Shown piece after piece: positions 1 through 64,000 of a stretch of DNA of 64,000 nt. The stretch comes from Streptomyces sp. WMMC500 (GTDB lineage: Bacteria > Actinomycetota > Actinomycetes > Streptomycetales > Streptomycetaceae). The number at the start of each line of letters is the position of its first letter. The first letter of the stretch is position 1. The position numbers were made by a program, and so were the translations under genes. The notes under the pieces are model-generated. The model did not search any database. It had not been told where the DNA came from and worked only from the letters and a program-made list of their open reading frames with translations. The DNA is taken from the NCBI RefSeq assembly GCF_027497195.1, contig NZ_CP114905.1, positions 3,148,001 to 3,212,000 on the forward strand, read 5' to 3'.

Positions 1-365
1 AGCAGCGGAAGAGCGGCCTTGGTCACGTAGACCGTGCCGAGGAAGTTGGTCTCGATCTGCCGCCGGAACACGTCCAGGTCGGTGTCCTCCAGCGCGACCC
101 GGTCACCCTGGCCGGCGTTGTTGACGACGACGTCGAGGCGGCCGAAGGCGGCGTGCCCCTTCGCCACGGCGGCCTGCGCCGCGGCGGGGTCGGTGACGTC
201 GAGGGGCTCGACGTGGACGCGGTCGGCGTACCGGGCGGCCAGGTCGTCGAGTGCCTGCGCGCGACGGGCGGTGGCCACGACGCGGTGTCCGGCCGCCAGG
301 GCGGCCTCGACGATCGCGCGGCCGAGCCCGCGGGAGGCTCCCGTGACGAAGAATACCGAGGTCAT
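1..365 (-). CDS. SDR-family oxidoreductase, 3' end cut off by window edge
   Basis: The N-terminal ~121 residues of a classical short-chain dehydrogenase/reductase. The Rossmann cofactor motif TGASRGLG lies at residues 8-15 and the NNAG motif near residue 87. The catalytic Tyr/Lys part would lie beyond base 1 and is not visible. The ATG at 365 is preceded by a good ribosome site (ggaggg), so the start is secure. SDRs of this type use NAD(P)H to interconvert carbonyls and alcohols; the substrate cannot be told. A palindrome between promoter and ribosome site suggests control by a repressor. Family assignment is firm, specific function unknown. Confidence 0.9.
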   Translation of the reverse strand, partial: MTSVFFVTGASRGLGRAIVEAALAAGHRVVATARRAQALDDLAARYADRVHVEPLDVTDPAAAQAAVAKGHAAFGRLDVVVNNAGQGDRVALEDTDLDVFRRQIETNFLGTVYVTKAALPL

Positions 366-382
366 GCCCGTCCCTCCGGAGA

Positions 383-403
383 TAACGCAATGTCCATGCG
401 TTA
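383..403. promoter_or_regulatory. Palindromic operator TAACGCA-N7-TGCGTTA before the SDR gene
   Basis: Perfect 7-bp arms (383-389 and 397-403) around a 7-bp spacer. It lies just downstream of the predicted minus-strand -10 box (406-411) and upstream of the SDR ribosome site, a typical repressor position. A further half site TGCGTTA is at 441-447, upstream of the -35. The regulator is not in the window; a TetR-like or other winged-helix repressor is a guess. Confidence 0.55.
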
Positions 404-405
404 CC

Positions 406-434
406 ACTGCATCACGCGCACGGGGTTGTGTCAA
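406..434 (-). promoter_or_regulatory. Predicted promoter of the SDR gene
   Basis: On the minus strand a perfect -35 TTGACA (429-434) is separated by 17 bp from TGCAGT (406-411), a weak but acceptable -10. The operator-like palindrome overlaps the expected transcription start. Confidence 0.5.
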
Positions 435-591
435 AGCCATTGCGTTAAGCCGACCGGGTGGCAGGACCTGACGGCGGCCCAGGCCGCCCTCGCCCCACCC
501 AGCGGAAGCTCTCCGCGGCTGAGTCCCGCAGCGCTGCTGCGACAGCCCGGATACCCTCCGTTCACCCAGGACCGCCGGAATAGCCGACTCC

Positions 592-610
592 GGGGGGCAG
601 GCTGCCCCCC
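592..610 (+). promoter_or_regulatory. Perfect hairpin abutting a GTG start codon
   Basis: GGGGGGCAG (592-600) and CTGCCCCCC (602-610) are exact inverted repeats with a one-base centre and end directly at the GTG start at 611. In RNA the helix would bury the only G-rich, Shine-Dalgarno-like stretch. It could restrain translation of the operon's first gene or act as a DNA operator. Confidence 0.55.
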
Positions 611-1693
611 GTGAGACGAATTCTGGGAATCGTCCTGGCGGTTCTGCTGATCGGCGGTGTCGCCGCCGCCGTGGTGTCAGGCCGCGACAAGGAGGACGCC
701 CGCACGGCAACGACGACCGTGCGTGGAGTGATCGGATCCGAGAAGGCGGAGTTCTTCGAGGATCCGGAGGTGGTGAAGGCCCTGGCGGACCGGGGCTTCA
801 CCGTGCGCGCGGAGACCGCCGGCTCGTGGAGCATGCGGGATCTGCCGCTGAAGGAGTACGACTTCGCGTTCCCGTCCAGTTCGGCGGCGGCCGACGAGCT
901 GAGCCGCTGGTCGAAGGTGCGGGGCGGCCTGGTGCGGCCGTTCTACTCCCCGCTGGTCGTGGTCACCCACCGGAGCACCGCGGAGGTCCTGGCCGACAAC
1001 GGCCTGGCCACGCTCACCGGCCCTGACCGGACGACAGGCACGCTCCGGATGGCGGAGTACGTGCGCGCCGCGCAACGGGACACGACCTGGCAGCAGTTGA
1101 AGGGAACGAGCGGACGGCAGGAGCTGAGCGGCACGCTCTTCGTCTCCAGCACCGACCCGCTCAGCTCCAACTCCGGCGCCCTGTATCTGGCCGCGGCCTC
1201 GTTCGTCGCCAACGGGGGCACCGTGGTGGCCGATCCGGCGGGTCTGGACCGCACCGGCGGGCTGCTGCGCAAGCTGGTCCAGGTGCAGGGGGCGCAGCAG
1301 GCCAGCTCCGACGGCCCGTTCCGGGACTTCGTCAGCGGCGTGGGCAACCCGCTCGTCCTGGTCTACGAGCAGCAGGTCGCCGGTCTGCTGCTGGCGAAGA
1401 ACGATCCGGGCGACCTGACGGTCCTCTACCCGGACACCACCGTCTCCAGCGACCACACCGTCGTCCCCGTGACCGAGGAGGGGCGCCGGATCGGCGAACT
1501 CCTCCGCACCGACAAGCGGCTGCGCGCGCTCGCCGTACGGCACGGCTTCCGCCCGCAGGGCGCCGCCGCCGAGTTCACCGCGGCCACCGCCCCGTACACC
1601 GCCTACCTCAACCAGACCCTGACCGGCGTCCGGCAGGCCCCCGTCCCCACGGCCGAGGTGCTGCGCGAGATGGCGGCCCGGGCCCGCGGCTAG
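611..1693 (+). CDS. Membrane-anchored periplasmic-binding-like protein, first gene of TelA operon
   Basis: 360 residues from a GTG start. Residues ~4-24 form one hydrophobic signal/anchor segment without a clear lipobox Cys. The rest resembles a type 2 periplasmic-binding fold: an early motif like GVIGSEK, a central DPLSSNSG motif and a C-terminal helical region. The DPLxSNSG motif recurs in the N-terminal half of the lipoprotein two genes downstream, so the two are probably distant paralogues. No ABC permease or ATPase is nearby, so a sensing or structural role at the outer face of the membrane is more likely than transport. First gene of a four-gene operon; 12 nt separate it from telA. No specific ligand can be inferred. 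Confidence 0.8.
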   Translation: MRRILGIVLAVLLIGGVAAAVVSGRDKEDARTATTTVRGVIGSEKAEFFEDPEVVKALADRGFTVRAETAGSWSMRDLPLKEYDFAFPSSSAAADELSRWSKVRGGLVRPFYSPLVVVTHRSTAEVLADNGLATLTGPDRTTGTLRMAEYVRAAQRDTTWQQLKGTSGRQELSGTLFVSSTDPLSSNSGALYLAAASFVANGGTVVADPAGLDRTGGLLRKLVQVQGAQQASSDGPFRDFVSGVGNPLVLVYEQQVAGLLLAKNDPGDLTVLYPDTTVSSDHTVVPVTEEGRRIGELLRTDKRLRALAVRHGFRPQGAAAEFTAATAPYTAYLNQTLTGVRQAPVPTAEVLREMAARARG

Positions 1694-1705
1694 GAGACGT
1701 GCACG

Positions 1706-2881
1706 TTGACCGACAACGAGACCTTCACCCTCACCCCGCCCGAGCCGGTCGCCCCGATCGCGCCGGAGCGGGCCACCGGGCTCATCCCGCTGGAGGAGTC
1801 CGTACGGCAGGAGCTGGCGCGCCGCGCCCAGGACTACCTCGACAGGATCGCCGGACTGGACGCCCGCTCACCGGAGTTCGCCGAGCGCATCGGCGAGGTC
1901 GCCGCCCTCGGCTCGGGGGAGATCCGCGCCGCCGCCCAGTCCTCCAACCGCATGCTCGACCGCACCGTGCGCAGTCTGCCCGGCCGGGGCGGTGACGCGC
2001 AGTCCCGGGTGGCGTCGTCGCTGGTGGAGCTGCGCCGTACGGTCGAGGACCTCGACCCGCGCGACACCCCCGGCAAGGGCGCCCGCCGGCTGCTGTCCCG
2101 GCTGCCCGGCGGCAACAAGCTGCGCGACCACGTCGCCCGCTACGCCTCCGCCCAGGGCACCCTGCAGCACATCGTCTCCACCCTGCGCGGCGGCCAGGAC
2201 GAGCTGCGCCGCGACAACGCGGCCCTGCACACCGAGCGCACCCGGCTGTGGGAGACGATCGGCAAGCTGCAGGAGGCCGCGGTCCTGACGCAGGCCCTGG
2301 ACACCGCGGTCGAGCAGCGCATCGCCGACGCGGAGGCCACCGATCCGGCGCAGGCCGACGCGCTGCGCGTGGACCTCCTCTTCCCCGTCCGGCAGAAGCA
2401 CCAGGACCTGCTCACCCAGATGGCGGTGTGCGCCCAGGGCTACCTCGCGATGGACGTGGTCCGGCGCAACAACGACGAGCTGATCAAGGGCGTCGACCGG
2501 GCCGCGACCACCACCGTCTCGGCGCTGCGCATCGCGGTGACGCTGGCCGCCGCGCTGGACAGCCAGCGCAAGGTCACCGAGCAGGTCAACGCCCTACGCG
2601 GGACGACGGAGGAGCTGATCCGCGGCAACGCGGAGATGCTGGCCACGCAGAGCGGCGACATCCAGCGCATCGCCGCCGACCCGGCGGTGGGGGCGGAGAC
2701 GCTGCGGGAGGCGTTCCAGCAGATCTACCGGACGCTGGACGCGATCGACACGTACAAGGCGCAGGCCACCGAGTCGATGTCGGCGACCGTGCAGTCCCTG
2801 ACGGACGAACTCCAGGCGGCGAGCGCCCATCTGGAGCGCACCCGCACCCGCGGCCAGTTGGAAGGCGGCGGTCCCGCGTGA
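1706..2881 (+). CDS. TelA-family toxic anion resistance protein
   Basis: 391 residues from a TTG start. A long helical, coiled-coil-rich soluble protein of the TelA/KlaA family, recognised by the N-terminal IPLEESVRQEL region, repeated Arg/Glu helices and the C-terminal region beginning QQIYRTLDAIDTYK. TelA proteins are linked with tellurite and other stress resistance and often occur with Ter-system and VWA proteins; the biochemical activity is not settled. No signal peptide is visible, so it should be cytoplasmic. The stop overlaps the next GTG (GTGA at 2878-2881), so the two are translationally coupled. It sits between two extracytoplasmic binding-like proteins, suggesting a complex across the membrane. 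Family assignment is firm. Confidence 0.88.
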   Translation: MTDNETFTLTPPEPVAPIAPERATGLIPLEESVRQELARRAQDYLDRIAGLDARSPEFAERIGEVAALGSGEIRAAAQSSNRMLDRTVRSLPGRGGDAQSRVASSLVELRRTVEDLDPRDTPGKGARRLLSRLPGGNKLRDHVARYASAQGTLQHIVSTLRGGQDELRRDNAALHTERTRLWETIGKLQEAAVLTQALDTAVEQRIADAEATDPAQADALRVDLLFPVRQKHQDLLTQMAVCAQGYLAMDVVRRNNDELIKGVDRAATTTVSALRIAVTLAAALDSQRKVTEQVNALRGTTEELIRGNAEMLATQSGDIQRIAADPAVGAETLREAFQQIYRTLDAIDTYKAQATESMSATVQSLTDELQAASAHLERTRTRGQLEGGGPA

Positions 2882-4485
2882 ACCGAAGAGAGCTGAGTGC
2901 CTTCCTCGCGGCCCTCGTGGTGCTGCCCGCCGCCGCCTGCACGAACGACGGGGACGACGGCGAGGCGGACGGCGAGGGCGGCGGAACGAGCCCCGGCGGC
3001 ACGCTGCGCGTGCTGGCCTCCAGCGAACTCGCCGACATGGCGCACGTGCTCAAGGCCGCCCGGGAGGCCACCGGCATCCGCGTGGAGATGACGTACGGCG
3101 GCACCCTGGACGCCATCGAGGCGGTCGCGTCGGGCCGCGCCGACGGGAAGCACGACGCCGTCTGGGTCGCGTCGGCCGACCAGTTGCGGCTGCGCCCCGG
3201 CGCGGCCCGCAAGGTGCTGTCGCAGACGCCGGTGATGACCTCGCCGGTGGCCCTCGGGGTCGGCGCGCGGGCCATGGACCGGCTCGGCTGGCCGGACCCG
3301 GAGCGGGTCACCTGGGCGCAGGTGCAGCAGGCGGTGGCCGCGGGGCGGCTGACGTACGGGATGACGGACCCGCTGCGCTCCAACTCCGGCTACTCCGCGC
3401 TGATCGCCGTCGCCTCCGCCCTGTCGCACGCCCAGTCGGCGCTGACCGACGCGGACGTGCGGCGGGCCACGCCGGGGCTGGCGGAGTTCTTCTCCGGACA
3501 GTCGCTGACCTCAGGCTCCTCCGGCTGGCTGGCGGACGCCTATCTGCACCGCGGCACGGTCGACGCGCTGGTCAACTACGAGTCGGTGCTGCTGTCGCTC
3601 AACCGCGACCAGCACACGGACCTCACCGTGATCCGCCCCGGCGACGGCGTGGTCACCGCCGACTACCCGCTGGCCGCGCTGACCTCCGCGGCACCCGGCC
3701 GGCGGGACGCCGTCCGGGCCCTGACCCGCTATCTGCTGAGCGAGCCCGCCCAGCGCCTGATCACCGAACGCACCCTGCGCCGGCCGGTGTCCCCGTCCGT
3801 CGACCCCGCGCCCGCGCTGCCCGCGGGCAAGCGGCGCGAACTGCCGTACCCGGGCAGCCAGTCGGTGTCCGACGCGCTGCTGGCCACGTACGAGCACAAG
3901 CTGCGCCGCCCGGCCCGCACCGTGTACGTACTCGACACCTCCGGCTCGATGCGCGGCGAGCGGCTCGCGGCGCTGAAGGAGGCGCTGAAGGAGCTGACCG
4001 GCACCGCGTCGTCGCCCACCGGGCGGCGCTTCCGGGACCGGGAGGAGGTGACGCTGATGCCGTTCGGCTCGGCGGTGAAGAGCACGCGCACGCACGTCGT
4101 ACGCCCCGGCGGTCAGGACGCCGCGCTGGCGGCGATCCGCGCCGACGTCGACGCGCTGGCCGCGCAGGGCGACACGGCGATCTTCAGCAGCCTGCGGGCC
4201 GCGTACGGGCATCTGGCGCGGGCGGCCGGCGACACCCCGTACCTCACCACGATCGTGCTGATGACGGACGGCGAGAACACCGCGGGCGACGGGGCGCCGG
4301 AGTTCCGGAGCTTCTACACCGCACTGCCGCCCGACCAGCGCGCCACGCCCGTGTTCCCCATCGTCTTCGGCGACTCGGACCGCGGCGAGCTCGCGGGCAT
4401 CGCGGAGCTCACCGGCGGCCGGCTCTTCGACGCGTCCAAGGGCCCGCTCGACGCGGCCTTCGAGGAGATCCGTGGCTATCAGTGA
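2878..4485 (+). CDS. Substrate-binding/VWA-domain lipoprotein
   Basis: 535 residues. The GTG start overlaps the telA stop and gives a signal peptide ending in a lipobox, LPAAAC, with the lipidated Cys at residue 21. Residues ~40-330 form a type 2 periplasmic-binding domain, including the motif DPLRSNSG shared with the first gene of the operon. Residues ~345-535 form a von Willebrand A domain with the MIDAS signature DTSGSM near residue 352 and a later MTDGENT motif. VWA domains bind divalent metal and protein partners. The likely role is surface sensing or assembly with TelA, not transport, as no permease is encoded. The 3' end overlaps the next gene by 14 nt. Domains are firm, role inferred. 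Confidence 0.88.
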   Translation: MNRRELSAFLAALVVLPAAACTNDGDDGEADGEGGGTSPGGTLRVLASSELADMAHVLKAAREATGIRVEMTYGGTLDAIEAVASGRADGKHDAVWVASADQLRLRPGAARKVLSQTPVMTSPVALGVGARAMDRLGWPDPERVTWAQVQQAVAAGRLTYGMTDPLRSNSGYSALIAVASALSHAQSALTDADVRRATPGLAEFFSGQSLTSGSSGWLADAYLHRGTVDALVNYESVLLSLNRDQHTDLTVIRPGDGVVTADYPLAALTSAAPGRRDAVRALTRYLLSEPAQRLITERTLRRPVSPSVDPAPALPAGKRRELPYPGSQSVSDALLATYEHKLRRPARTVYVLDTSGSMRGERLAALKEALKELTGTASSPTGRRFRDREEVTLMPFGSAVKSTRTHVVRPGGQDAALAAIRADVDALAAQGDTAIFSSLRAAYGHLARAAGDTPYLTTIVLMTDGENTAGDGAPEFRSFYTALPPDQRATPVFPIVFGDSDRGELAGIAELTGGRLFDASKGPLDAAFEEIRGYQ

Positions 4486-5080
4486 CCGGATTCTGGGCTA
4501 CCTGGGCTCGAAGAAGAACCTGGCCGGGGCCTCGGCGGGACTCGGCGGCCTGGTGCTGACCTTCACCGGCGCGGCCGGCGCGTACTGGCCGGCGGTGGTG
4601 GCGGGCCTGTACGGGGCGGGCGCGCTGCTGGCCCCGCCGGAACGGGTCGCCCCGCCGGCGTTCCCGGACCCGGCGACGCAACTGGGCGAGCTGCGCGAGG
4701 ACTTCACCGCGCTGCGGTCGTACGCCGCGGCCACCGCCCTCCCGCCGGAGGCGGCCGGCCGGATGCGGGAGCTGACGGCCGTCCTGGACGGGCTCCTCGA
4801 CCCGCGCTGGTCGGCCGAGGCACTCCCCCGCCACCCCGAGGCGCTGCACGCGCTGGCCCGGATCGTCCGCCGCGACCTGCCCGAGTCCATCGACGCCTAC
4901 GCCCGCGCCCGCTGGTGGTCGCGGCTCGCCCCGGGCGCGGAGGCGCCGGAGTCCCATCTGGACCGCCAGTTGACGCTGCTGCTGCGGGACGCGACCCGGC
5001 TGGCGGCCGACCTGCGCGAGGAGGAGAGCGGCCGCCAGCGCTCCCACTCGCGGTACCTGGAGGACCGGCCGGGCGACTGA
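4472..5080 (+). CDS. Small membrane protein, last gene of TelA operon
   Basis: 202 residues from a GTG at 4472, overlapping the VWA gene. Two closely spaced hydrophobic stretches (about residues 17-35 and 39-53) form a membrane hairpin; the remainder is a charged, helical, probably cytoplasmic domain with many Arg, Glu and Leu. I do not recognise a named family. Its position as last gene of the binding protein-TelA-VWA operon suggests it anchors TelA or links it to the membrane. It ends 25 nt from the convergent GH92 gene. Confidence 0.75.
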   Translation: MAISDRILGYLGSKKNLAGASAGLGGLVLTFTGAAGAYWPAVVAGLYGAGALLAPPERVAPPAFPDPATQLGELREDFTALRSYAAATALPPEAAGRMRELTAVLDGLLDPRWSAEALPRHPEALHALARIVRRDLPESIDAYARARWWSRLAPGAEAPESHLDRQLTLLLRDATRLAADLREEESGRQRSHSRYLEDRPGD

Positions 5081-5105
5081 ACTCCGGCGCCCGGCCGGTT
5101 GGGCC

Positions 5106-8100
5106 TTACGACAGCTCTCGGACGGCGAGGGCGTCGTAGACCATCCAGGAGCCGGCCGTGTTGGTGAGGGTGACGGTGTTCCGGCCGGCCCGGAGCCGGT
5201 CGGCGGGAAGGGCGACGTCGAGGACGGTGGGGCGGACGGGTCCGTCCTCCCCGTCGCCCCAGTGGAAGCCCTGACCGCCGCCCTTGGGGAGCGCGACGGT
5301 GGCCGGCGGGCCGTCGTTGAGGGAGACCTGCACGGTGGGCGGTCCCGATTCCTGGGTGTCGATGAGCCAGGCGGTGAGGGCCAGGCCGGCGGCGGGCGGC
5401 TGGTCGAGGTCGAAGCGGAGGGTGAAGGTGTGCTGCTTGGAGCCGGCCCAGGCGTCGTTGGGGCCGGGGTGGATGTAGCTCCAGGCGGTGGCGGGGTCGC
5501 TCTCACCGATCGTGAAGTCGACGTCGTCCGGGAACGTCTCCGGGTAGTCGTCGTAGCCGGCGGGCGACAGCGCGAACTCGCCCGTGGTCATGTCGGCGCT
5601 GCCGAGCAGGGCCACCTTCCGGCTCACGGTCGCGGACAGCTCGTGGTCGGCGCCGTCCTCGCCCCAGGCGGCGGTGAGCGTCAGGGGCTGCTCGCCCGAC
5701 GCGTCCGCCGGCGGCGTGACGGTGAACGTGGTCGTGGCCTTGCCGCCGGCGGGCACGTCGAGCGATCGGCTCGCGGGCTCGACCGTCCAGCCGTCCGGCG
5801 CCTTGAGGCCGACGTCGGCGGAGTGTTCCCGGTCGACATCGTTGCTGGTGACCTGGACCTGGACGGTCGACGGCGTGCCCTGCAGCAGGATCAGCCGCTC
5901 CGGGACGGCCTCGACGGACAGCACGGGGGCGACGTTGACGTAGACGATGGCGTCGGGGAGTTCGGTGCCGTCGGCGGCCCGGCCGGTGAGGACGACGCGG
6001 TGCAGTCCGCGGGCGGTGTCGTCGGTCACGCGGAGGGTGAGGTCCTGTTCGGCGGCGTCGCCGGCGGGTGCGGTGAGCGTGCCGCGGGCGGGCTGGATCT
6101 CGATGCCCGCGGGGGTACGGGCCTGCCAGGTCGCCTTCACGGTGCGGTCGGTGAGGTTCTGGGCGGCCAGGGTGAGGGTGCCGGTCTCGCCGGTGTCGAC
6201 GCGTACCGTGTCGCGGGTGGCGTAGAGCACCGCGGGTGCTTCCGGGGACTTGGAGGGCGGCAGCTCGGCCACGCCCCAGTCCTTGTTGGGCTCCGGTCCC
6301 ATCCACAGCTCCAGCTCGCCGCCCGCCGCGAGCTGATCGTGGTGGAACCAGGCGTTGTCCTGCCGCCGCCCGTTGAGCCTGGCGCGCTGGATGTACATGT
6401 GCGCGGCGGAGTTGTCGTGGGTGACGATCCGGAACGTACGGCCGCGGTAGTAGTCCGGATGCAGCTCGATCGTCACCGCGTCGAACACCGGCGACGTGAT
6501 GTCGTACACCGGACGGGACAGGCTCGCCCCCGTCACCTCGAACAACCCCATCGCCATCAGGGCACTCATCGAACCCATCTGACCCTGGTCCTCGTCGAAG
6601 TGGCCGTAGCCGTCGGTGGTCGAGATCGCGCCGTACGTCTTCTCCTTCACCTGCCGCACCCAGTACTGGGTCAGCCACGGATGTCCCACGTAGTTGAACA
6701 GGTGCGCCACCTGCAGCCCCGGCTGGTTGCCGTAGCTGACGTGGCCCTTCCCGTACTCAGCGATGAAGTTCGCGTCGGCGGACTGCTCGAAGGCGTAGTT
6801 GAGCTTGTCGGCGTACGCCTTCCGGCCGCCGAGCCTGTTGGCCAGGGCGATCACGTCGTGCGAGGTGAACCAGGTCGCCTGCCACGCGTTCGCCTCGACG
6901 AAGTCGTCGTGCGACAGCGGGTCGAAGGGGTCCCGCCAGCGGCCGTTCATGGCGCGGGGCCGGATGAACCCGGTGGTGCGGTCGAAGACGTTGCGCCAGT
7001 TGCCCGACCGTTCGACGAGGTACGCGGCCACGTCGGTGTCGTCCCACACCTCGATCTCGTGGAGCCCCACGTTGTCGCCGGTGCCGCCGGTGGCTTCGAA
7101 CCGTACCCAGCTCACCCGCCTGGGCCGGAAGGTCACCACCTTGGTGCCGCCGTCGGTCGGCACCCGGTCCACCTTCACCGACGAGCCGTCGCTGAACCAC
7201 AGCACACCGGAGTTCACGTGCGAGTCGCCGCCGGCCCGGTCGCTCAGCACCACCTTGTGGACGCGCCTCTTCTCCACCCAACTGAGCTTGATCCAGGGCT
7301 TCCGCTCCCCCGACTCCCAGCCCACGTTCACCGGTTCGGTGACGCTGGAACGCCTCGGCCGGCCGTCGACGGCCCGTACGCCCGCCAGGTTCGCGTCGTT
7401 GACCTGCGCGGACACCGACACCTCGGCGAACTGCGCGACGTTGATGCCGGACTTCCCCAGCCGCCGCGCCAACTGCCCCAGCGTCCAGTCCTGGAAGGCG
7501 TACTCCAGCGTCTGTCCGGCACCGCCCTCCAGCGGCCCGCCGCACACCTCGTCCGGCACGTAGCCGAGGTCGAGGTAGTGGCGGGCACCGCCGCAGCTCC
7601 CCCAGCGCCCGTACTCGAACGAACCGGCCTCGAAGAGGCCGCCCATCGAGTGGGCGTCGAGCATCGCGTCGTAGGCGAGGTCGACGTCGAAGTCCCGGAT
7701 GCCCTTGTTCCAGGCGCCGGCGATGAACGACGTCACCGGGGAGCCGGTCATCACCCAGGAGTAGTCCCCGGCCACGGGGCCGCGCGGCAGCAGGCCGCCG
7801 TCCTCGTACATGCGGAGCTGCGACTGCACGATGCTGGAGTAGATCTCGGGATAGGCCAGGCCCAGCAGGGTGTTGAGGTTCCACTGCGTCAGCCACAGCG
7901 CGTCGTAGTTGTACATCGCGAACCGCGGCACGCCGTCGCGGTCCGCCGGGATCTTCCTGATCTTGCGGTGCTGCCAGGTGTTGTCGAGGTACGTGCCGTC
8001 GACGTCGCTGATCACGCTGCGTCCGCACAGCACGTGGAACAGGTCGGTGTAGAACTTCACCTGCTGCTGTTCGGTGCCCCCCTCGACGTCGATCCGGCCC

Positions 8101-9074
8101 AGCACCTGGTTCCAGTGCCGCTGCGAGGCCGCCCTGACCTCGTCGAAGTCCCAGCCCGGCAGCTCGGCTTCCCGGTTCCTGCGCGCCCCGGCCACGCCCG
8201 TGAAGGACAGGGCGACCTTCATCTGGACGACGTCGCCGGCGGCCAGACGGTCGTAACGGACGTAGAAGCCCGCGTCGTCGCCCTCGACCTCGCCGACCGC
8301 GGCCCCGTCCTCGACGAGTGCGCCGTCCGCCCAGCCGTGCATCGAGTCGAAGGGCCTGTCGAACGTGATGCTGAAGAAGAGCTGGTTGTGGTGGGCGGGG
8401 TAACTGGTGCCGTGCTGGAAGACGTAGCCCTCCACCTCGCGGTCGCCGCGCCTGGTGATGCGGGCGTTCTTCATGACCGCTTCGCCCAGCACGCCGCCGA
8501 GGTTGACGACGATCTCGCCCGGGCCGGCCTCGTCGTACGTGTAGCGGTGCAGGCCGACGCGGTCGGTGCAGGTCAGCTCGGCGGTGATGGCGTACCGGTC
8601 GAGGTGCAGCCGGTGATAGCCCGGTTCCGTCACCTCGCCGGCGTCGTGGTTCACGTGCGACTCCCAGCCGGTGTCGCCCTCCAGCTTCGGCACGCCCTCG
8701 CCCGACGTGGGCATCACCTGCACGCCCGAGATCTGCCAGCAGTGCAGATGGCTGAAGCCCTTGACCTGGTTCTCCTTGTGCAGATAACCCGTCCCCCACG
8801 TCGCGTGGGTGCTGGTGTCCGGGCGCAGCTTCACCAGGCCGAAGGGATTGCTCGCCGACTGGAAGAAGAAGAACCGGCCCCGGTCGGCCTCCACCCAGGG
8901 GTTGACGAGCTTGACGTAGTCCCGGCCCGCCTCCCCCGCGGCGCCGGCCCCGGGCGTCGCCGCCCAGGCGCTGCCGGGGCCGAGGGCGCCCACCACACCG
9001 GCGCCCAGCATGCCGCCGGTGGACAGGAGGAGACGGCGCCGGGACATGGCGCCGACGGCTTTCCTTGCAGGCAT
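5106..9074 (-). CDS. Secreted GH92 alpha-mannosidase with inserted discoidin domain (second of tandem pair)
   Basis: 1322 residues starting at the ATG at 9074, which has an aggggat ribosome site; the longer frame to 9125 lacks one. A Tat signal (SRRRLLLS) is followed by GH92 from about residue 45. An F5/8-type (discoidin) module sits at about 555-680 inside the helical barrel of GH92, which then resumes: ANAWQATW near 728 with the preceding Glu as likely general acid, and DEDQGQM near 826. GH92 ends near 935 at PNKDWG. Two NEW3-like Ig modules and a C-terminal jelly-roll binding module (~1160-1322) follow. GH92 enzymes are calcium-dependent exo-alpha-mannosidases acting on alpha-1,2 and related linkages of N-glycans or mannan. 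It lies 72 nt downstream of its paralogue in one operon. Confidence 0.92.
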   Translation of the reverse strand: MPARKAVGAMSRRRLLLSTGGMLGAGVVGALGPGSAWAATPGAGAAGEAGRDYVKLVNPWVEADRGRFFFFQSASNPFGLVKLRPDTSTHATWGTGYLHKENQVKGFSHLHCWQISGVQVMPTSGEGVPKLEGDTGWESHVNHDAGEVTEPGYHRLHLDRYAITAELTCTDRVGLHRYTYDEAGPGEIVVNLGGVLGEAVMKNARITRRGDREVEGYVFQHGTSYPAHHNQLFFSITFDRPFDSMHGWADGALVEDGAAVGEVEGDDAGFYVRYDRLAAGDVVQMKVALSFTGVAGARRNREAELPGWDFDEVRAASQRHWNQVLGRIDVEGGTEQQQVKFYTDLFHVLCGRSVISDVDGTYLDNTWQHRKIRKIPADRDGVPRFAMYNYDALWLTQWNLNTLLGLAYPEIYSSIVQSQLRMYEDGGLLPRGPVAGDYSWVMTGSPVTSFIAGAWNKGIRDFDVDLAYDAMLDAHSMGGLFEAGSFEYGRWGSCGGARHYLDLGYVPDEVCGGPLEGGAGQTLEYAFQDWTLGQLARRLGKSGINVAQFAEVSVSAQVNDANLAGVRAVDGRPRRSSVTEPVNVGWESGERKPWIKLSWVEKRRVHKVVLSDRAGGDSHVNSGVLWFSDGSSVKVDRVPTDGGTKVVTFRPRRVSWVRFEATGGTGDNVGLHEIEVWDDTDVAAYLVERSGNWRNVFDRTTGFIRPRAMNGRWRDPFDPLSHDDFVEANAWQATWFTSHDVIALANRLGGRKAYADKLNYAFEQSADANFIAEYGKGHVSYGNQPGLQVAHLFNYVGHPWLTQYWVRQVKEKTYGAISTTDGYGHFDEDQGQMGSMSALMAMGLFEVTGASLSRPVYDITSPVFDAVTIELHPDYYRGRTFRIVTHDNSAAHMYIQRARLNGRRQDNAWFHHDQLAAGGELELWMGPEPNKDWGVAELPPSKSPEAPAVLYATRDTVRVDTGETGTLTLAAQNLTDRTVKATWQARTPAGIEIQPARGTLTAPAGDAAEQDLTLRVTDDTARGLHRVVLTGRAADGTELPDAIVYVNVAPVLSVEAVPERLILLQGTPSTVQVQVTSNDVDREHSADVGLKAPDGWTVEPASRSLDVPAGGKATTTFTVTPPADASGEQPLTLTAAWGEDGADHELSATVSRKVALLGSADMTTGEFALSPAGYDDYPETFPDDVDFTIGESDPATAWSYIHPGPNDAWAGSKQHTFTLRFDLDQPPAAGLALTAWLIDTQESGPPTVQVSLNDGPPATVALPKGGGQGFHWGDGEDGPVRPTVLDVALPADRLRAGRNTVTLTNTAGSWMVYDALAVRELS

Positions 9075-9146
9075 GATGAATCCCCTGTCGATCGTTTGAT
9101 GACGGTTGACGAGCTGAGCGCGCACGGTGCGCGCGGTGGCACGCGG

Positions 9147-12100
9147 CTACGGCGCTTCGCGGACGGCGACGGCGTCGTAGACGATCCAGGAGCCGGCCGC
9201 GTTGGTGAGGGTGACGGTGTTCCGGCCGGCCCGGAGCCGGTCGGCGGGGAGGGTGACGTCGAGCGTGGCGGGGCGGATGGCGCCGTCCGCTCCGTCGCCC
9301 CAGCGGAAGCCGTCACCGCCGCCGCCGGGCAGGTTGACGGTGGTCGGCGGCCCGTCGTTGAGGGAGAGCCGCATCGACGGTCCGGACTGCTGGGTGTCGA
9401 TGAGCCAGGCGGTGAGGGCCAGGTCGGTGGCGGGCGGCTGGTCGAGGTCGAAGCGGAGGGTGAAGGTGTGCTGCTTGGAGCCGGCCCAGGCGTCGTTGGG
9501 GCCGGGGTGGATGTAGCTCCAGGCGGTGGCGGGGTCGCCGGTGCCGATCGTGACGTCGACGTCGTCGGGGAAGGCCGCGGGGTAGTCGCCGAAGCGGTCC
9601 GGCGACAGCGCGAACTCCCCTGTGGCGAGGTCGGGGCTGCCGAGGAGGGCGACGGCCCGGTGGACGGTGGCTGGGGGCCGGCTGTCGGCGCTGCCCCAGC
9701 CGCCCCGGGCGTGCACCGCGAGCGCCTGCGGTCCGACGGCGCCCTGCGGCGCGGTGACGGTGAAGGTGGTGGTGGCGTCCGTCCCGGCGGGGACCCGCAC
9801 GGTGCGGGTCGCCGGCGCCGCGGTCCAGCCTTCGGGGAGCTCCAGTGAGACGTCGGCGTCGAGGTCTTGTGCGTCGTTGCCGGTCAGCCGCACCTGGAAG
9901 GTGACGGGGGCGGCTTCCAGCAGGTGCAGGTGCGCCGGCTCGGTCGAGACGGACAGGGCGGGGGCGACGTGGACGTAGACGATGGCGTCGGGGAGTTCGG
10001 TGCTGTCGGCGGCCCGGCCGGTGAGGACGACGCGGTGCAGTCCGGGAGCGGTGTCGTCGGCGACGTGGAGGGTGAGGTCCTGTTCGGCGGTGTCGGCGGG
10101 GGGTGCGGTGATGCCGCCGCGGGCGGGCCGGATGTCGATGCCGGCGGGTGTGCGGGCCTGCCAGGTTCCTTTGACGGTGCGATCGGTGAGGTTCTGGGCG
10201 GCGAGGGTGAGGGTGCCGGTCTCGCCGGCGTCGACGCGTACGGTGTCGCGGGCGGTGTAGAGCACCGCGGGTGCTTCCGGGGACTTGGAGGGCGGCAGCT
10301 CGGCCACGCCCCAGTCCTTGTTGGGCTCCGGTCCCATCCACAACTCCAGCTCACCGCCCGCCGCGAGCTGATCGTGGTGGAACCAGGCGTTGTCCAGCCG
10401 CTGACCGTTGAGCCTCGCCCCCTGGATGTACATGTGCTCGGCGGAGTTGTCGTGGGTGACGATCCGGAACGTACGGCCGCGGTAGTAGTCCGGATGCAGC
10501 TCGATCGTGACCGCGTCGAACACCGGCGACGTGATGTCGTACACCGGCCGCGGCAGGCTCGCCCCCGTCACCTCGAACAACCCCATCGCCATCAGGGCGC
10601 TGAGCGACCCCATCTGCCCCTGGTCCTCGTCGTGCCCGCCGTATCCCTTCGTCGTGGACGTGCCGCCGTAGGTGATCTCCTTGACCTTGCGCACCCAGTA
10701 CTGGCTCAGCCAGGGATGTCCCACGTAGGTGAAGAGGTGGGCCATCTGAAGGCCGGGCTGGTTGCCGTAGTTGACGTACGCGTCCTCGTCGCCGTTCTGC
10801 CCGGCTCCCGTGAACTCGGCCTTCTCGGACCGCTCGAAGGCGCCGTTGAGCTTGTCGGCGTACGCGGCACGGCCGCCCAGCCGGTTGGCGAGACCGAGCA
10901 CGTCGTACGAGGCGAACCAGGTCGCCTGCCACGAGCTGGCCTCGACGAAGTCGTCGGGGGACAGCGGGTCGAAGTCGTGCTTCCAGCGGCCGTGGGAGTC
11001 CCGGGGCCGGACGAATCCGGTGGCGCGGTCGAAGACGTTGCGCCAGCTCCCGGACCGTTCGATCAGGAAGGCGCCCGTGTCGGTGTCGTCCCACACCTCG
11101 ATCTCGTCGAGGCCGACGTCGTCGCCGGTGCCGCCGGTGGCCTCGAACCGCACCCAGCTCACCCGCCGGGGCCGGAAGGTCACCGCCTTCCTGCCGCCGT
11201 CGGCCGGCACCCGGTCCACCTTCACCGACGAACCGTCGCTGAACCACAGCACACCGGAGTTCACGTGCGAGTCGCCCTCGGCCCGGTCGCTCAGCACCAC
11301 CTTCCGGACGCGCTTCTCCTCCGCCCAGCTCAACTTGATCCACGGCTTCCGCTCCCCCGACGCCCAGCCCGTGCCGCGCGGCTCGCGGATGCCGGAACGC
11401 CTCGGCCGGCCGTCGACGGCCCGTACACCCGCGAGAGTGGAGTCGTTGACCTGCGCGGACACCGACACCTCGGCGAACTGCGCGACGTTGATGCCGGACT
11501 TCCCCAGCCGCCGCGCCAACTGCCCCAGCGTCCAGTCCTGGAAGGCGTACTCGACGGTCTCCCCGGCGCCGCGGGACCGCCATTCGGCGTGCAGGTCGTG
11601 GGGCACGTACCCAATGTCGAGGTAGGCCCGGCCGCCGCCGTGGTTCTCGCCCCAGGTGGCGTACTCGTAGGGCGCCTTGTCGAAGAGGCCGCCCATCGAG
11701 TGCGCGTCGAGCATGGCCTCGTACGCGAGGTCGATGTCGAAGTCCCGGATGCCCTTGTTCCACGCGCCGCTGATGAACGAGGTCACCGGGGAGCCGGTCA
11801 TGACGAACGAGTAGTTGCCGGCCACGGGGCCGCGCGGCAGCAGCCCGCCGTCCTCGTACATCCGGAGCTGGGACCGCACCATGCTGGAGTAGATCTCCGG
11901 ATAGGCCAGCCCCAGCAGGGTGTTGAGGTTCCACTGCGTCAGCCACAGCGCGTCGTAGTTGTACATCGCGAACCGCGGCCGTCCCGACCCGTCGAGCGGG
12001 AGCCGGCCGATCCGCCCGCGGCTCCAGGTGTCGTCGAGGTACGTGCCGTCGGCGTCGCTGACCACGCTGCGCCCGCACAGCACGTGGAACAGGTCGGTGT

Positions 12101-13154
12101 AGAACTTCACCCGCTGCTGTTCGGTGCCCCCCTCGACGTCGATCCGGCCCAGCAACCCGTTCCACCGTCGCCGCGACGCCGCCCTGACCGCGTCGAAGTC
12201 CCACCCGGGCAGCTCCGCCTCCAGGTTCTTCCGCGCCCCGGCCACGCCGGTGAAGGACAGCCCGACCTTCACCTGCAGTTGCTCTCCCGCATCGAGGCGG
12301 TCGTAGCGGACGGAGAAGCCCGCGTTGTCGCCCTCGACCGCGTCGACCGCGGCGCCGCCGTCGGCGAGCTCGCCGTCGGCCCAGCCGTGCATCGAGTCGA
12401 AGGCCCTGTCGAACCGGATGCTGAAGTAGAGCTTCGTGTGTTTGCCGTCGCTCTGGCCGTAGTAGTGACCGTTCGCGAGCGTGCCGGCCTGTGCCACGTA
12501 TCCCTCGACCATCTGGTCGCCGGCCCTGGTGACGTGGGCGTCCTGCATCTCCGCCTCGCCGAGCACGCCGCCGAGGTTGACGACGATCTCGCCCGGGCCG
12601 GCGACGTCGTACGTGTAGCGGTGCAGACCGACCCGGTCGGTGCAGGTCAGCTCGGCGGTGATGCCGTACCGGTCCAGGTGCAGCCGGTGGTAGCCGGGCT
12701 CCGCCACCTCGCCGGCGTCGTGGTTCACGTACGACTGCCAGCCGGTGTCGCCCTGGAGCTTCGGCACCTCCTCGCCGGACGTCGGCATCACCTGCACCCC
12801 GGCGATCTGCCAGTCGTGGAGGTGGCTGAAGCCCTTCACGTGGGACTCGCTTCTGCGGTAGCCGGTGCCCCAAACGGAGTGGGTGCTGGTGTCCGGACGC
12901 AGCTTGACCATGCCGAAGGGGTTGCTCGCCGACTGGAAGAAGAAGTACCGGCCGACGTCGGCCTCGACCCACGGGTCGACCAGGCGGACGTAGTCCCGGG
13001 CGGACCCGGCCGAGGGCACGTCTCCCGGCACGGCCGCGGCGGCCGTGGCCTCGCGGGCGCCTGTTCCCAGGGTGCTCACGGCCAGCAGCCCGCTGGTGGA
13101 GGCCAGGAAGCGGCGGCGGGACGGGGCCTGAGGGGACGGATCGATCTGCGACAT
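9147..13154 (-). CDS. Secreted GH92 alpha-mannosidase with inserted discoidin domain (first of tandem pair)
   Basis: 1335 residues with a Tat signal (SRRRFLAS at about 12-19). Architecture matches the downstream copy: GH92 front sandwich, barrel interrupted by an F5/8-type module at roughly 575-690, rest of GH92 to ~950, NEW3-like Ig modules, and a terminal binding module containing AWSYIHPGPNDAWAG. Conserved GH92 motifs (ANAWQ-equivalent SSWQATW, DEDQGQM) are kept; note Ser-Ser where the paralogue has Ala-Asn before WQATW. The substrate is expected to be alpha-mannoside of glycoproteins or yeast mannan. First gene of the operon, divergent from the LacI gene, with a GTTATCGATAAC palindrome 34 nt upstream of its start. 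Differences from the paralogue cluster in the front domain and NEW3 modules. Confidence 0.92.
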   Translation of the reverse strand: MSQIDPSPQAPSRRRFLASTSGLLAVSTLGTGAREATAAAAVPGDVPSAGSARDYVRLVDPWVEADVGRYFFFQSASNPFGMVKLRPDTSTHSVWGTGYRRSESHVKGFSHLHDWQIAGVQVMPTSGEEVPKLQGDTGWQSYVNHDAGEVAEPGYHRLHLDRYGITAELTCTDRVGLHRYTYDVAGPGEIVVNLGGVLGEAEMQDAHVTRAGDQMVEGYVAQAGTLANGHYYGQSDGKHTKLYFSIRFDRAFDSMHGWADGELADGGAAVDAVEGDNAGFSVRYDRLDAGEQLQVKVGLSFTGVAGARKNLEAELPGWDFDAVRAASRRRWNGLLGRIDVEGGTEQQRVKFYTDLFHVLCGRSVVSDADGTYLDDTWSRGRIGRLPLDGSGRPRFAMYNYDALWLTQWNLNTLLGLAYPEIYSSMVRSQLRMYEDGGLLPRGPVAGNYSFVMTGSPVTSFISGAWNKGIRDFDIDLAYEAMLDAHSMGGLFDKAPYEYATWGENHGGGRAYLDIGYVPHDLHAEWRSRGAGETVEYAFQDWTLGQLARRLGKSGINVAQFAEVSVSAQVNDSTLAGVRAVDGRPRRSGIREPRGTGWASGERKPWIKLSWAEEKRVRKVVLSDRAEGDSHVNSGVLWFSDGSSVKVDRVPADGGRKAVTFRPRRVSWVRFEATGGTGDDVGLDEIEVWDDTDTGAFLIERSGSWRNVFDRATGFVRPRDSHGRWKHDFDPLSPDDFVEASSWQATWFASYDVLGLANRLGGRAAYADKLNGAFERSEKAEFTGAGQNGDEDAYVNYGNQPGLQMAHLFTYVGHPWLSQYWVRKVKEITYGGTSTTKGYGGHDEDQGQMGSLSALMAMGLFEVTGASLPRPVYDITSPVFDAVTIELHPDYYRGRTFRIVTHDNSAEHMYIQGARLNGQRLDNAWFHHDQLAAGGELELWMGPEPNKDWGVAELPPSKSPEAPAVLYTARDTVRVDAGETGTLTLAAQNLTDRTVKGTWQARTPAGIDIRPARGGITAPPADTAEQDLTLHVADDTAPGLHRVVLTGRAADSTELPDAIVYVHVAPALSVSTEPAHLHLLEAAPVTFQVRLTGNDAQDLDADVSLELPEGWTAAPATRTVRVPAGTDATTTFTVTAPQGAVGPQALAVHARGGWGSADSRPPATVHRAVALLGSPDLATGEFALSPDRFGDYPAAFPDDVDVTIGTGDPATAWSYIHPGPNDAWAGSKQHTFTLRFDLDQPPATDLALTAWLIDTQQSGPSMRLSLNDGPPTTVNLPGGGGDGFRWGDGADGAIRPATLDVTLPADRLRAGRNTVTLTNAAGSWIVYDAVAVREAP

Positions 13155-13187
13155 GTCTCTGCCTTGTCTGCGAGGCGACGTTCGCTA

Positions 13188-13199
13188 GTTATCGATAAC
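13188..13199. promoter_or_regulatory. LacI-type operator GTTATCGATAAC
   Basis: A perfect 12-bp palindrome with the central CpG typical of LacI-family operators, 34 bp upstream of the GH92 operon start codon. A second copy of its core lies at 13379-13386 near the divergent LacI gene, whose product is the obvious ligand. Confidence 0.65.
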
Positions 13200-13376
13200 A
13201 TTCCGTGGTGCGGTTGGAACGTAAGGGCCCCGTCCGGCGCCGTCAAGAGGGTGCGCCGGCCCCGGTCGCGCTCCACCGTCCTGAACAGGCACAACGGGAA
13301 GCGGAAGCACCGCGTCGGTGCCACCCTCCTCGTAGAGCAGACTCCGCGCTTGCCCGACAGGGGCACCCTCCGGGGA

Positions 13377-13387
13377 GATATCGATAC
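13377..13387. promoter_or_regulatory. Second LacI-type operator with TATCGATA core
   Basis: GATATCGATAC shares the TATCGATA core (13379-13386) with the operator at 13188-13199, 190 bp away. It lies about 125 bp upstream of the LacI start, fitting autoregulation or looping between the two sites. Confidence 0.5.
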
Positions 13388-13509
13388 CATCACCCGGACG
13401 GCAGAACGGGCATGAACAGTGGGTGACCTGGGATGATGTGGTTCGGTGCTAGCGTGGTGCCGCTGGGCAACCGTGCAGGCATCGACGTGACGCAGCGGGG
13501 GAGAAGCCG

Positions 13510-14541
13510 GTGACCGAGGATTCTCCTTCTCGTCGCCCTCCGACGATGCGGGACGTCGCCGATCACGCGTCGGTCAGCCCGATGACGGTGTCCCGCGTCC
13601 TGCACGGCGACCCCGGGGTGAGCAAGGCGACCCGGGAGCGGGTGCTCGCCGCGGTCGACTCCCTCGGCTACCGGCGCAACGAGGCCGCCCGCAACCTCCG
13701 GCTGGGGCGGACCAGCGGACTGATCGGCCTCGTCGTCACCAACCTCGCGAACCCCTTCTACTCCCAGTTCGCGCTGGGCGTGGAGGCGGGCGTCAGCCGG
13801 CAGGGCCTGAAGGTCCTCCTCGCCAACACCGACGAAGACGTCGAACGCGAGCGGCGGCTCGTGGAAGAGCTCACCGCCCGCCGCGTCGACGGCATGGTCG
13901 TCGTTCCGGCCGGCAACGACCACTCCCATCTCGCCGCCCAGCCGGGCTCGGTGCCCATCGTCCTGGGCGCCCGCCCCCCGTCCGGCGTGCCGCTGGACTG
14001 CGTACTGGTGGACGACTTCGGCGGCGCCCGCGAAGCGACCGCCGGCCTCCTGGCAGCCGGCCACACCCGGCTCGGGTTCCTCGGCCTGCCGCCGTCCGTC
14101 TGGACCAGCTCCGAACGGTTCCGGGGCTTCTGCGTCGCGCTCGAAGAAGCGGGAGTCGCGCTGGACGAACGATACGTACGGCTGCGGCAGCGCACGATCC
14201 CGGCCGCCGAGGACGCCGCCCGGCAGTTGCTGGAACTCCCCCAGCCCCCGACGGCACTCTTCTGCGCCAACAGCCGCAACACCCTCGGCGCCTTCCGCGC
14301 CGCCAGCCGGCTCGGTCGCGCCGTCAGCCTGGCGGGTTTCGACGACTTCGAACTGGCCGACGTACTCGGCGTGCCGCTGATCGTGGCGTACGACCCGCGC
14401 GAACTCGGCCGGCGGGCCGCGGAGCTGCTGCTGCGGCGCCTGAACGAGTCGGATGCCGATCCGGACAACGCCGGGCCGCTGCGTATCGTGATTCCCACGA
14501 AGGTCGTGCGCTACGGCGACCCCGGCTCCGGTCACGGCTGA
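13510..14541 (+). CDS. LacI-family transcriptional regulator of the GH92 operon
   Basis: 343 residues from a GTG with a gggggagaag ribosome site. The LacI helix-turn-helix lies at residues ~15-35 (MRDVADHASVSPMTVSRVL) with the hinge helix near 50-60 (EAARNLRLGRTSGLIGL). The remainder is the periplasmic-binding-like effector domain. Divergent from the two GH92 genes, with two TATCGATA-core palindromes between them, so it most likely represses mannoside degradation until an inducer, perhaps mannose or a mannobiose, appears. The inducer is an inference. Length is normal for the family. Confidence 0.93.
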   Translation: MTEDSPSRRPPTMRDVADHASVSPMTVSRVLHGDPGVSKATRERVLAAVDSLGYRRNEAARNLRLGRTSGLIGLVVTNLANPFYSQFALGVEAGVSRQGLKVLLANTDEDVERERRLVEELTARRVDGMVVVPAGNDHSHLAAQPGSVPIVLGARPPSGVPLDCVLVDDFGGAREATAGLLAAGHTRLGFLGLPPSVWTSSERFRGFCVALEEAGVALDERYVRLRQRTIPAAEDAARQLLELPQPPTALFCANSRNTLGAFRAASRLGRAVSLAGFDDFELADVLGVPLIVAYDPRELGRRAAELLLRRLNESDADPDNAGPLRIVIPTKVVRYGDPGSGHG

Positions 14542-14611
14542 AGGAGGGCGGGGTCCGGACGACAACCGTCCCCACGCCACGCCGTCAACCGCTCCGTTCC
14601 GCGCCGACGGG

Positions 14612-15652
14612 TCAGCGGAGGGGCAGCCGGTGCAGGATGTCGGTCACGGGGGCGGGATCTTCCGGGCCGAGGTGGCCGGCGTCCGGGAAGTCGTGGACCG
14701 TGAAGCGGTTGTGCGGGGTGAGTTCGTCCGCTTCGGCGATCATGCGGTCCTGGAGTTCGGTGGCCACCGTCCTGTCCTTGCCGAACCGCAGATAGGTGCG
14801 GGGAATCCGCCCCCACGTACGCGCATGCCCCACCGCCCGCCCGGCGTACGCCGTCAGCGACTCGTCCGTCTGCATGCCCTCCAGCACCCGCAGGAACGCG
14901 CCGTCCCCGTAGTTCGCGCAGATCATCTCCTTGAAGACCGCGAGGTCACGGGGGTTCGCGGTGCGCCAGTTCAGCCGCAGCACACCCAGCCGCTCCGGGT
15001 CGCCGATGACCTGCTCCACCGGGCTGATGGCGCCCTGCCCCTCGGGGGAGGTGGCGCAGGCGTCCAGGGACGGCATGCTGCGGCTCGGACAGAAGGCGGC
15101 CATGTAGCAGATGTGGTCGAGGAGGTGCGGTACGGCGTTCCCGACGCGGCTCACCGACAGGCCGCCCATGCTGTGCCCGACGAGCACCACGGGCCCGCCG
15201 AGGCGCGCGGCCCGGCGAACGGCGTCGGTGACGCGCGCCTCGAAGTCGTCGAGGCTGAGCGCGGCGACCGGCGAGGGCTCCGTCGCGAGCGCCGCCAGAT
15301 CCTGCGTCTGGTACGCCTCCGGCACGAACCGCTCGGTACCGTGCAGCGGCTGGTCCACCGCGACGACGCGGTGCCCCCGCAGCGCCAACTCCCGTCCGAT
15401 CGCCGTCCAGAACGCGCCGGCGCTGTGCGTGCCGTGCACGAGGACGTACGTGCGCACGCCTCGGCGTCCCCGCCCGTCCCCGGCCGCCCGCGCGGTCCCC
15501 GCACCGACACCGGCGGCGAGCGCCGCACCGCCCGCCGAGGCCGCGAGCCCCCGCAGGGCGAACCGCCGCGAGGGGTTCCGACGGCCGGACGTGTCAGTGC
15601 CGCCTGTGGGCTCGGCGCCGGGCTGTTCTCCGTTGTCAACCATGTCTTCCAT
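14612..15652 (-). CDS. Tat-exported alpha/beta hydrolase
   Basis: 346 residues from ATG 15652; an in-frame ATG at 15643 is an alternative. Residues ~20-50 carry a twin-arginine signal (SRRFALRG then an Ala-rich hydrophobic core). The mature part is an alpha/beta hydrolase: oxyanion-hole motif HGTHSAGAFW, nucleophile elbow GHSMGG and a late DAGHLGPED supplying the catalytic His. It resembles the plant methylesterase-like branch. The substrate is unknown. A TAGCGT box lies 7 nt before the start, so the mRNA may be leaderless. It is convergent with the LacI gene and ends 70 nt from it. Confidence 0.85.
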   Translation of the reverse strand: MEDMVDNGEQPGAEPTGGTDTSGRRNPSRRFALRGLAASAGGAALAAGVGAGTARAAGDGRGRRGVRTYVLVHGTHSAGAFWTAIGRELALRGHRVVAVDQPLHGTERFVPEAYQTQDLAALATEPSPVAALSLDDFEARVTDAVRRAARLGGPVVLVGHSMGGLSVSRVGNAVPHLLDHICYMAAFCPSRSMPSLDACATSPEGQGAISPVEQVIGDPERLGVLRLNWRTANPRDLAVFKEMICANYGDGAFLRVLEGMQTDESLTAYAGRAVGHARTWGRIPRTYLRFGKDRTVATELQDRMIAEADELTPHNRFTVHDFPDAGHLGPEDPAPVTDILHRLPLR

Positions 15653-15659
15653 GCCGACA

Positions 15660-15665
15660 ACGCTA
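15660..15665 (-). promoter_or_regulatory. -10 box TAGCGT, 7 nt before hydrolase start (leaderless type)
   Basis: TAGCGT fits the Streptomyces -10 consensus TANNNT and ends 7 nt from the ATG, as expected for a transcript beginning at the start codon. No convincing -35 is visible. Confidence 0.4.
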
Positions 15666-15717
15666 GAAACAGCCGGCACTCCCCACCATGGCCCTGCCCG
15701 CCCGGCCGACGGTGTAC

Positions 15718-17931
15718 CTACCGACACCACGGGCCCGCGCTGGTTCCGGCACTGTCCGCCGGGCGTTCGAGGGCTACCCTGGGCAGCCGCCGGGCAAGCG
15801 GGGCGGGCATCCACCAGGCCCGCCTGCCGAGCAGTTGCATGGCTGCCGGGACGATCAGGCAGCGGATGACCAGCGCGTCCATCAGGATCGCCACGGCGAG
15901 GCCGAGGCCGAACTGCTGGAGCATCCGGTCCGGACTGAGCATGAAGGCGCCGAACACCACGATCATGATGGCCCCGGCCGCCGTGATGACCTTGCCGGTG
16001 GAGGCCAGTCCTTCCCGGACCGCGAGGGAGTGGTCCTTCGTTCGCTCCCATTCCTCCTGTATCCGTGAGACCAGGAAGACCTCGTAGTCCATGGACAGTC
16101 CGAACACGATCGCGAAGATCAGCACGGGGAGGAAAGCTTCGATCGGCCCCGGCTGCACGCCGAACAGGCCGTGCTGGAACACCAGGGTCATGGCGCCGAG
16201 CGCGGCGGAGATCGACAGCAGGTTCAGCAGGGCGGCCTTGAGGGGGATCAGCACCGACCTGAAGACCAGCATGAGCAGTAGTGACGAGAGCCCGACGACG
16301 ACGGCGACGAACAAGGGCAGCCGCTGGGAGACCGTGTCCGCGAAGTCCTGGGAGGCTGCGGTGGCGCCGCCGACGAGGATCTCCGCACCTGTGTCGCGCT
16401 GCAGCTCAGGAGCCACATCGTCGCGCAGGTGATGCACCAGGTCGGTGGTGCCCTCGTCCTGCGGTGCCGTGGCCGGGTAGACGATCACGGTGGACAGGCT
16501 GCCGTCGTCGGAGGGCATCGCGGGGCTTGCCGCGGCTACGCCTTCGACCTTGGCCAGCTCGGAGCGGACTGCCTGACCGGCGGCCTCGTCGCCCTGGGCC
16601 AGGACGAGCAGCGGACCGTTGAAGCCCGGGCCGAAGCCCTCGGCGAGCAGGTCGTACGCCTGCCTGGTGGTGGTGGTCCCGGGGTCGTTGCCCGCGTCGG
16701 CGAAGCCCAGGCGCATGCCCGCTGCGGGTGCGGACAGGGCCAGCATGGCGAGGACGGCGACCAGCAGCGCAGGCAGCGGACGGCGCTGTACGGCCCCGGC
16801 CAGGGTCCGCCAGCGCCGGCCTTCGGCCCTGCCCTTGGCCCCGGCCTTCGCCGCGCGCTTCAGCACGTGCCGCCGGATGCGGTTGCCGAACAACGCCAGC
16901 AGGGCGGGCAGCAGGACCAGCGAGGCCGCCATCGTGGTCAGCACGGTCAGGGCCAGGGCGAGTGCCACGCCCTGCAGCGAGCCGAGGCCGAGCGCGACCA
17001 GGCCCAGCAGTGCGATGATCACGGTGCAGCCGGCGAAGAAGACGGTGCGGCCGGCGGCGTCCAGCGCCTTGCGGGTGGCTGCGGCCGGGTCGGCGCCGTG
17101 GATGAGTTCCTGCCGGTAGCGGTAGAAGATCAGCAGGGCGTAGTCGACGCCGACGCCGAGTCCGACGAGCATCGTGATGGGCGGGGTGAAGTCGGCGATG
17201 GTGAAGACGTGCGAGGCGAGCACGATCAGCCCGAGGGCCGAGCCGACCGCGAAGAGGGCGGTGATCAGCGGCACGGCGGCCGCCACGAGGGAGCCGAAGA
17301 GCAGCCCCAGGATGATCACGGCGGCCGCGATGCCGGCCAGTTCCGCGGTCGGGCTGCCCTTCTCCTCCGCGCCGCGCACGGCATCGCCGCCGAGCTCCAC
17401 CTGGAACCCCTCCTCCTCGGCGTCCTTGGCGGTGTCGATGATCGCGGTGACGTCCTCCTTCGGCACGGCCTCGGCCTTGCCGTCGAGCGTGACGGTGGCG
17501 TAGCCGATCGTGCCGTCCTGGGACACGGCGGAGGCATCCGCGTACGGGCTGCGGACCTCGGCAACGCTCGGCAGACCCCTCACCTCGGCCAGCATCGCCT
17601 CCACCGCGGCCTTGCGGCGGTCGATCCCCTGGCCGTCCTTCACCACGATCTCGACGCTGTCTCCGGCCTGGGCGGAACCGTGCTCGGTGTACAGGTCGGT
17701 GGCGGCCTGGGAGTCGGTGCCCGGCAGGGAGAAGTCGTTCCTGTACGCGGAGCCTGCGGCCTGCGAACCCAAGGCGACGGCGGCCAGCACGGCCAGCCAC
17801 AGCAGCAGGGCGGCCCATCGGTGACGCTGCGCCCAGTCGGCCAGGGCCGCGAACCGACCGGGGCGTGGTCGGTCCGGTCGGTCCGGTGCGGGCAGGGCAA
17901 GGGATGCGGCTGCGCCGCGGGTGGGAGACAC
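15718..17931 (-). CDS. MMPL-family RND transporter
   Basis: 737 residues. I take the GTG at 17931, preceded by a gaggtag ribosome site, rather than the longer open frame to 18057. About 12 membrane segments arranged as two repeats of 1 + 5, each with a large extracytoplasmic loop after the first helix (for example from YRNDFSLPGTDSQA onward). Conserved MMPL features include GLGVGVDYALLI and the matching GLSMDYEVFLVSRI, which carry the proton-relay Asp-Tyr pairs. Such proteins export lipids, drugs or polyketides using proton motive force. It is followed by a two-component pair on the same strand, which may regulate it. The substrate is unknown. Confidence 0.93.
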   Translation of the reverse strand: MSPTRGAAASLALPAPDRPDRPRPGRFAALADWAQRHRWAALLLWLAVLAAVALGSQAAGSAYRNDFSLPGTDSQAATDLYTEHGSAQAGDSVEIVVKDGQGIDRRKAAVEAMLAEVRGLPSVAEVRSPYADASAVSQDGTIGYATVTLDGKAEAVPKEDVTAIIDTAKDAEEEGFQVELGGDAVRGAEEKGSPTAELAGIAAAVIILGLLFGSLVAAAVPLITALFAVGSALGLIVLASHVFTIADFTPPITMLVGLGVGVDYALLIFYRYRQELIHGADPAAATRKALDAAGRTVFFAGCTVIIALLGLVALGLGSLQGVALALALTVLTTMAASLVLLPALLALFGNRIRRHVLKRAAKAGAKGRAEGRRWRTLAGAVQRRPLPALLVAVLAMLALSAPAAGMRLGFADAGNDPGTTTTRQAYDLLAEGFGPGFNGPLLVLAQGDEAAGQAVRSELAKVEGVAAASPAMPSDDGSLSTVIVYPATAPQDEGTTDLVHHLRDDVAPELQRDTGAEILVGGATAASQDFADTVSQRLPLFVAVVVGLSSLLLMLVFRSVLIPLKAALLNLLSISAALGAMTLVFQHGLFGVQPGPIEAFLPVLIFAIVFGLSMDYEVFLVSRIQEEWERTKDHSLAVREGLASTGKVITAAGAIMIVVFGAFMLSPDRMLQQFGLGLAVAILMDALVIRCLIVPAAMQLLGRRAWWMPAPLARRLPRVALERPADSAGTSAGPWCR

Positions 17932-18117
17932 GTGGCTACCTCGCAGGGAAGAAGGGATGGCGAACGCGCTGCCGGCCCGGGCGAGGAATACGGGTGCGTT
18001 CACGTCATTGATCGTGCACGCGCGGCAAGGTCGAAATCGTCGGTCCCCGGACGACACCGGGCGTACCCCACCGGATGTAGGCGACGTGGCACCACAGGGG
18101 TAGCGCGCCCCCTCGGC

Positions 18118-18786
18118 CTACTGCGCCGGCCGGCCCGGGCTGATCAGTCCGGACTCGTCCGCGATCACCACGACCTGCGACCTGTCCCGCGCCCCCAGCT
18201 TCGTCATGATCCGGCTGACGTGCGTCTTGGCCGTCGACTGTGACAGCACCAGCCGCTGCGCGATCTCGTCGTTCGTGAGGCCCGAGGCCACCAACTGCAT
18301 GACTTCACGCTCCCGGCCGGTGAGGACATCGAGCCGGGGATCCGGCTGAGGGCCCTTCGCGCGACCGGCGAACTCGGCGATGAGCCGACGAGTGACCTTC
18401 GGGCTGATCAGGGCGTCGCCCCGGGCGGCCACCCGCACCGCGTGCAGCAGTTCCTCCGGCCCGGAGTCCTTCACCAGGAAGCCCGTTGCCCCGGCGCGCA
18501 GCGCCCCGTACACGTAGTCGTCCAGATCGAAGGTCGTGAGGATGACCACCTTCACCGCCGCCAGCCGCGCATCGCCGGTGATCACCTGGCAGGCTTCCAG
18601 GCCGTCCATGCCCGGCATCCGGATGTCCATCAGGACCACGTCCGGTACGAGTTCGCGGCAGGCCGAAACCGCGGCCTGCCCGTCCTCGGCCTCCCCCGCC
18701 ACCTCGATGTCGTCCTCGCCCTCCAGGACCGACCGGAACCCGGCCCGGACAAGCCAGTGGTCATCCGCCAGCAGGACCCTGATCAT
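18118..18786 (-). CDS. NarL/FixJ-family response regulator
   Basis: 222 residues. Receiver domain at 1-120 with the acidic pair DD at 8-9, phosphorylated Asp54 (LMDIRMPG) and Lys in VKDSG; LuxR-type helix-turn-helix at ~150-210 (LTGREREVMQLVASGLTNDEIA). The ATG at 18786 overlaps the kinase stop codon in ATGA, so the pair is translationally coupled; the GTG four codons further up lies inside the kinase gene. It probably controls the neighbouring MMPL transporter gene, by analogy with many Streptomyces pairs. Confidence 0.93.
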   Translation of the reverse strand: MIRVLLADDHWLVRAGFRSVLEGEDDIEVAGEAEDGQAAVSACRELVPDVVLMDIRMPGMDGLEACQVITGDARLAAVKVVILTTFDLDDYVYGALRAGATGFLVKDSGPEELLHAVRVAARGDALISPKVTRRLIAEFAGRAKGPQPDPRLDVLTGREREVMQLVASGLTNDEIAQRLVLSQSTAKTHVSRIMTKLGARDRSQVVVIADESGLISPGRPAQ

Positions 18787-19946
18787 CGGTCGCTCCACTC
18801 CGTCGGCTCTCCCGCTCCGTAGGGCAGCCGGGCCCGCACCGCGAATCCGCCCCCGGGTCGCGGATCCGCGGCCAGATCGCCGCCCAGTGCCTGCGCCCGC
18901 TCCGTCATGCCGGCGATTCCGCTGCCGCCGCCCGCGGCGGCCGGGCGAGCCGCCGCTCCCCGCCCATCGTCCTCGACGGCCACCGTCAGCTCCCGATCCC
19001 CGTAGCCGAGCCGGATCGTGACCGCTCGGGCGCGGCCGTGTCTGGCGGCGTTGGTCAGCGACTCCTGCACGATCCGGTACGCGGCCAGGTCAACCGGCGC
19101 GGGCAGCGGGCGCTCCGCGCCACTCCGCTCGATCCGTACCGCGAGCCCTGCGAGCTTCGCCGAGGCCACCAGCTCATCCGCCCGGGCCAACCCCGGGGCC
19201 GGCACCCGGGGCGCGTCCTCGTCGACCCGGCGGAGCACGCCGAGAGTGGCCCTGAGTTCCCGCAGGATCGTCCGGCTGCCCGTCTCGATCGCACTGAGCG
19301 CCGCCCCGGCCCGGAAGGCGGGATCCTTCTTCAACTGGTGCCGCGCCGCGCCTGCCTGCACGTTGATCATCGAAATGTTGTGCCCGATCACATCGTGCAA
19401 CTCCCGGGCAATGCGCAGCCGCTCCTCGGTCGCCCGCAGCCGGGCCTCCTCCTCGGCGTAGGCCACCCTGCCGTGCCGCCCGTTACCGAGAGCCACGACG
19501 GCGACCAGCCAGCCGGTCAGCATGAACACCGACGTGCCGTTGACGTCGCTGCCGCCTGCCAGGGTGCCCGCGGACACGCCGATCACCATGGCCGCCGCCA
19601 TGGCGACGGCCGACCGGAGCCGGCCCTGGGCCGCGATGGCGTACAGCGCCACGACCGGAACGATGACCAGCGGGCCGTCGATATCGCTCAGCAGGTAGTA
19701 GACGCCCGTGACCAGTACCGTGAACCAGCCCACCGCCACCGGACACCGGCGACGGAACAACAGCGCCCCGCACACCGCCGTGACCAGCACCCAGGAGATG
19801 ACCAGCGAGGACAACGAGTCACCGCCACCGCTCAGCCGCTGCCCCTCCGCACCGAGCGCCACCAGCACGAACACCCCGATCGCCAGCACGGCGTCGGCAC
19901 GGGCGCCACGGGGCAGCCGGAAGCGGGTCTGATCGGAAGACGACAC
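18783..19946 (-). CDS. NarL-type sensor histidine kinase
   Basis: 387 residues from the GTG at 19946; upstream sequence in the same open frame looks non-coding. Five or six hydrophobic segments occupy residues ~20-165. They are followed by a HisKA_3 dimerisation domain with the phosphorylated His in ARELHDVIGHNISMI and a HATPase domain with the N box (ESLTNAARHG) and a GSGIAGM glycine box. No extracellular sensor loop of size is seen, so the signal is probably sensed within the membrane. Coupled to the downstream response regulator by a 4-nt overlap. Confidence 0.92.
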   Translation of the reverse strand: MSSSDQTRFRLPRGARADAVLAIGVFVLVALGAEGQRLSGGGDSLSSLVISWVLVTAVCGALLFRRRCPVAVGWFTVLVTGVYYLLSDIDGPLVIVPVVALYAIAAQGRLRSAVAMAAAMVIGVSAGTLAGGSDVNGTSVFMLTGWLVAVVALGNGRHGRVAYAEEEARLRATEERLRIARELHDVIGHNISMINVQAGAARHQLKKDPAFRAGAALSAIETGSRTILRELRATLGVLRRVDEDAPRVPAPGLARADELVASAKLAGLAVRIERSGAERPLPAPVDLAAYRIVQESLTNAARHGRARAVTIRLGYGDRELTVAVEDDGRGAAARPAAAGGGSGIAGMTERAQALGGDLAADPRPGGGFAVRARLPYGAGEPTEWSDR

Positions 19947-20038
19947 GCGTCCATTTTGCCCGCGATGCCGATCACAGGAGGAACTCCGTAGGACGGTCCC
20001 GGACGCAACCCACAGCGGTCGATGGGACGTGCGCGCGA

Positions 20039-20132
20039 TCAGGACTGCCGGGGGGCGACGTTGACGAGCTTGACCAGCGCTTCGCGGATCAACCGCTTCG
20101 TCGTCGCACACCACCACCCGGATCCGGCTCAC
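20039..20132 (-). pseudogene. Fragment of a response regulator gene
   Basis: On the minus strand a GTG at 20132 opens with SRIRVVVCDDEA, the start of a NarL-type receiver domain. One frame-shift later it continues as LIREALVKLVN, which matches the next helix of receivers (normally ALIREAL...), then reaches TGA at 20039. The rest of a ~220-residue regulator is missing. This is a decayed remnant just upstream of the intact two-component pair and explains part of the otherwise empty 19947-20257 stretch. Confidence 0.55.
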
Positions 20133-20257
20133 GGCACGCTTCGCTCCGGCAGGAACGCCTGCGGTGCGGCGCCCCGCGGGAGCGGGCAGCGGGCCGGGTG
20201 AGCACACCGGCAGTGGAGCCGGGGTCTGTCCCGACTCCACTCCGGAGGGCGGGCGTG

Positions 20258-21631
20258 TCACTGGAACTGTGCGAAGAACCTCCATATCTCTGCTTTGGTC
20301 CAGGTGGTGACGCCGCTTTCGCCGGTGGAGCCGTCGACAGGACCGGGTATGTGACCGCCGTCGAAAGCGGCCCATTGGACCGGGTGTCCGGCGCTGCAGC
20401 CCGAGTACGCGGTGGTGAGGTGCGTGCGGCTGCCCGGTGCGGGCTCGCCCGGGTTCTGCGGGGTGCAGCCGTTGTTGCTGACGAATTTGTCGCGCAGGGA
20501 CCGCCCTTGCGCGATGTTGAGGACGGAGTCGCTGATGCCGTGGATTCCGAAGTAGGCGATGGGCTGAGTACCGCCGCTGCACCCGCTGATCTGGGCGCCG
20601 GATATGACCGCGACGGCCCTGAAGTCGTTCGCCCGGCTGCATGCGAGCGCGTAGCTCATGCCGCCGCCCCAACTGAATCCGGTGGCGAAACGCTGTGCCG
20701 GGTTGACGCAGAGGCCGCCCTCGATTCGCGTGATCATGTCGTCGACGAAAGTGACGTCCTCACCGCCCGAATTGGCCCAGCCGTTTCCGAGGCCCTGAGG
20801 GGCGACGAGAATCGCGCTGTTGTTGGACTGTTCTTGCTGGCCGTAGTAGGACCAGGCGGTCCCGCTCGTCCCGCCCGAGGCGACGTCGCCGGCGGTTCCG
20901 CCCCGCCAGTGGAACGCGAAGATCAGCCGGTAGGGGTGATTGTTATCGTAGTTGGCGGGGACCCTGAGGATGAAGCTGCGGCTCTTGCCGCCGCTTTGAA
21001 TCGTGTGCGTACCGCTGGTCAGGGTCGGGGCGCTGCCGCATCCACCGTCGCCGCCCGACGACAGCTTGATCATCTGCCACTGCTGGTTGGGGCCGCCCCC
21101 GTCGGTGTACTGGACGACGTTGGCGCCGTCCGCGGTGGAGCCGCCCTGCACCTCCATCGCCTTGCCGCTGTTGCGGTTGATCAGCCGGACGTGGCCCGCG
21201 TCGGAGTCGGCCAGGCGGAACTGCTGGTTGGCCCCGTTGTGGTCGGTCCACTGCTGGATCGCGGCCCCGTCGGCGGTCGAGACGCCGGCCACGTCGAGGA
21301 CCTTGCCCGAATGCCGGGCCTTGAGGCGGTAGAAGCCGTCACCGGAGTCCATGAACTGCCACTGCTGGTTGGCTCCGTCGTGGCGCGTCCACTGGCTGAC
21401 CCGCGCGCCGTCGGCGGTGGACACTTCAGAGACGTCCAGCGCCTTGCCGCTGTTGCGATTGACCAGGACGTACCAGGCGTTGGTGTCCACCGTCGCCGCC
21501 TCGGCGGGCGGCGGGTTCACCACGGCGAGCATGCCGATCGCGAGGGCCGTCGTCGCCACCACGGCGGCGATCCGGGACCACCAGCGATGACTTCGTGGCG
21601 GGGCGGAGGAAGCCGCACCGTAGGTCTTCAT
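20258..21631 (-). CDS. Secreted CE1-like esterase with N-terminal ricin-type lectin domain
   Basis: 457 residues. The signal peptide ends near residue 46 (AEAA-TVD). Residues ~48-180 form a beta-trefoil ricin B lectin (CBM13-like) with three QQW-type repeats (NQQWQF, NQQFRL, NQQWQM). After a Gly-rich linker, residues ~195-457 form an alpha/beta hydrolase of the PHB-depolymerase/feruloyl esterase type, with the nucleophile in FSWGGGMSYAL and a late His in DGGHIPG. It likely removes acetyl or feruloyl groups from xylan. It lies 29 nt after xlnA on the same strand, which supports that substrate. Whether acetyl-xylan or feruloyl esterase cannot be decided. Confidence 0.9.
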   Translation of the reverse strand: MKTYGAASSAPPRSHRWWSRIAAVVATTALAIGMLAVVNPPPAEAATVDTNAWYVLVNRNSGKALDVSEVSTADGARVSQWTRHDGANQQWQFMDSGDGFYRLKARHSGKVLDVAGVSTADGAAIQQWTDHNGANQQFRLADSDAGHVRLINRNSGKAMEVQGGSTADGANVVQYTDGGGPNQQWQMIKLSSGGDGGCGSAPTLTSGTHTIQSGGKSRSFILRVPANYDNNHPYRLIFAFHWRGGTAGDVASGGTSGTAWSYYGQQEQSNNSAILVAPQGLGNGWANSGGEDVTFVDDMITRIEGGLCVNPAQRFATGFSWGGGMSYALACSRANDFRAVAVISGAQISGCSGGTQPIAYFGIHGISDSVLNIAQGRSLRDKFVSNNGCTPQNPGEPAPGSRTHLTTAYSGCSAGHPVQWAAFDGGHIPGPVDGSTGESGVTTWTKAEIWRFFAQFQ

Positions 21632-21660
21632 CGATTCACCCTTTCGTTCGACAGATCTCC

Positions 21661-23112
<1,452 letters not shown>

Positions 23113-23343
23113 TCACGGAAGGACTGAAGCGCAGGAGCATCCGCTCGGCCGGGGAGCGCCGCGGCGCGTCGCGTACCTCTCCGACTGCGCGAAGAGCCAG
23201 GACGCGCTGGTGCGAACCTCCCCCGGACAAAACGGGGTGGCACAGGTACTCAGGGCCGACGAGGTTCGAAATACCGAACTATGACCAGCCCCTCAGACGT
23301 GGATGATTGAGGGATTGACGGTGGATCGTCAACACCTCCCGCA

Positions 23344-23376
23344 GGAAAAGTTTCCGCTAGCAGCACGAAAATTTCG
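23344..23376. promoter_or_regulatory. Two GAAA-TTTC palindromic boxes upstream of xlnA
   Basis: GGAAAAGTTTCC at 23344-23355 and CGAAAATTTCG at 23366-23376, two helical turns apart and about 255-285 bp before the xlnA start. The second fits exactly the CGAAA-N-TTTCG repeat known from Streptomyces xylanase promoters, where it mediates repression. The binding regulator is not in the window. Confidence 0.65.
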
Positions 23377-23477
23377 GGCGGGGCGGGAGCCGGAGCGACG
23401 CACGGACGCTAGGCGCCGTTTACGGACAGTTCGACGACAGATCTTGACAGGAAGGCGCCGCATTTCCAGCTTGCGGC

Positions 23478-23513
23478 ATCGAAACATGCAGGGAATCTAT
23501 CGAAACATTTTCG
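23478..23513. promoter_or_regulatory. Direct repeat ATCGAAACAT x2 with a third palindromic box
   Basis: ATCGAAACAT occurs at 23478-23487 and again at 23499-23508, spaced 21 bp (two DNA turns). The second copy extends into CGAAACATTTTCG (23501-23513), a looser form of the xylanase box. It lies between the stop of the lyase gene and the xlnA boxes, so it may be a distal operator. Confidence 0.5.
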
Positions 23514-23546
23514 AGAGGCTCCCTGCCCGGCACGGGGACCGGGCGG

Positions 23547-24485
23547 TCAGGAACAGCCGGTGAGTTCGCAGATGTCCGCCGGGTCCGTGGAGACCTTGAC
23601 GTCGTCGTACCAGACGTAGCTGTCGTTCCGCGGCGCGAACTCCGCGGTGGCACCGCCGGCGAAGCTGGCGAAGTACGCCTTGTCGACGAGGTCGCCGTTG
23701 GTCACGAAGCGCAGGCCGGTCACCTCGGCGGCGGGCTCGCCGTTGTAGAAGACCTCGATCTCACCGTCGCGGTTGGCCCGGCCGTCGGTGACGGAGTTGA
23801 CCTTGACCCGCTGCACGACGTTCACCCACTCGCCCTTCGGCCACCGGATGACCGAGCCGTTCTTCTCCAGCGCGACGTAGTCGCCGTAGGTGTCCTCGTG
23901 GTCCATGTGGTAGTAGTACAGCGCCGCTTCGCCGTCGGCCCGGCGCCATATGAAGCGGGAGCTGAACCCGTTGGTGCCGTCGCAGACCTGGCCGCCGGAG
24001 CAGGCTTTGCCGCCCGCGAGCCCGAGGCCGGTCTTACCGGCGTACTGACTCGTACCCCAACTGAAGTCCTCGTCGAACCTGACCCACATGGACAGGTAGT
24101 ACTCGCGCGCCCTGTCCAGCGCGAACGGCGCCTGCGCACCCGAGTCCTCGGGGCCGATCCCGCCTTCCGGGTAGAGCACCCGCAGGGACTTGTCGCCGCT
24201 GTGGGCCGCAGTGGTGTCGTCGACCAGGGTGCGCTCGTCCATGCCGAGCTCCCAGGGTGCGGTCCAGCCGTCCTCGGCCCACTCGCCGAGCGAGTACGGA
24301 CCGCCCGCGGCCGGGCCCTCGAAGGTGTTCTCCTTGTACGTCGCCGCACGCGCGGGGTCGGTGGGAGAGCCGGACGCGAACTGCGGGTAGAGCACCGCGG
24401 GCACGAGCAGCGCCGTGGCCACGGCGGTGCTGAGTGCCAGCTTCTTCGCCTTGCGCGTTCTCGGCTTGCGCGTTCTCGGGTTCAT
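23547..24485 (-). CDS. Secreted polysaccharide lyase-like protein (PL14-like fold)
   Basis: 312 residues. A basic N-terminus and hydrophobic core (~14-42) form a signal peptide ending near ARAA. The mature part looks like a concanavalin-type beta-jelly roll resembling PL14 and related lyases: WVRFDEDFSWG, GFSSRFIWR, ALYYYHMDHE and WVNVVQRVKVN are typical strands. A C-terminal pair of Cys (CELTGC) and two central Cys probably form disulfides. The substrate may be an acidic polysaccharide; next to xylan genes a glucuronoxylan is conceivable. Family is likely, activity uncertain. Confidence 0.75.
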   Translation of the reverse strand: MNPRTRKPRTRKAKKLALSTAVATALLVPAVLYPQFASGSPTDPARAATYKENTFEGPAAGGPYSLGEWAEDGWTAPWELGMDERTLVDDTTAAHSGDKSLRVLYPEGGIGPEDSGAQAPFALDRAREYYLSMWVRFDEDFSWGTSQYAGKTGLGLAGGKACSGGQVCDGTNGFSSRFIWRRADGEAALYYYHMDHEDTYGDYVALEKNGSVIRWPKGEWVNVVQRVKVNSVTDGRANRDGEIEVFYNGEPAAEVTGLRFVTNGDLVDKAYFASFAGGATAEFAPRNDSYVWYDDVKVSTDPADICELTGCS

Positions 24486-24582
24486 GCGTTCCTCGTTCCG
24501 GATCGGTGGGGGATGAACGATGGAACAGGTGTACCGGATCAGGTCAGCCGGCGCGGCATTGTTCCGGCGATGAACTCCTGGC

Positions 24583-25134
24583 TCAGGGCTGACGGCGGGC
24601 AGCGTCAGACGAAGGGGCCGCAGCCCGCGCCCGGTGCCTGCGCACCGCGTCGCGGTTGGCGCAGCGCTGTGAGCAGTACCGCTGCCGCCCCGTGCGCGAG
24701 GTGTCGGCGAAGGCGGTGTCGCACGCGGCCGCCTCGCACCGCCGCAGCCGGTGCATCCCCCGGTTCGCCAGATGCAGCGCGGTGCCGACCGCGAACAGGG
24801 TGAACAGGACGGAACCGAGCGGTTGTTCCGCGTCCCGGTAGTGCAGGTGCCAGCCGGTGCCGGCGTGGGAGGTCAGTCGCGGGTAGGCGGCGGCCTCCGC
24901 CAGCATCCGGTTCAGCAGATCGGCGCGCTCCTGCTCTTCGGCGGCGTCGACGACCTGCTCCCAGGTGTCCAGCGCGGCGTGGGCACGGTCGAGGTCGTCC
25001 GGTGCCACGGGGCGCTCCAGCACGAGGCCGGCGGCACGGCATCGGTCTGCCAGCTCGTCCGCGCTCTCGGGGCGGCGGTCGGCCAGGTCAGCGGCCAGGT
25101 TCACCGCATCCTCGCCGTAAGGGTTGAGGTGCAT
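24583..25134 (-). CDS. CGNR zinc-finger (ABATE-domain) regulator
   Basis: 183 residues from ATG 25134. The N-terminal helical domain opens DAVNLAADLADRRP, as in ABATE/DUF1470 proteins. The C-terminal ~45 residues form a CGNR-type zinc finger: CEAAACDTAFAD, then RQRYCSQRCANR. The signature reads CANR instead of CGNR. Such proteins are putative stress-related transcription regulators. Only 26 bp separate its start from the divergent MFS gene, so it very likely controls that transporter. The upstream in-frame GTG at 25167 would overlap the MFS coding region and is rejected. Confidence 0.87.
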   Translation of the reverse strand: MHLNPYGEDAVNLAADLADRRPESADELADRCRAAGLVLERPVAPDDLDRAHAALDTWEQVVDAAEEQERADLLNRMLAEAAAYPRLTSHAGTGWHLHYRDAEQPLGSVLFTLFAVGTALHLANRGMHRLRRCEAAACDTAFADTSRTGRQRYCSQRCANRDAVRRHRARAAAPSSDAARRQP

Positions 25135-25160
25135 AAGACCATTACAGCAGTGTTCCCGGC
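25135..25160. promoter_or_regulatory. 26-bp divergent intergenic region between CGNR regulator and MFS gene
   Basis: The two start codons are too close for separate full promoters with leaders, so each promoter must extend into the other gene and transcripts are probably leaderless or nearly so. TAATGG on the minus strand is a possible -10 only 4 nt before the CGNR start. Confidence 0.45.
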
Positions 25161-26450
25161 ATGACACGACACTCCGTCGGACCTGCCCGGCTCCGGGCTC
25201 GTGACCCGTGGCGCTACCGCTGGACCGTGCTGGGCGTCGCTACCTTCACCCAGGCCGCAGCCGGCTTCTTCGTGGGCGGCCTCGGAGCGCTCGGCGTCCA
25301 CCTGCAGCGCGCCCTGGACCTGAGCACGGCGCAGTTGGGCCTGCTGGTCTCGGCGGCCCAGCTCGTACCCCTGGCCGGGCTGCTCGTGGCCGGAGAGCTC
25401 CTGGACCGCTACGGCGAGCGCTGGGTGGTCGGGATCGGAGCCGGCGTGGTCGGGGTGGCGTTGGGCGTGGGGAGCCTGGCGCCGGGATACGCGGCACTGC
25501 TGATCGCCCTCCTGGTGGCCGGAGCGGGGTACAGCACCGTCCAGCCGGGCGGGAGCAAGTCGGTGGCGTCCTGGTTCGGCGCTTCACAGCGGGGACTCGC
25601 GATGGGCATCCGGCAGGCGGGACTGCCCCTGGGCGCGGCGCTCGCCTCCGCGGCACTCCCGCTCGTCGCCGAGGAGTTCGGCTGGCGGGCGACACTGCTG
25701 ACCGGCGGCTTCGTCGCGCTGCTCGGAGCCGGGCTCTTCCTGGCCTGCTACCGTCGCCCGCCCGTGCCGCCCGCGCCGTCCGCGCCGCCCGCGCCGACAG
25801 CCGGGGAGCCGTCGGACACGGTCGCGGCACAACTCCGTATGCGGCTGCGCATGGTCCGGGAACCGTCCACGGTGAAGGTCATGCTGTCGGGGACCAGCCT
25901 GATCTCGGTGCAGTATGGAGTGGGCATCCTGACGGTGCTCCACCTCCACCACACGTCCTCGGTCGGCGCCGGACGGGCGGCGCTGATCCTGGTGGCGGCC
26001 CAGGGCGCGGGCGTGGCGGGCCGGATCTGCCTGGCGGCCTGGAGCGACCGGAGCGGCTCGGGGCGCTACACCATCGTGCTGGTCTGCATGGTCGCGGTGA
26101 TCGCCGGGCTCGTCGTGCTGACGACGCCGGCCGGGCGGGCGCCGGTCGCCGCCTCGGTCGTCTTCGTCTGGCTCGGCTTCTTCGGCTTCGGCTGGTACGG
26201 CCCCTGGGTCGCCTACGTGACCGAAGCGGCGCCGCCGGGAAAGACGGGCTTCGCCCTGGGTCTGGCCATGTCCGTCAACCAGGTCGCCATCGTCACGATG
26301 CCGCCCGCACTCGGTCTGCTGGTCGACCTCACCGGCAGCTTCACACCCGCGTGGGCACTGCTGGCGCTGCTGACGGCCGTCGCCCTGGCGGTCACGGCGA
26401 AGGCGGAACGCCGCGTCCAGGACCCCGGCAGCAGTTATCACTCTGTGTGA
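25161..26450 (+). CDS. MFS transporter
   Basis: 429 residues with 12 predicted membrane segments, a central charged loop (~200-235, Pro/Ala-rich) and the inter-TM2/3 motif ELLDRYGERWV, a variant of the MFS signature GxLaDRxGrR. It resembles the cyanate/drug-efflux branch. Export of a small toxic molecule is likely but the substrate is unknown. Divergent from the CGNR regulator by 26 bp, which suggests direct local control. Confidence 0.88.
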   Translation: MTRHSVGPARLRARDPWRYRWTVLGVATFTQAAAGFFVGGLGALGVHLQRALDLSTAQLGLLVSAAQLVPLAGLLVAGELLDRYGERWVVGIGAGVVGVALGVGSLAPGYAALLIALLVAGAGYSTVQPGGSKSVASWFGASQRGLAMGIRQAGLPLGAALASAALPLVAEEFGWRATLLTGGFVALLGAGLFLACYRRPPVPPAPSAPPAPTAGEPSDTVAAQLRMRLRMVREPSTVKVMLSGTSLISVQYGVGILTVLHLHHTSSVGAGRAALILVAAQGAGVAGRICLAAWSDRSGSGRYTIVLVCMVAVIAGLVVLTTPAGRAPVAASVVFVWLGFFGFGWYGPWVAYVTEAAPPGKTGFALGLAMSVNQVAIVTMPPALGLLVDLTGSFTPAWALLALLTAVALAVTAKAERRVQDPGSSYHSV

Positions 26451-26681
26451 CGTCATTGCCGCTCAAGGCGAAGCCGGGGCGCCCGGCGGAGGGTGATCAA
26501 CCGGAGCTACGAGCGCCTGCGGGCCGCCGGAGGTGCCGGACCCGGACGGTGCGGGACAATGGAAGTGCCGTGGTCGGGGTTGTGACCCTACGCGGCAGGC
26601 GCCACCGCGCGCGCATGCGCAACCGCCCGGCCGGTCTCCGCGTACCGGCCGGAGTCGAGAGGCGAGAGGAAGGCGGTCGTC

Positions 26682-27461
26682 ATGACCAGCATCACTCACC
26701 GTATCGGCGCCCTGTTCAGGATCAAGGCCGGCAAGGCCCTCGATCGCGCCGAGGACCCGCGCGAGGTCCTGGACTACTCGTACGAGCGGCAACTGGAGAT
26801 GCTGCAGAGGGTTCGGCGCGGCCTGGCCGACGTCGCGACCAGCCGTAAGGGCGTCGAGCTGCGGGCGGACCAGTTGCGGCAGTCCACGGGCAGGCTGGAG
26901 GACCAGGCGCAGCAGGCGCTCGCGGCCGGCCGGGAGGACCTGGCCCGCGAGGCGCTCACCCGCCGGACCACCGCGGCCTCGAAGATCACCGAGCTTGAGG
27001 AGCAGCAGACAGAGTTGCAGGCGCAGGAGGAGAAGATGGGCCTGGCCGTACAGCGCCTTCAGGCGCAGGTCGACTCGTTCCGTACCCGCAAGGAGACGGT
27101 CAAGGCCACCTACACCTCGGCCGAGGCCCAGACCCGGATCACCGAGGCCGTGAGCGGCGTGGGTGAGGAGCTGGGCGATGTCGGCCTCGCCGTCCAGCGG
27201 GCCCAGGACAAGACCGAGCAGATGCAGGCGCGCGCCGGTGCGCTGGACGAGCTGATCGCCTCCGGCGCGCTGGAGGATGCCACGAAGCCGGCCGGCGGGG
27301 ACGACGACATCCAGGTCGAGCTTGAGCACATGAGTGCGGATCAGGATGTGGAGATCGAGCTGGCCCGGATGAAGGCGCAGCTCCCCGCCGCTCCCGGCCC
27401 GGGGGTGACAGGGGGTCCCGGTGCGACGAAGGGCGGTCACGACGAGGAGGCGCCGTCATGA
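26682..27461 (+). CDS. pspA: PspA/IM30-family membrane-stress protein
   Basis: 259 residues. An amphipathic N-terminal helix (THRIGALFRIKAGKALDRAEDP) is followed by the long coiled-coil hairpin of PspA/Vipp1 (~25-220) and an acidic, Pro/Gly-rich tail. PspA binds stressed cytoplasmic membrane and helps keep the proton barrier. Start supported by gaggaagg. The last codons contain an ideal aggagg ribosome site for a micro-ORF whose ATG overlaps the pspA stop, so the operon pspA-(pspAA remnant)-htpX-pspAB is tightly coupled. Confidence 0.93.
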   Translation: MTSITHRIGALFRIKAGKALDRAEDPREVLDYSYERQLEMLQRVRRGLADVATSRKGVELRADQLRQSTGRLEDQAQQALAAGREDLAREALTRRTTAASKITELEEQQTELQAQEEKMGLAVQRLQAQVDSFRTRKETVKATYTSAEAQTRITEAVSGVGEELGDVGLAVQRAQDKTEQMQARAGALDELIASGALEDATKPAGGDDDIQVELEHMSADQDVEIELARMKAQLPAAPGPGVTGGPGATKGGHDEEAPS

Positions 27462-27526
27462 TCATTCGGATTCCGCAGGTGGGGCACCTGCTGACCGACG
27501 ATGGCCTGACCCGGGGTGAGGACTGA
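27458..27526 (+). pseudogene. 22-codon micro-ORF, internally deleted pspAA remnant
   Basis: The ATG at 27458 overlaps the pspA stop and has a perfect aggagg ribosome site 7 nt upstream; its TGA overlaps the htpX ATG. The product begins MIIRI and ends LLTDDGLTRGED. From memory of the family, actinobacterial PspAA (~90 residues) begins MIVRI and ends with a similar LL-DDGLIPG sequence, and sits exactly here between pspA and htpX. So this looks like pspAA that lost its middle but kept both ends in frame. It may survive because it couples translation of htpX to pspA. Confidence 0.6.
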
Positions 27527-28443
27527 TGCGCAGCCGCTTTGCACCCGATCGGCAGTTGACCACCCGCATGGTGGTCACGATGTTCCTGCTCGGGCTGGTG
27601 TACGTGGCATTCGTTGCCGCGCTGATCGTCCTGCTCAAGTCCGTCGTCCTGGTGCTCGTCATCGCCGCCGGGCTGCTGGCCGCGCAGTTCTGGTATTCGG
27701 ACCGGATCGCCCTGTACGCGATGCGCGGCAGATTCGTCACGGCCGAAGAACAACCCCAGTTGCACGGCATCATCGACCGGCTGTGCGCCACCGCGGACAT
27801 GCCCAAACCCCGGGTGGCCGTGTCCGAGATGGACCTGCCGAACGCGTTCGCCACCGGCCGCAACGCCGACCACGCCGTCGTCTGCGTCACCACCGGCCTG
27901 CAGCGCCGCCTGACGACCGAGGAGCTCGAAGGCGTCCTCGCCCACGAGCTCTCGCACATAGCGCACCGCGACGTGGCGGTGATCACCATCGCCTCGTTCC
28001 TGGGGGTGATCGCGGGACTCGTCGTCCGCTTCGCCTTCTACTCCCAGTTGTTCGGCGGACGCAGCCGCGACCAGAACACCGTCGTCGTCCTCGCCGCGGT
28101 CATGGCGGTCTCCGCGCTCGTCTACGCGCTCAGCTTCGTGCTCATCCGCGCGCTGTCGCGCTACCGCGAGCTGGCCGCCGACCGCGCCGGAGCCATGCTG
28201 ACCGCGAAGCCCTCCGCGCTGGCCTCGGCCCTCACCAAGATCAGCGGGGACATCGCCCGTATCCCCACCCGGGATCTGCGCACCGCCCAGGCGTTCAACG
28301 CCTTCTTCTTCACCCCCGCCCTGGGTCCCGGCACCGCGGTGGCCAACCTCTTCTCCACCCACCCCAGCCTCGAACGCCGCCTCGACGCCCTCGCGGAGAT
28401 CTCCGCCGAGCTGGGCGAACCGGGCGGCGGCGGGACGCCGTGA
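27526..28443 (+). CDS. htpX: Membrane zinc metalloprotease HtpX (M48)
   Basis: 305 residues. Two N-terminal membrane helices (~15-58), the zinc site HELSH at 140-144 (HELSHIAHRD), two more hydrophobic segments at ~150-205, and a downstream ELAADRAG giving the third zinc ligand Glu. HtpX degrades damaged membrane proteins with its active site on the cytoplasmic side. Its ATG overlaps the stop of the micro-ORF after pspA, so it depends on coupled translation. Part of the Psp stress operon. Confidence 0.95.
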   Translation: MRSRFAPDRQLTTRMVVTMFLLGLVYVAFVAALIVLLKSVVLVLVIAAGLLAAQFWYSDRIALYAMRGRFVTAEEQPQLHGIIDRLCATADMPKPRVAVSEMDLPNAFATGRNADHAVVCVTTGLQRRLTTEELEGVLAHELSHIAHRDVAVITIASFLGVIAGLVVRFAFYSQLFGGRSRDQNTVVVLAAVMAVSALVYALSFVLIRALSRYRELAADRAGAMLTAKPSALASALTKISGDIARIPTRDLRTAQAFNAFFFTPALGPGTAVANLFSTHPSLERRLDALAEISAELGEPGGGGTP

Positions 28444-28460
28444 GAAGGAGCTGAGACCTC

Positions 28461-29039
28461 GTGGGCTTCCTGGACTCCCTGTTCGGCCGGTCCAAGCCGG
28501 TCAGGCCCGACCTGGACCAGCTCTTCGGACTCCCCTCCGCGGCGATCACGCTCCAGGCGGCCATCGGCTTCACCCCGACCGGCACGGGCTCGGTCTGCTT
28601 CGCCTCCATCGAGGGCGGGGCCTTCGCGCAGGTCCAGCAGGAGGTACGGGCCCTGCTGGACGCGGACTCCGAGCGGGCCGGCGTGCCGGTGGAGTTCAGC
28701 CGCGACGAGTACGGATACTCCTGGCTGCTCTCCCGCCGCGATCCCGGCGGCCTGCCCGGGCTGGTGGGGGACCTGCACGCGGTGAACACGTCGTTGCAGG
28801 ACAGCGGCTTCGGTCCACAGCTCCTCTGCTCCCTGGTCTCCTTCCGCGACACCGAGCTGCGCCCCATGGCGCTGGTCTACCTCTACAAGCGCGGCACCTT
28901 CTACCCCTTCGCTCCGCTGCCCGGCGAGAAGCGCGACAACCCGCTGGAACTCCAGGTCAAGGCGGTCGTCAAGGACGACCTGCGCATCGAGCAGGATTTG
29001 AGCCGCTGGTTCCCGCTGTGGGGCGCCCCCGGCCTGTGA
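28461..29039 (+). CDS. pspAB: PspA-associated protein PspAB
   Basis: 192 residues from a GTG with an aaggag ribosome site. It opens MGFLDSLFGRSKP and continues as a soluble alpha/beta protein without membrane segments. The sequence and position after htpX match the actinobacterial PspA-associated family PspAB, whose function is unknown beyond its genetic link with PspA. It ends the operon 17 nt after htpX starts it. Confidence 0.88.
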   Translation: MGFLDSLFGRSKPVRPDLDQLFGLPSAAITLQAAIGFTPTGTGSVCFASIEGGAFAQVQQEVRALLDADSERAGVPVEFSRDEYGYSWLLSRRDPGGLPGLVGDLHAVNTSLQDSGFGPQLLCSLVSFRDTELRPMALVYLYKRGTFYPFAPLPGEKRDNPLELQVKAVVKDDLRIEQDLSRWFPLWGAPGL

Positions 29040-29116
29040 GGGGGCGGGGAGACTACTCGAAGAACTTGAGGCTTCGACAGCCCGGAAGAGCAGGACGACG
29101 AGGGCAGCGAGGCGGC

Positions 29117-29735
29117 TCAGCGCTCCGGTGGTGCTGTCACCGGCGGCCACTGAATCCCCTCGCGCGCCGGCAGCCGCAGGTACGACGCGCGGCGCCTGCG
29201 CATGAACACCTTGGGAGAAGGTGATCAGCAGGGTCAGCACCGCGGCGAGACCCCCGGCGGCGACGAACACCAGCGGCTCCCCGATGCCCCCACTCACCAG
29301 AACGGCCACCATCACGACCGCGAAGACCTTGAAGACCAGCCCTCGTACGGGCTCCCACCCCACCACGCCGAAGTAGTCGGCTTTGATCCGGGCGTGCAGC
29401 AGCCGGACCTCACGCCGGGCGGGCCCGCGGGCGATCAGCGGTACGGGCCAGGGGTACATGCCGGGCAGCCGGCCGCCCCGGAGCGCGCGGGGATAGTCAC
29501 GGCCGGTGCGCTCGGCGCGGCGGCCGGCGTCGGGGAGACGGCGGAACGTGTGCAGCGGCGGCCGCAGATCGGCGGGGACACCGGTGGCGAGCCCGGCATA
29601 GCGGTAGCCGAACTGCTCGGCGCAGTAGGCGAACTTGGCGAAGAGCCAGACCGACGGCCACGGGATCGGCGTGTTGAACTCCCCCAGCGCGTCGCCCTCC
29701 TCCAGCATCCTGCGCAGGTGTCGTCGCATCCGCAT
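29117..29735 (-). pseudogene. Small membrane protein gene with a 1-nt frameshift near its 3' end
   Basis: The ATG at 29735 has a gggag site and gives a ~178-residue protein with an N-terminal charged domain (MLEEGDALGEF, TPIPWPSVWLFAKFAYC) and two membrane helices near residues 135-175. After LLITF the frame runs on without a stop to 28161, antisense to pspAB and htpX. Shifting by one base at the GGG run 29213-29215 gives a natural ending, KVFMRRRRASYLRLPARE and then a stop at 29117. So one extra base appears to have been gained in that run; mutation and sequencing error are both possible. I do not recognise the family. The gene is 12 nt downstream of a WXG100-like gene. Confidence 0.6.
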
Positions 29736-29747
29736 GAAGGCTCCCGC

Positions 29748-30044
29748 TCAGCCGCCCTTGCCCATCAGCTCGTCGTAGAGCTTCTCGTCCAGCTTTGCGA
29801 ACTCGTCGGCCGCCGTATTGGAGAACGACGAAACGCCCTTGGTCATCTTCGAGAGCTGGCTGAATCCGTAGTCCCAGGAGCCGGCGAAGTCGTCGCACGC
29901 GGCGTGGAGTTCCTCGTGCCCGATCCTGGTGGCGTCGGCCCGGGTCATTGGCCGATTGCGGGCGACGAATCGAGGACAGGTTCCTGCCCGTTCCCCCGCC
30001 TCCTCGGCACCGCTGGACCGAATGACGTCCGGGCATGAGATCAC
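29748..30044 (-). CDS. WXG100/ESX-like small helical protein
   Basis: 98 residues if started at the GTG at 30044, about the usual length of WXG100 proteins; ATG 29948 would leave only 66. The C-terminal two thirds (ARIGHEELHAACDDF-like start, SWDYGFSQLSKM turn, then AADEFAKLDEKLYDE) fit the helix-turn-helix of ESAT-6-like proteins, with W-D-Y-G replacing WXG. The N-terminal third is Cys- and Arg-containing and atypical, so a small frame disturbance there is possible. No ribosome site is obvious. It pairs with the frameshifted membrane gene downstream. Secretion by a type VII system is inferred only from the family; no ESX machinery is in the window. Confidence 0.55.
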   Translation of the reverse strand: MISCPDVIRSSGAEEAGERAGTCPRFVARNRPMTRADATRIGHEELHAACDDFAGSWDYGFSQLSKMTKGVSSFSNTAADEFAKLDEKLYDELMGKGG

Positions 30045-30111
30045 TGCAGATCGATAACGGCGGTGGCGGGTGTATAGAGTCGAAGAGTCGGTTTGCCTAG
30101 CGTGGCCGGTG

Positions 30112-31251
30112 ATGTTCGCCGTGGGGTGCCGAGCGATTCCGCAAGGGAGAGGGGAAGCCCTGAACGAGCCGCAGAGCCCCAAACCGGCCACGCCCGTCCG
30201 CGCTGTGCTTTCAGCGCTGCCTTACGCCGTCATGACCGTCGTCGCGGTGGTGGACATCTCGGCCGGCCCGGAAGTCGGCTACCTGCCGCTGGTGTCCCTG
30301 GGCCCCGCGTTCGCCGGCCTGGTCGGCGGATGGCGGCGCACGGCGTTGATCGGGGCACTGGCGCTGCTGCTCTGTGCGGCGCTCGCTCAGTACAACGGGC
30401 TGCTCGGCGACCGCCGCGGGTACACCGCAATGTTCTCGGTGGTCGCGGTCACCGCTGCCGGACTGGCGGCCGTTCGGATGCGACAGGCGAGAGAAGCAGA
30501 GCTGGCCAACGTGCGTTCGATCGCCGAGACGGCCCAGCGTGTGCTGCTGCGGCCCGTGCCGCTGGCCGCCGGAAAACTGAGGATCGCACTTTCGTACACC
30601 TCCGCGGTCGCCGACGCCAGGATCGGAGGCGACCTGTATGAGGTCGTGACGTCACCGGCGGGGGTACGGGTGATCGTCGGCGATGTACAGGGCAAGGGAC
30701 TCGAAGCGGTGGAGGCCGCGGCGGTGGTGCTCAGCGCCTTCCGCGAGGCGGCGTACGACGAACCGGACCTCCAGGCGGTCGGCGAACGTGTCGAACGGGC
30801 ACTTGACCGCCAACTGCCCTCCGAGAAGTTCGTCACGACGATCATGGCGGAGATCGGCGACGAACCGGCCGTGACCCTGCTCAACTACGGACACCCCGCA
30901 CCGCTGGCGGTCCGGAGCGACGGGGACACCCGCCTGCTCGAACCACCCGCACGCGCACTCCCCCTTGGCCTCGGCATGCACGGCACTGCACCGCCCCGAC
31001 CACACGTGCACCCCTTCAGTCCGGGCGACCAGATCCTCTTCTACACAGACGGCGTTACGGAAGCACGCAACGAACAAGGCGCCTTCTACTCCCTCACCAG
31101 GTCCACCCCGCTCCTCAGGGACGCCGACGCCGACACAGCACTGGCGGCCGTTCGCCAGGACCTGATCGACTACGTAGGCGGACCGCTCCAGGACGACGCC
31201 GCCATGCTGCTCCTGCGGTACCGAAGAGAAGACGCCGCCCAGCAGGCGTAA
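30112..31251 (+). CDS. Membrane PP2C/SpoIIE-type serine phosphatase
   Basis: 379 residues from ATG 30112. A CTG at 30160 with a better purine-rich site and a GTG at 30070 are alternatives. Three or four N-terminal membrane segments (~30-130) lead through a short helix to a SpoIIE phosphatase domain (~165-375). Its metal-binding signatures are visible: GGDLYEV, VGDVQGKG, FYTDGVTEARN and DDAAMLLL. Such proteins dephosphorylate anti-sigma-factor antagonists or similar targets. No anti-sigma partner lies next to it. The membrane domain is probably the sensor. Confidence 0.9.
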   Translation: MFAVGCRAIPQGRGEALNEPQSPKPATPVRAVLSALPYAVMTVVAVVDISAGPEVGYLPLVSLGPAFAGLVGGWRRTALIGALALLLCAALAQYNGLLGDRRGYTAMFSVVAVTAAGLAAVRMRQAREAELANVRSIAETAQRVLLRPVPLAAGKLRIALSYTSAVADARIGGDLYEVVTSPAGVRVIVGDVQGKGLEAVEAAAVVLSAFREAAYDEPDLQAVGERVERALDRQLPSEKFVTTIMAEIGDEPAVTLLNYGHPAPLAVRSDGDTRLLEPPARALPLGLGMHGTAPPRPHVHPFSPGDQILFYTDGVTEARNEQGAFYSLTRSTPLLRDADADTALAAVRQDLIDYVGGPLQDDAAMLLLRYRREDAAQQA

Positions 31252-31613
31252 CGGCCATCGCACCCTCGGGGCCGAGGCGACCGAGGCCGTCGGCGCCGGG
31301 CCGGGCGGCCCCGGCCATGTGCCGGTCGTCGTCGTTCGGATCCGTCGGCCTGTCACGGACGGATTCCTGTGCTCCGGTTGCTGTCAAGTCCGCTGTCCGC
31401 ACAAGAAATTGGCCACTCGGCCGGGCTACCGCCTCCCAGGGCCCTCCCCTAGTCTCTGCCGCCGTATTCGTCCTTACGTACGAAGGGACGCTGCTGTGGG
31501 CGCAGGGGGAACGCTCGGCACGCCAGGGACGGAACGGCCGGCGCCGCCGGTCCGCCGGAAGCCGGTGTCGTCCGCTGTCGCGGGTCCGGTGGGACCGGGT
31601 GGGGCGGGCACCG
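31252..31613 (+). other. Intergenic region upstream of the encapsulin cluster
   Basis: 362 bp with no convincing gene. It starts with a short GC-rich inverted repeat just after the phosphatase stop (CCTCGGGGCCGAGG) that may end transcription. It should hold the promoter of the six-gene operon that follows; TAGTCT near 31451 is a possible -10, but no good -35 is seen. Several GTGs before 31614 are in frame with the oxidase but lie in low-bias sequence. Confidence 0.4.
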
Positions 31614-32744
31614 GTGGCTGACGTCCTGGTCATCGGGGGTGGCATCGCCGGTGCCGCGGCGGGGTGGTCTCTCGCCGGGCGGTCCGGCAGCCGCCGGGTG
31701 ACGCTGCTGGAGGCGGAGCGGGTTCCGGGGATGCACGCGACCGGGCGCTCCGCGGCGCTGTTCAGCGAGTACTTCGGCAACGCGGCGGTGCGGGCGCTCA
31801 CCGTGCACAGCCGGGTCTTCTACGCGACGCCGCCCACCGGCTTCGCCGCCGGCCCGCTGCTCACGCCACGCGGCGTCCTCGCCCTCGGTACCCCGGAGAC
31901 CGCCGCGGCCTTCGCGGCCGCGAAGGCCGCGGGGGCCGGCGCGCCGCAGCCCGCCGTGGAACTGACCGTCGAGGAGGCGCTCGGGCTGTGCCCGCTGCTC
32001 CGCCCCGGCGCGTTCGACCGGGCGCTCCACAAGCCGGGGGCCTGCGACGTCGACGTGGACGCCGCGCACCAGGGCTTCCTGCGCGGGCTGCGGGCCGCCG
32101 GGGGCACGGTGGTGACCGGTGCCCGGGTCACGGGGCTCGTCCGGCGCGGCGGCCGGTGGCACGCCGCCACCCCGGCCGGCGACTTCTCCGCGCCGCTCGT
32201 CGTCAACGCGGCGGGCGCATGGGCCGACGGCGTCGCGAAGTTGGCCGGTGTGCCGCCGGCCGGGCTCGTCCCGTACCGCCGTACGGCCGCGCTCGCCCGG
32301 GTGCCGGACGGCCACGACGTCACGGGCTGGCCCATGGTCACCGACGTCGCCGACACCTTCTACGCCCGCCCCGAGCCCGGCGGTCTGCTGCTCTCCCCCG
32401 CCGACGCGACACCGACGGCGCCGGGTCCGGTGCGCCACGACGAGGCCGACGTGGCGCTCGCGATCGCACGGTTCGAGGCGATGGTCGCCCTCCCGCTGCG
32501 GCACGTGTCGCACGCCTGGGCGGGGCTGCGCACCGCCGCGCCCGACGACACCCCGGTGATCGGGCCCGACCCGGACGCGCCGGGGTTCTGCTGGCTCGCC
32601 GGACTCGGTGGCTACGGCATCCAGACGGCCCCCGCGGCCGGCGCCCTGCTCGCCGCCCTGGCCGCCGAGGACGCACCACCACCGGAACTGCTCCCGCTCG
32701 TCGCGGACGTCACTCCGGTCCGCACCCGCACGGCACCGCTCTGA
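31614..32744 (+). CDS. FAD-dependent amine/amino-acid oxidoreductase (DAO family)
   Basis: 376 residues. The GTG at 31614 puts the FAD-binding motif VIGGGIAGAAAGWSLA right at the N-terminus, as in glycine oxidase and D-amino-acid dehydrogenase relatives. A second FAD contact, VVNAAGAWAD, is near residue 200 and the C-terminal GLGGYGIQTAP closes the cofactor site. It oxidises C-N bonds of amines or amino acids to imines, which hydrolyse to carbonyl compounds. First gene of the encapsulin biosynthetic operon, 24 nt before the NRPS-like gene. It may act on the amino-acid precursor or on an amine product. Confidence 0.9.
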   Translation: MADVLVIGGGIAGAAAGWSLAGRSGSRRVTLLEAERVPGMHATGRSAALFSEYFGNAAVRALTVHSRVFYATPPTGFAAGPLLTPRGVLALGTPETAAAFAAAKAAGAGAPQPAVELTVEEALGLCPLLRPGAFDRALHKPGACDVDVDAAHQGFLRGLRAAGGTVVTGARVTGLVRRGGRWHAATPAGDFSAPLVVNAAGAWADGVAKLAGVPPAGLVPYRRTAALARVPDGHDVTGWPMVTDVADTFYARPEPGGLLLSPADATPTAPGPVRHDEADVALAIARFEAMVALPLRHVSHAWAGLRTAAPDDTPVIGPDPDAPGFCWLAGLGGYGIQTAPAAGALLAALAAEDAPPPELLPLVADVTPVRTRTAPL

Positions 32745-32768
32745 CCCCCAACCCCTCCGGGAGAGAGC

Positions 32769-35700
32769 TTGCTGGATATGTCGGAAACGAACTGGCACCT
32801 GGCTGGCGGACGAGCCGACCACGGCCCGTACCGCCCGGTGACCACCCTCATCGAACAGCAGTGTGCCCGCACCCCGGACCGCCCCGCCGTCACCTTCCGC
32901 GGCGCGACGGAGACCACGCTCACGTACGCGGAGTTCGACGCGCTCGCCAACGGACTGGCCACCGAGCTCGCCGAAGCGGGGGTGCGCGCCGGAGACGTCG
33001 TGCCCGTCGTCCTCGGCAACAGCCTCGAACTGCCGCTGTGCATGGTGGCGTTGACGAAGCTCGGCGCCGCCTTCTCGCTGTGCGACCCCGCCTGGCCGGA
33101 GGAGCGCCTGCGCGCCGTGCTCGTACGCCCCGGGCCGCCGCTGGTACTGACGGCGACCGCCGCGGTCGTGGAGCACGGCGCCCACGTGGTCGCCGCGGAC
33201 CGCATCCGCCCGCGCGGGCGCGGGCCCGACGTGCCGGCGCCGGGTGCGGACACGGTGGCGTACGGCGTGTTCACCTCGGGCAGCACCGGTGCGCCGAAGT
33301 GCGCGCTGAACGTGCACCGCGGGCTGACCAACCGGTTGCGCTTCATGACCCGCTGGTTCGCCGCCACCGGTGACGAGGTCGTCCTGCAGAACAGCAGGCA
33401 CACCTTCGACTCGGCGATCTGGCAGTTACTGTGGCCGCTGACGACCGGCGGTCGCACGATCGTGCCGGAGCAGGGCGAGTTCCTGGACCTGGAGCGGACG
33501 GTGGAGATCATCCACCGCTACCGCGTCACCGTCACGGACTTCGTGCCCGCGATCCTGGGCATGCTGGTCGCCCTGCTGGAGGCGGAGCCCGCGGCGGTGG
33601 CGAAGGTGGCGTCGCTGCGCCACGTCGTCGTCGGCGGCGAGGAGATCATCCCGCACGCCGTGCACCGGCTGCGCGCGCTGGTGCCGGGACTGGAGATCAC
33701 CAACGGCTACGGCCCGTCGGAGACCGCCATCGGCATGGTCTTCCACCGCATCGCCGGCGACGAGGGAGACAGCATCCCGCTGGGCCGCCCCATCGACAAC
33801 TGCTACGCGGTCGTCGCCGACGACCGGCTCACACCGCTGCCCCCGGGCCGCACCGGGGAGATCCTCGTCGGCGGCGCCTGCGTGGGCGCCGGCTACCTCG
33901 ACGACCCGGCGCGCACCGCGCAGGCGTTCGTACCGAACCCTCATGCCCGGATCCCCGGTCCGCGGCTCTACCGCACCGGCGACCTGGGCTGGTTCGACGA
34001 GGCGGGCGTGCTGCGCTTCGCCGGCCGGCGGGACCGGCAGGTCAAGGTGGACGGGGTGCGTATCGAGCCGGCCGAGATCGAGACCGCCGCCGAGGGCTGC
34101 GCAGGCGTGATCCAGGCCAAGGCGCTGACCGTGCGGCGGGGCGGGCGCAACCGGCTGGTGGTGGCCGCCGCCGCCGAGGACGGCACCGCGCCGGCGGCAC
34201 TGCGCGCGCACCTGGTGTCGGTGCTGCCGCGCATCCACCTGCCGCAGCACTGCTTCGTGCTGGAGTCGCTGCCGCTGAGCGACAACGGCAAGGTCGACCT
34301 GGAGGCGCTGCGCCGGATCGTGACGGAGAAGCTGGCGGCCGGCGGCAGACCCGGCGTCCGCGACGGCGATCCGCCCGCGGAGCGCGTCGCGGACATCGTG
34401 CGCGGCATCCTCGGACTGCCGGACTTCGGCGTGGACGACGACTTCCTCGCCCACGGTGGCGACTCGCTGAGCGCGCTCGCCGCCACCATCGCCGTGCGCG
34501 ACGCGCTCGGTGTCCCCGTGGTCGTCTCCGACCTGTACGCGCACCGCAGCCCCGGCGCGCTGGCCGCCGCCGTGCTGCACCGGCCGGCCCCGGACGGCGA
34601 TGCCGTCGCGAAGGAGGAGTCGGCGCTGATGGAGCACGACGCGCTGCTGCCGGCGGACCTGGCGCGCGCGGCGGCCCGGGCCGCCGGCTCCGTCGCGGTG
34701 CTGCCGCCGCGCACCGTGCTGGTGACCGGGGCCAGCGGCTTCGTCGGCTCCCGGGTGGTGCACCGGCTGCTCGGGACCACGCCGGCCCGGGTGGTGTGCC
34801 TGGTCCGCGCCCACGACGACGTACAGGCCGGAAAGCGGATGGTGGCCGCGCTGCGCGCCCAGGGGCTTTGGGCGGAGGCGCTGGGGCCGCGGCTGGACGC
34901 CCGCGCGGGCGACCTCGCCCAGCCCCGCTTCGGCTGGCACGCGCGGCGGTGGGAACGGTACGCGGTGGAGTGCGACGCGGTGCTGCACGCCGGTGCGCTG
35001 GTCAACTTCCTGCTCGGCTACGGTGACCACCGCGCCGCCAACGTCGCGGGGACCGCCCACGTGCTGCGCTTCGCACTCGCCGGCCGGCCCAAGCCGCTGC
35101 ACCACGTGTCCACCCTCGGAGTGCTCGACCGGCACGCGCTGCACACCGGCACGCGGCTCGGCGAGGGCACCGACGCACGGCGGGTGACGGTGCCCGGCAG
35201 CGGCTACAGCCGGTCCAAGCTGGTGGCGGAGCAACTGCTGCTGCGGGCGCGCGAGCTGGGCGCGCCGGTCACGCTCTACCGGCTCGGCGAGATCATGCCC
35301 GCCGTGGACAACGGCCTGCCCAACCCGCGGGCGCTCACGCACCTGCTGCTGTCCGCCTTCCACGAGCTCGGACTGCGGCCGGCGGTGCCGATGCGCACCG
35401 ACTACACGCCGGTCGACGAGACGGCCGCCCGGCTGGTCGCGGGACTGGCAGAGGGGGCGACGGGTGCGGACTACCACGTGTTCCGCGCGGGAAGCGTCGA
35501 CCTGGCCGCGGTCGGGTCGTCACCGGCCGGCCCGGCGGCGGACGGCGGACCGCGCCCGCTGCCGCCGCGCGCGTTCACGGCCGCGCTCGCCGCGGCGGCC
35601 GCGGCCGACGAGCGGTCGGCAGCAGCCCTGCTGCACGCCGTGCTGACCTCCCTCCCGGCCGGCCGCGCGGACGGAACGCCGGACTTCGCCCGGCTGCTCA

Positions 35701-35819
35701 CCGACAACCCGCGGTTGTTCACCCGCGCCCGCTGCGCCGGGCTGGAAGAGCGCCACGGGCTGCGCGACGGCCCGCTCGACGAGGCGTTCGCCGCGTACCG
35801 CGCGACACTCGCCGGCTGA
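32769..35819 (+). CDS. NRPS-like A-T-R protein (adenylation, carrier, thioester reductase)
   Basis: 1016 residues from TTG 32769 (gggag site); ATG 32778 is possible. Adenylation core motifs: FTSGSTGAPK near 167, NGYGPSETA near 312, YRTGDL near 400, GRRDRQVKVDG near 420 and A10 NGKVD near 505. The carrier domain has HGGDS with the phosphopantetheine Ser566. The reductase Rossmann motif TGASGFVG is at 653-660 and the catalytic YSRSK at 813-817. FDSAIW keeps the Asp that binds the alpha-amino group, so an alpha-amino acid is the likely substrate. With no condensation domain, it should activate one amino acid and release it as aldehyde (or alcohol) with NADPH. Codon 220 is a TTA, rare in Streptomyces and read by the bldA tRNA. 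Confidence 0.95.
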   Translation: MLDMSETNWHLAGGRADHGPYRPVTTLIEQQCARTPDRPAVTFRGATETTLTYAEFDALANGLATELAEAGVRAGDVVPVVLGNSLELPLCMVALTKLGAAFSLCDPAWPEERLRAVLVRPGPPLVLTATAAVVEHGAHVVAADRIRPRGRGPDVPAPGADTVAYGVFTSGSTGAPKCALNVHRGLTNRLRFMTRWFAATGDEVVLQNSRHTFDSAIWQLLWPLTTGGRTIVPEQGEFLDLERTVEIIHRYRVTVTDFVPAILGMLVALLEAEPAAVAKVASLRHVVVGGEEIIPHAVHRLRALVPGLEITNGYGPSETAIGMVFHRIAGDEGDSIPLGRPIDNCYAVVADDRLTPLPPGRTGEILVGGACVGAGYLDDPARTAQAFVPNPHARIPGPRLYRTGDLGWFDEAGVLRFAGRRDRQVKVDGVRIEPAEIETAAEGCAGVIQAKALTVRRGGRNRLVVAAAAEDGTAPAALRAHLVSVLPRIHLPQHCFVLESLPLSDNGKVDLEALRRIVTEKLAAGGRPGVRDGDPPAERVADIVRGILGLPDFGVDDDFLAHGGDSLSALAATIAVRDALGVPVVVSDLYAHRSPGALAAAVLHRPAPDGDAVAKEESALMEHDALLPADLARAAARAAGSVAVLPPRTVLVTGASGFVGSRVVHRLLGTTPARVVCLVRAHDDVQAGKRMVAALRAQGLWAEALGPRLDARAGDLAQPRFGWHARRWERYAVECDAVLHAGALVNFLLGYGDHRAANVAGTAHVLRFALAGRPKPLHHVSTLGVLDRHALHTGTRLGEGTDARRVTVPGSGYSRSKLVAEQLLLRARELGAPVTLYRLGEIMPAVDNGLPNPRALTHLLLSAFHELGLRPAVPMRTDYTPVDETAARLVAGLAEGATGADYHVFRAGSVDLAAVGSSPAGPAADGGPRPLPPRAFTAALAAAAAADERSAAALLHAVLTSLPAGRADGTPDFARLLTDNPRLFTRARCAGLEERHGLRDGPLDEAFAAYRATLAG

Positions 35820-35912
35820 CCAGGAGGGCGGCCGGCGCGGCGAGTTCGCCGCCGCACCGGCAGCCTGACGGAGACGAACGGAACTGCAAGGAAGCGTCAC
35901 GGAAGGGGACTC

Positions 35913-36896
35913 GTGCGAAATCGGACCATGGGCCGGCTCGGCTGGCAGGTCAGCGAGATCGGCTACGGAATGTGGGGCATCGGCGGCGGCCCCGGCGGCT
36001 TCACCGGCTGGGACTACGACGTCGCGCCCGACTGCCTGGACCTGGCGGTGGAGCTGGGCTGCACCTTCTTCGACACCGCCTGGGTCTACGGCAGAGGGGT
36101 CAGCGAGCAGTTGCTCGCGGCGCTGCTCAAGCGCCACCCGGAGCGGCGGCTCTACACCGCGACGAAGGTGCCGCCGCGCAACCGCGAGTGGCCGCCGGGC
36201 AAGGACGACACCCTCGACGACGTCTTCCCGCCGGACCACGTGCGCGAGTACGTGCACCGCAGCCTGGAGAACCTCGGCACCGACAGCATCGACCTGCTGC
36301 AGTTCCACGTGTGGGAGGACTCCTGGGCCGGGGACGAGCGCTGGCAGCAGGTCGTCGCCGACCTCAAGGCGGAGGGCGTGATCGAGGGTTTCGGCATCAG
36401 CGTCAACCGGTGGGAGCCGGAGAACTGCATGCGGGCCCTCGACACCGGCCTCGTCGACGTCGTCCAGGTGATCTACAACGTCTTCGACCAGGCGCCGGAG
36501 GACGAGCTGTTCGAGCGCGCGCAGCGCGACGGCATCGGCATCATCGCCCGCGTGCCCTTCGACGAGGGCGGGCTGACCGGTGCGCTCACCCGGGAGACGA
36601 CGTTCCCCGAAGACGACTGGCGCGCGGTCTACTTCGGTCCCGACAACCTGGGTCCGACCGTCGACCGGGCGGAGGCGCTGAAGAAGGTGCTCCCCGAGGG
36701 CATGACGCTGCCCGAACTCGCGCTGCGCTTCATCCTCCACCACCCGGCCGTGAGCACGGTCATCCCCGGCATGCGGAAACCCGCCCACGTACGCGCCAAC
36801 CTCGCGGTCTCCGACGCCCCGCCGCTCGACCCCGGGCTGCTGACCGAGCTGCGGCGGCACCGGTGGGACCGGCGGCCCACGGCCTGGTCGATGTGA
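35913..36896 (+). CDS. Aldo/keto reductase
   Basis: 327 residues from GTG 35913 with a ggaagggg site. A TIM-barrel aldo/keto reductase with the catalytic tetrad Asp54, Tyr59, Lys85 and His132 (FDTAWVYG, TATKVPP, LLQFHVW). The C-terminal phosphate-binding region VIPGMRKPAHVRAN fits NADPH use. In this operon it would reduce the aldehyde released by the A-T-R enzyme to an alcohol. Its stop overlaps the sulfotransferase GTG (GTGA at 36893). Confidence 0.93.
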   Translation: MRNRTMGRLGWQVSEIGYGMWGIGGGPGGFTGWDYDVAPDCLDLAVELGCTFFDTAWVYGRGVSEQLLAALLKRHPERRLYTATKVPPRNREWPPGKDDTLDDVFPPDHVREYVHRSLENLGTDSIDLLQFHVWEDSWAGDERWQQVVADLKAEGVIEGFGISVNRWEPENCMRALDTGLVDVVQVIYNVFDQAPEDELFERAQRDGIGIIARVPFDEGGLTGALTRETTFPEDDWRAVYFGPDNLGPTVDRAEALKKVLPEGMTLPELALRFILHHPAVSTVIPGMRKPAHVRANLAVSDAPPLDPGLLTELRRHRWDRRPTAWSM

Positions 36897-37642
36897 GCGG
36901 GGACGGCGGCGCGGGAGCGCGGGCGGGCGTCATCGCCCTGTGGGCGCACCCGCGCTCGGTGTCCACCGCCTTTCTGCGCATGATGGCCGAACGCGGCGAC
37001 GTCACCGTGGTGCACGAGCCGCTGGTGCTGCTCACCGACCACGGCGAGGTGGCGGTGCCGGGCCCCGGCGGCGGCACGACCACCGTGCGCTCGTACGCCG
37101 AGCTGCTCGCCCATCTGGCCGAACTCGGCGCGACGGAACGGGTGTTCTTCAAGGACACGCTGGAGTACCACTACGCCCACCTCTTCGCGCACCCCGAGTC
37201 GATCGCCGGCTTCCGGCACACGTTCATCGTCCGCGAGCCCGCGGCGACCATCGCCTCGCACCACACCGTCAAGCCGGAGTTCGCCTGCCGCGAGGTCGGC
37301 TACGAGCACCAGTGGGCACTGTTCGAGCTGGCGTGGAAGACGACCGGCGTCCGGCCCGTGGTCGTCACCGCCGAGCGACTGCTCGCCGACCCGGCCGGCA
37401 CGGTCGCGGCGTACTGCGCGGCGACCGGCCTGCCGTTCCTGCCCTCCGCGCTGACCTGGGCGCCCGGGGAGCTTCCCCAGTGGCGGCAGAACCGCCGCTG
37501 GCATCTGGACGCCAGCGCCAGCTCCGGCTTCGCCGCCCCGCGGGCCCGGTACGCGGCCACCGTCGAGGACGACGCGCGGCTGCGCGCGTACTACGACCAC
37601 CACCTCCCCTACTACCAGCGGCTCGTCGAACACGCGCTCTGA
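36893..37642 (+). CDS. PAPS-dependent sulfotransferase-like protein
   Basis: 249 residues, start coupled to the preceding stop. The P-loop-like PAPS 5'-phosphosulfate site HPRSVSTAF is at residues 19-27 and the 3'-phosphate site VREPAATIASHH is near 110-121. These are the two hallmarks of the sulfotransferase fold, in the Sulfotransfer_4/aminotransferase-like branch. It would sulfate a hydroxyl group, most simply the alcohol made by the upstream reductases. Sulfotransferases are among the enzymes known to occur with family 3 encapsulins. Confidence 0.85.
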   Translation: MSGDGGAGARAGVIALWAHPRSVSTAFLRMMAERGDVTVVHEPLVLLTDHGEVAVPGPGGGTTTVRSYAELLAHLAELGATERVFFKDTLEYHYAHLFAHPESIAGFRHTFIVREPAATIASHHTVKPEFACREVGYEHQWALFELAWKTTGVRPVVVTAERLLADPAGTVAAYCAATGLPFLPSALTWAPGELPQWRQNRRWHLDASASSGFAAPRARYAATVEDDARLRAYYDHHLPYYQRLVEHAL

Positions 37643-37663
37643 CCCCGGCACAGGAGGAGAGAC

Positions 37664-38497
37664 ATGCCCGCGACCGAGATCCGTACCGCCACCCCCGGCG
37701 AGCAGTTCGCCCGCGCCTTCCGCACCGACCCGGCGGCGGAGGTCCGCTTCGACTTCACGCTCAGCGACGCCTTCCAGCCGACCGCGGACCGCCCCCGGCT
37801 GACCGTGCGCAACCTCTTCCGCAAGGTGCGCGTGGACGCCGACGCGCTCGTCTCCTGGTTCGAGTCCCGGCCCAGCCGGTCCGCGTCCGGCGCGGCGGGC
37901 GAGCGGCTGCGGGAGGCGGACTTCCGTTTCGACACGGCGGCGTACGGCGTCGCGCCCATCGCCGGCTGGGTCCAGATCCCGGAGCGCCTCGTGGACGAGC
38001 CGGCGGCGCTGGCGTCGTTCGTCGACCGCCGGCTGATGGTGCGCCTCGGCACGGCGGAGAACCGCGCGCTCACCGTCGGCCTGCTCAGCCACCCGGACCT
38101 GGCGCCGCTGCCGTACTCCGGCTCGTACACGCAGGGTGTGCTGGCCGCCTTCGACGAGATCGAGCAGACCGGCGGCACCGGACACGCGATGATCGTCAAC
38201 CCCCGCGACTACTACGGCGAGCTGGTCGGCGCCGGCAACCTGCTGACCGACCTGGCCCGGGAAAAGGTGATGATCTGCCGCAACCGGCACGTGGCACCCG
38301 GCCACGCGATCGTCGGCGACTTCGCCATGGCGGCGCGGCTGCTGGAGGCAGGCCACTCCGTGATCAAGGTGGCGGAGCCGCCGCCCGGCACCTTCGCCGC
38401 ACCGGGCACCTCGGTGTGCGCCGAGGTCTACGAGGGCGTGGCCCTGCAACTCCCGACGCACTTCTACCACGTGGTCCCGGGAGGGGCGGATGACTGA
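37664..38497 (+). CDS. HK97-fold capsid-like protein, probable family 3 (natural-product) encapsulin
   Basis: 277 residues with a strong ggaggagag site. The C-terminal two thirds follow the HK97 major capsid plan. WVQIPERLVDEPAALASFVD (102-121) is the spine-helix entry seen in phage gp5 proteins. RLMVRLGTAENRAL (123-136) follows, then a glycine loop. VLAAFDEIEQTG (159-170), MIVNPRDYYGEL (176-187) and AIVGDFAMAARLLE (215-228) match the A-domain, and the last strands run to ~271. No portal, protease, terminase or tail gene is near, and the gene is locked between a sulfotransferase and an exporter. That is the setting described for family 3 encapsulins in biosynthetic clusters. It should self-assemble into a shell enclosing one or more pathway enzymes. 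Fold likely; shell formation and cargo inferred. Confidence 0.85.
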   Translation: MPATEIRTATPGEQFARAFRTDPAAEVRFDFTLSDAFQPTADRPRLTVRNLFRKVRVDADALVSWFESRPSRSASGAAGERLREADFRFDTAAYGVAPIAGWVQIPERLVDEPAALASFVDRRLMVRLGTAENRALTVGLLSHPDLAPLPYSGSYTQGVLAAFDEIEQTGGTGHAMIVNPRDYYGELVGAGNLLTDLAREKVMICRNRHVAPGHAIVGDFAMAARLLEAGHSVIKVAEPPPGTFAAPGTSVCAEVYEGVALQLPTHFYHVVPGGADD

Positions 38498-39641
38498 ACA
38501 ACGGTGGGCGCGGACCTTCTCGGGTCTGGTCGCCGCGCTGCTCTGCACGTTCACCGCCGTCGGCATGGTGATCCCCGTGATCCCCAAGCTGGTCACGGAC
38601 GAACTGGACGGCTCGGCCTTCGAGGTGGGCATCACCTTCACCGTCTCCGGCGTGGTGGCGCTGCTGGTGCGCCCGTACGCGGGGCAGCTCGCCCAGCGCA
38701 CCGGCTGCCGCCGCGTGATGCTGTTCGGCGCGGTGCTCATCGTGGCCGCCGCCGGCCTGTACGCGCTGCCGTTCGGCCTGCCCGGGCTGTACGCGGCGCG
38801 GGTCCTGCTGGGCCTCGGCGAGGCGATGCTCTTCATGGCCGGATCGCTGTGGACGGTGTCACTGGCCCCGCAGGACCGGCGGGCGCAGATCGTCGGCTTC
38901 TACGGGCTGGCCATGTGGAGCGGCTTCGCCCTCGGCCCCGTGCTGGGCGAACTGGTCTACCGGGCGGGGTCGTTCGGCGCGGTGTGGGTGACGGTCGCCG
39001 TCCTGCCGGCAGTCGCGTTCTGCGTGATCCTCGGGCTCACCGACCGGGTGGAGCGGGGCGCCCCGGTCTCCCGCAAGCTGCTGCCGCGCTCGGCCGTTCT
39101 GCCGGGGCTGTCGCTGGCCTGCGGCTCCTTCGGCTACGCCATGGTGGCGGGCTTCGCGGCGCTGGCGATGACGGACCGCGGCGTGGCCCACGGGTCCGTC
39201 GTCGTCAGCGCGTTCGGCGTCGCGTACGTGACCGTGCGGGTGGTGGCGGGCCGGATCCCCGACCGGGTCGGCGCGCTGCCGGTGGTGGTGTTCTCGGCGT
39301 CGGTGGAGGCGGTGGGCATGGTGCTGATCGCCTTCGCCTCCGACCTGTGGCTGGCCACGCTGGGCGCGCTGATCGCCGGCGGCGGCTTCACGCTGCTCTA
39401 TCCCGCGCTCGCGCTCATCACCATCGACGCCGCGCCGGAGTCCGAACGCGGCGCCGCGCTGGGCGCCGTGACGTCGTTCTTCGACGTGGCCATCGGCCTG
39501 GCCGGGCTGATCGGCGGCGCGCTGGCGGAGGTCAGCTACACGATGACGTTCCTGCTCGCGGCCGGTGCCGTGCTGGGTTCGCTGTACGCGGGCACGGCCG
39601 CGGCCCGGGGCTCGCGAGCCCGGGACCCGGCGGCGGCCTGA
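38490..39641 (+). CDS. MFS exporter of the encapsulin cluster
   Basis: 383 residues, ATG overlapping the capsid gene by 8 nt. Twelve membrane segments; the motif GQLAQRTGCRRVM between helices 2 and 3 is the MFS signature. It is most like drug-efflux permeases. As last gene of the operon it likely exports the finished, probably sulfated, product and could provide self-resistance. The stop codon lies in the loop of a 7-bp hairpin. Confidence 0.92.
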   Translation: MTEQRWARTFSGLVAALLCTFTAVGMVIPVIPKLVTDELDGSAFEVGITFTVSGVVALLVRPYAGQLAQRTGCRRVMLFGAVLIVAAAGLYALPFGLPGLYAARVLLGLGEAMLFMAGSLWTVSLAPQDRRAQIVGFYGLAMWSGFALGPVLGELVYRAGSFGAVWVTVAVLPAVAFCVILGLTDRVERGAPVSRKLLPRSAVLPGLSLACGSFGYAMVAGFAALAMTDRGVAHGSVVVSAFGVAYVTVRVVAGRIPDRVGALPVVVFSASVEAVGMVLIAFASDLWLATLGALIAGGGFTLLYPALALITIDAAPESERGAALGAVTSFFDVAIGLAGLIGGALAEVSYTMTFLLAAGAVLGSLYAGTAAARGSRARDPAAA

Positions 39642-39648
39642 GCCGCCG
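39631..39648 (+). terminator. Hairpin around the MFS stop codon
   Basis: CGGCGGC-CTGA-GCCGCCG: a perfect 7-bp stem whose 4-nt loop contains most of the TGA stop. Placed at the end of the operon it is a candidate terminator or mRNA 3'-end protector; no U-run follows. Confidence 0.45.
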
Positions 39649-39652
39649 GGCC

Positions 39653-39711
39653 GGGGGCGGGAGTACGGGGTGCGGGGTGCCGGGTGCGGGGAGCGGGGTG
39701 CGGATCCGGGG
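39653..39711 (+). repeat. G-run tract, likely G-quadruplex former
   Basis: Seven runs of 3-5 G separated by 3-9 nt (39653-39657, 39667-39670, 39674-39677, 39682-39684, 39688-39691, 39695-39698, 39708-39711), built from imperfect copies of a GGGGTGC unit. It lies between the convergent MFS and lipoprotein genes. Confidence 0.6.
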
Positions 39712-39750
39712 CGCTTGACGGGCCGGTCGGCGGGGTGGTGGCCGCGGCGC

Positions 39751-40161
39751 CTACTGGGGCCAGCCGGCGGACGGGGCGTCGGTGCCCTCCCCCTCGTACC
39801 GCTCCGCGCAGCGCTTCTTCACCTCGCGCTCGACCAGCGCCCGGCTCGCGACGTCCCCGTTCTCCCGCCGCTCCTTCTTCGCCAGTTCGACGACGTCGAG
39901 CAGGATCGTGTTCTGCCCGTCGGACAGGCCCTTCTGCTGGTAGTCCGACTGGCTGCCACCGCCGGGTTTGAGCTGGTCGTGGGCCCAGTAGGTGATCAGC
40001 CGCACGCACACGGCCTCCCGGGATGTCGCGCTCGGGGACGGGTCGGCGGACGGGGAGGACGACTTCTCGCCCCGGCCGGCGGTGTCCTCCGAGCCGCCGC
40101 ACGCGGTCAGCGCGGCAGCGAGCAGAGCGGCCGGCACGAGTAACGATCGGATGCGCGTCAT
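39751..40161 (-). CDS. Small secreted lipoprotein
   Basis: 136 residues from ATG 40161; in-frame ATGs at 40167 and 40173 are possible. The signal peptide ends in the lipobox LTAC, followed by a Ser/Pro linker. The mature helical domain has two Cys (VCVRLITYW and VKKRCAERY) that may form a disulfide. I do not recognise a function. It is transcribed against the encapsulin operon and separates it from the furan operon. Confidence 0.75.
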   Translation of the reverse strand: MTRIRSLLVPAALLAAALTACGGSEDTAGRGEKSSSPSADPSPSATSREAVCVRLITYWAHDQLKPGGGSQSDYQQKGLSDGQNTILLDVVELAKKERRENGDVASRALVEREVKKRCAERYEGEGTDAPSAGWPQ

Positions 40162-40453
40162 CGCCATGACCATGACCGTACGCGAACGAGCCGCCACCCG
40201 GCAGCGGCGGAGCCGGAGGCACCGTCACGGGCCCACTCCCCGTCCGCCACGTCCGCTCGCGCGAATCGGCGACTGTTGGCCGGTTTGCTCCGATATGCAC
40301 GGCGCATCGAACGTGGGCATGAGCACCCAGGGCACTCTGCGCGCTCTACCGGTTTCTCAGGGTGACGGAAATGATTGAGCGCACCCACATCAGCCAGGTG
40401 ATCCGCGGTCCCCTGTCCCTTGGCCGGGCGGGCCGGCGGCGAAGGAGGTCACG

Positions 40454-41209
40454 GTGCTGCTTCTCATCTCCCCGGACGGTGTCGAGGAGGCTCTCGACTG
40501 TGCGAAGGCGGCGCAGTACCTCGACATCGTCGACGTCAAGAAGCCTGATGAGGGCTCTCTCGGCGCGAACTTCCCCTGGGTCATCCGCGAGATCCGCGAC
40601 GCGGTCCCGGCGGACAAGCCGGTGTCCGCAACCGTGGGGGATGTCCCGTACAAGCCCGGCACGGTGGCCCAGGCTGCGCTCGGCGCGGTCGTCTCGGGGG
40701 CCACGTACATCAAGGTCGGCCTCTATGGATGCACGACCCCTGATCAGGGCATCGAGGTCATGCGCGCGGTCGTCCGGGCGGTGAAGGATCACCGCGCGGA
40801 CGCGCTCGTCGTTGCCTCGGGCTACGCCGACGCCCACCGGATCGGCTGCGTCAATCCGCTCGCCGTGCCCGACATCGCCGCCCGGTCCGGCGCCGACGCG
40901 ACCATGCTCGACACCGCCGTCAAGGACGGGACGCGGTTGTTCGACCACGTTCCACCGGACGTCTGTGCGGAGTTCGTCCGGCTGGCTCACGCCTCCGGTC
41001 GGCTCGCGGCCCTCGCGGGCAGTGTCACGCAGTCCGACCTCGGTCCGCTGACCCGCATCGGTACGGACATCGTGGGCGTGCGGGGAGCGGTCTGTGAGGG
41101 CGGTGACCGCACTACCGGAAGGATCAAACCGCATCTGGTGGCCGCCTTCCGGGCGGAGATGGACCGGCACGCCCCAGAGCGCACCGTCGGCGTCTCCGCC
41201 GTGCACTGA
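40454..41209 (+). CDS. mfnB: MfnB-like (5-formylfuran-3-yl)methyl phosphate synthase
   Basis: 251 residues from GTG 40454 with an ideal aaggagg site. It is a TIM-barrel protein clearly of the MfnB (DUF556) family: [50 protein letters not shown] and DTAVKDG. The residues shown to be catalytic in the methanogen enzyme are present with a constant offset of two: Lys29, Lys87, Asp153 and Lys157. MfnB joins two glyceraldehyde-3-phosphates to give 4-(hydroxymethyl)-2-furancarboxaldehyde phosphate, the furan unit of methanofuran. None of the later methanofuran or formyl-transfer genes are here. The following genes oxidise aldehydes and alcohols and methylate, so a different furan product is likely. 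Confidence 0.93.
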
Positions 41210-41217
41210 CCGCCGTC

Positions 41218-42621
41218 ATGCCGACCTCTGAGGCCGAGCGCGTCCCCGGATACCCGGCCGTACGTTTCGCCGTCGTCGACCCGGCCACCGGGGAAGCCTT
41301 CGACGAGGCTCCCGATCAGCAGCCGGACGAGTTGGATGCCGTGGTCGCGCGGGCCCACCGGGCCTGGCACGGGTGGCGGGCCGACCCCGTCGCACGCACC
41401 GCTGCGTTGCACGCGGCGGCCGACGCAGTGGAGGGGGCCGGCGACGACCTCGCCCGGTTGCTCACCCGGGAACAGGGCAAGCCCCTGGCCGAGTCGTACG
41501 CGGAGGTCGCCCGTACGGCGGCCCGCCTGCGCTACTTCGCCGACCTCGCCCCCAGAACCCGGCGGATCGCCGACGGCCGGCCGGTGCGCAGCGAGATCCG
41601 CTGGCGACCGCTCGGGCCCGTCGCCGCGATCGTGCCGTGGAACTTTCCCCTCCAGCTCGCGGCGGCGAAGTTCGCGCCCGCGCTGGCGGCGGGCAACACC
41701 GTGGTCCTCAAACCGTCCCCGTTCACCCCTTTGGCCACCCGGCTGCTCGGTTCCGTCCTCGCCACCGTCCTGCCCGAGGACGTCCTGACCGTCGTCACCG
41801 GCCGCGAACCCCTCGGTGCCCGTCTCGCGTCCCATCCGGGCATCCGCCACGTCACCTTCACCGGTTCGGTGTCCACCGGGCGGGCGGTCGCCGAAGCGGC
41901 GGCGGCCTCGCTCGCCCGGGTCACCTTGGAGCTGGGGGGCAATGACGCTGCCGTCCTGCTGGACGACGTCGAGGTGGACCGGATCGCGGACCGGCTGTTC
42001 TGGGCGGCGTTTCGCAACTGCGGGCAGGTCTGCATGGCGGTCAAACGCGTCTACGCCCCGACCCGGCTGCACGCCGAGGTCGTCGAAGCCCTCGCCCAGC
42101 GCGCGAAGACCGTCGCCGTCGGGGCCGGCCTCGACGCGGACACCCGGCTGGGCCCTGTCAACAACGCCCCGCATCTGGCCCGAATCGAGCAGGTCACACA
42201 GCAGGCCCTGGGGGACGGTGCCCGGGCGGCGGCGGGCGGCCACCGGCTGGACGGCGCGGGGTACTTCTTCGCTCCCACGATCCTCACCGACGTGCCGCCC
42301 GGCAGTCCGGTGGTGACCGGGGAACAGTTCGGACCGGTTCTGCCGGTACTGCCGTACCGGAGCCTCGACGAAGCCGTGGATGCGGCCAACAGCACCGGCT
42401 TCGGACTGGGTGGCTCCGTATGGGGCACCGATCTCGACCGGGCCGAGGCGGTGGCCGAGCGGCTTGAATGCGGCACAGCCTGGGTCAACCATCATGCCGA
42501 ACTGTCCCTCGCCCAGCCCTTCGCAGGTGTCAAGGACAGCGGGGTCGGCGTCGCGGGCGGGCCGTGGGGGCTGTACGGCAACCTCCGGCCGTTCGTCGTC
42601 CACCGCCCGCAGAAGGGGTGA
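41218..42621 (+). CDS. NAD(P)-dependent aldehyde dehydrogenase
   Basis: 467 residues, 8 nt after mfnB. Classic ALDH motifs: WNFP with Asn142, Glu238 in LELGGND and catalytic Cys272 in NCGQVC. Length is normal for the succinate-semialdehyde/benzaldehyde dehydrogenase group. In this operon it could oxidise the furan aldehyde made by MfnB, or a second aldehyde made by the next enzyme, to a carboxylate. Confidence 0.94.
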   Translation: MPTSEAERVPGYPAVRFAVVDPATGEAFDEAPDQQPDELDAVVARAHRAWHGWRADPVARTAALHAAADAVEGAGDDLARLLTREQGKPLAESYAEVARTAARLRYFADLAPRTRRIADGRPVRSEIRWRPLGPVAAIVPWNFPLQLAAAKFAPALAAGNTVVLKPSPFTPLATRLLGSVLATVLPEDVLTVVTGREPLGARLASHPGIRHVTFTGSVSTGRAVAEAAAASLARVTLELGGNDAAVLLDDVEVDRIADRLFWAAFRNCGQVCMAVKRVYAPTRLHAEVVEALAQRAKTVAVGAGLDADTRLGPVNNAPHLARIEQVTQQALGDGARAAAGGHRLDGAGYFFAPTILTDVPPGSPVVTGEQFGPVLPVLPYRSLDEAVDAANSTGFGLGGSVWGTDLDRAEAVAERLECGTAWVNHHAELSLAQPFAGVKDSGVGVAGGPWGLYGNLRPFVVHRPQKG

Positions 42622-42623
42622 CG

Positions 42624-43730
42624 ATGCGGTTCCAGGCAGCCGTACTGCGCTCGTACGAGGACCCGTTCACCGTCGAGGAGGTTGTTCTGCGGACAGAGCC
42701 CGCCGTCGGCGAGATCCTGGTCGAGATCGCGGGCACCGGGATGTGCCGGACCGATCTCGCGGTCCGGCGATCCGCCGGCCGGAGCCCCGTGCCGGCCATC
42801 CTCGGCCATGAGGGCGCCGGGGTCGTGGTGCGGACGGGGAGTGGTCCGGACGCCGCGATCGGCGTCGGTGACCACGTCGTGCTGAGCTTCGACTCCTGCG
42901 GACGCTGCCGGACCTGCCGCGGCGCGGCCCCGGCCTACTGCGACTCCTTCGCTTCCCTCAACCTCTTCGGGGGGCGCAAGGAGGAACCGCCGCGGCTCAC
43001 CGACGCGACGGGTAAAGCACTGGCACCCCGGTGGTTCGGGCAGTCCTCGTTCGCCCAGTACGCCCTCGTTCCGGCTCGTAACGCCGTACGGGTCGACCCC
43101 GCACTGCCGCTCCAACTGCTCGGGCCCCTCGGTTGCGGTTGCCTCACCGGCGCCGGAGCCGTCCTGAACACCTTCGGCGCAGGTCCCGGCGACACCCTCG
43201 TGGTCTTCGGCGCGGGAGCGGTGGGCCTGACCGCGGTGATGGCGGCCACCGCCGCAGGTGTGCTGACCGTGGCCGTCGACCGGTGTCCTGAGAGGCTCGC
43301 TTCGGCCGAGCGGTTCGGCGCGACCCCCCTGACCGCCGCCTCACCCGACCTGCCCGAACGGATCCGGCGACTGACCGACGGCGGCGCCCAGTACGCGCTG
43401 GACACCACGGCCTCACCCACGCTCATCAACAAGGCGCTCCAGGCCCTGCGTCCCACCGGCAGCCTCGGCCTGGTGGCACGCCTCCACAAACCAATGGCGC
43501 TCGAACCGGGCACGCTCGACCGTGGCCGCAGCATTCGTCACATCTGCGAAGGGGACGCTGTACCCGGAGTACTGATACCCCGACTCATCGGACTGTGGCA
43601 GGCAGGACGCTTCCCTTTCGACGAGCTGATCCGTATCTACCCGCTGGCCGGCATCAACGAGGCCGAGCGCGACTGCGACGCGGGCCGTGTCGTCAAACCC
43701 GTCCTGCTCCCGGAGAGAACAAACCGATGA
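42624..43730 (+). CDS. Zinc-dependent aryl-alcohol dehydrogenase
   Basis: 368 residues from ATG 42624 (aaggggtg site). An MDR alcohol dehydrogenase: catalytic zinc ligands Cys41 and His62 with Glu63 (GMCRTDL, GHEGAG), structural zinc Cys92, 95, 98 and 106, and the NAD site VFGAGAVGL. The long GPLGCGCLTGAGAV segment is typical of benzyl/aryl-alcohol dehydrogenases. A hydroxymethylfuran, after loss of phosphate from the MfnB product, would fit the active site of such an enzyme. Confidence 0.93.
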   Translation: MRFQAAVLRSYEDPFTVEEVVLRTEPAVGEILVEIAGTGMCRTDLAVRRSAGRSPVPAILGHEGAGVVVRTGSGPDAAIGVGDHVVLSFDSCGRCRTCRGAAPAYCDSFASLNLFGGRKEEPPRLTDATGKALAPRWFGQSSFAQYALVPARNAVRVDPALPLQLLGPLGCGCLTGAGAVLNTFGAGPGDTLVVFGAGAVGLTAVMAATAAGVLTVAVDRCPERLASAERFGATPLTAASPDLPERIRRLTDGGAQYALDTTASPTLINKALQALRPTGSLGLVARLHKPMALEPGTLDRGRSIRHICEGDAVPGVLIPRLIGLWQAGRFPFDELIRIYPLAGINEAERDCDAGRVVKPVLLPERTNR

Positions 43731-43806
43731 GCGAGGCACGCGCACTGCACGCACCCCATCCGACAAGTGAGCACCCCGCATCCCCACTTCCGCCGACGGA
43801 GGAAGC

Positions 43807-44712
43807 ATGGCAGGCACAACGCCCCAGCACACAGACGTGGAAGGCGTGCACGGAGGTGTGGGCCTTACCGCTCTCCTGGTCGCCGCGGCACGGGCCATCG
43901 AGACCCACCGCCACGACAGCCTGGCCCAGGACACCTTCGCGGAACACTTCGTGCGCGCGGCCCCTGCCTGCGCGGACTGGCCGGTGCGCATCGAGCAGGT
44001 TCCGGACGGGGACGACAACCCGCTGTGGGGGCGGTTCGCCCGCTACTTCGGCCTGCGGACGAGGGTGCTTGACGACTTCCTCCTCCGGTCGGTCGGTGCG
44101 AACGCCCCCCAAGTGGTCCTGCTGGGAGCGGGGCTGGACACCCGCGCCTTCCGGCTGGATCTGCCGTCCGGCTGCGTCATCTTCGAGATCGACAGGGCGG
44201 GCGTGCTGGCCTTCAAGCACCGAGTGCTCACGGACCTGTCGGCTGCCCCGAAGGTGAAGCGCGTCCCCGTACCGGTCGACTTGTGCGAGGGCTGGGCCGG
44301 CGCGCTGACCACCGCCGGCTTCGACCCGGCCGCACCGAGCGTCTGGCTGGCCGAAGGACTCCTCTTCTACCTGCCTGGCCCCGCCGAGACGTACCTCATC
44401 GACACAGTGGACAGGCTGACCGCCGCAGGCAGCGCGCTGGCCTTCGAGGCAAAGCTGGAGAAGGACCTACAGGCGTACCGCGACAGCCCCATCTACACGG
44501 CGACGCGAGAACAGATCGGCATCGACCTGCTCCACCTCTTCGACAAGGGGCCACGACCCGACTCGGCGGGCGACCTGACGGTCAGGGGCTGGTCCACCTC
44601 AACGCACACACCCTTCGACTACAGCCGCCGGCACGGACGCGGCCCCCTTCCCGAGCCCAACGATGCGCTGGAGGGAAACCGGTGGGTGTTCGCGCACAAG
44701 CCCTCGCCGTAA
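43807..44712 (+). CDS. SAM-dependent methyltransferase, LCMT-like
   Basis: 301 residues with a ggaggaagc site. The family is the leucine carboxyl methyltransferase-like group common in actinobacteria: VVLLGAGLDTRAFRL (SAM motif I), FEIDRAGVLAFK, VDLCEGW and WLAEGLLFYL. These enzymes often methylate carboxyl or hydroxyl groups of small molecules. With a preceding aldehyde dehydrogenase, methyl-esterification of a furan carboxylate is a reasonable guess. The small ATG frame at 43727 in front of it is out of frame and not counted. Confidence 0.88.
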   Translation: MAGTTPQHTDVEGVHGGVGLTALLVAAARAIETHRHDSLAQDTFAEHFVRAAPACADWPVRIEQVPDGDDNPLWGRFARYFGLRTRVLDDFLLRSVGANAPQVVLLGAGLDTRAFRLDLPSGCVIFEIDRAGVLAFKHRVLTDLSAAPKVKRVPVPVDLCEGWAGALTTAGFDPAAPSVWLAEGLLFYLPGPAETYLIDTVDRLTAAGSALAFEAKLEKDLQAYRDSPIYTATREQIGIDLLHLFDKGPRPDSAGDLTVRGWSTSTHTPFDYSRRHGRGPLPEPNDALEGNRWVFAHKPSP

Positions 44713-44864
44713 CGCCCGCAACGCTCACGACGACATCCGCACGAGGGCTGAGGGCGGGGACCCGGCCGCAGGCTCCGCTCGGTGGGGCGCGTCCCGACGG
44801 AGCCGGCAGTTCGGTGACGTCGTAGCCGTGCCGCCCACGGCCGGGAAACCGCTGACGGACCATG

Positions 44865-45404
44865 TCAGGCGGCCCGGCCGGTCACCAGCCGGTCGCCCGG
44901 GATTCCGGCCATGTCCGGCGCGTAGTAGTCCTTGATGCCGGCGTCCCACGTAGCCGGGGTGATGCGGTCCTCGGCGTCGGGACCGAAGGCGTCGAAGAGG
45001 GCGTGGATGTTCGGCTCCTCGAAGCCGATCGCCCTCATCAGCGAGACGAAGAGGGGGCGCTCGATCAGGCCGTCCCCGTCGGGGTCACCGAGTGCGGAGA
45101 GGGCCTGGGCGAACTCGGCGATCGTGGGACCGAAACGCTCGGGGTCGAGCACGAACGGACGGAACTCGTCCACGGTGATCACACCGTCGCCGTTGGCGTC
45201 CAGTTCAGTGGCCAGCGTCGTCCAGTAGCGGCGGAACGCGGCCCGGATGGCGGACTTGGCGCCGTCGTCCGAACGGGCCGCCGCCTCCAGAACACGGCCC
45301 GTCATCAGGTCGAAGTCGTCGGAGTCGATGACTCCGTTGCTGTTGGCGTCGAAGAGGGAGAAGACCAGCTCGACCCGCTTGGCGGCCTCGTCTCGCATTT
45401 CCAT
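44865..45404 (-). CDS. EF-hand calcium-binding protein (calerythrin-like)
   Basis: 179 residues from ATG 45404. Four EF-hand positions: DANSNGVIDSDD (first), DANGDGVITVDE (second), DPDGDGLIERPL (third, with Pro-Leu at the end of the loop) and a degenerate fourth, GPDAEDRITPAT. Spacing and length match sarcoplasmic calcium-binding/calerythrin proteins of Streptomyces and relatives. It probably buffers or senses cytosolic calcium. Convergent with the furan operon; no functional link is evident. Confidence 0.93.
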   Translation of the reverse strand: MEMRDEAAKRVELVFSLFDANSNGVIDSDDFDLMTGRVLEAAARSDDGAKSAIRAAFRRYWTTLATELDANGDGVITVDEFRPFVLDPERFGPTIAEFAQALSALGDPDGDGLIERPLFVSLMRAIGFEEPNIHALFDAFGPDAEDRITPATWDAGIKDYYAPDMAGIPGDRLVTGRAA

Positions 45405-45894
45405 CACCCGTCTGCTGCGACCCGACGATTCCGGGCCTTGGCCAATGAGGAGGGCCTCTACTCAACCGTGTGGGGACACACGAAAACCTCCTGCCAGCGG
45501 CACTGGTGCGACCGGACGACCACGATGTCAGCGGCATCGATCGCCCTTCCCCACCCCACACATGTAGCGGCTGTGACCCATTAGAACGGCCATAACGAGC
45601 CACAGGCCCTCAATCTTCGCTTTTAGTGACAGAAAGACTGTTGAATGAGCGTATGTGACAAGTCGGATGCCTCGCCTGTGACAACCAGACTGCTTCGACC
45701 GATCCCCTTCGCGGCCGACACGTGCCGGCCCCGGTCGCCGTGGACCGCAGCACCACCGTCACGGCGACCAGGCTGCAGCGCGCGCCGTCAGGCAGGTCCT
45801 GCCGCCTCGGCCAAGAGGACCTCGCGGCACGCCAAAGTCAGCCTCCGACCTCGAACTTCTCGCGAAGACGCAGGTGCCTGGGTATGGTGCGGCA
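45405..45894. other. Divergent intergenic region, EF-hand gene / binding-protein gene
   Basis: 490 bp without a convincing gene; short frames here lack codon bias. The part around 45590-45670 is clearly less GC-rich than its surroundings and probably holds the EF-hand promoter. TATGGT at 45883-45888 serves the plus-strand gene. Confidence 0.45.
45883..45888 (+). promoter_or_regulatory. -10 box TATGGT, 6 nt before ATG 45895 (leaderless type)
   Basis: Good match to TANNNT, six bases before the ATG. No ribosome site is present before that ATG, which supports leaderless expression and this start. Confidence 0.45.
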
Positions 45895-47604
45895 ATGCGG
45901 TCACTTGACTACGCGGCGGTGTTGCCGTTACTGAGTAACGTCGAAGTCGTTGCCTCCACCATCGTCGCCGTCGGTACCTTGATCGCAGGAGCAGTCGCTC
46001 TCACGCGCGCCATCCGTTCCAACCAGCGGACGGTGCGGGCGAAAGGCCTCAAGATCGGCTGGCAGGTCGATTCAGGCCCCGACTCGTCAGGTGCCCTCGT
46101 CCTCAACGAATCCACGGCCACGTTCCAGAAGTTGGTCCTCACTGTCACCTGTGGCGCACGCCTCCGTACGGCCCGCAAGGACATCGCCGTCCTCAAGGCG
46201 GGCGGCGAGCATCTGTGGCCGAGCGACGACGTCCACCGGTCGGCGAGGGCCAGTCCGTCTCCCGCGGATGCCTCGACCAGGCACCACGGCACACCGCACG
46301 ACGTACAGATCACCTTCCGGGACGGCAAAGGCTACTGGTCCCTCAACGAAGAGCGGCTCGACCGGGTGCGGTCGCTGGTGGTCTGGGCGGAGCGGACCCG
46401 GGCTCGCACTCTGGCGAGGTACTTCGGGTCTTCCAGTCCTTTCCGCAGAACGTACGCGGTCTCCGTCAGGGTGGAGTCGTTCGACCGCACCGAGGCGCTG
46501 GAAGAAGCGCTCACCAGACTCGTCGCGACCGGCCGCCCACCACGCGGCTACCACGTTCCGGATGTGGTGGCCGGGCCGCATGACTGGATCGGGCGCGTCG
46601 TACAGGAAGGCTCGGTACTTGAGCCGCCCTTCAGCCCCGCGGGGCTGGCTCGGATCTCCCCCGTCGCTGTGGAAGCGCTCACCAGCCAGGAACAGCTCTA
46701 CGCGATACCGTACGTCTTCGACAGCGTGGCTCTGATCCGCAACAACGCGCTTGCGGGCAGCGGTCCGATGCCGACGACGTTCGACGAGACCGTCCGCGCC
46801 GGTGACGCGGCCGTCGAAGCCAAGGGAATCGAGGACGGCGCAGGAGTCGCGCTCCAGGTCGGCTCCCCTGATCCAGCGGGCAATGCCGGCGACCCATACC
46901 ACATGTGGCCACTGTTCTCCAGTTGCGGCGGGACGTTCTTCGGCCTGCGCGGGACTCCCCCCGAAGCGGGCGGCGCCGACAGGTTCGAGGACATCTCAGC
47001 GTGGCGCGAGAACTTCGTGAACGCGTTCGTCCGGCTGAGCGAGCTTGGCACCGGCCCGGGCGGGAGCGGCGCGCTGAACCCGGACATCGGCCGCGCGGAA
47101 GCATTACCGCTCTTCCTGGAGGGCCGCGCCCCGTTTCTGGTCTGCTCGTCACGGGCCCTCGCCTCGATCAAGGACCGGCGCATGGACGTGAGCGTCGCCG
47201 CCGTACCTCCGCTGGGTGACAGGCAAGCAGTGTCGATGGTCTCGGTGTACGGCTTCTACATCTACCGGGACGCACCGAACGTTCCCGCGGCACGCGACCT
47301 GGTGACCTCCTATCTGTCCCAGCCGGACGCGGGTGAAGACCTCAACAAGCTTCAGCAGCTCGTACCCGTACAGGAGGAGGCGATGGGCACCGTCGCCGCC
47401 CGGGACGCGGTGCTGCGTCCGTACATCGCTCAATGTGACGACGGCCAGGTGATGCCGTCGTGGCCGGAGATGCGTGCAGCGTGGCAGCTCCTCGGGCATA
47501 CCGAGTACCAGGTGCTGGCCGGCGAGGGCGACCCGCGTGCCGTGGCCGGGGAAGCCGCCGAGGCCGGATGGGAGCTACTCCGGGAGGCCCGCGGCTCCGA
47601 GTAG
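45895..47604 (+). CDS. Membrane-tethered solute-binding-like protein
   Basis: 569 residues from ATG 45895; GTG 45874 is possible. One membrane helix at ~15-37 is followed by a ~140-residue beta-rich domain not recognised by me. From about 205 on it is a family 1 (maltose-type) solute-binding fold: PDVVAGPHDWIG, YAIPYVFDSVALIRN, FSSCGGTFFG, FLEGRAPFLVCSS and AARDLVTSYLSQPDAG. The usual first strand and lipobox of transport binding proteins are missing, and no permease is nearby, so it is likely a sensor or an orphan. Two TTA codons (codon 12 and codon 404) suggest bldA-dependent translation. Confidence 0.8.
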   Translation: MRSLDYAAVLPLLSNVEVVASTIVAVGTLIAGAVALTRAIRSNQRTVRAKGLKIGWQVDSGPDSSGALVLNESTATFQKLVLTVTCGARLRTARKDIAVLKAGGEHLWPSDDVHRSARASPSPADASTRHHGTPHDVQITFRDGKGYWSLNEERLDRVRSLVVWAERTRARTLARYFGSSSPFRRTYAVSVRVESFDRTEALEEALTRLVATGRPPRGYHVPDVVAGPHDWIGRVVQEGSVLEPPFSPAGLARISPVAVEALTSQEQLYAIPYVFDSVALIRNNALAGSGPMPTTFDETVRAGDAAVEAKGIEDGAGVALQVGSPDPAGNAGDPYHMWPLFSSCGGTFFGLRGTPPEAGGADRFEDISAWRENFVNAFVRLSELGTGPGGSGALNPDIGRAEALPLFLEGRAPFLVCSSRALASIKDRRMDVSVAAVPPLGDRQAVSMVSVYGFYIYRDAPNVPAARDLVTSYLSQPDAGEDLNKLQQLVPVQEEAMGTVAARDAVLRPYIAQCDDGQVMPSWPEMRAAWQLLGHTEYQVLAGEGDPRAVAGEAAEAGWELLREARGSE

Positions 47605-48028
47605 CGAACCCTCACGGGCGAAGAACTGACGTGCCGCCGAGCAGCGCCCCGATGGGCACCGGTTCGGCGCCGCTCGCCTCCAGGCGGCGGGGCAGCGGGC
47701 AGTACGTGCGCAGCGCCCCGGTTCAGCGATATCCAGGCCAGTATCGCCACGTGCCGGGCAAGACGCTGCAGTGTCGGGTCGACGCACGATCAGGTGATCC
47801 ACGGCCGACCAGACACGGCAACATCCGCGGCGCCCGAGAAAAACCAAACGCGGAACCACCACGACTGCGTGCATCCGGGGGAATCCCCTCGTACAGAGAG
47901 ATGCATTTTGACCAATGGTGGTAATCGACCTGTCTCAGGCCGTGGCAGATTCAGTAGAGCGGTGATGGATCGCGCGACCAGGAAGTCCATGCAAAGGGAA
48001 TCGAGCGCGCGACGAAAGGAAACCGCTC
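47605..48028 (+). other. Intergenic region before small secreted protein
   Basis: 424 bp; overlapping short frames have no ribosome sites or coding bias. TTGACC at about 47908 may be a -35 element for the gene at 48029, but no good -10 follows at the right distance. Confidence 0.35.
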
Positions 48029-48514
48029 ATGACGAAGATCAAGGCGATCGCGCTTGCCGCCCTGCTCGCGCTCGCCACTCTCCTCCTAGCCTCGGCGCCC
48101 GCGAATGCCTGCGGCAAAACCGTACACATCCGGGGCGGCGGCTCAGGAACGATCAGCATCAATACAGCGACCGGCGCCTTGACCGGCGACCAGTCGGGAT
48201 TCGCCAGCCATCTCGGGAAGCACACAATCGACCTGCAGGGCGTCGCCACCCTCTCTGCGGACGGAACCATCGACGGCAGCGGCACCGTGACATTCACCGC
48301 CGCCAACGGCGACCAGTTGACGGGAACCTTCACGGTGACCGGCCCCGTATCAACGCCAAGGGCCGTCGGCACGATCACCGGCGGAACCGGACGGTTCGCG
48401 CACGCCAGCGGGACGCTGAACGTGAACTGCTTCGTCCCCAAGCCTCCGCGGCAAGAGGGGCAGGTACGCGTCTTCGAGAACGGCTACACAATGCAGGGAA
48501 AGATCAGCTACTAA
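48029..48514 (+). CDS. Small secreted beta-barrel-like protein
   Basis: 161 residues. Clear signal peptide ending ANA at residue ~27, then a mature protein starting with Cys (ACGKTVHIR) and a second Cys near 134, probably a disulfide. The repeated beta pattern and the motif GTITGGTGRFAHASGT resemble small allene-oxide-cyclase-barrel-like secreted proteins of actinobacteria. Function unknown. A hairpin follows 12 nt after the stop. Confidence 0.75.
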   Translation: MTKIKAIALAALLALATLLLASAPANACGKTVHIRGGGSGTISINTATGALTGDQSGFASHLGKHTIDLQGVATLSADGTIDGSGTVTFTAANGDQLTGTFTVTGPVSTPRAVGTITGGTGRFAHASGTLNVNCFVPKPPRQEGQVRVFENGYTMQGKISY

Positions 48515-48526
48515 AGGGCCCCTTCC

Positions 48527-48559
48527 TCCCCCGCACTGCTCCCCGGCGGAGCGGGGGGA
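48527..48559 (+). terminator. Hairpin after small secreted protein gene
   Basis: TCCCCCGC (48527-48534) can pair with the GCGGGGG-containing 48551-48559 across a 16-nt loop; a smaller GCTCC/GGAGC stem competes. It is 12 nt after the stop codon. No U-run follows. Confidence 0.4.
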
Positions 48560-48751
48560 ATACGCCGCCACGGTCACGTCATCCTGATGGTGGCACTTAC
48601 TGCGCCACAAGGGGGATGCAGCAGAGCAACACATTGTGCATATGAACGAACCTCTGAATCTTCAAGGGTAGGCAGAGTCCACGAGCCTCGTGTCATCGTG
48701 GACGACGGAGCGACTGGCCGGGCAGGGGTACGGCACGTGTGCCGGCTGCCG

Positions 48752-50695
48752 TCATTGCGCGCGGAGTCGGGCGGCGGCGGATGCCGCGAGGTCCTTCGCC
48801 ATCCCGCAGAGATCCTCGGTGGGACGCTCGCCGTGGACGTCGAGGCGTACCATCTCGGCGGCGGTCACGGCATCCTGGCCCTTGTACCTGTGGTGCTCGA
48901 CGAGCGCGCTACAGGTGTCGCCTTCGTCGTTCGTCTTGACGACCGTGCGATACCCACTGAGTGTGAGGACCGTGCCGTCCTGAGCGGAGCTGGGCTGGTC
49001 CCGGAAGAAGCTCACGTCTAGATCGAGATCGTCGATGGTGCTGGACCACTCGCAGCCCCAGTTCGCGATTGCGGCGTCCGGCACGTCGGCCCTGAGGCCG
49101 GGAACGACGGACAGCGCTGTGGCGTCGAGGAGTTTGCAGGCATTACCCCAGGCCAGCGAGGTTTGCGGGTAGGCCGATGCACGGCGGGGGATCGGACCGG
49201 CGTCGAGGACCTCCGCCGCGCTCGCAGCGGCTCTTTCGGCGACCGTACACAGGGTGGCGTTGCCGCCGTTCACTGAGCCTTCGCCCATGTTGACGCGGAC
49301 CTGGACCACCGTTTCCTCGGTGCTGCCGCCGGTGGTCAGCAGCCGGCTGCACTCATCGTTCTCCGCCTCGTCTTCGACGATGTTGATCCTCCCGATCGTG
49401 CGGAAGGGTTTGGCCTCCTGGGGCGGCGTGCCCTGAAGGAGGCGGATCGATACGTCAATCCGGATCTCATCGTCGACGCCTACGAGCACGTCGCAGCGAT
49501 CGAAGTTCCCGTAGTCCACATCCTTGCGGACGTCCTCGCCGGCGAACTGGTCGAGAACGGCGGTATCGGCGAGGGCACACACGTCCGCCGTGTGCGGGCT
49601 GCCGATCAGGGCCTGCGCCCCCAGCCGCCCGCTCTGGCCGTCCTCGGACGCGGGCTTTCCGTCCTCGCCGTCGCCGCCGAGGATGAAGACGAGTGCCAGA
49701 GCCATCACAGCACCGACACCGAGCGCGGCTGCGAGCAGTGGCCGGCGTCGGCGCTTTGTGAGGGTGTCGGCGGCGGCAGCGTCCCCGAGCGCGGTAGCCG
49801 TGTCCTTTGAGGCTCGAGGGCCGGCTGCGGCGACGTCCTCCAGCAGTTGCTTGGCCTCCGTGGCATCGGGGCGCTGCCGAGGGTTGCGTCGGAGCATGGC
49901 GGCGAGCGCGGGGTACAGCGGCCCCACGGCGGCGGCGTCCAACTCGACGAACCCCTGCTCGGCCTGTAAGTGCCTCAGACTCCGGGTGTTCTCCCAGGAG
50001 TCCGCGTCCTCCTGGCGGCCGTTGCCCTCCCTCTCCCCTGGCTCGCTGCCACGCGGCGGCGTACCGGTGACCAGGGCGTAGAGGGTGGCCCCCAGGCAGA
50101 ACACGTCCGATACCGGCCGGGGGACACTGCCTCGGGCCAGTTCAGGAGCTGCGTAGTCCGGTGTGTAGCTGAAGGGGCCGTTGAACGTGATGGTCTCGCT
50201 GCCACCGACCCGGTAGGCCGCTCCGAAGTCCAGCAACTTCGCGTCACCACGCCGCGTGAGGCCGATGTTCGCGGGCTTGACGTCGCAGTGAACGACGCCT
50301 TCCTCGTGCAGGGCGACCAGCGCGTCGGCGAGTTGGGCCCCGATGCGGGCCGCCTGTTCGGGGGAGACCGGTGGTTGCCCGTCCAGGCCGCCGCCGGGCA
50401 CGTACTCCATGACGAACCAGTACGTGTCCGCGTCGCCGTCGTCGCGCTCCGGCGCCACGGTGACGACGTCGTACAGGGTCACGACGTGAGGATGGTCGCG
50501 GAACTTGGCCATGGCCCGCGGCTCGCCCAACAGCCGACGCACCGCTGTCTCGCCCTCACCGTCCGTCCGCTCCGGCTTCAGCGCGACGTCCTGACCCACC
50601 ACTGTGTCGTGTGCCAGCCACACATCGCCGCCGCGCCCCGCGCCGATGACCTCCTTGAGGACGTAGCGGTCGGCGAATTCCTCTCCGGAACGCAA
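48752..50695 (-). CDS. Transmembrane Ser/Thr protein kinase with duplicated extracytoplasmic domain
   Basis: 647 residues from TTG 50695, which has agggggc 6 nt upstream and starts MRSGEEFADRYVLKEVIG as PknB-like kinases do; GTG 50722 is the alternative. Kinase motifs: IGAGRGGDVW, Lys40, HCDVKPAN with Asp138, DFG at 156-158 and APE near 183. Arg of the HRD motif is Cys, so activation-loop control may differ. After a basic stretch, one membrane helix (~318-340) leads to an outer part with two related modules. Each begins near ALADTAVLDQF or CKLLDATALSVV and has paired Cys, like two DUF3558-type lipoprotein domains in tandem. Codon 243 is TTA. Confidence 0.92.
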   Translation of the reverse strand: MRSGEEFADRYVLKEVIGAGRGGDVWLAHDTVVGQDVALKPERTDGEGETAVRRLLGEPRAMAKFRDHPHVVTLYDVVTVAPERDDGDADTYWFVMEYVPGGGLDGQPPVSPEQAARIGAQLADALVALHEEGVVHCDVKPANIGLTRRGDAKLLDFGAAYRVGGSETITFNGPFSYTPDYAAPELARGSVPRPVSDVFCLGATLYALVTGTPPRGSEPGEREGNGRQEDADSWENTRSLRHLQAEQGFVELDAAAVGPLYPALAAMLRRNPRQRPDATEAKQLLEDVAAAGPRASKDTATALGDAAAADTLTKRRRRPLLAAALGVGAVMALALVFILGGDGEDGKPASEDGQSGRLGAQALIGSPHTADVCALADTAVLDQFAGEDVRKDVDYGNFDRCDVLVGVDDEIRIDVSIRLLQGTPPQEAKPFRTIGRINIVEDEAENDECSRLLTTGGSTEETVVQVRVNMGEGSVNGGNATLCTVAERAAASAAEVLDAGPIPRRASAYPQTSLAWGNACKLLDATALSVVPGLRADVPDAAIANWGCEWSSTIDDLDLDVSFFRDQPSSAQDGTVLTLSGYRTVVKTNDEGDTCSALVEHHRYKGQDAVTAAEMVRLDVHGERPTEDLCGMAKDLAASAAARLRAQ

Positions 50696-51279
50696 AGTGT
50701 GCCCCCTCGCTCGACCCTGCACACACGACCAGCGCCACGCGCCGGATCGAACCTACTGCGTAAGGAAGATTGTGCGCAGAGTTACCGGCGCTTTCAACAG
50801 TCGCCCTTATCGGCAGCCGCATTCTGGCCGGAAGTCATCGGACGACCGACTGGATGACAGCTTCGCCAGCCACACGGTGCCGCGTTTCGGGAGCGGTCCG
50901 CCGAGTTCGTCGTCGCCCGGCCGTGCCCGCCGATTCAGAGGAAACGGGATGGCCAGCCGGCCCCCGTCCCTAGGCGGCCCGCAGGGGCGGCGATGTCGTC
51001 GTTCACATACGCCGGACCCCAGGGGGCAATGCCCGATGCACCGGGCGGCTGCAAGCGTAAACGCCGTCCGCCCGCACCCCTGCGTTGCCCCGCCGTTCGG
51101 CGCTCTCCAGCCGATATCCAGCCAACGTGCGGAGAACGAACGATGACAACAGGTGACGAGTCGTCAGACCATACAGCCAAAATCCAGCCACGGTGCGCGA
51201 ACGGGGGCGGCCCGGATTCGGGTCGCCCTCGGCTGACCTGGTGGTTTGCTAGTTCTCCGGAGCCACGGTATTGCGCGGG
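50696..51279. other. Intergenic region between kinase and ychF
   Basis: 584 bp with no supported gene; small frames on both strands lack ribosome sites. It should contain the kinase promoter near 50700-50900 and the ychF terminator hairpin at 51205-51228. Confidence 0.4.
51205..51228 (-). terminator. Hairpin downstream of ychF
   Basis: GGGCGGCCCG-GATT-CGGGTCGCCC: a 10-bp stem with one G-T wobble and a 4-nt loop, about 50 nt after the ychF stop. No T-run, as is usual in Streptomyces. Confidence 0.5.
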
Positions 51280-52368
51280 CTATACGTTGAAGCGGAACTC
51301 CACCACGTCGCCGTCGCGCATCACGTAGTCCTTGCCCTCCATGCGGGCCTTGCCCGCCGCGCGGGCGTCCGGGACCGAGCCTGTGGTGACCAGGTCGTCG
51401 AAGGAGATGACCTCCGCCTTGATGAAGCCCTTCTGGAAGTCCGTGTGGATGACGCCCGCCGCCTCCGGGGCCGTGGCGCCCTTCTTGATGGTCCAGGCGC
51501 GGGACTCCTTCGGGCCCGCGGTCAGGTAGGTCTGGAGGCCGAGGGTGTCGAAGCCGACGCGGGCCAGGGTGACCAGGCCCGGTTCCTGCTGGCCCACGGA
51601 CTGGAGGAGTTCCAGGGCGTCCGCCTCGTCGAGTTCCGCGAGTTCGGATTCGAGCTTGGCGTTGAGGAAGATGGCCTCGGCCGGGGCGACCAGGGCGCGC
51701 TGTTCGTCCTTGAAGGGCTCGTCGGTCAGTTCGTCCTCGTCGACGTTGAAGACGTAGAGGAAGGGCTTCGCCGTCAGCAGGTGCAGGTCGTGGAGGGGTT
51801 CGGCGCGGTCGGTGCCCTGGGCGATGCCGGCGGAGAAGAGGGTCTGGCCGGCGTCGAGGATGGCCTTGGCCTCCTCGATGGCGGTGATCTTGGGGGCCAG
51901 GTCCTTCTTGATGCGGGATTCCTTCTGGAGCCGCGGGAGGACCTTCTCGATGGTCTGGAGGTCGGCGAGGATCAGCTCGGTGTTGATGGTCTCGATGTCG
52001 TCCTTGGGGGAGACCTTGCCGTCCACGTGGACCACGTTCTCGTCCCGGAAGGCGCGGATGACCTGGCAGATCGCGTCGGACTCGCGGATGTTGGCCAGGA
52101 ACTTGTTGCCCAGGCCCTCGCCCTCGCTCGCGCCGCGCACGATGCCGGCGATGTCGACGAAGTCGACCGTCGCCGGGAGGATGCGCTGGGAGTCGAAGAT
52201 GCCCGCCAGGGTGGCCAGGCGGGGGTCGGGGACGCCGACGACGCCGACGTTGGGCTCGATGGTGGCGAACGGGTAGTTGGCCGCCAGCACCTCGTTCTTG
52301 GTCAGGGCGTTGAAGAGGGTCGACTTGCCGACGTTCGGCAGGCCGACGATTCCGATCGTGAGCGACAC
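51280..52368 (-). CDS. ychF: Ribosome-associated ATPase/GTPase YchF
   Basis: 362 residues from GTG 52368, the usual length of YchF/Ola1. The P-loop GLPNVGKST is at 9-17, switch II VDIAG and the nucleotide-base region NVDEDEL are in place, and a C-terminal TGS domain ends in the conserved MRDGDVVEFRFNV. YchF binds ATP or GTP, associates with ribosomes and affects stress responses. It is a core gene that begins the conserved block of the right half of the window. Confidence 0.97.
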   Translation of the reverse strand: MSLTIGIVGLPNVGKSTLFNALTKNEVLAANYPFATIEPNVGVVGVPDPRLATLAGIFDSQRILPATVDFVDIAGIVRGASEGEGLGNKFLANIRESDAICQVIRAFRDENVVHVDGKVSPKDDIETINTELILADLQTIEKVLPRLQKESRIKKDLAPKITAIEEAKAILDAGQTLFSAGIAQGTDRAEPLHDLHLLTAKPFLYVFNVDEDELTDEPFKDEQRALVAPAEAIFLNAKLESELAELDEADALELLQSVGQQEPGLVTLARVGFDTLGLQTYLTAGPKESRAWTIKKGATAPEAAGVIHTDFQKGFIKAEVISFDDLVTTGSVPDARAAGKARMEGKDYVMRDGDVVEFRFNV

Positions 52369-52541
52369 GTGAACGACTTCCGGTACGAGGTACGGGGACG
52401 GGGTCGCGGCGCGCGCGGCGGGACCCGTGGACGATTCTACGGGGGGCTCTGCGCGCCCGGTGTGTGTGCTTCCTGTGGGACTCCGGCACTCCGAATGAGC
52501 GCATTCTGTGCCCCTCACCGGGTTTCACCTGCCGTTGGGCC

Positions 52542-52547
52542 TACCGT
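52542..52547 (+). promoter_or_regulatory. -10 box TACCGT, 6 nt before DUF6542 start (leaderless type)
   Basis: TACCGT then six bases then ATG 52554, with no ribosome site, fits a leaderless promoter and decides this start over the frame opening at 52464. Confidence 0.45.
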
Positions 52548-52553
52548 GGTGCG

Positions 52554-53282
52554 ATGCAGCATCACCGTACGAACACGGATCATGACGGAGAGCGACGGCG
52601 GGCTCACGTCCCGCGACCGGCCCGCGAGCCCGACCCCGTCGCGGGTGGCGGGCCGGAGGAGAGTGCCGTGGTGTACCGGGCCGCGGTGCGGCGGCCCGTG
52701 CCGCCGGTGTTGCGGGCGCTGCTGCGGCCCGCGGGGCCGCGGCTGACGGCGGCCGGCGGGGGGTTGCTGGCCGGGGTGGTGATGCTGGGTACGGGGGCGT
52801 TCGTGCAGGTGGTGCTGGGGACCGCGCCGGTGTTCTTCGGGGTGGTGTTCCTGGGGCTCTCGGTGTGCTGCGCGCTGTGGATCCGGCCCGCGGACGTCAT
52901 CGCCGCGCCGATCGCCATGCCCATCGCCTTCGCCGCCGGGACCCTGGCCCTCGGCGAGGGCTCCGGCGCGCTCACCTCGCACGTGATGGCCGCCGGTACG
53001 ACCCTGGCCCTGGAGGCGCCGTGGCTCTACGGGGGCACGCTGCTGGCCGGCGCCCTCGCCCTGCTGCGGCACTTCGCCCTGCTCGCCGTACGGCGCAGTC
53101 CTGGCGGGACCTCCGGCGGGACGTCCGGTGGGCCCCCGGCCCGGTCGTCCGCCGGGGCGCCCGCGCGGTCCCGGCGGGCCGGGCCCGACCAGCCCGTTCC
53201 CGTCAGTCCGCCGCGCCGCCGCCCAGCGCAGCCGCCTCGGCGCGCAGGTCGCGGCGGAGCTCCTTCGGCAGGGAGAAGGTGA
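52554..53282 (+). CDS. DUF6542 membrane protein
   Basis: 242 residues. A ~60-residue charged N-terminus is followed by four membrane segments (~70-190), then a low-complexity Gly/Ser/Pro/Arg tail. The family is found in Streptomyces next to ispH and xseA; function unknown. Its last ~80 bases overlap, tail to tail, the 3' end of ispH. Confidence 0.8.
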
Positions 53283-54204
53283 TCCGCTCGTCCACCGGCT
53301 GCACCACGTCCACGTCCGCGTAGCCCCGCTCGGCGAGCCACTCCAGCAGGCCGTCGACGAGTACCTCCGGCACCGACGCCCCGGACGTCACGCCCACCGT
53401 GGTCACGCCGTCGAGCCACGCCTCGTCGATCTCCTCGGCACCGTCGATCAGATACGACGCCTTGGCGCCCGCGTCGAGGGCGGCCTCGACCAGCCGCTTC
53501 GAGTTCGACGAGTTCTGCGAGCCGACGACGAGCACGAGGTCGGACTCCGCGCCCACCTGCTTGACCGCGACCTGCCGGTTCTGCGTCGCGTAGCAGATGT
53601 CGTCGCTCGGCGGGTCCAGCAGGTTCGGGAAGCGGCCCTTGAGCCGGTCGACGGTCTCCATCGTCTCGTCCACCGACAGCGTGGTCTGCGACAGCCAGAC
53701 GACCTTGTCCGGGTCGCGCACCTCGATCCGGTCGGCGCCCTCCGGGCCGTCGACGAGCTGGACGTGCTCCGGCGCCTCGCCCGAGGTGCCGATGACCTCC
53801 TCGTGGCCCTCGTGGCCGATGAGCAGGATGTCGAAGTCGTCCTTGGCGAACCGGACGGCCTCCTTGTGCACCTTCGTCACCAGGGGGCACGTCGCGTCGA
53901 TCGTGGCGAGGCGGCCCTGCTTCGCCTCCTCGTGGACGGTGGGGGCGACGCCGTGCGCGGAGAAGATCACGATGTTGCCGGGCGGCACCTCGGCCGTCTC
54001 CTCGACGAAGACCGCGCCCTTGCGCTCCAGCATCTTGACGACGTACTTGTTGTGCACGATCTCGTGCCGTACGTACACCGGTGCGCCGTACTGCTCAAGC
54101 GCCTGCTCCACCGCGATCACCGCCCGGTCCACGCCGGCGCAGTAGCCCCGGGGAGCGGCGAGAAGGACGCGGCGGGCGGGCTGCGGAGTGCTCGAAGCAG
54201 TCAT
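53203..54204 (-). CDS. ispH: 4-hydroxy-3-methylbut-2-enyl diphosphate reductase IspH
   Basis: 333 residues. The iron-sulfur enzyme of the last MEP-pathway step, making IPP and DMAPP. The three cluster cysteines are in [16 protein letters not shown] and [10 protein letters not shown]; the substrate-binding SSNSKRL is present, as are the active-site His in YVRHEIVHN and Glu in [17 protein letters not shown] motifs. ATG 54204 follows a TACCAT -10 box by 6 nt. The 3' end overlaps DUF6542 by 80 bases. Confidence 0.97.
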
Positions 54205-54210
54205 GCGGCC

Positions 54211-54216
54211 ATGGTA
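54211..54216 (-). promoter_or_regulatory. -10 box TACCAT, 6 nt before ispH start (leaderless type)
   Basis: TACCAT then six bases then ATG on the minus strand, in the 105-bp divergent region shared with xseA. Confidence 0.45.
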
Positions 54217-54297
54217 CGGAACAGCCCGTGCGCGGTTCGAGGGCGCGGCTGCCCGCGACCCGGCCGCCGGAGCCGCCGGGGTGTCGTACCCCGCCGT

Positions 54298-54303
54298 TAG
54301 GCT
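54298..54303 (+). promoter_or_regulatory. -10 box TAGGCT, 6 nt before xseA start (leaderless type)
   Basis: TAGGCT then six bases then ATG 54310. No ribosome site precedes this start. Confidence 0.45.
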
Positions 54304-54309
54304 CGGGTC

Positions 54310-55521
54310 ATGGCGGTGAACACGGCCGAGACACCCATGCCCGTCGGGGTGGTCTCGCGGAAGATCGGCGGCTGGATCGACCGGCTCGGCGCGCTGTGGG
54401 TGGAGGGGCAGATCACCCAGTTGTCGCGGCGGCCGGGCGCCGGCGTGGTCTTCATGACGCTGCGCGACCCGGCGCAGGAGGTCTCCCTGACGGTCACGTG
54501 CTTCCGCGACGTGTTCGACAAGGTGGCGGACGTCATACAGGAAGGCGCGCGCGTCGTCGTCTTCGCCAAGCCGGTCTGGTACGCGCCGAGCGGCCAGCTC
54601 TCGCTGCGCGCCGCCGAGATCCGCCCGGTCGGCGTCGGCGAACTGCTCGTGCGCCTGGAGCGGTTGAAGAAGACGCTGGCCGCCGAGGGGCTGTTCGCGC
54701 CGGAGCGCAAGAAGCCGCTGCCGTTCCTGCCGCGCCGCATCGGGCTGGTGACGGGGCGGGCGTCGGCGGCGGAGCGGGACGTGCTGGAGACGGCGCGGCA
54801 CCGGTGGCCCGCGGTGCGGTTCGAGGTGCGGCCGGTGGCGGTGCAGGGAGTGCACGCGGTGCCGCAGATCGTCAAGGCGGTGCAGGAGTTGGACGGTCTG
54901 CCGGAGGTGGACGTCATCATCGTCGCGCGGGGCGGCGGCAGCGTGGAGGACCTGCTGCCGTTCTCGGACGAGCAGCTCGTACGGGCCGTGGCCGCGTGCC
55001 GTACGCCGGTGGTCTCCGCCATCGGCCACGAGCCGGACAACCCCCTGCTGGACTACGTGGCGGATCTCCGTTCCCGCACGCCCACGCACGCCGCCAAGGA
55101 CGCCGTGCCGGACGTCGGCGAGGAGCACGTGCGGATAGAGCAGCTCCGGCAGCGCGCGCTGCGCGTGCTGACGGGGGTGCTGGACCGCGAGGAGCGCGGG
55201 CTCGCGGCGTGGCTGAGCCGGCCGGCGATGGCCGAGCCGTACGCGATCGTGGACGAGCGCGCGGAGGTCGTGGACGCGGTGCTCACCCGCGCCCGGCGCA
55301 CGCTGGCGCATCTGCTGGACCGCGCGGACTCCGAGCTGGAGCACACCCTCGCCCGGGTCGTCGCCCTCTCCCCCGCCTCCACGCTGAAGCGCGGTTACGC
55401 GGTGCTGCAGCGGCAGGACGGCGCGGCGGTGCGCGCGGTGGACGAGGTGAGCGAGGGCGAGGAGCTGCGCGCCCGCGTCGCCGACGGGGAGTTCGGTGTC
55501 ACGGTCGGCCCGGTGTCGTAG
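54310..55521 (+). CDS. xseA: Exodeoxyribonuclease VII large subunit
   Basis: 403 residues. N-terminal OB-fold ([19 protein letters not shown]), central catalytic domain with [14 protein letters not shown] and the RGGGSVEDL motif, and a C-terminal coiled coil ending in the conserved LKRGYAVLQ region. With XseB it degrades single-stranded DNA to oligonucleotides. Followed 21 nt later by xseB. Confidence 0.97.
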
Positions 55522-55529
55522 GCGGGTCC

Positions 55530-55535
55530 TAAGGT
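55530..55535 (+). promoter_or_regulatory. TAAGGT element 7 nt before xseB start
   Basis: TAAGGT then seven bases then ATG 55543. It could be a -10 for a leaderless xseB transcript, but the same aaggtgggg is also an acceptable ribosome site for readthrough from xseA. Confidence 0.35.
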
Positions 55536-55542
55536 GGGGGCC

Positions 55543-55848
55543 ATGGCAGAGACGAAGGACCGGGGGACTCTCGGCTACGAGCAGGCGCGGGACGAGCTGA
55601 TGGAGGTCGTGCGCCGGCTGGAGTCCGGCGGTTCGACCCTGGAGGAGTCCCTGGCGCTGTGGGAGCGCGGGGAGGAGCTGGCGCGGATCTGCCGGCAGTG
55701 GCTCGACGGCGCCCGCGAGCGGCTCGACGCGGCACTGGCGGAGTCGGAGGAGGGGGACGGGGACGCCGAGGACGAGGACGTCGAGGTCAGGGAGAACGGG
55801 GACGAAGAGGACGGGGCCGCGTCGGTCGCCCCGGACCGTACGGGCTGA
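55543..55848 (+). CDS. xseB: Exodeoxyribonuclease VII small subunit
   Basis: 101 residues from ATG 55543. The conserved core [16 protein letters not shown] and [16 protein letters not shown] matches XseB; the C-terminal 35 residues are an unusually acidic tail. XseB forms long helical pairs that wrap the XseA core. Confidence 0.95.
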
Positions 55849-55967
55849 GCGCGCCCGCCGGCCCTTCGGCCCTGCGGGCACCACGCGGCGCGCTCACTGC
55901 TCCTGCGCACGGACCGGGGCCCGCTCTCGGGTCCCTTCCGTACGGACTCCGGGCCCGCGCCGTCCGC

Positions 55968-56495
55968 TCACTTCTCCTTCAGCGCCGCCGCCATCTGCTC
56001 CATCTGCTCCAGGCTCGCCGTGCCGGTGACCACGGTCGTCACGTCCTCGCCCTTGAGCACCAGCGCGTCGTACGACTTGCCCTGGTAGTGCGCCCACTCC
56101 TCGCCCGCCACCGGCCGGTTGTCGCCTGTCGGCCGCGCGTGCTGGGTGACGCTGCGGATGAAGCGGTCGGGTTTCTCGCTCCCCTGCTCCACCGCCACGT
56201 ACTCGTCGTCGGACGTGACGAAGCCCAGGTGCCACGTCGTGCCGTGGTCGCCGGTCGCGCGGTACGTCACGGAGTTGGCCCGCCAGTCGTCCGGCAGCCC
56301 CACCGGCGCGACGACCGGGAACGGCGCGGCGCGGCGGGCCTGGCCCAGTTCCTGGCTGTAGGAGACGGCCTCCAGCTCGTTGCCGTCGCCCTCCCGGGGC
56401 AGGACGCCCCAGTAGACGATCAGCGACACCCCGCAGGTGACCGTCAGTGCGCCCACCAGATTGCGCACAGTCCGCATACTGTTCCTGTCTGCCAC
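55968..56495 (-). CDS. DUF4245 membrane-anchored protein
   Basis: About 175 residues from GTG 56495; ATG 56477 with an aggaac site is an alternative. One N-terminal membrane helix (TVRNLVGALTVTCGVSLIVYW region), then an extracytoplasmic alpha/beta domain with GLPDDWRANSV and WHLGFVTSDDEYVAVEQ, as in DUF4245. The family is a fixed neighbour of glpX and xseAB in actinobacteria; function unknown. Confidence 0.87.
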   Translation of the reverse strand: MADRNSMRTVRNLVGALTVTCGVSLIVYWGVLPREGDGNELEAVSYSQELGQARRAAPFPVVAPVGLPDDWRANSVTYRATGDHGTTWHLGFVTSDDEYVAVEQGSEKPDRFIRSVTQHARPTGDNRPVAGEEWAHYQGKSYDALVLKGEDVTTVVTGTASLEQMEQMAAALKEK

Positions 56496-56675
56496 CCCTC
56501 CATGGTCCCTCATCGCGCGACCAGCCCGTCCCCGGGGGGCGGGCGCCCGGCGGACGGCGGAGGAATCGACCCGCTCATCCGAGGGGCGGTCTGCTCATAA
56601 TGGCGGTCAACCGATAAGCTCGGACGGCCCCTCCCGCCCTCTCCGGCCGTCGACCGAGCGGAAAGGTCCTCACGG

Positions 56676-57722
56676 ATGCCGCAGTCTCCCGAGACGAACC
56701 ACCATCTGCCCGAGCAACTGGAGGTGGCCCCCGAGGCCCCCGACCGCAACCTCGCCCTGGAGCTGGTCCGGGTCACCGAGGCCGGCGCGATGGCCTCCGG
56801 CCGCTGGGTCGGCCGCGGCGACAAGAACGGCGCCGACGGCGCCGCGGTACGCGCCATGCGCACCCTGGTCAGCACGGTCTCGATGAACGGCGTCGTCGTG
56901 ATCGGCGAGGGCGAGAAGGACCACGCCCCGATGCTCTTCAACGGCGAGCACGTCGGCGACGGCACCGGACCCGAGTGCGACGTGGCCGTCGATCCGGTCG
57001 ACGGCACCACGCTCACGGCCAAGGGCATGGGCAACGCCGTCTCCGTGCTGGCCGTCGCCGAGCGGGGGTGCATGTTCGACCCGTCCGCGGTCTTCTACAT
57101 GGACAAGCTCGCCACCGGCCCCGAGGCCGCCGAGTACGTCGACATCAACGCCCCCGTCGCCGCGAACGTCCGCCGCGTCGCCAAGGCCAAGGGCGGCACC
57201 GCGCAGGACGTCACCGTCTGCGTGCTGGACCGGCCGCGCCACGACGGGCTGGTGCAGGAGGTCCGCGAGGCCGGGGCGCGGATCAAGTTCATCTCCGACG
57301 GCGACGTCGCCGGCGCCATCATGACCGCCCGCGACGGCACCGGCGTCGACCTGCTGCTGGGCGTCGGCGGCACCCCGGAGGCCGTCATCGCGGCGTGCGC
57401 GATGAAGTGCCTGGGCGGCACGTTCCAGGGCCGGCTGTGGCCGCGGGACGACGACGAGCGGCGGCGGGCACTGGACGCCGGGCACGACCTGGACCGCACG
57501 CTGCTGATCGACGACCTGGTCCGCGGCGAGAACGTGTTCTTCGTGGCCACCGGGATCACCGACGGGGAACTGCTGCGCGGCGTGCGCTACCGCGCCGACC
57601 GGGCGTTCACGCAGTCGCTGGTGATGCGGTCGAAGAGCGGCACGATCCGGCAGATCGAGTCGGAGCACCGGCTGTCGAAGCTGCGCGCGTACAGCTCGAT
57701 CGACTTCGACCGGGCCCAGTAG
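56676..57722 (+). CDS. glpX: Class II fructose-1,6-bisphosphatase
   Basis: 348 residues. GlpX-type FBPase of the Li-sensitive phosphatase superfamily: [15 protein letters not shown], metal site [22 protein letters not shown] and [14 protein letters not shown]. It makes fructose-6-phosphate in gluconeogenesis and is the main actinobacterial FBPase. Start supported by ggaaagg. Convergent with the WhiB-like gene, with a strong hairpin between. Confidence 0.96.
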
Positions 57723-57773
57723 CGGCACGGGCCCGGAACCCGGCGGGCCCGGCAGCGGCGCGAAAGGCGGGCG

Positions 57774-57805
57774 CGTACGGCGCGCGGGAGGGCGGGCGCC
57801 GTACG
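57774..57805. terminator. Bidirectional hairpin between glpX and WhiB-like gene
   Basis: CGTACGGCGC and GCGCCGTACG form a perfect 10-bp stem around a 12-nt loop, 52 nt after glpX and 48 nt after the WhiB-like gene stop. A typical stem-only Streptomyces terminator that can serve both strands. Confidence 0.6.
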
Positions 57806-57852
57806 GACGACGCCCCGGCAGAACCGTTTGTCCAGACCCCCGCGGGCCGCCC

Positions 57853-58218
57853 TCAGCCCGCCTGCGCTATCCCCCGCGGGGCGGTCAGCTTCTCCGCGGT
57901 CTCGCGCCGCCTGCGCCGCGCCTGCACGACCCGCCGCTCCGCCGCCGTGAGCCCGCCCCACACGCCGTACGGCTCGGGCAGCAGCAGCGCGTGCTCCCGG
58001 CACTCGACCATCACGGGACAGCGCGCGCAGACGCGCTTCGCGGCGGCCTCGCGCGACAGGCGGTCGGCGGTCGGCTCCTTCGACGGAGCAAAGAACAGCG
58101 CGGCCTCGTCCCGCCGGCACACGGCCTCCGTGTGCCAGGGATCCCCCTCTTCCCGCCGTCCGGAGCGCTGGATCGGCACCCGGGCTTCCTGCAGGGACTG
58201 CTGGTGGGACTGCAGCAC
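57853..58218 (-). CDS. WhiB-like iron-sulfur transcription regulator
   Basis: 121 residues from GTG 58218, which has a near-perfect aggag 6 nt upstream; the frame opens further to GTG 58317 but without a ribosome site. Wbl hallmarks: four cluster cysteines (AVCRRD, RVCARCPVMVEC), GVWGG and a basic C-terminal tail for DNA contact. Position beside glpX matches the gene I remember as wblI in S. coelicolor, but I do not assert the symbol. The ~100 bp between 58219 and 58317 would be leader. Confidence 0.9.
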   Translation of the reverse strand: MLQSHQQSLQEARVPIQRSGRREEGDPWHTEAVCRRDEAALFFAPSKEPTADRLSREAAAKRVCARCPVMVECREHALLLPEPYGVWGGLTAAERRVVQARRRRRETAEKLTAPRGIAQAG

Positions 58219-58418
58219 GGTCCACTCCTGACGACGGCGTTGGCGGATCAGGGACAAAGCTGTCTCGTAAGGCGTACGACCGTTCGCACCTGCAGCCGTA
58301 CGGAGGAGACGATGCACGTGCTCTACCCGCTGTGCGCGCGCTTATGCGCCCGGTGGCCACCCGGGATGGAGGTGCTCCTCGGGTGTCTGCGGGGGCAGTT
58401 GGGAGGGGTGGAACAGGG

Positions 58419-59108
58419 TCAGTGTCCGAGGCCGTGTTTGCGCATCCGGTCGGTCAGGTTCTTCAGAAACTTGCCCTTCTTGCCCTTCGCGTCCACCCCT
58501 CCGAAGAGAGCGAAGCCGGTGACGACCACCACCGGCGCACGCGGGTCGTCCGCCTCCTGCGCGTGCACGTCGAAGCCCCCGAATATGGCCGTGCCGGAGC
58601 CGCGCAGCGAGACGTTCTCCGGGACCTTGATGTCGACGCCGCCGAAGACGGCGGTCGCGTTGATGAGGATCTCCTGCTGGTGGAAGACCGCCTCGGTCAG
58701 GTCGATGTCGACGCCGCCGAAGAGCGCGAACGCCGACGTCCTGCGCCCCACGCTCCAGCGCCCCTTGCGCGCCGAGCCGCTGAAGATCGCGACGAGGGTC
58801 TGCGACTGCGGCTCCGGGTACGGCGGCGGGGGCGGCGCCGCCGCGGGTCCGGCCGCGCGCCGGCCGACGGGCAGGTCGCGGACGAGCGGCTCCAGTTCGC
58901 CCACGGTCTTGGCGTTGTAGACGCCGTCGATCCGCTCGGCGTGCTCCTCCGGGTCCAGCCGCCCCTCGGCGAGCGCCTCGCGGAGGATGTCGGCCACCCG
59001 GTCGCGGTCGGCGTCGGAGGCGCGCAGCTCTCCCTCCGCGACCGGCTTCTTCGACAGCGACGGCGGGGCGGCGGGCACGGGGGCGCTGTCGCGCGGGGTC
59101 TCGTCCAC
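58419..59108 (-). CDS. DUF1707 protein with C-terminal LiaF-like domain
   Basis: 229 residues from GTG 59108. Residues ~28-80 form a DUF1707 (SHOCT-like) helical hairpin (RASDADRDRVADILREAL, LDPEEHAERID). After a Pro-rich linker, the C-terminal part repeats FGGVDI-type strands four times (FALFGGVDI, AVFGGVDI, AIFGGFDV, FALFGGVDA), a right-handed beta-helix-like cell-wall-stress domain as in LiaF. No membrane helix, so it is cytoplasmic. A TACGCT box lies 6 nt before the start. Confidence 0.88.
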   Translation of the reverse strand: MDETPRDSAPVPAAPPSLSKKPVAEGELRASDADRDRVADILREALAEGRLDPEEHAERIDGVYNAKTVGELEPLVRDLPVGRRAAGPAAAPPPPPYPEPQSQTLVAIFSGSARKGRWSVGRRTSAFALFGGVDIDLTEAVFHQQEILINATAVFGGVDIKVPENVSLRGSGTAIFGGFDVHAQEADDPRAPVVVVTGFALFGGVDAKGKKGKFLKNLTDRMRKHGLGH

Positions 59109-59114
59109 GGGACC

Positions 59115-59120
59115 AGCGTA
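59115..59120 (-). promoter_or_regulatory. -10 box TACGCT, 6 nt before DUF1707 gene start (leaderless type)
   Basis: TACGCT then six bases then GTG 59108 on the minus strand; no ribosome site is present. Confidence 0.45.
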
Positions 59121-59224
59121 ACCAAACGCGATACATCGTGACTAGGCCCCACCACGAGGCCCCTCTACTGGCGTCCTAACCTGGGAGGCGCACAGCCGCC
59201 GCCGGCCGACCGAGAAGGAACGCG

Positions 59225-60943
<1,719 letters not shown>

Positions 60944-60975
60944 CCCCGCGCGAATCGGCGCGTACCGGCGCATGC

Positions 60976-60997
60976 CGCGCATGCCGGCGCATGCGCG
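60976..60997. terminator. Bidirectional hairpin between fumA and convergent gene
   Basis: CGCGCATGC and GCATGCGCG form a perfect 9-bp stem around CGGC, 32 nt after the fumA stop. A third CGCATGC-like copy just upstream allows alternative pairing. Confidence 0.55.
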
Positions 60998-61067
60998 CGG
61001 CGCGGGGCGGCCGGCCCGCGCCGGGCGCCCCTCGCGGGCGTACGAGCCGGGCGGTACGCCCGTGCCC

Positions 61068-61763
61068 TCAGCCGCGCCGCGCGGCCACCGCCCGGCGGCG
61101 CAGCGCGAACAGCACGCCCCCGCCGCCCAGCAGCAGCACGCCCGCGCCCAGCCCGTACGCCGCGGCGCTCCCGGAGCCGCCCGCCGCCTGCGGCCCGGCG
61201 TCGCGGTCACCGCCCCGGCCGTCGTCGCCGGTGCGCGCCGGCGCGTCGGTCAGCTTGTCGATGTCCGGCGCGCACACCACCGCGGTCTCCGCGCCCTTCT
61301 CGTACGCGCACGCCGTCGCGGCCATCTCGCCCGTCTTCGGCGCCCCTTCCGCGACGCGCGTCCGCGCGGTGAACTCGACGTGCTTGTGCCCCTTGACGTC
61401 CGCCGTCCAGCTCACCTCGCGGCCACCCCGCACCCTGCCGCCAGCGCCCGGCTCGACCAGTTCCATGCCGTCCGGCAGCGTCTGCCGCACGATGATGCCC
61501 TCGATCGGCCTGTCCTGGAGGCTGGAGACGCGGATGGTGTACGTCGCCTCCTGGCCCGGGCCCGAGGTCTTGCGCGCGTTGTCGATGGCGATCTTCATCG
61601 CGGGTCCCGTCACCCCCGGCACGTCCTTCCCCTTGTCGTCCCCTCCGTCGTCCTGCTGCCGGGCGGCGCCGGCCGGCTGCGCCGCGGCGGCGAGCAGGGC
61701 GCAGGCGAGCGCGGCGGCGCGTACTCCGCTGCGGAAACGACGGGTGCGAAGGCTGGTCGTCAC
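61068..61763 (-). CDS. Secreted, membrane-anchored DUF11-like surface protein
   Basis: 231 residues from GTG 61763 with a gaggag site. Signal peptide ending near GAA at residue ~33, then an Ig-like DUF11 domain (ATYTIRVSSLQDRPIEG, RQTLPDGMELVEPG). A Gly/Asp-rich spacer with two Cys before it precedes one C-terminal membrane helix (AYGLGAGVLLLGGGG) and an Arg-rich tail. No LPXTG motif is seen, so sortase anchoring is unlikely. Likely a cell-envelope protein of unknown role. Confidence 0.8.
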   Translation of the reverse strand: MTTSLRTRRFRSGVRAAALACALLAAAAQPAGAARQQDDGGDDKGKDVPGVTGPAMKIAIDNARKTSGPGQEATYTIRVSSLQDRPIEGIIVRQTLPDGMELVEPGAGGRVRGGREVSWTADVKGHKHVEFTARTRVAEGAPKTGEMAATACAYEKGAETAVVCAPDIDKLTDAPARTGDDGRGGDRDAGPQAAGGSGSAAAYGLGAGVLLLGGGGVLFALRRRAVAARRG

Positions 61764-61803
61764 GTCACTCCTCGGGCCGATCCCGGCCGCTGTCCGCCGA
61801 ACC

Positions 61804-61888
61804 CTTCTGATGGAGTCCGATGTCTTCCGGCCACTTCCGGTCTCTTCTGATTCCTTGGTTCTTCTGATTTCTTCCGTTGTCTTCTGAT
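61804..61888 (-). repeat. Four copies of CTTCTGAT in a pyrimidine-rich tract
   Basis: CTTCTGAT occurs at 61804-61811, 61844-61851, 61861-61868 and 61881-61888 in an unusually AT-rich stretch upstream of the minus-strand surface-protein gene. On that strand it reads ATCAGAAG within purine-rich GGAAGAAATCAGAAG units and probably lies in its promoter or leader. Confidence 0.55.
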
Positions 61889-62011
61889 TTCTGTCCGCCG
61901 GGTCGATTCCACCGCGCCCCCGTCCGCGCCCGCGGCAGATGCGGCGGCAAGTCCGCGCCCGTCCCCGCCGAATCCACCGTTCGGCGCACGGGCGGTGTCG
62001 GTGGGCGGTCG

Positions 62012-62017
62012 TATCCT
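62012..62017 (+). promoter_or_regulatory. -10 box TATCCT, 7 nt before fumC start (leaderless type)
   Basis: TATCCT then seven bases then ATG 62025, no ribosome site; this supports ATG 62025 over the GTG at 61995. Confidence 0.45.
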
Positions 62018-62024
62018 CGGCACC

Positions 62025-63461
62025 ATGAGCCAGCCCGCTGACCGGTCCCCGGCAGAACGCCCCGCATCCGACGGCTTCCGCACCGAGCACGACTCGATGG
62101 GCGAGGTCCGCGTCCCCGCGGGCGCCAAGTGGCGCGCCCAGACGCAGCGCGCCGTGGAGAACTTCCCGGTCTCCGGGCTGCGCCTGGAGTCCGCGCACAT
62201 CGCCGCGCTGGCCCGGATCAAGGCCGCCGCGGCGAAGGTCAACGCCGAGCTGGGCGTGCTCGACCAGGAGATCGCCGTAGCCGTGCAGGCGGCGGCGGAG
62301 GAGGTCGCGGCGGGCCGCTGGGACGCCGAGTTCCCGGTCGACGTCTTCCAGACCGGCTCCGGCACGTCGTCGAACATGAACATGAACGAGGTGCTGGCCA
62401 CCCTCGCGCAGGAGAAGCTGGGCCCCGGTGGACCGGTGGTCCACCCCAACGACCACGTCAACGCCAGCCAGTCGTCGAACGACACGTTCCCCTCCTCCAT
62501 CCACATCGCCGCCACCGGCGCGGTCGTGCAGGACCTGATCCCCGCGCTGACGCACCTCCAGGCGGCGCTCGCGGGCAAGGCGGAGGAGTTCGCGGAGGTG
62601 GTGAAGTCGGGGCGTACGCACCTGATGGACGCCACGCCCGTCACCCTCGGCCAGGAGTTCGCGGGCTACGCCGCCCAGGTCGGCACCGGCGTCGAGCGGC
62701 TGCACGCCTCGCTGCCGCGGCTGGCGGAGCTGCCCCTCGGCGGCACCGCGGTCGGTACGGGCATCAACACCCCGCCCGGCTTCGCCGCCGCCGTCATCGC
62801 CGAGGTGGCGCGCGCCACCGGGCTGCCCCTGACCGAGGCCCGCGACCACTTCGAGGCGCAGGGGGCCCGCGACGGCCTGGTGGAGACCTCGGGCCAGTTG
62901 CGCACCATCGCGGTCGGGCTCACCAAGATCTGCAACGACCTGCGCTGGATGGGCTCGGGGCCGCGCACGGGTCTGGCCGAGATCGCCCTGCCCGACCTCC
63001 AGCCCGGCTCGTCGATCATGCCGGGCAAGGTGAACCCGGTGATCCCCGAGGCGGTGCTGATGGTCTGCGCCCAGGTCGTCGGGAACGACGTGACGGTCAC
63101 CACCGCCGGCGCCTCCGGCAACTTCGAGTTGAACGTGATGCTGCCCGTCCTCGCCCGCAACGTGCTGGAGTCCGTCCGGCTGCTGGCCAACGCCGCACGC
63201 CTGCTCGCCGACCGTGCGGTCGACGGCATCACGGCGCACGCGGGCCGCGCCCGCGAGTACGCGGAGTCCTCTCCGTCCGTCGTCACGCCGCTCAACCGGT
63301 ACCTGGGCTACGAGGAGGCGGCCGAGGTCGCGAAGAAATCGCTGGCCGAGCGCAAGACGATCCGCGAGGTGGTCCTCGAGGGCGGGTACGTCGAGCGCGG
63401 GCTGCTCACGGAGGAGCAGTTGGACGCCGCCCTGGACGTGCTGAGGATGACCCGGCCGTGA
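62025..63461 (+). CDS. fumC: Class II fumarate hydratase
   Basis: 478 residues. Aspartase/fumarase superfamily: [47 protein letters not shown] and the signature [12 protein letters not shown] with the catalytic Ser loop. Oxygen-stable fumarase converting fumarate and malate; complements the iron-sulfur enzyme encoded upstream. Followed 25 nt later by a DUF402 gene. Confidence 0.96.
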
Positions 63462-63473
63462 GGCGCCGCTCGA

Positions 63474-63479
63474 TACCAT
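63474..63479 (+). promoter_or_regulatory. -10 box TACCAT, 6 nt before DUF402 start (leaderless type)
   Basis: TACCAT then six bases then ATG 63486, identical to the ispH arrangement; no ribosome site. Confidence 0.4.
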
Positions 63480-63485
63480 CGTCGG

Positions 63486-64000
63486 ATGCACGGGCCAGAC
63501 GCGACGCTTGACAGCGCCGAGAACGCCTCAGGCGGCCGGTGGACGCCCGGAGACCACATCCTCTGGCGCTACCGCGCCGGGAAGCCCAGGACGCCCGGGA
63601 CGGCCGGCGGCGCCGGCCGGCTGGGCCGTACCGTGGCCGTCTGCCGCCCGGTGACCGTCGTCCGCGACGACGCAGAGACGCTCGCCGTCTGGGTGGCGCC
63701 GGACACCGAGTGCGTACGCCCCGTGCTCGCCGACGGCACCGAGCTGCACCGCGAGCCGCTGGCCACCCGCTACACCAAGCCGCACCGGCCGCTGCGCACC
63801 CGCTGGTCCGGCGCCGGGGTGCTGAAGCTGGCCCGGCCCGGCGAGCCGTGGTCCGTCTGGCTGTTCTGGGAAAACGACTGGACCTTCAGGTCCTTCTACG
63901 TCAACCTCGAAGCGCCCCGGGTGCGCTGGGCCGGGGGCGTCGACTCCGAGGACCACTACCTGGATCTCGTCGTCCACCCGGACCGCTCGTGGGAGTGGCG
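63486..64000 (+). CDS. DUF402 domain protein, 3' end cut off by window edge
   Basis: At least 171 residues; the frame is open to base 64000. It carries the DUF402 core: strands TEC-VRPVLADGTEL, WSVWLFWENDWTFRSFYVNLE and DSEDHYLDLVV, with the acidic metal-site residues D and E of the FomD-like fold. DUF402 proteins are nucleoside-diphosphate or related phosphohydrolases in characterised cases; the substrate here is unknown. Next to fumC as in other Streptomyces. Confidence 0.85.
   Translation, partial: MHGPDATLDSAENASGGRWTPGDHILWRYRAGKPRTPGTAGGAGRLGRTVAVCRPVTVVRDDAETLAVWVAPDTECVRPVLADGTELHREPLATRYTKPHRPLRTRWSGAGVLKLARPGEPWSVWLFWENDWTFRSFYVNLEAPRVRWAGGVDSEDHYLDLVVHPDRSWEW

Follow-up and report, generated by a model that had tools for sequence, protein, structure and literature searches.

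Why a small biosynthetic operon should carry the gene for a protein resembling a phage capsid, and what such a protein might enclose, are questions raised by a locus of Streptomyces sp. WMMC500. The locus lies within the window, the 64,000-nt stretch of DNA analysed here, which is part of a single 8.61-Mb contig. Six plus-strand genes (31614-39641) code for a flavoenzyme, an A-T-R reductase, an aldo/keto reductase (AKR), a sulfotransferase, a shell protein and an MFS transporter and, as the original prediction held, they follow each other in this order with overlaps or short gaps (33, 93, -4, 21 and -8 bp, 5' to 3'). The start codons listed are those favoured by the reading frames and by homologues.

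31252..31613, plus strand: intergenic stretch of 362 bp behind a SpoIIE-type phosphatase gene (end 31251), putative carrier of the promoter
31614..32744, plus strand: FAD-dependent, D-amino-acid-dehydrogenase-like flavoenzyme, a DauA relative (GTG start, 376 aa; PF01266 (DAO), 177 bits)
32778..35819, plus strand: NRPS-like A-T-R reductase (adenylation, carrier and NAD(P)H thioester-reductase domains; ATG start, 1013 aa)
35913..36896, plus strand: aldo/keto reductase (GTG start, 327 aa; PF00248 Aldo_ket_red, 173 bits)
36893..37642, plus strand: PAPS-type sulfotransferase (GTG start, 249 aa; PF19798 Sulfotransfer_5, 51 bits; 4-bp overlap with the AKR stop)
37664..38497, plus strand: family 3 encapsulin shell, HK97 fold predicted (ATG start, 277 aa; encap_f3 (NF041188), 320.8 bits)
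38490..39641, plus strand: MFS exporter (ATG start, 383 aa; PF07690 MFS_1, 140 bits; 8-bp overlap with the shell stop)

The A-T-R, AKR, sulfotransferase and MFS labels, given earlier from the sequence letters, were upheld by Pfam and NCBIfam matches and, for the first three, by motifs. The A-T-R reductase matches PF00501 (AMP-binding, 236 bits), PF00550 (PP-binding, 47 bits), PF07993 (NAD_binding_4, 159 bits) and TIGR01733 (339 bits). It contains GGDSL in the carrier and TGASGFVG and YSRSK in the reductase, while FDTAWVYG, ATKVP and QFHVW are found in the AKR, and WAHPRS and VREPAATIAS in the sulfotransferase, all of which we take to be signatures of the respective domains. Both the family match and a sulfotransferase fold identify the 249-aa protein as a PAPS-dependent sulfotransferase. 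Neither Rfam nor tRNA scanning of the window yielded a match. Four genes farther downstream (40454-44712; 4-HFC-P synthase, ALDH, ADH and methyltransferase), which have the look of a furan branch, were considered as an extension of the operon and set aside, as none of them occurs in the fetched stretches of the 32 shelled loci searched; they are also missing from the fetched stretch of L031, the shell of which is 93% identical to that of the window. PF04476 was found in 20 of 101 genomes of the host's family.

The shell protein had been proposed to be a family 3 encapsulin, with HMM searches and structure prediction as the check, and both agree with the proposal: it scores 320.8 bits against the curated family 3 model NF041188 (cut-off 180), and its predicted structure has the HK97 fold, the lack of which had been named beforehand as counter-evidence. 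The family 1 encapsulin model PF04454 (Linocin_M18) gave no match, and the sole Pfam match at E 0.01 was to PF05065, at 23.6 bits slightly below the cut-off of 24.2. A sequence search turned up no solved structure of a family 3 encapsulin. A remnant phage capsid, sitting in the operon by chance, would also account for the predicted fold and for the sequence likeness to HK97 capsids (1.5e-6), but we regard such an origin as highly improbable, given that the curated encapsulin model is passed, that the best phage match is just 23% identical, and that the gene is kept with the same enzymes across 17 loci. The surroundings argue in the same direction. Phage structural genes at this locus in close relatives had been named as evidence that would count against an encapsulin, and PHROGs structural families were absent from nine other window proteins (all except the A-T-R and MFS proteins) and from ten flanking proteins of L031, L037, L105 and L106; such matches as these proteins gave were to families of unknown or metabolic function. 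The shell gene lies in a biosynthetic cluster, away from phage genes. At the level of sequence, the family 3 encapsulin operon at 31614-39641 is confirmed and its gene set is well defined; its shell protein may assemble into an icosahedral particle.

Related loci were grouped by the identity of their shells to that of the window, which is at least 56% in class A, 39–41% in class C and 29–35% in class B. Class A comprises 17 loci: eight from Streptomyces found by a shell-only search (L031-L038), L073, seven from Micromonosporaceae (L103-L108 and L116), and the window itself. L072 and L038 are one and the same place and were counted once, and the AKR gene of L116, which is split over two frames, was scored as present and not mended. 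The genes for the flavoenzyme, A-T-R reductase, AKR, sulfotransferase and shell are present in all 17, which rules out a chance neighbourhood, although the loci are mutually related and the counts are not independent; the neighbourhood comparison proposed earlier thus favours the encapsulin assignment. Genes for A-T-R, AKR, sulfotransferase and shell keep this order in every class A locus. The flavoenzyme gene is retained in the seven Micromonosporaceae loci too, although there it lies upstream or downstream of the set and on either strand, and (antisense frames of the set aside) no further called gene is common to more than two of these loci. An MFS exporter is encoded near every class A locus, of the window's kind in nine and of the DHA2 kind in eight (L032-L038 and L073). 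In these eight the DHA2-type gene and an AMP-ligase gene are located upstream, and several of them have further downstream genes in common, such as that for a universal stress protein. Directly behind the shell gene of S. smaragdinus (L032) come cysD and cysN, which encode ATP sulfurylase, a supplier of activated sulfate. From the conservation across class A loci we conclude that the four enzymes, the shell and the exporter make up the predicted pathway core.

Shell matches over the cut-off were present in at least 5 of 297 genomes of the host's family, at least 2 of 396 genomes across the phylum (own genome counted) and at least 41 of 300 Micromonosporaceae genomes. Orthologues of the sulfotransferase (at least 72% identical) occur in at least three of the 297 genomes, and those three are all shelled. 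From the 41 Micromonosporaceae genomes 20 loci were taken, chiefly from the highest-ranking matches, with L074 in addition, and the 20 divide into seven of class A, eight of class B and five of class C. The eight class B loci combine the shell with a PF13469-type sulfotransferase and an SDR; an AMP-ligase is present in all eight, cysD/cysN in three, and an MFS of the window's kind in one. All five class C loci have an MFS, a sulfotransferase, an SDR, the shell and a DAO-type flavoenzyme. Shell, sulfotransferase and carbonyl reductase therefore co-occur in all three classes, with different enzymes in B and C, and this agrees with the sulfotransferase-SDR pairing in family 3 encapsulin loci that is described in a published survey (PMC8346489).

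Six further loci have the same A-T-R/AKR pair as the window, and nearly the same adenylation pocket, but neither a shell nor a flavoenzyme. The gene order is ArgG-like/AKR/sulfotransferase/A-T-R in two of them (L082 and L136), and the other four (L132-L135) show the arrangement A-T-R/AKR/NRPS and are without a sulfotransferase. Since the A-T-R/AKR pair is found both shelled and shell-less, it looks like a reusable module, the predicted product of which is an amino alcohol, and the occurrence of the A-T-R/AKR/sulfotransferase trio in L082 and L136 indicates that the chemistry need not require a shell. The adenylation pocket code of the window enzyme is DSWDVGGIGK, and the 23 A-T-R proteins in the comparison, from shelled and shell-less loci alike, all conform to DSWD[VIL]G[GAT]IGK. 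Asp235 is presumably the residue that recognizes the amino acid. The code points to no single amino acid, but by the code rules an Asp at pocket position 278 hints at a substrate with a polar or cationic side chain. The AKR is 71–95% identical in 16 relatives, the value of 71% (L116) being that of one piece of the split gene.

The flavoenzyme had been labeled an FAD amine oxidase. The gene and its FAD-type DAO match (177 bits) stand, but the amine oxidase label does not, as the protein is closer to the D-arginine dehydrogenase DauA, which provides its closest PDB matches (3nyc and 6p9d, 255 and 254 bits; next family 71 bits) and is matched over the full length. In DauA, a pair of arginines is reported to contact the substrate carboxylate, and Glu87 and Glu246 the guanidinium group (PMC11193025). 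Arg222, Arg305 and Tyr249 are retained in all 17 class A flavoenzymes, Glu87 is replaced by Val and His48 by Leu, Val or Phe in all 17, and position 246 is variable (Asp, Glu, Gly or Ala). The window enzyme is thus similar to DauA (3nyc) in its carboxylate Arg pair and Tyr249 but differs in lacking Glu87 of the guanidinium site as well as His48, so that its substrate is likely to be some amino or imino acid other than plain D-arginine. D-arginine itself, which came into consideration through the DauA match and the ArgG-like gene of L082, was dropped on account of the loss of Glu87 and His48 from the substrate site. The enzyme is encoded in 17/17 shelled loci compared with 0/6 shell-less loci with the same A-T-R/AKR pair (Fisher 1e-5, kinship ignored), and because the former were found via the shell and the latter via the AKR or sulfotransferase, its presence was not selected for. 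The retained Arg pair suggests a carboxylate substrate, which would be awkward to accommodate once the A-T-R enzyme has acted.

The sulfotransferase shares 48% identity with an enzyme whose gene neighbours those of AziU3 and AziU2 homologues (PDB 7wuw, 243 and 178 bits), and its nearest relatives with a known kind of pathway belong to aziridine-type clusters. A sulfotransferase tree, read genome by genome, comprised 38 sequences, kept from 54 matches after removal of 16 duplicates. The top two fold matches of the predicted structure are the OLS and curacin domains, which use sulfate as a leaving group. Among 123 PDB sequence matches (E up to 1), the best 60 were antibody-type chains. AziU3 and AziU2 are the enzymes that perform the aziridine closure of azinomycin by sulfate elimination. 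Both are absent from the window, and AziU3 is also absent from the WMMC500 genome and from all ten class A genomes tested (positive controls were run). In azinomycin biosynthesis, as reported, a neighbouring amine attacks a sulfated amino acid and so closes the aziridine, and transketolase and ArgC-type genes make the C7 amino acid (PMC9570651). The window has no genes of these two types. Of ten class B loci, four (L070, L071, L111 and L115) carry transketolase and ArgC-type genes that are 61–74% identical among themselves, three carry weaker ones (30–44%) and three none. The genotoxin-resistance family PF06224 was surveyed in 17 genomes; the shortest distance from a copy to a class A shell on one contig is about 80 kb (G901), and to an AziU cluster about 61 kb (G262), making the comparison uninformative.

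From gene content, family membership, predicted folds and the conservation of the set, we infer the reactions, their order, the cargo, the assembly of the shell and the product. With a probability of roughly 55%, the operon converts an amino acid by reduction into an amino alcohol, which is sulfated and exported, and the shell encloses a reactive step. The A-T-R enzyme would load an amino acid onto its carrier and release it, NAD(P)H-dependently, as an amino aldehyde; the AKR would convert this to the amino alcohol, the sulfotransferase would turn the alcohol into its O-sulfate using PAPS, and the MFS protein would carry the product out. The flavoenzyme may work on an amino or imino acid somewhere in the same route. 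The shell likely encloses the sulfotransferase, an oxidoreductase or both, and would keep the amino aldehyde, or an alkylating amino-alkyl sulfate, out of the cytosol. The small sulfated metabolite of the original prediction, made inside or on the capsid, would be a putative product of this kind.

The sequence amino acid, aldehyde, amino alcohol, O-sulfate, export is the best-supported route. In its favour are the five-gene co-occurrence in all 17 class A loci, each with an MFS gene nearby, cysD/cysN behind the shell in L032, the link between flavoenzyme and shell, the shells in all three genomes of the host's family found with close sulfotransferase orthologues, the common adenylation code, and the recurrence of sulfotransferase, carbonyl reductase and shell in two other classes; for the shell itself, support comes from the curated family 3 model and the predicted HK97 fold. 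Against it count the shell-less trio, the sulfate-losing kin of the sulfotransferase, the carboxylate-type Arg pair and the cargo tag that was looked for and not seen. AKR, sulfotransferase and A-T-R ends were aligned with those of the shell-less L082, and flavoenzyme ends among shelled loci, and none of these alignments revealed a tag; AKR length is constant, and the sulfotransferase and flavoenzyme ends have no shell-specific extension.

Because relatives of the sulfotransferase act in aziridine pathways, the sulfate could be a leaving group instead of a part of the product. The series from amino acid through aldehyde and amino alcohol to O-sulfate yields a Wenker precursor, so that a beta-amino alkyl sulfate might close into an aziridine, or into some other amine that is strained or alkylating, with the electrophile contained by the shell. 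This would explain why a shell is worthwhile, and it fits both the 48% identity to the AziU3/AziU2-adjacent enzyme and the OLS and curacin fold matches. It also fits the origin of the azinomycin aziridine from a sulfated amino acid (PMC9570651) and the azinomycin-type transketolase/ArgC genes of part of class B. The single studied family 3 product, according to the survey, contains 6-chloromethyl-5-methoxypipecolic acid (PMC8346489), and its halide may sit where a sulfate leaving group could. The known aziridine synthase is missing, however, and we judge the leaving-group role unlikely. More doubtful still is a general version, which would see family 3 encapsulins at large as chambers for reactions with sulfate as the leaving group, and the present one as host to a biological Wenker synthesis, turning a beta-amino alkyl sulfate into an aziridine-like alkylator within a capsid whose containment the AziU2/AziU3 pathways do without. 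Among open-licence PMC papers, the one match for encapsulins together with aziridines deals, to judge by title and opening of the abstract, with vanadium catalysts.

A different role for the shell would be to dock the MFS exporter and hand the product to the membrane, rather than to enclose an enzyme. The 8-bp overlap of the two genes points that way, as does the exporter of the class B locus L070, which is 71% identical to that of the window although the shells are only 33% identical, and the survey describes fusions to MFS-like helices in some family 3 shells from Mesorhizobium (PMC8346489). Yet 8 of the 17 class A loci have a different kind of exporter that does not adjoin the shell, and the window's kind is found in just 2 of 10 class B loci (L070 and L112), so docking seems improbable to us. 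Enclosure of a reactive step in the route to an exported amino alcohol O-sulfate is preferred.

The operon is a small test case of five conserved genes plus an exporter, for which loci that naturally have relatives of these enzymes but no shell could serve as controls. Should the shell hold the sulfation or a ring-closing step, it would be a bacterial capsid that guards its host against a reactive metabolite of the host's own making, and a pointer to new sulfated or alkylating natural products.

Besides DauA and the shell-less A-T-R/AKR clusters, the systems nearest to it are aziridine pathways and the published family 3 encapsulins. Like the azinomycin and vazabitide pathways, the window has a related PF19798 sulfotransferase (48%), there beside AziU2/U3 homologues, and a predicted sulfation of a vicinal amino alcohol; it differs in being without AziU2/AziU3, transketolase and ArgC-type genes and in having the shell, A-T-R and AKR instead. 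Family 3 'natural product' encapsulins with sulfotransferases were described in 2021 (Andreas and Giessen, PMC8346489), the only paper on natural-product encapsulins found among open-licence PMC articles. That survey already proposes the sequestration of reactive aldehydes by family 3 shells, and names one studied product family, in which the role of the shell is called unknown. The present operon is a sharply defined member of this published family, and the linkage of flavoenzyme and shell, together with the kinship of the sulfotransferase to aziridine pathways, makes the question of the shell's content directly testable. It shares with the described systems an HK97-fold shell gene in an actinobacterial biosynthetic cluster with a sulfotransferase, a reductase and an NRPS-type enzyme. 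Although it may belong to one of the six published classes, it differs from the systems described in the small size of its conserved set (five genes and an exporter), in having an A-T-R enzyme, in the AKR that takes the place of the SDR, and in a flavoenzyme resembling D-arginine dehydrogenase.

Immediately upstream of the operon is a phosphatase gene for which no relative was found in the fetched stretches of 32 other shelled loci.

Window 30070-31251, same strand as the operon: SpoIIE-type phosphatase gene

Six class C loci (shell 39–41% identical to that of the window) were fetched. In two of them the shell gene adjoins genes for a class III lanthipeptide synthetase, with RamC_N and LANC_like domains, and for a DAO-type flavoenzyme, which places the encapsulin within a lanthipeptide-type cluster.

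L074, 8936-16220: class C shell locus with both neighbours
L118, 210-5915: class C shell locus with both neighbours

The class C SDR proteins (L074, L114, L117-L120) have in common a C-terminal extension of about 20 residues, with an end resembling TGVRKDTYA, that is absent from class B SDRs and is a candidate targeting peptide. In two genomes that have a class C family 3 shell, a homologue of AziU3 (of the AziU2/AziU3 aziridine synthase) is encoded elsewhere.

G861, contig C4, 113021-114001: AziU3 homologue
G745, contig C1, 1084872-1085888: AziU3 homologue

The aldo/keto reductase (AKR) gene of one Micromonosporaceae locus is split, through either mutation or sequencing error. Related enzymes occur in clusters that lack a shell. 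In four of these (L132-L135), NRPS modules come after the A-T-R enzyme and AKR (69–70% identical), and the pocket codes of the modules read DTEDIGTVGK and DMGEIGSVDK.

L116, 8178-9154: AKR gene in two reading frames
L082, 6428-13900: shell-less cluster of regulator-like, ArgG-like, AKR, sulfotransferase and A-T-R genes
L136, 5588-12938: shell-less cluster, same gene types

The window also carries a candidate bacterial furan pathway, and its 4-HFC-P synthase matches PF04476 (258 bits), the furan-forming family of methanofuran synthesis, which is present in 20 of 101 genomes of the host's family.

Window 40454-44712, all one strand: genes for 4-HFC-P synthase, aldehyde dehydrogenase, zinc alcohol dehydrogenase and LCM-type methyltransferase
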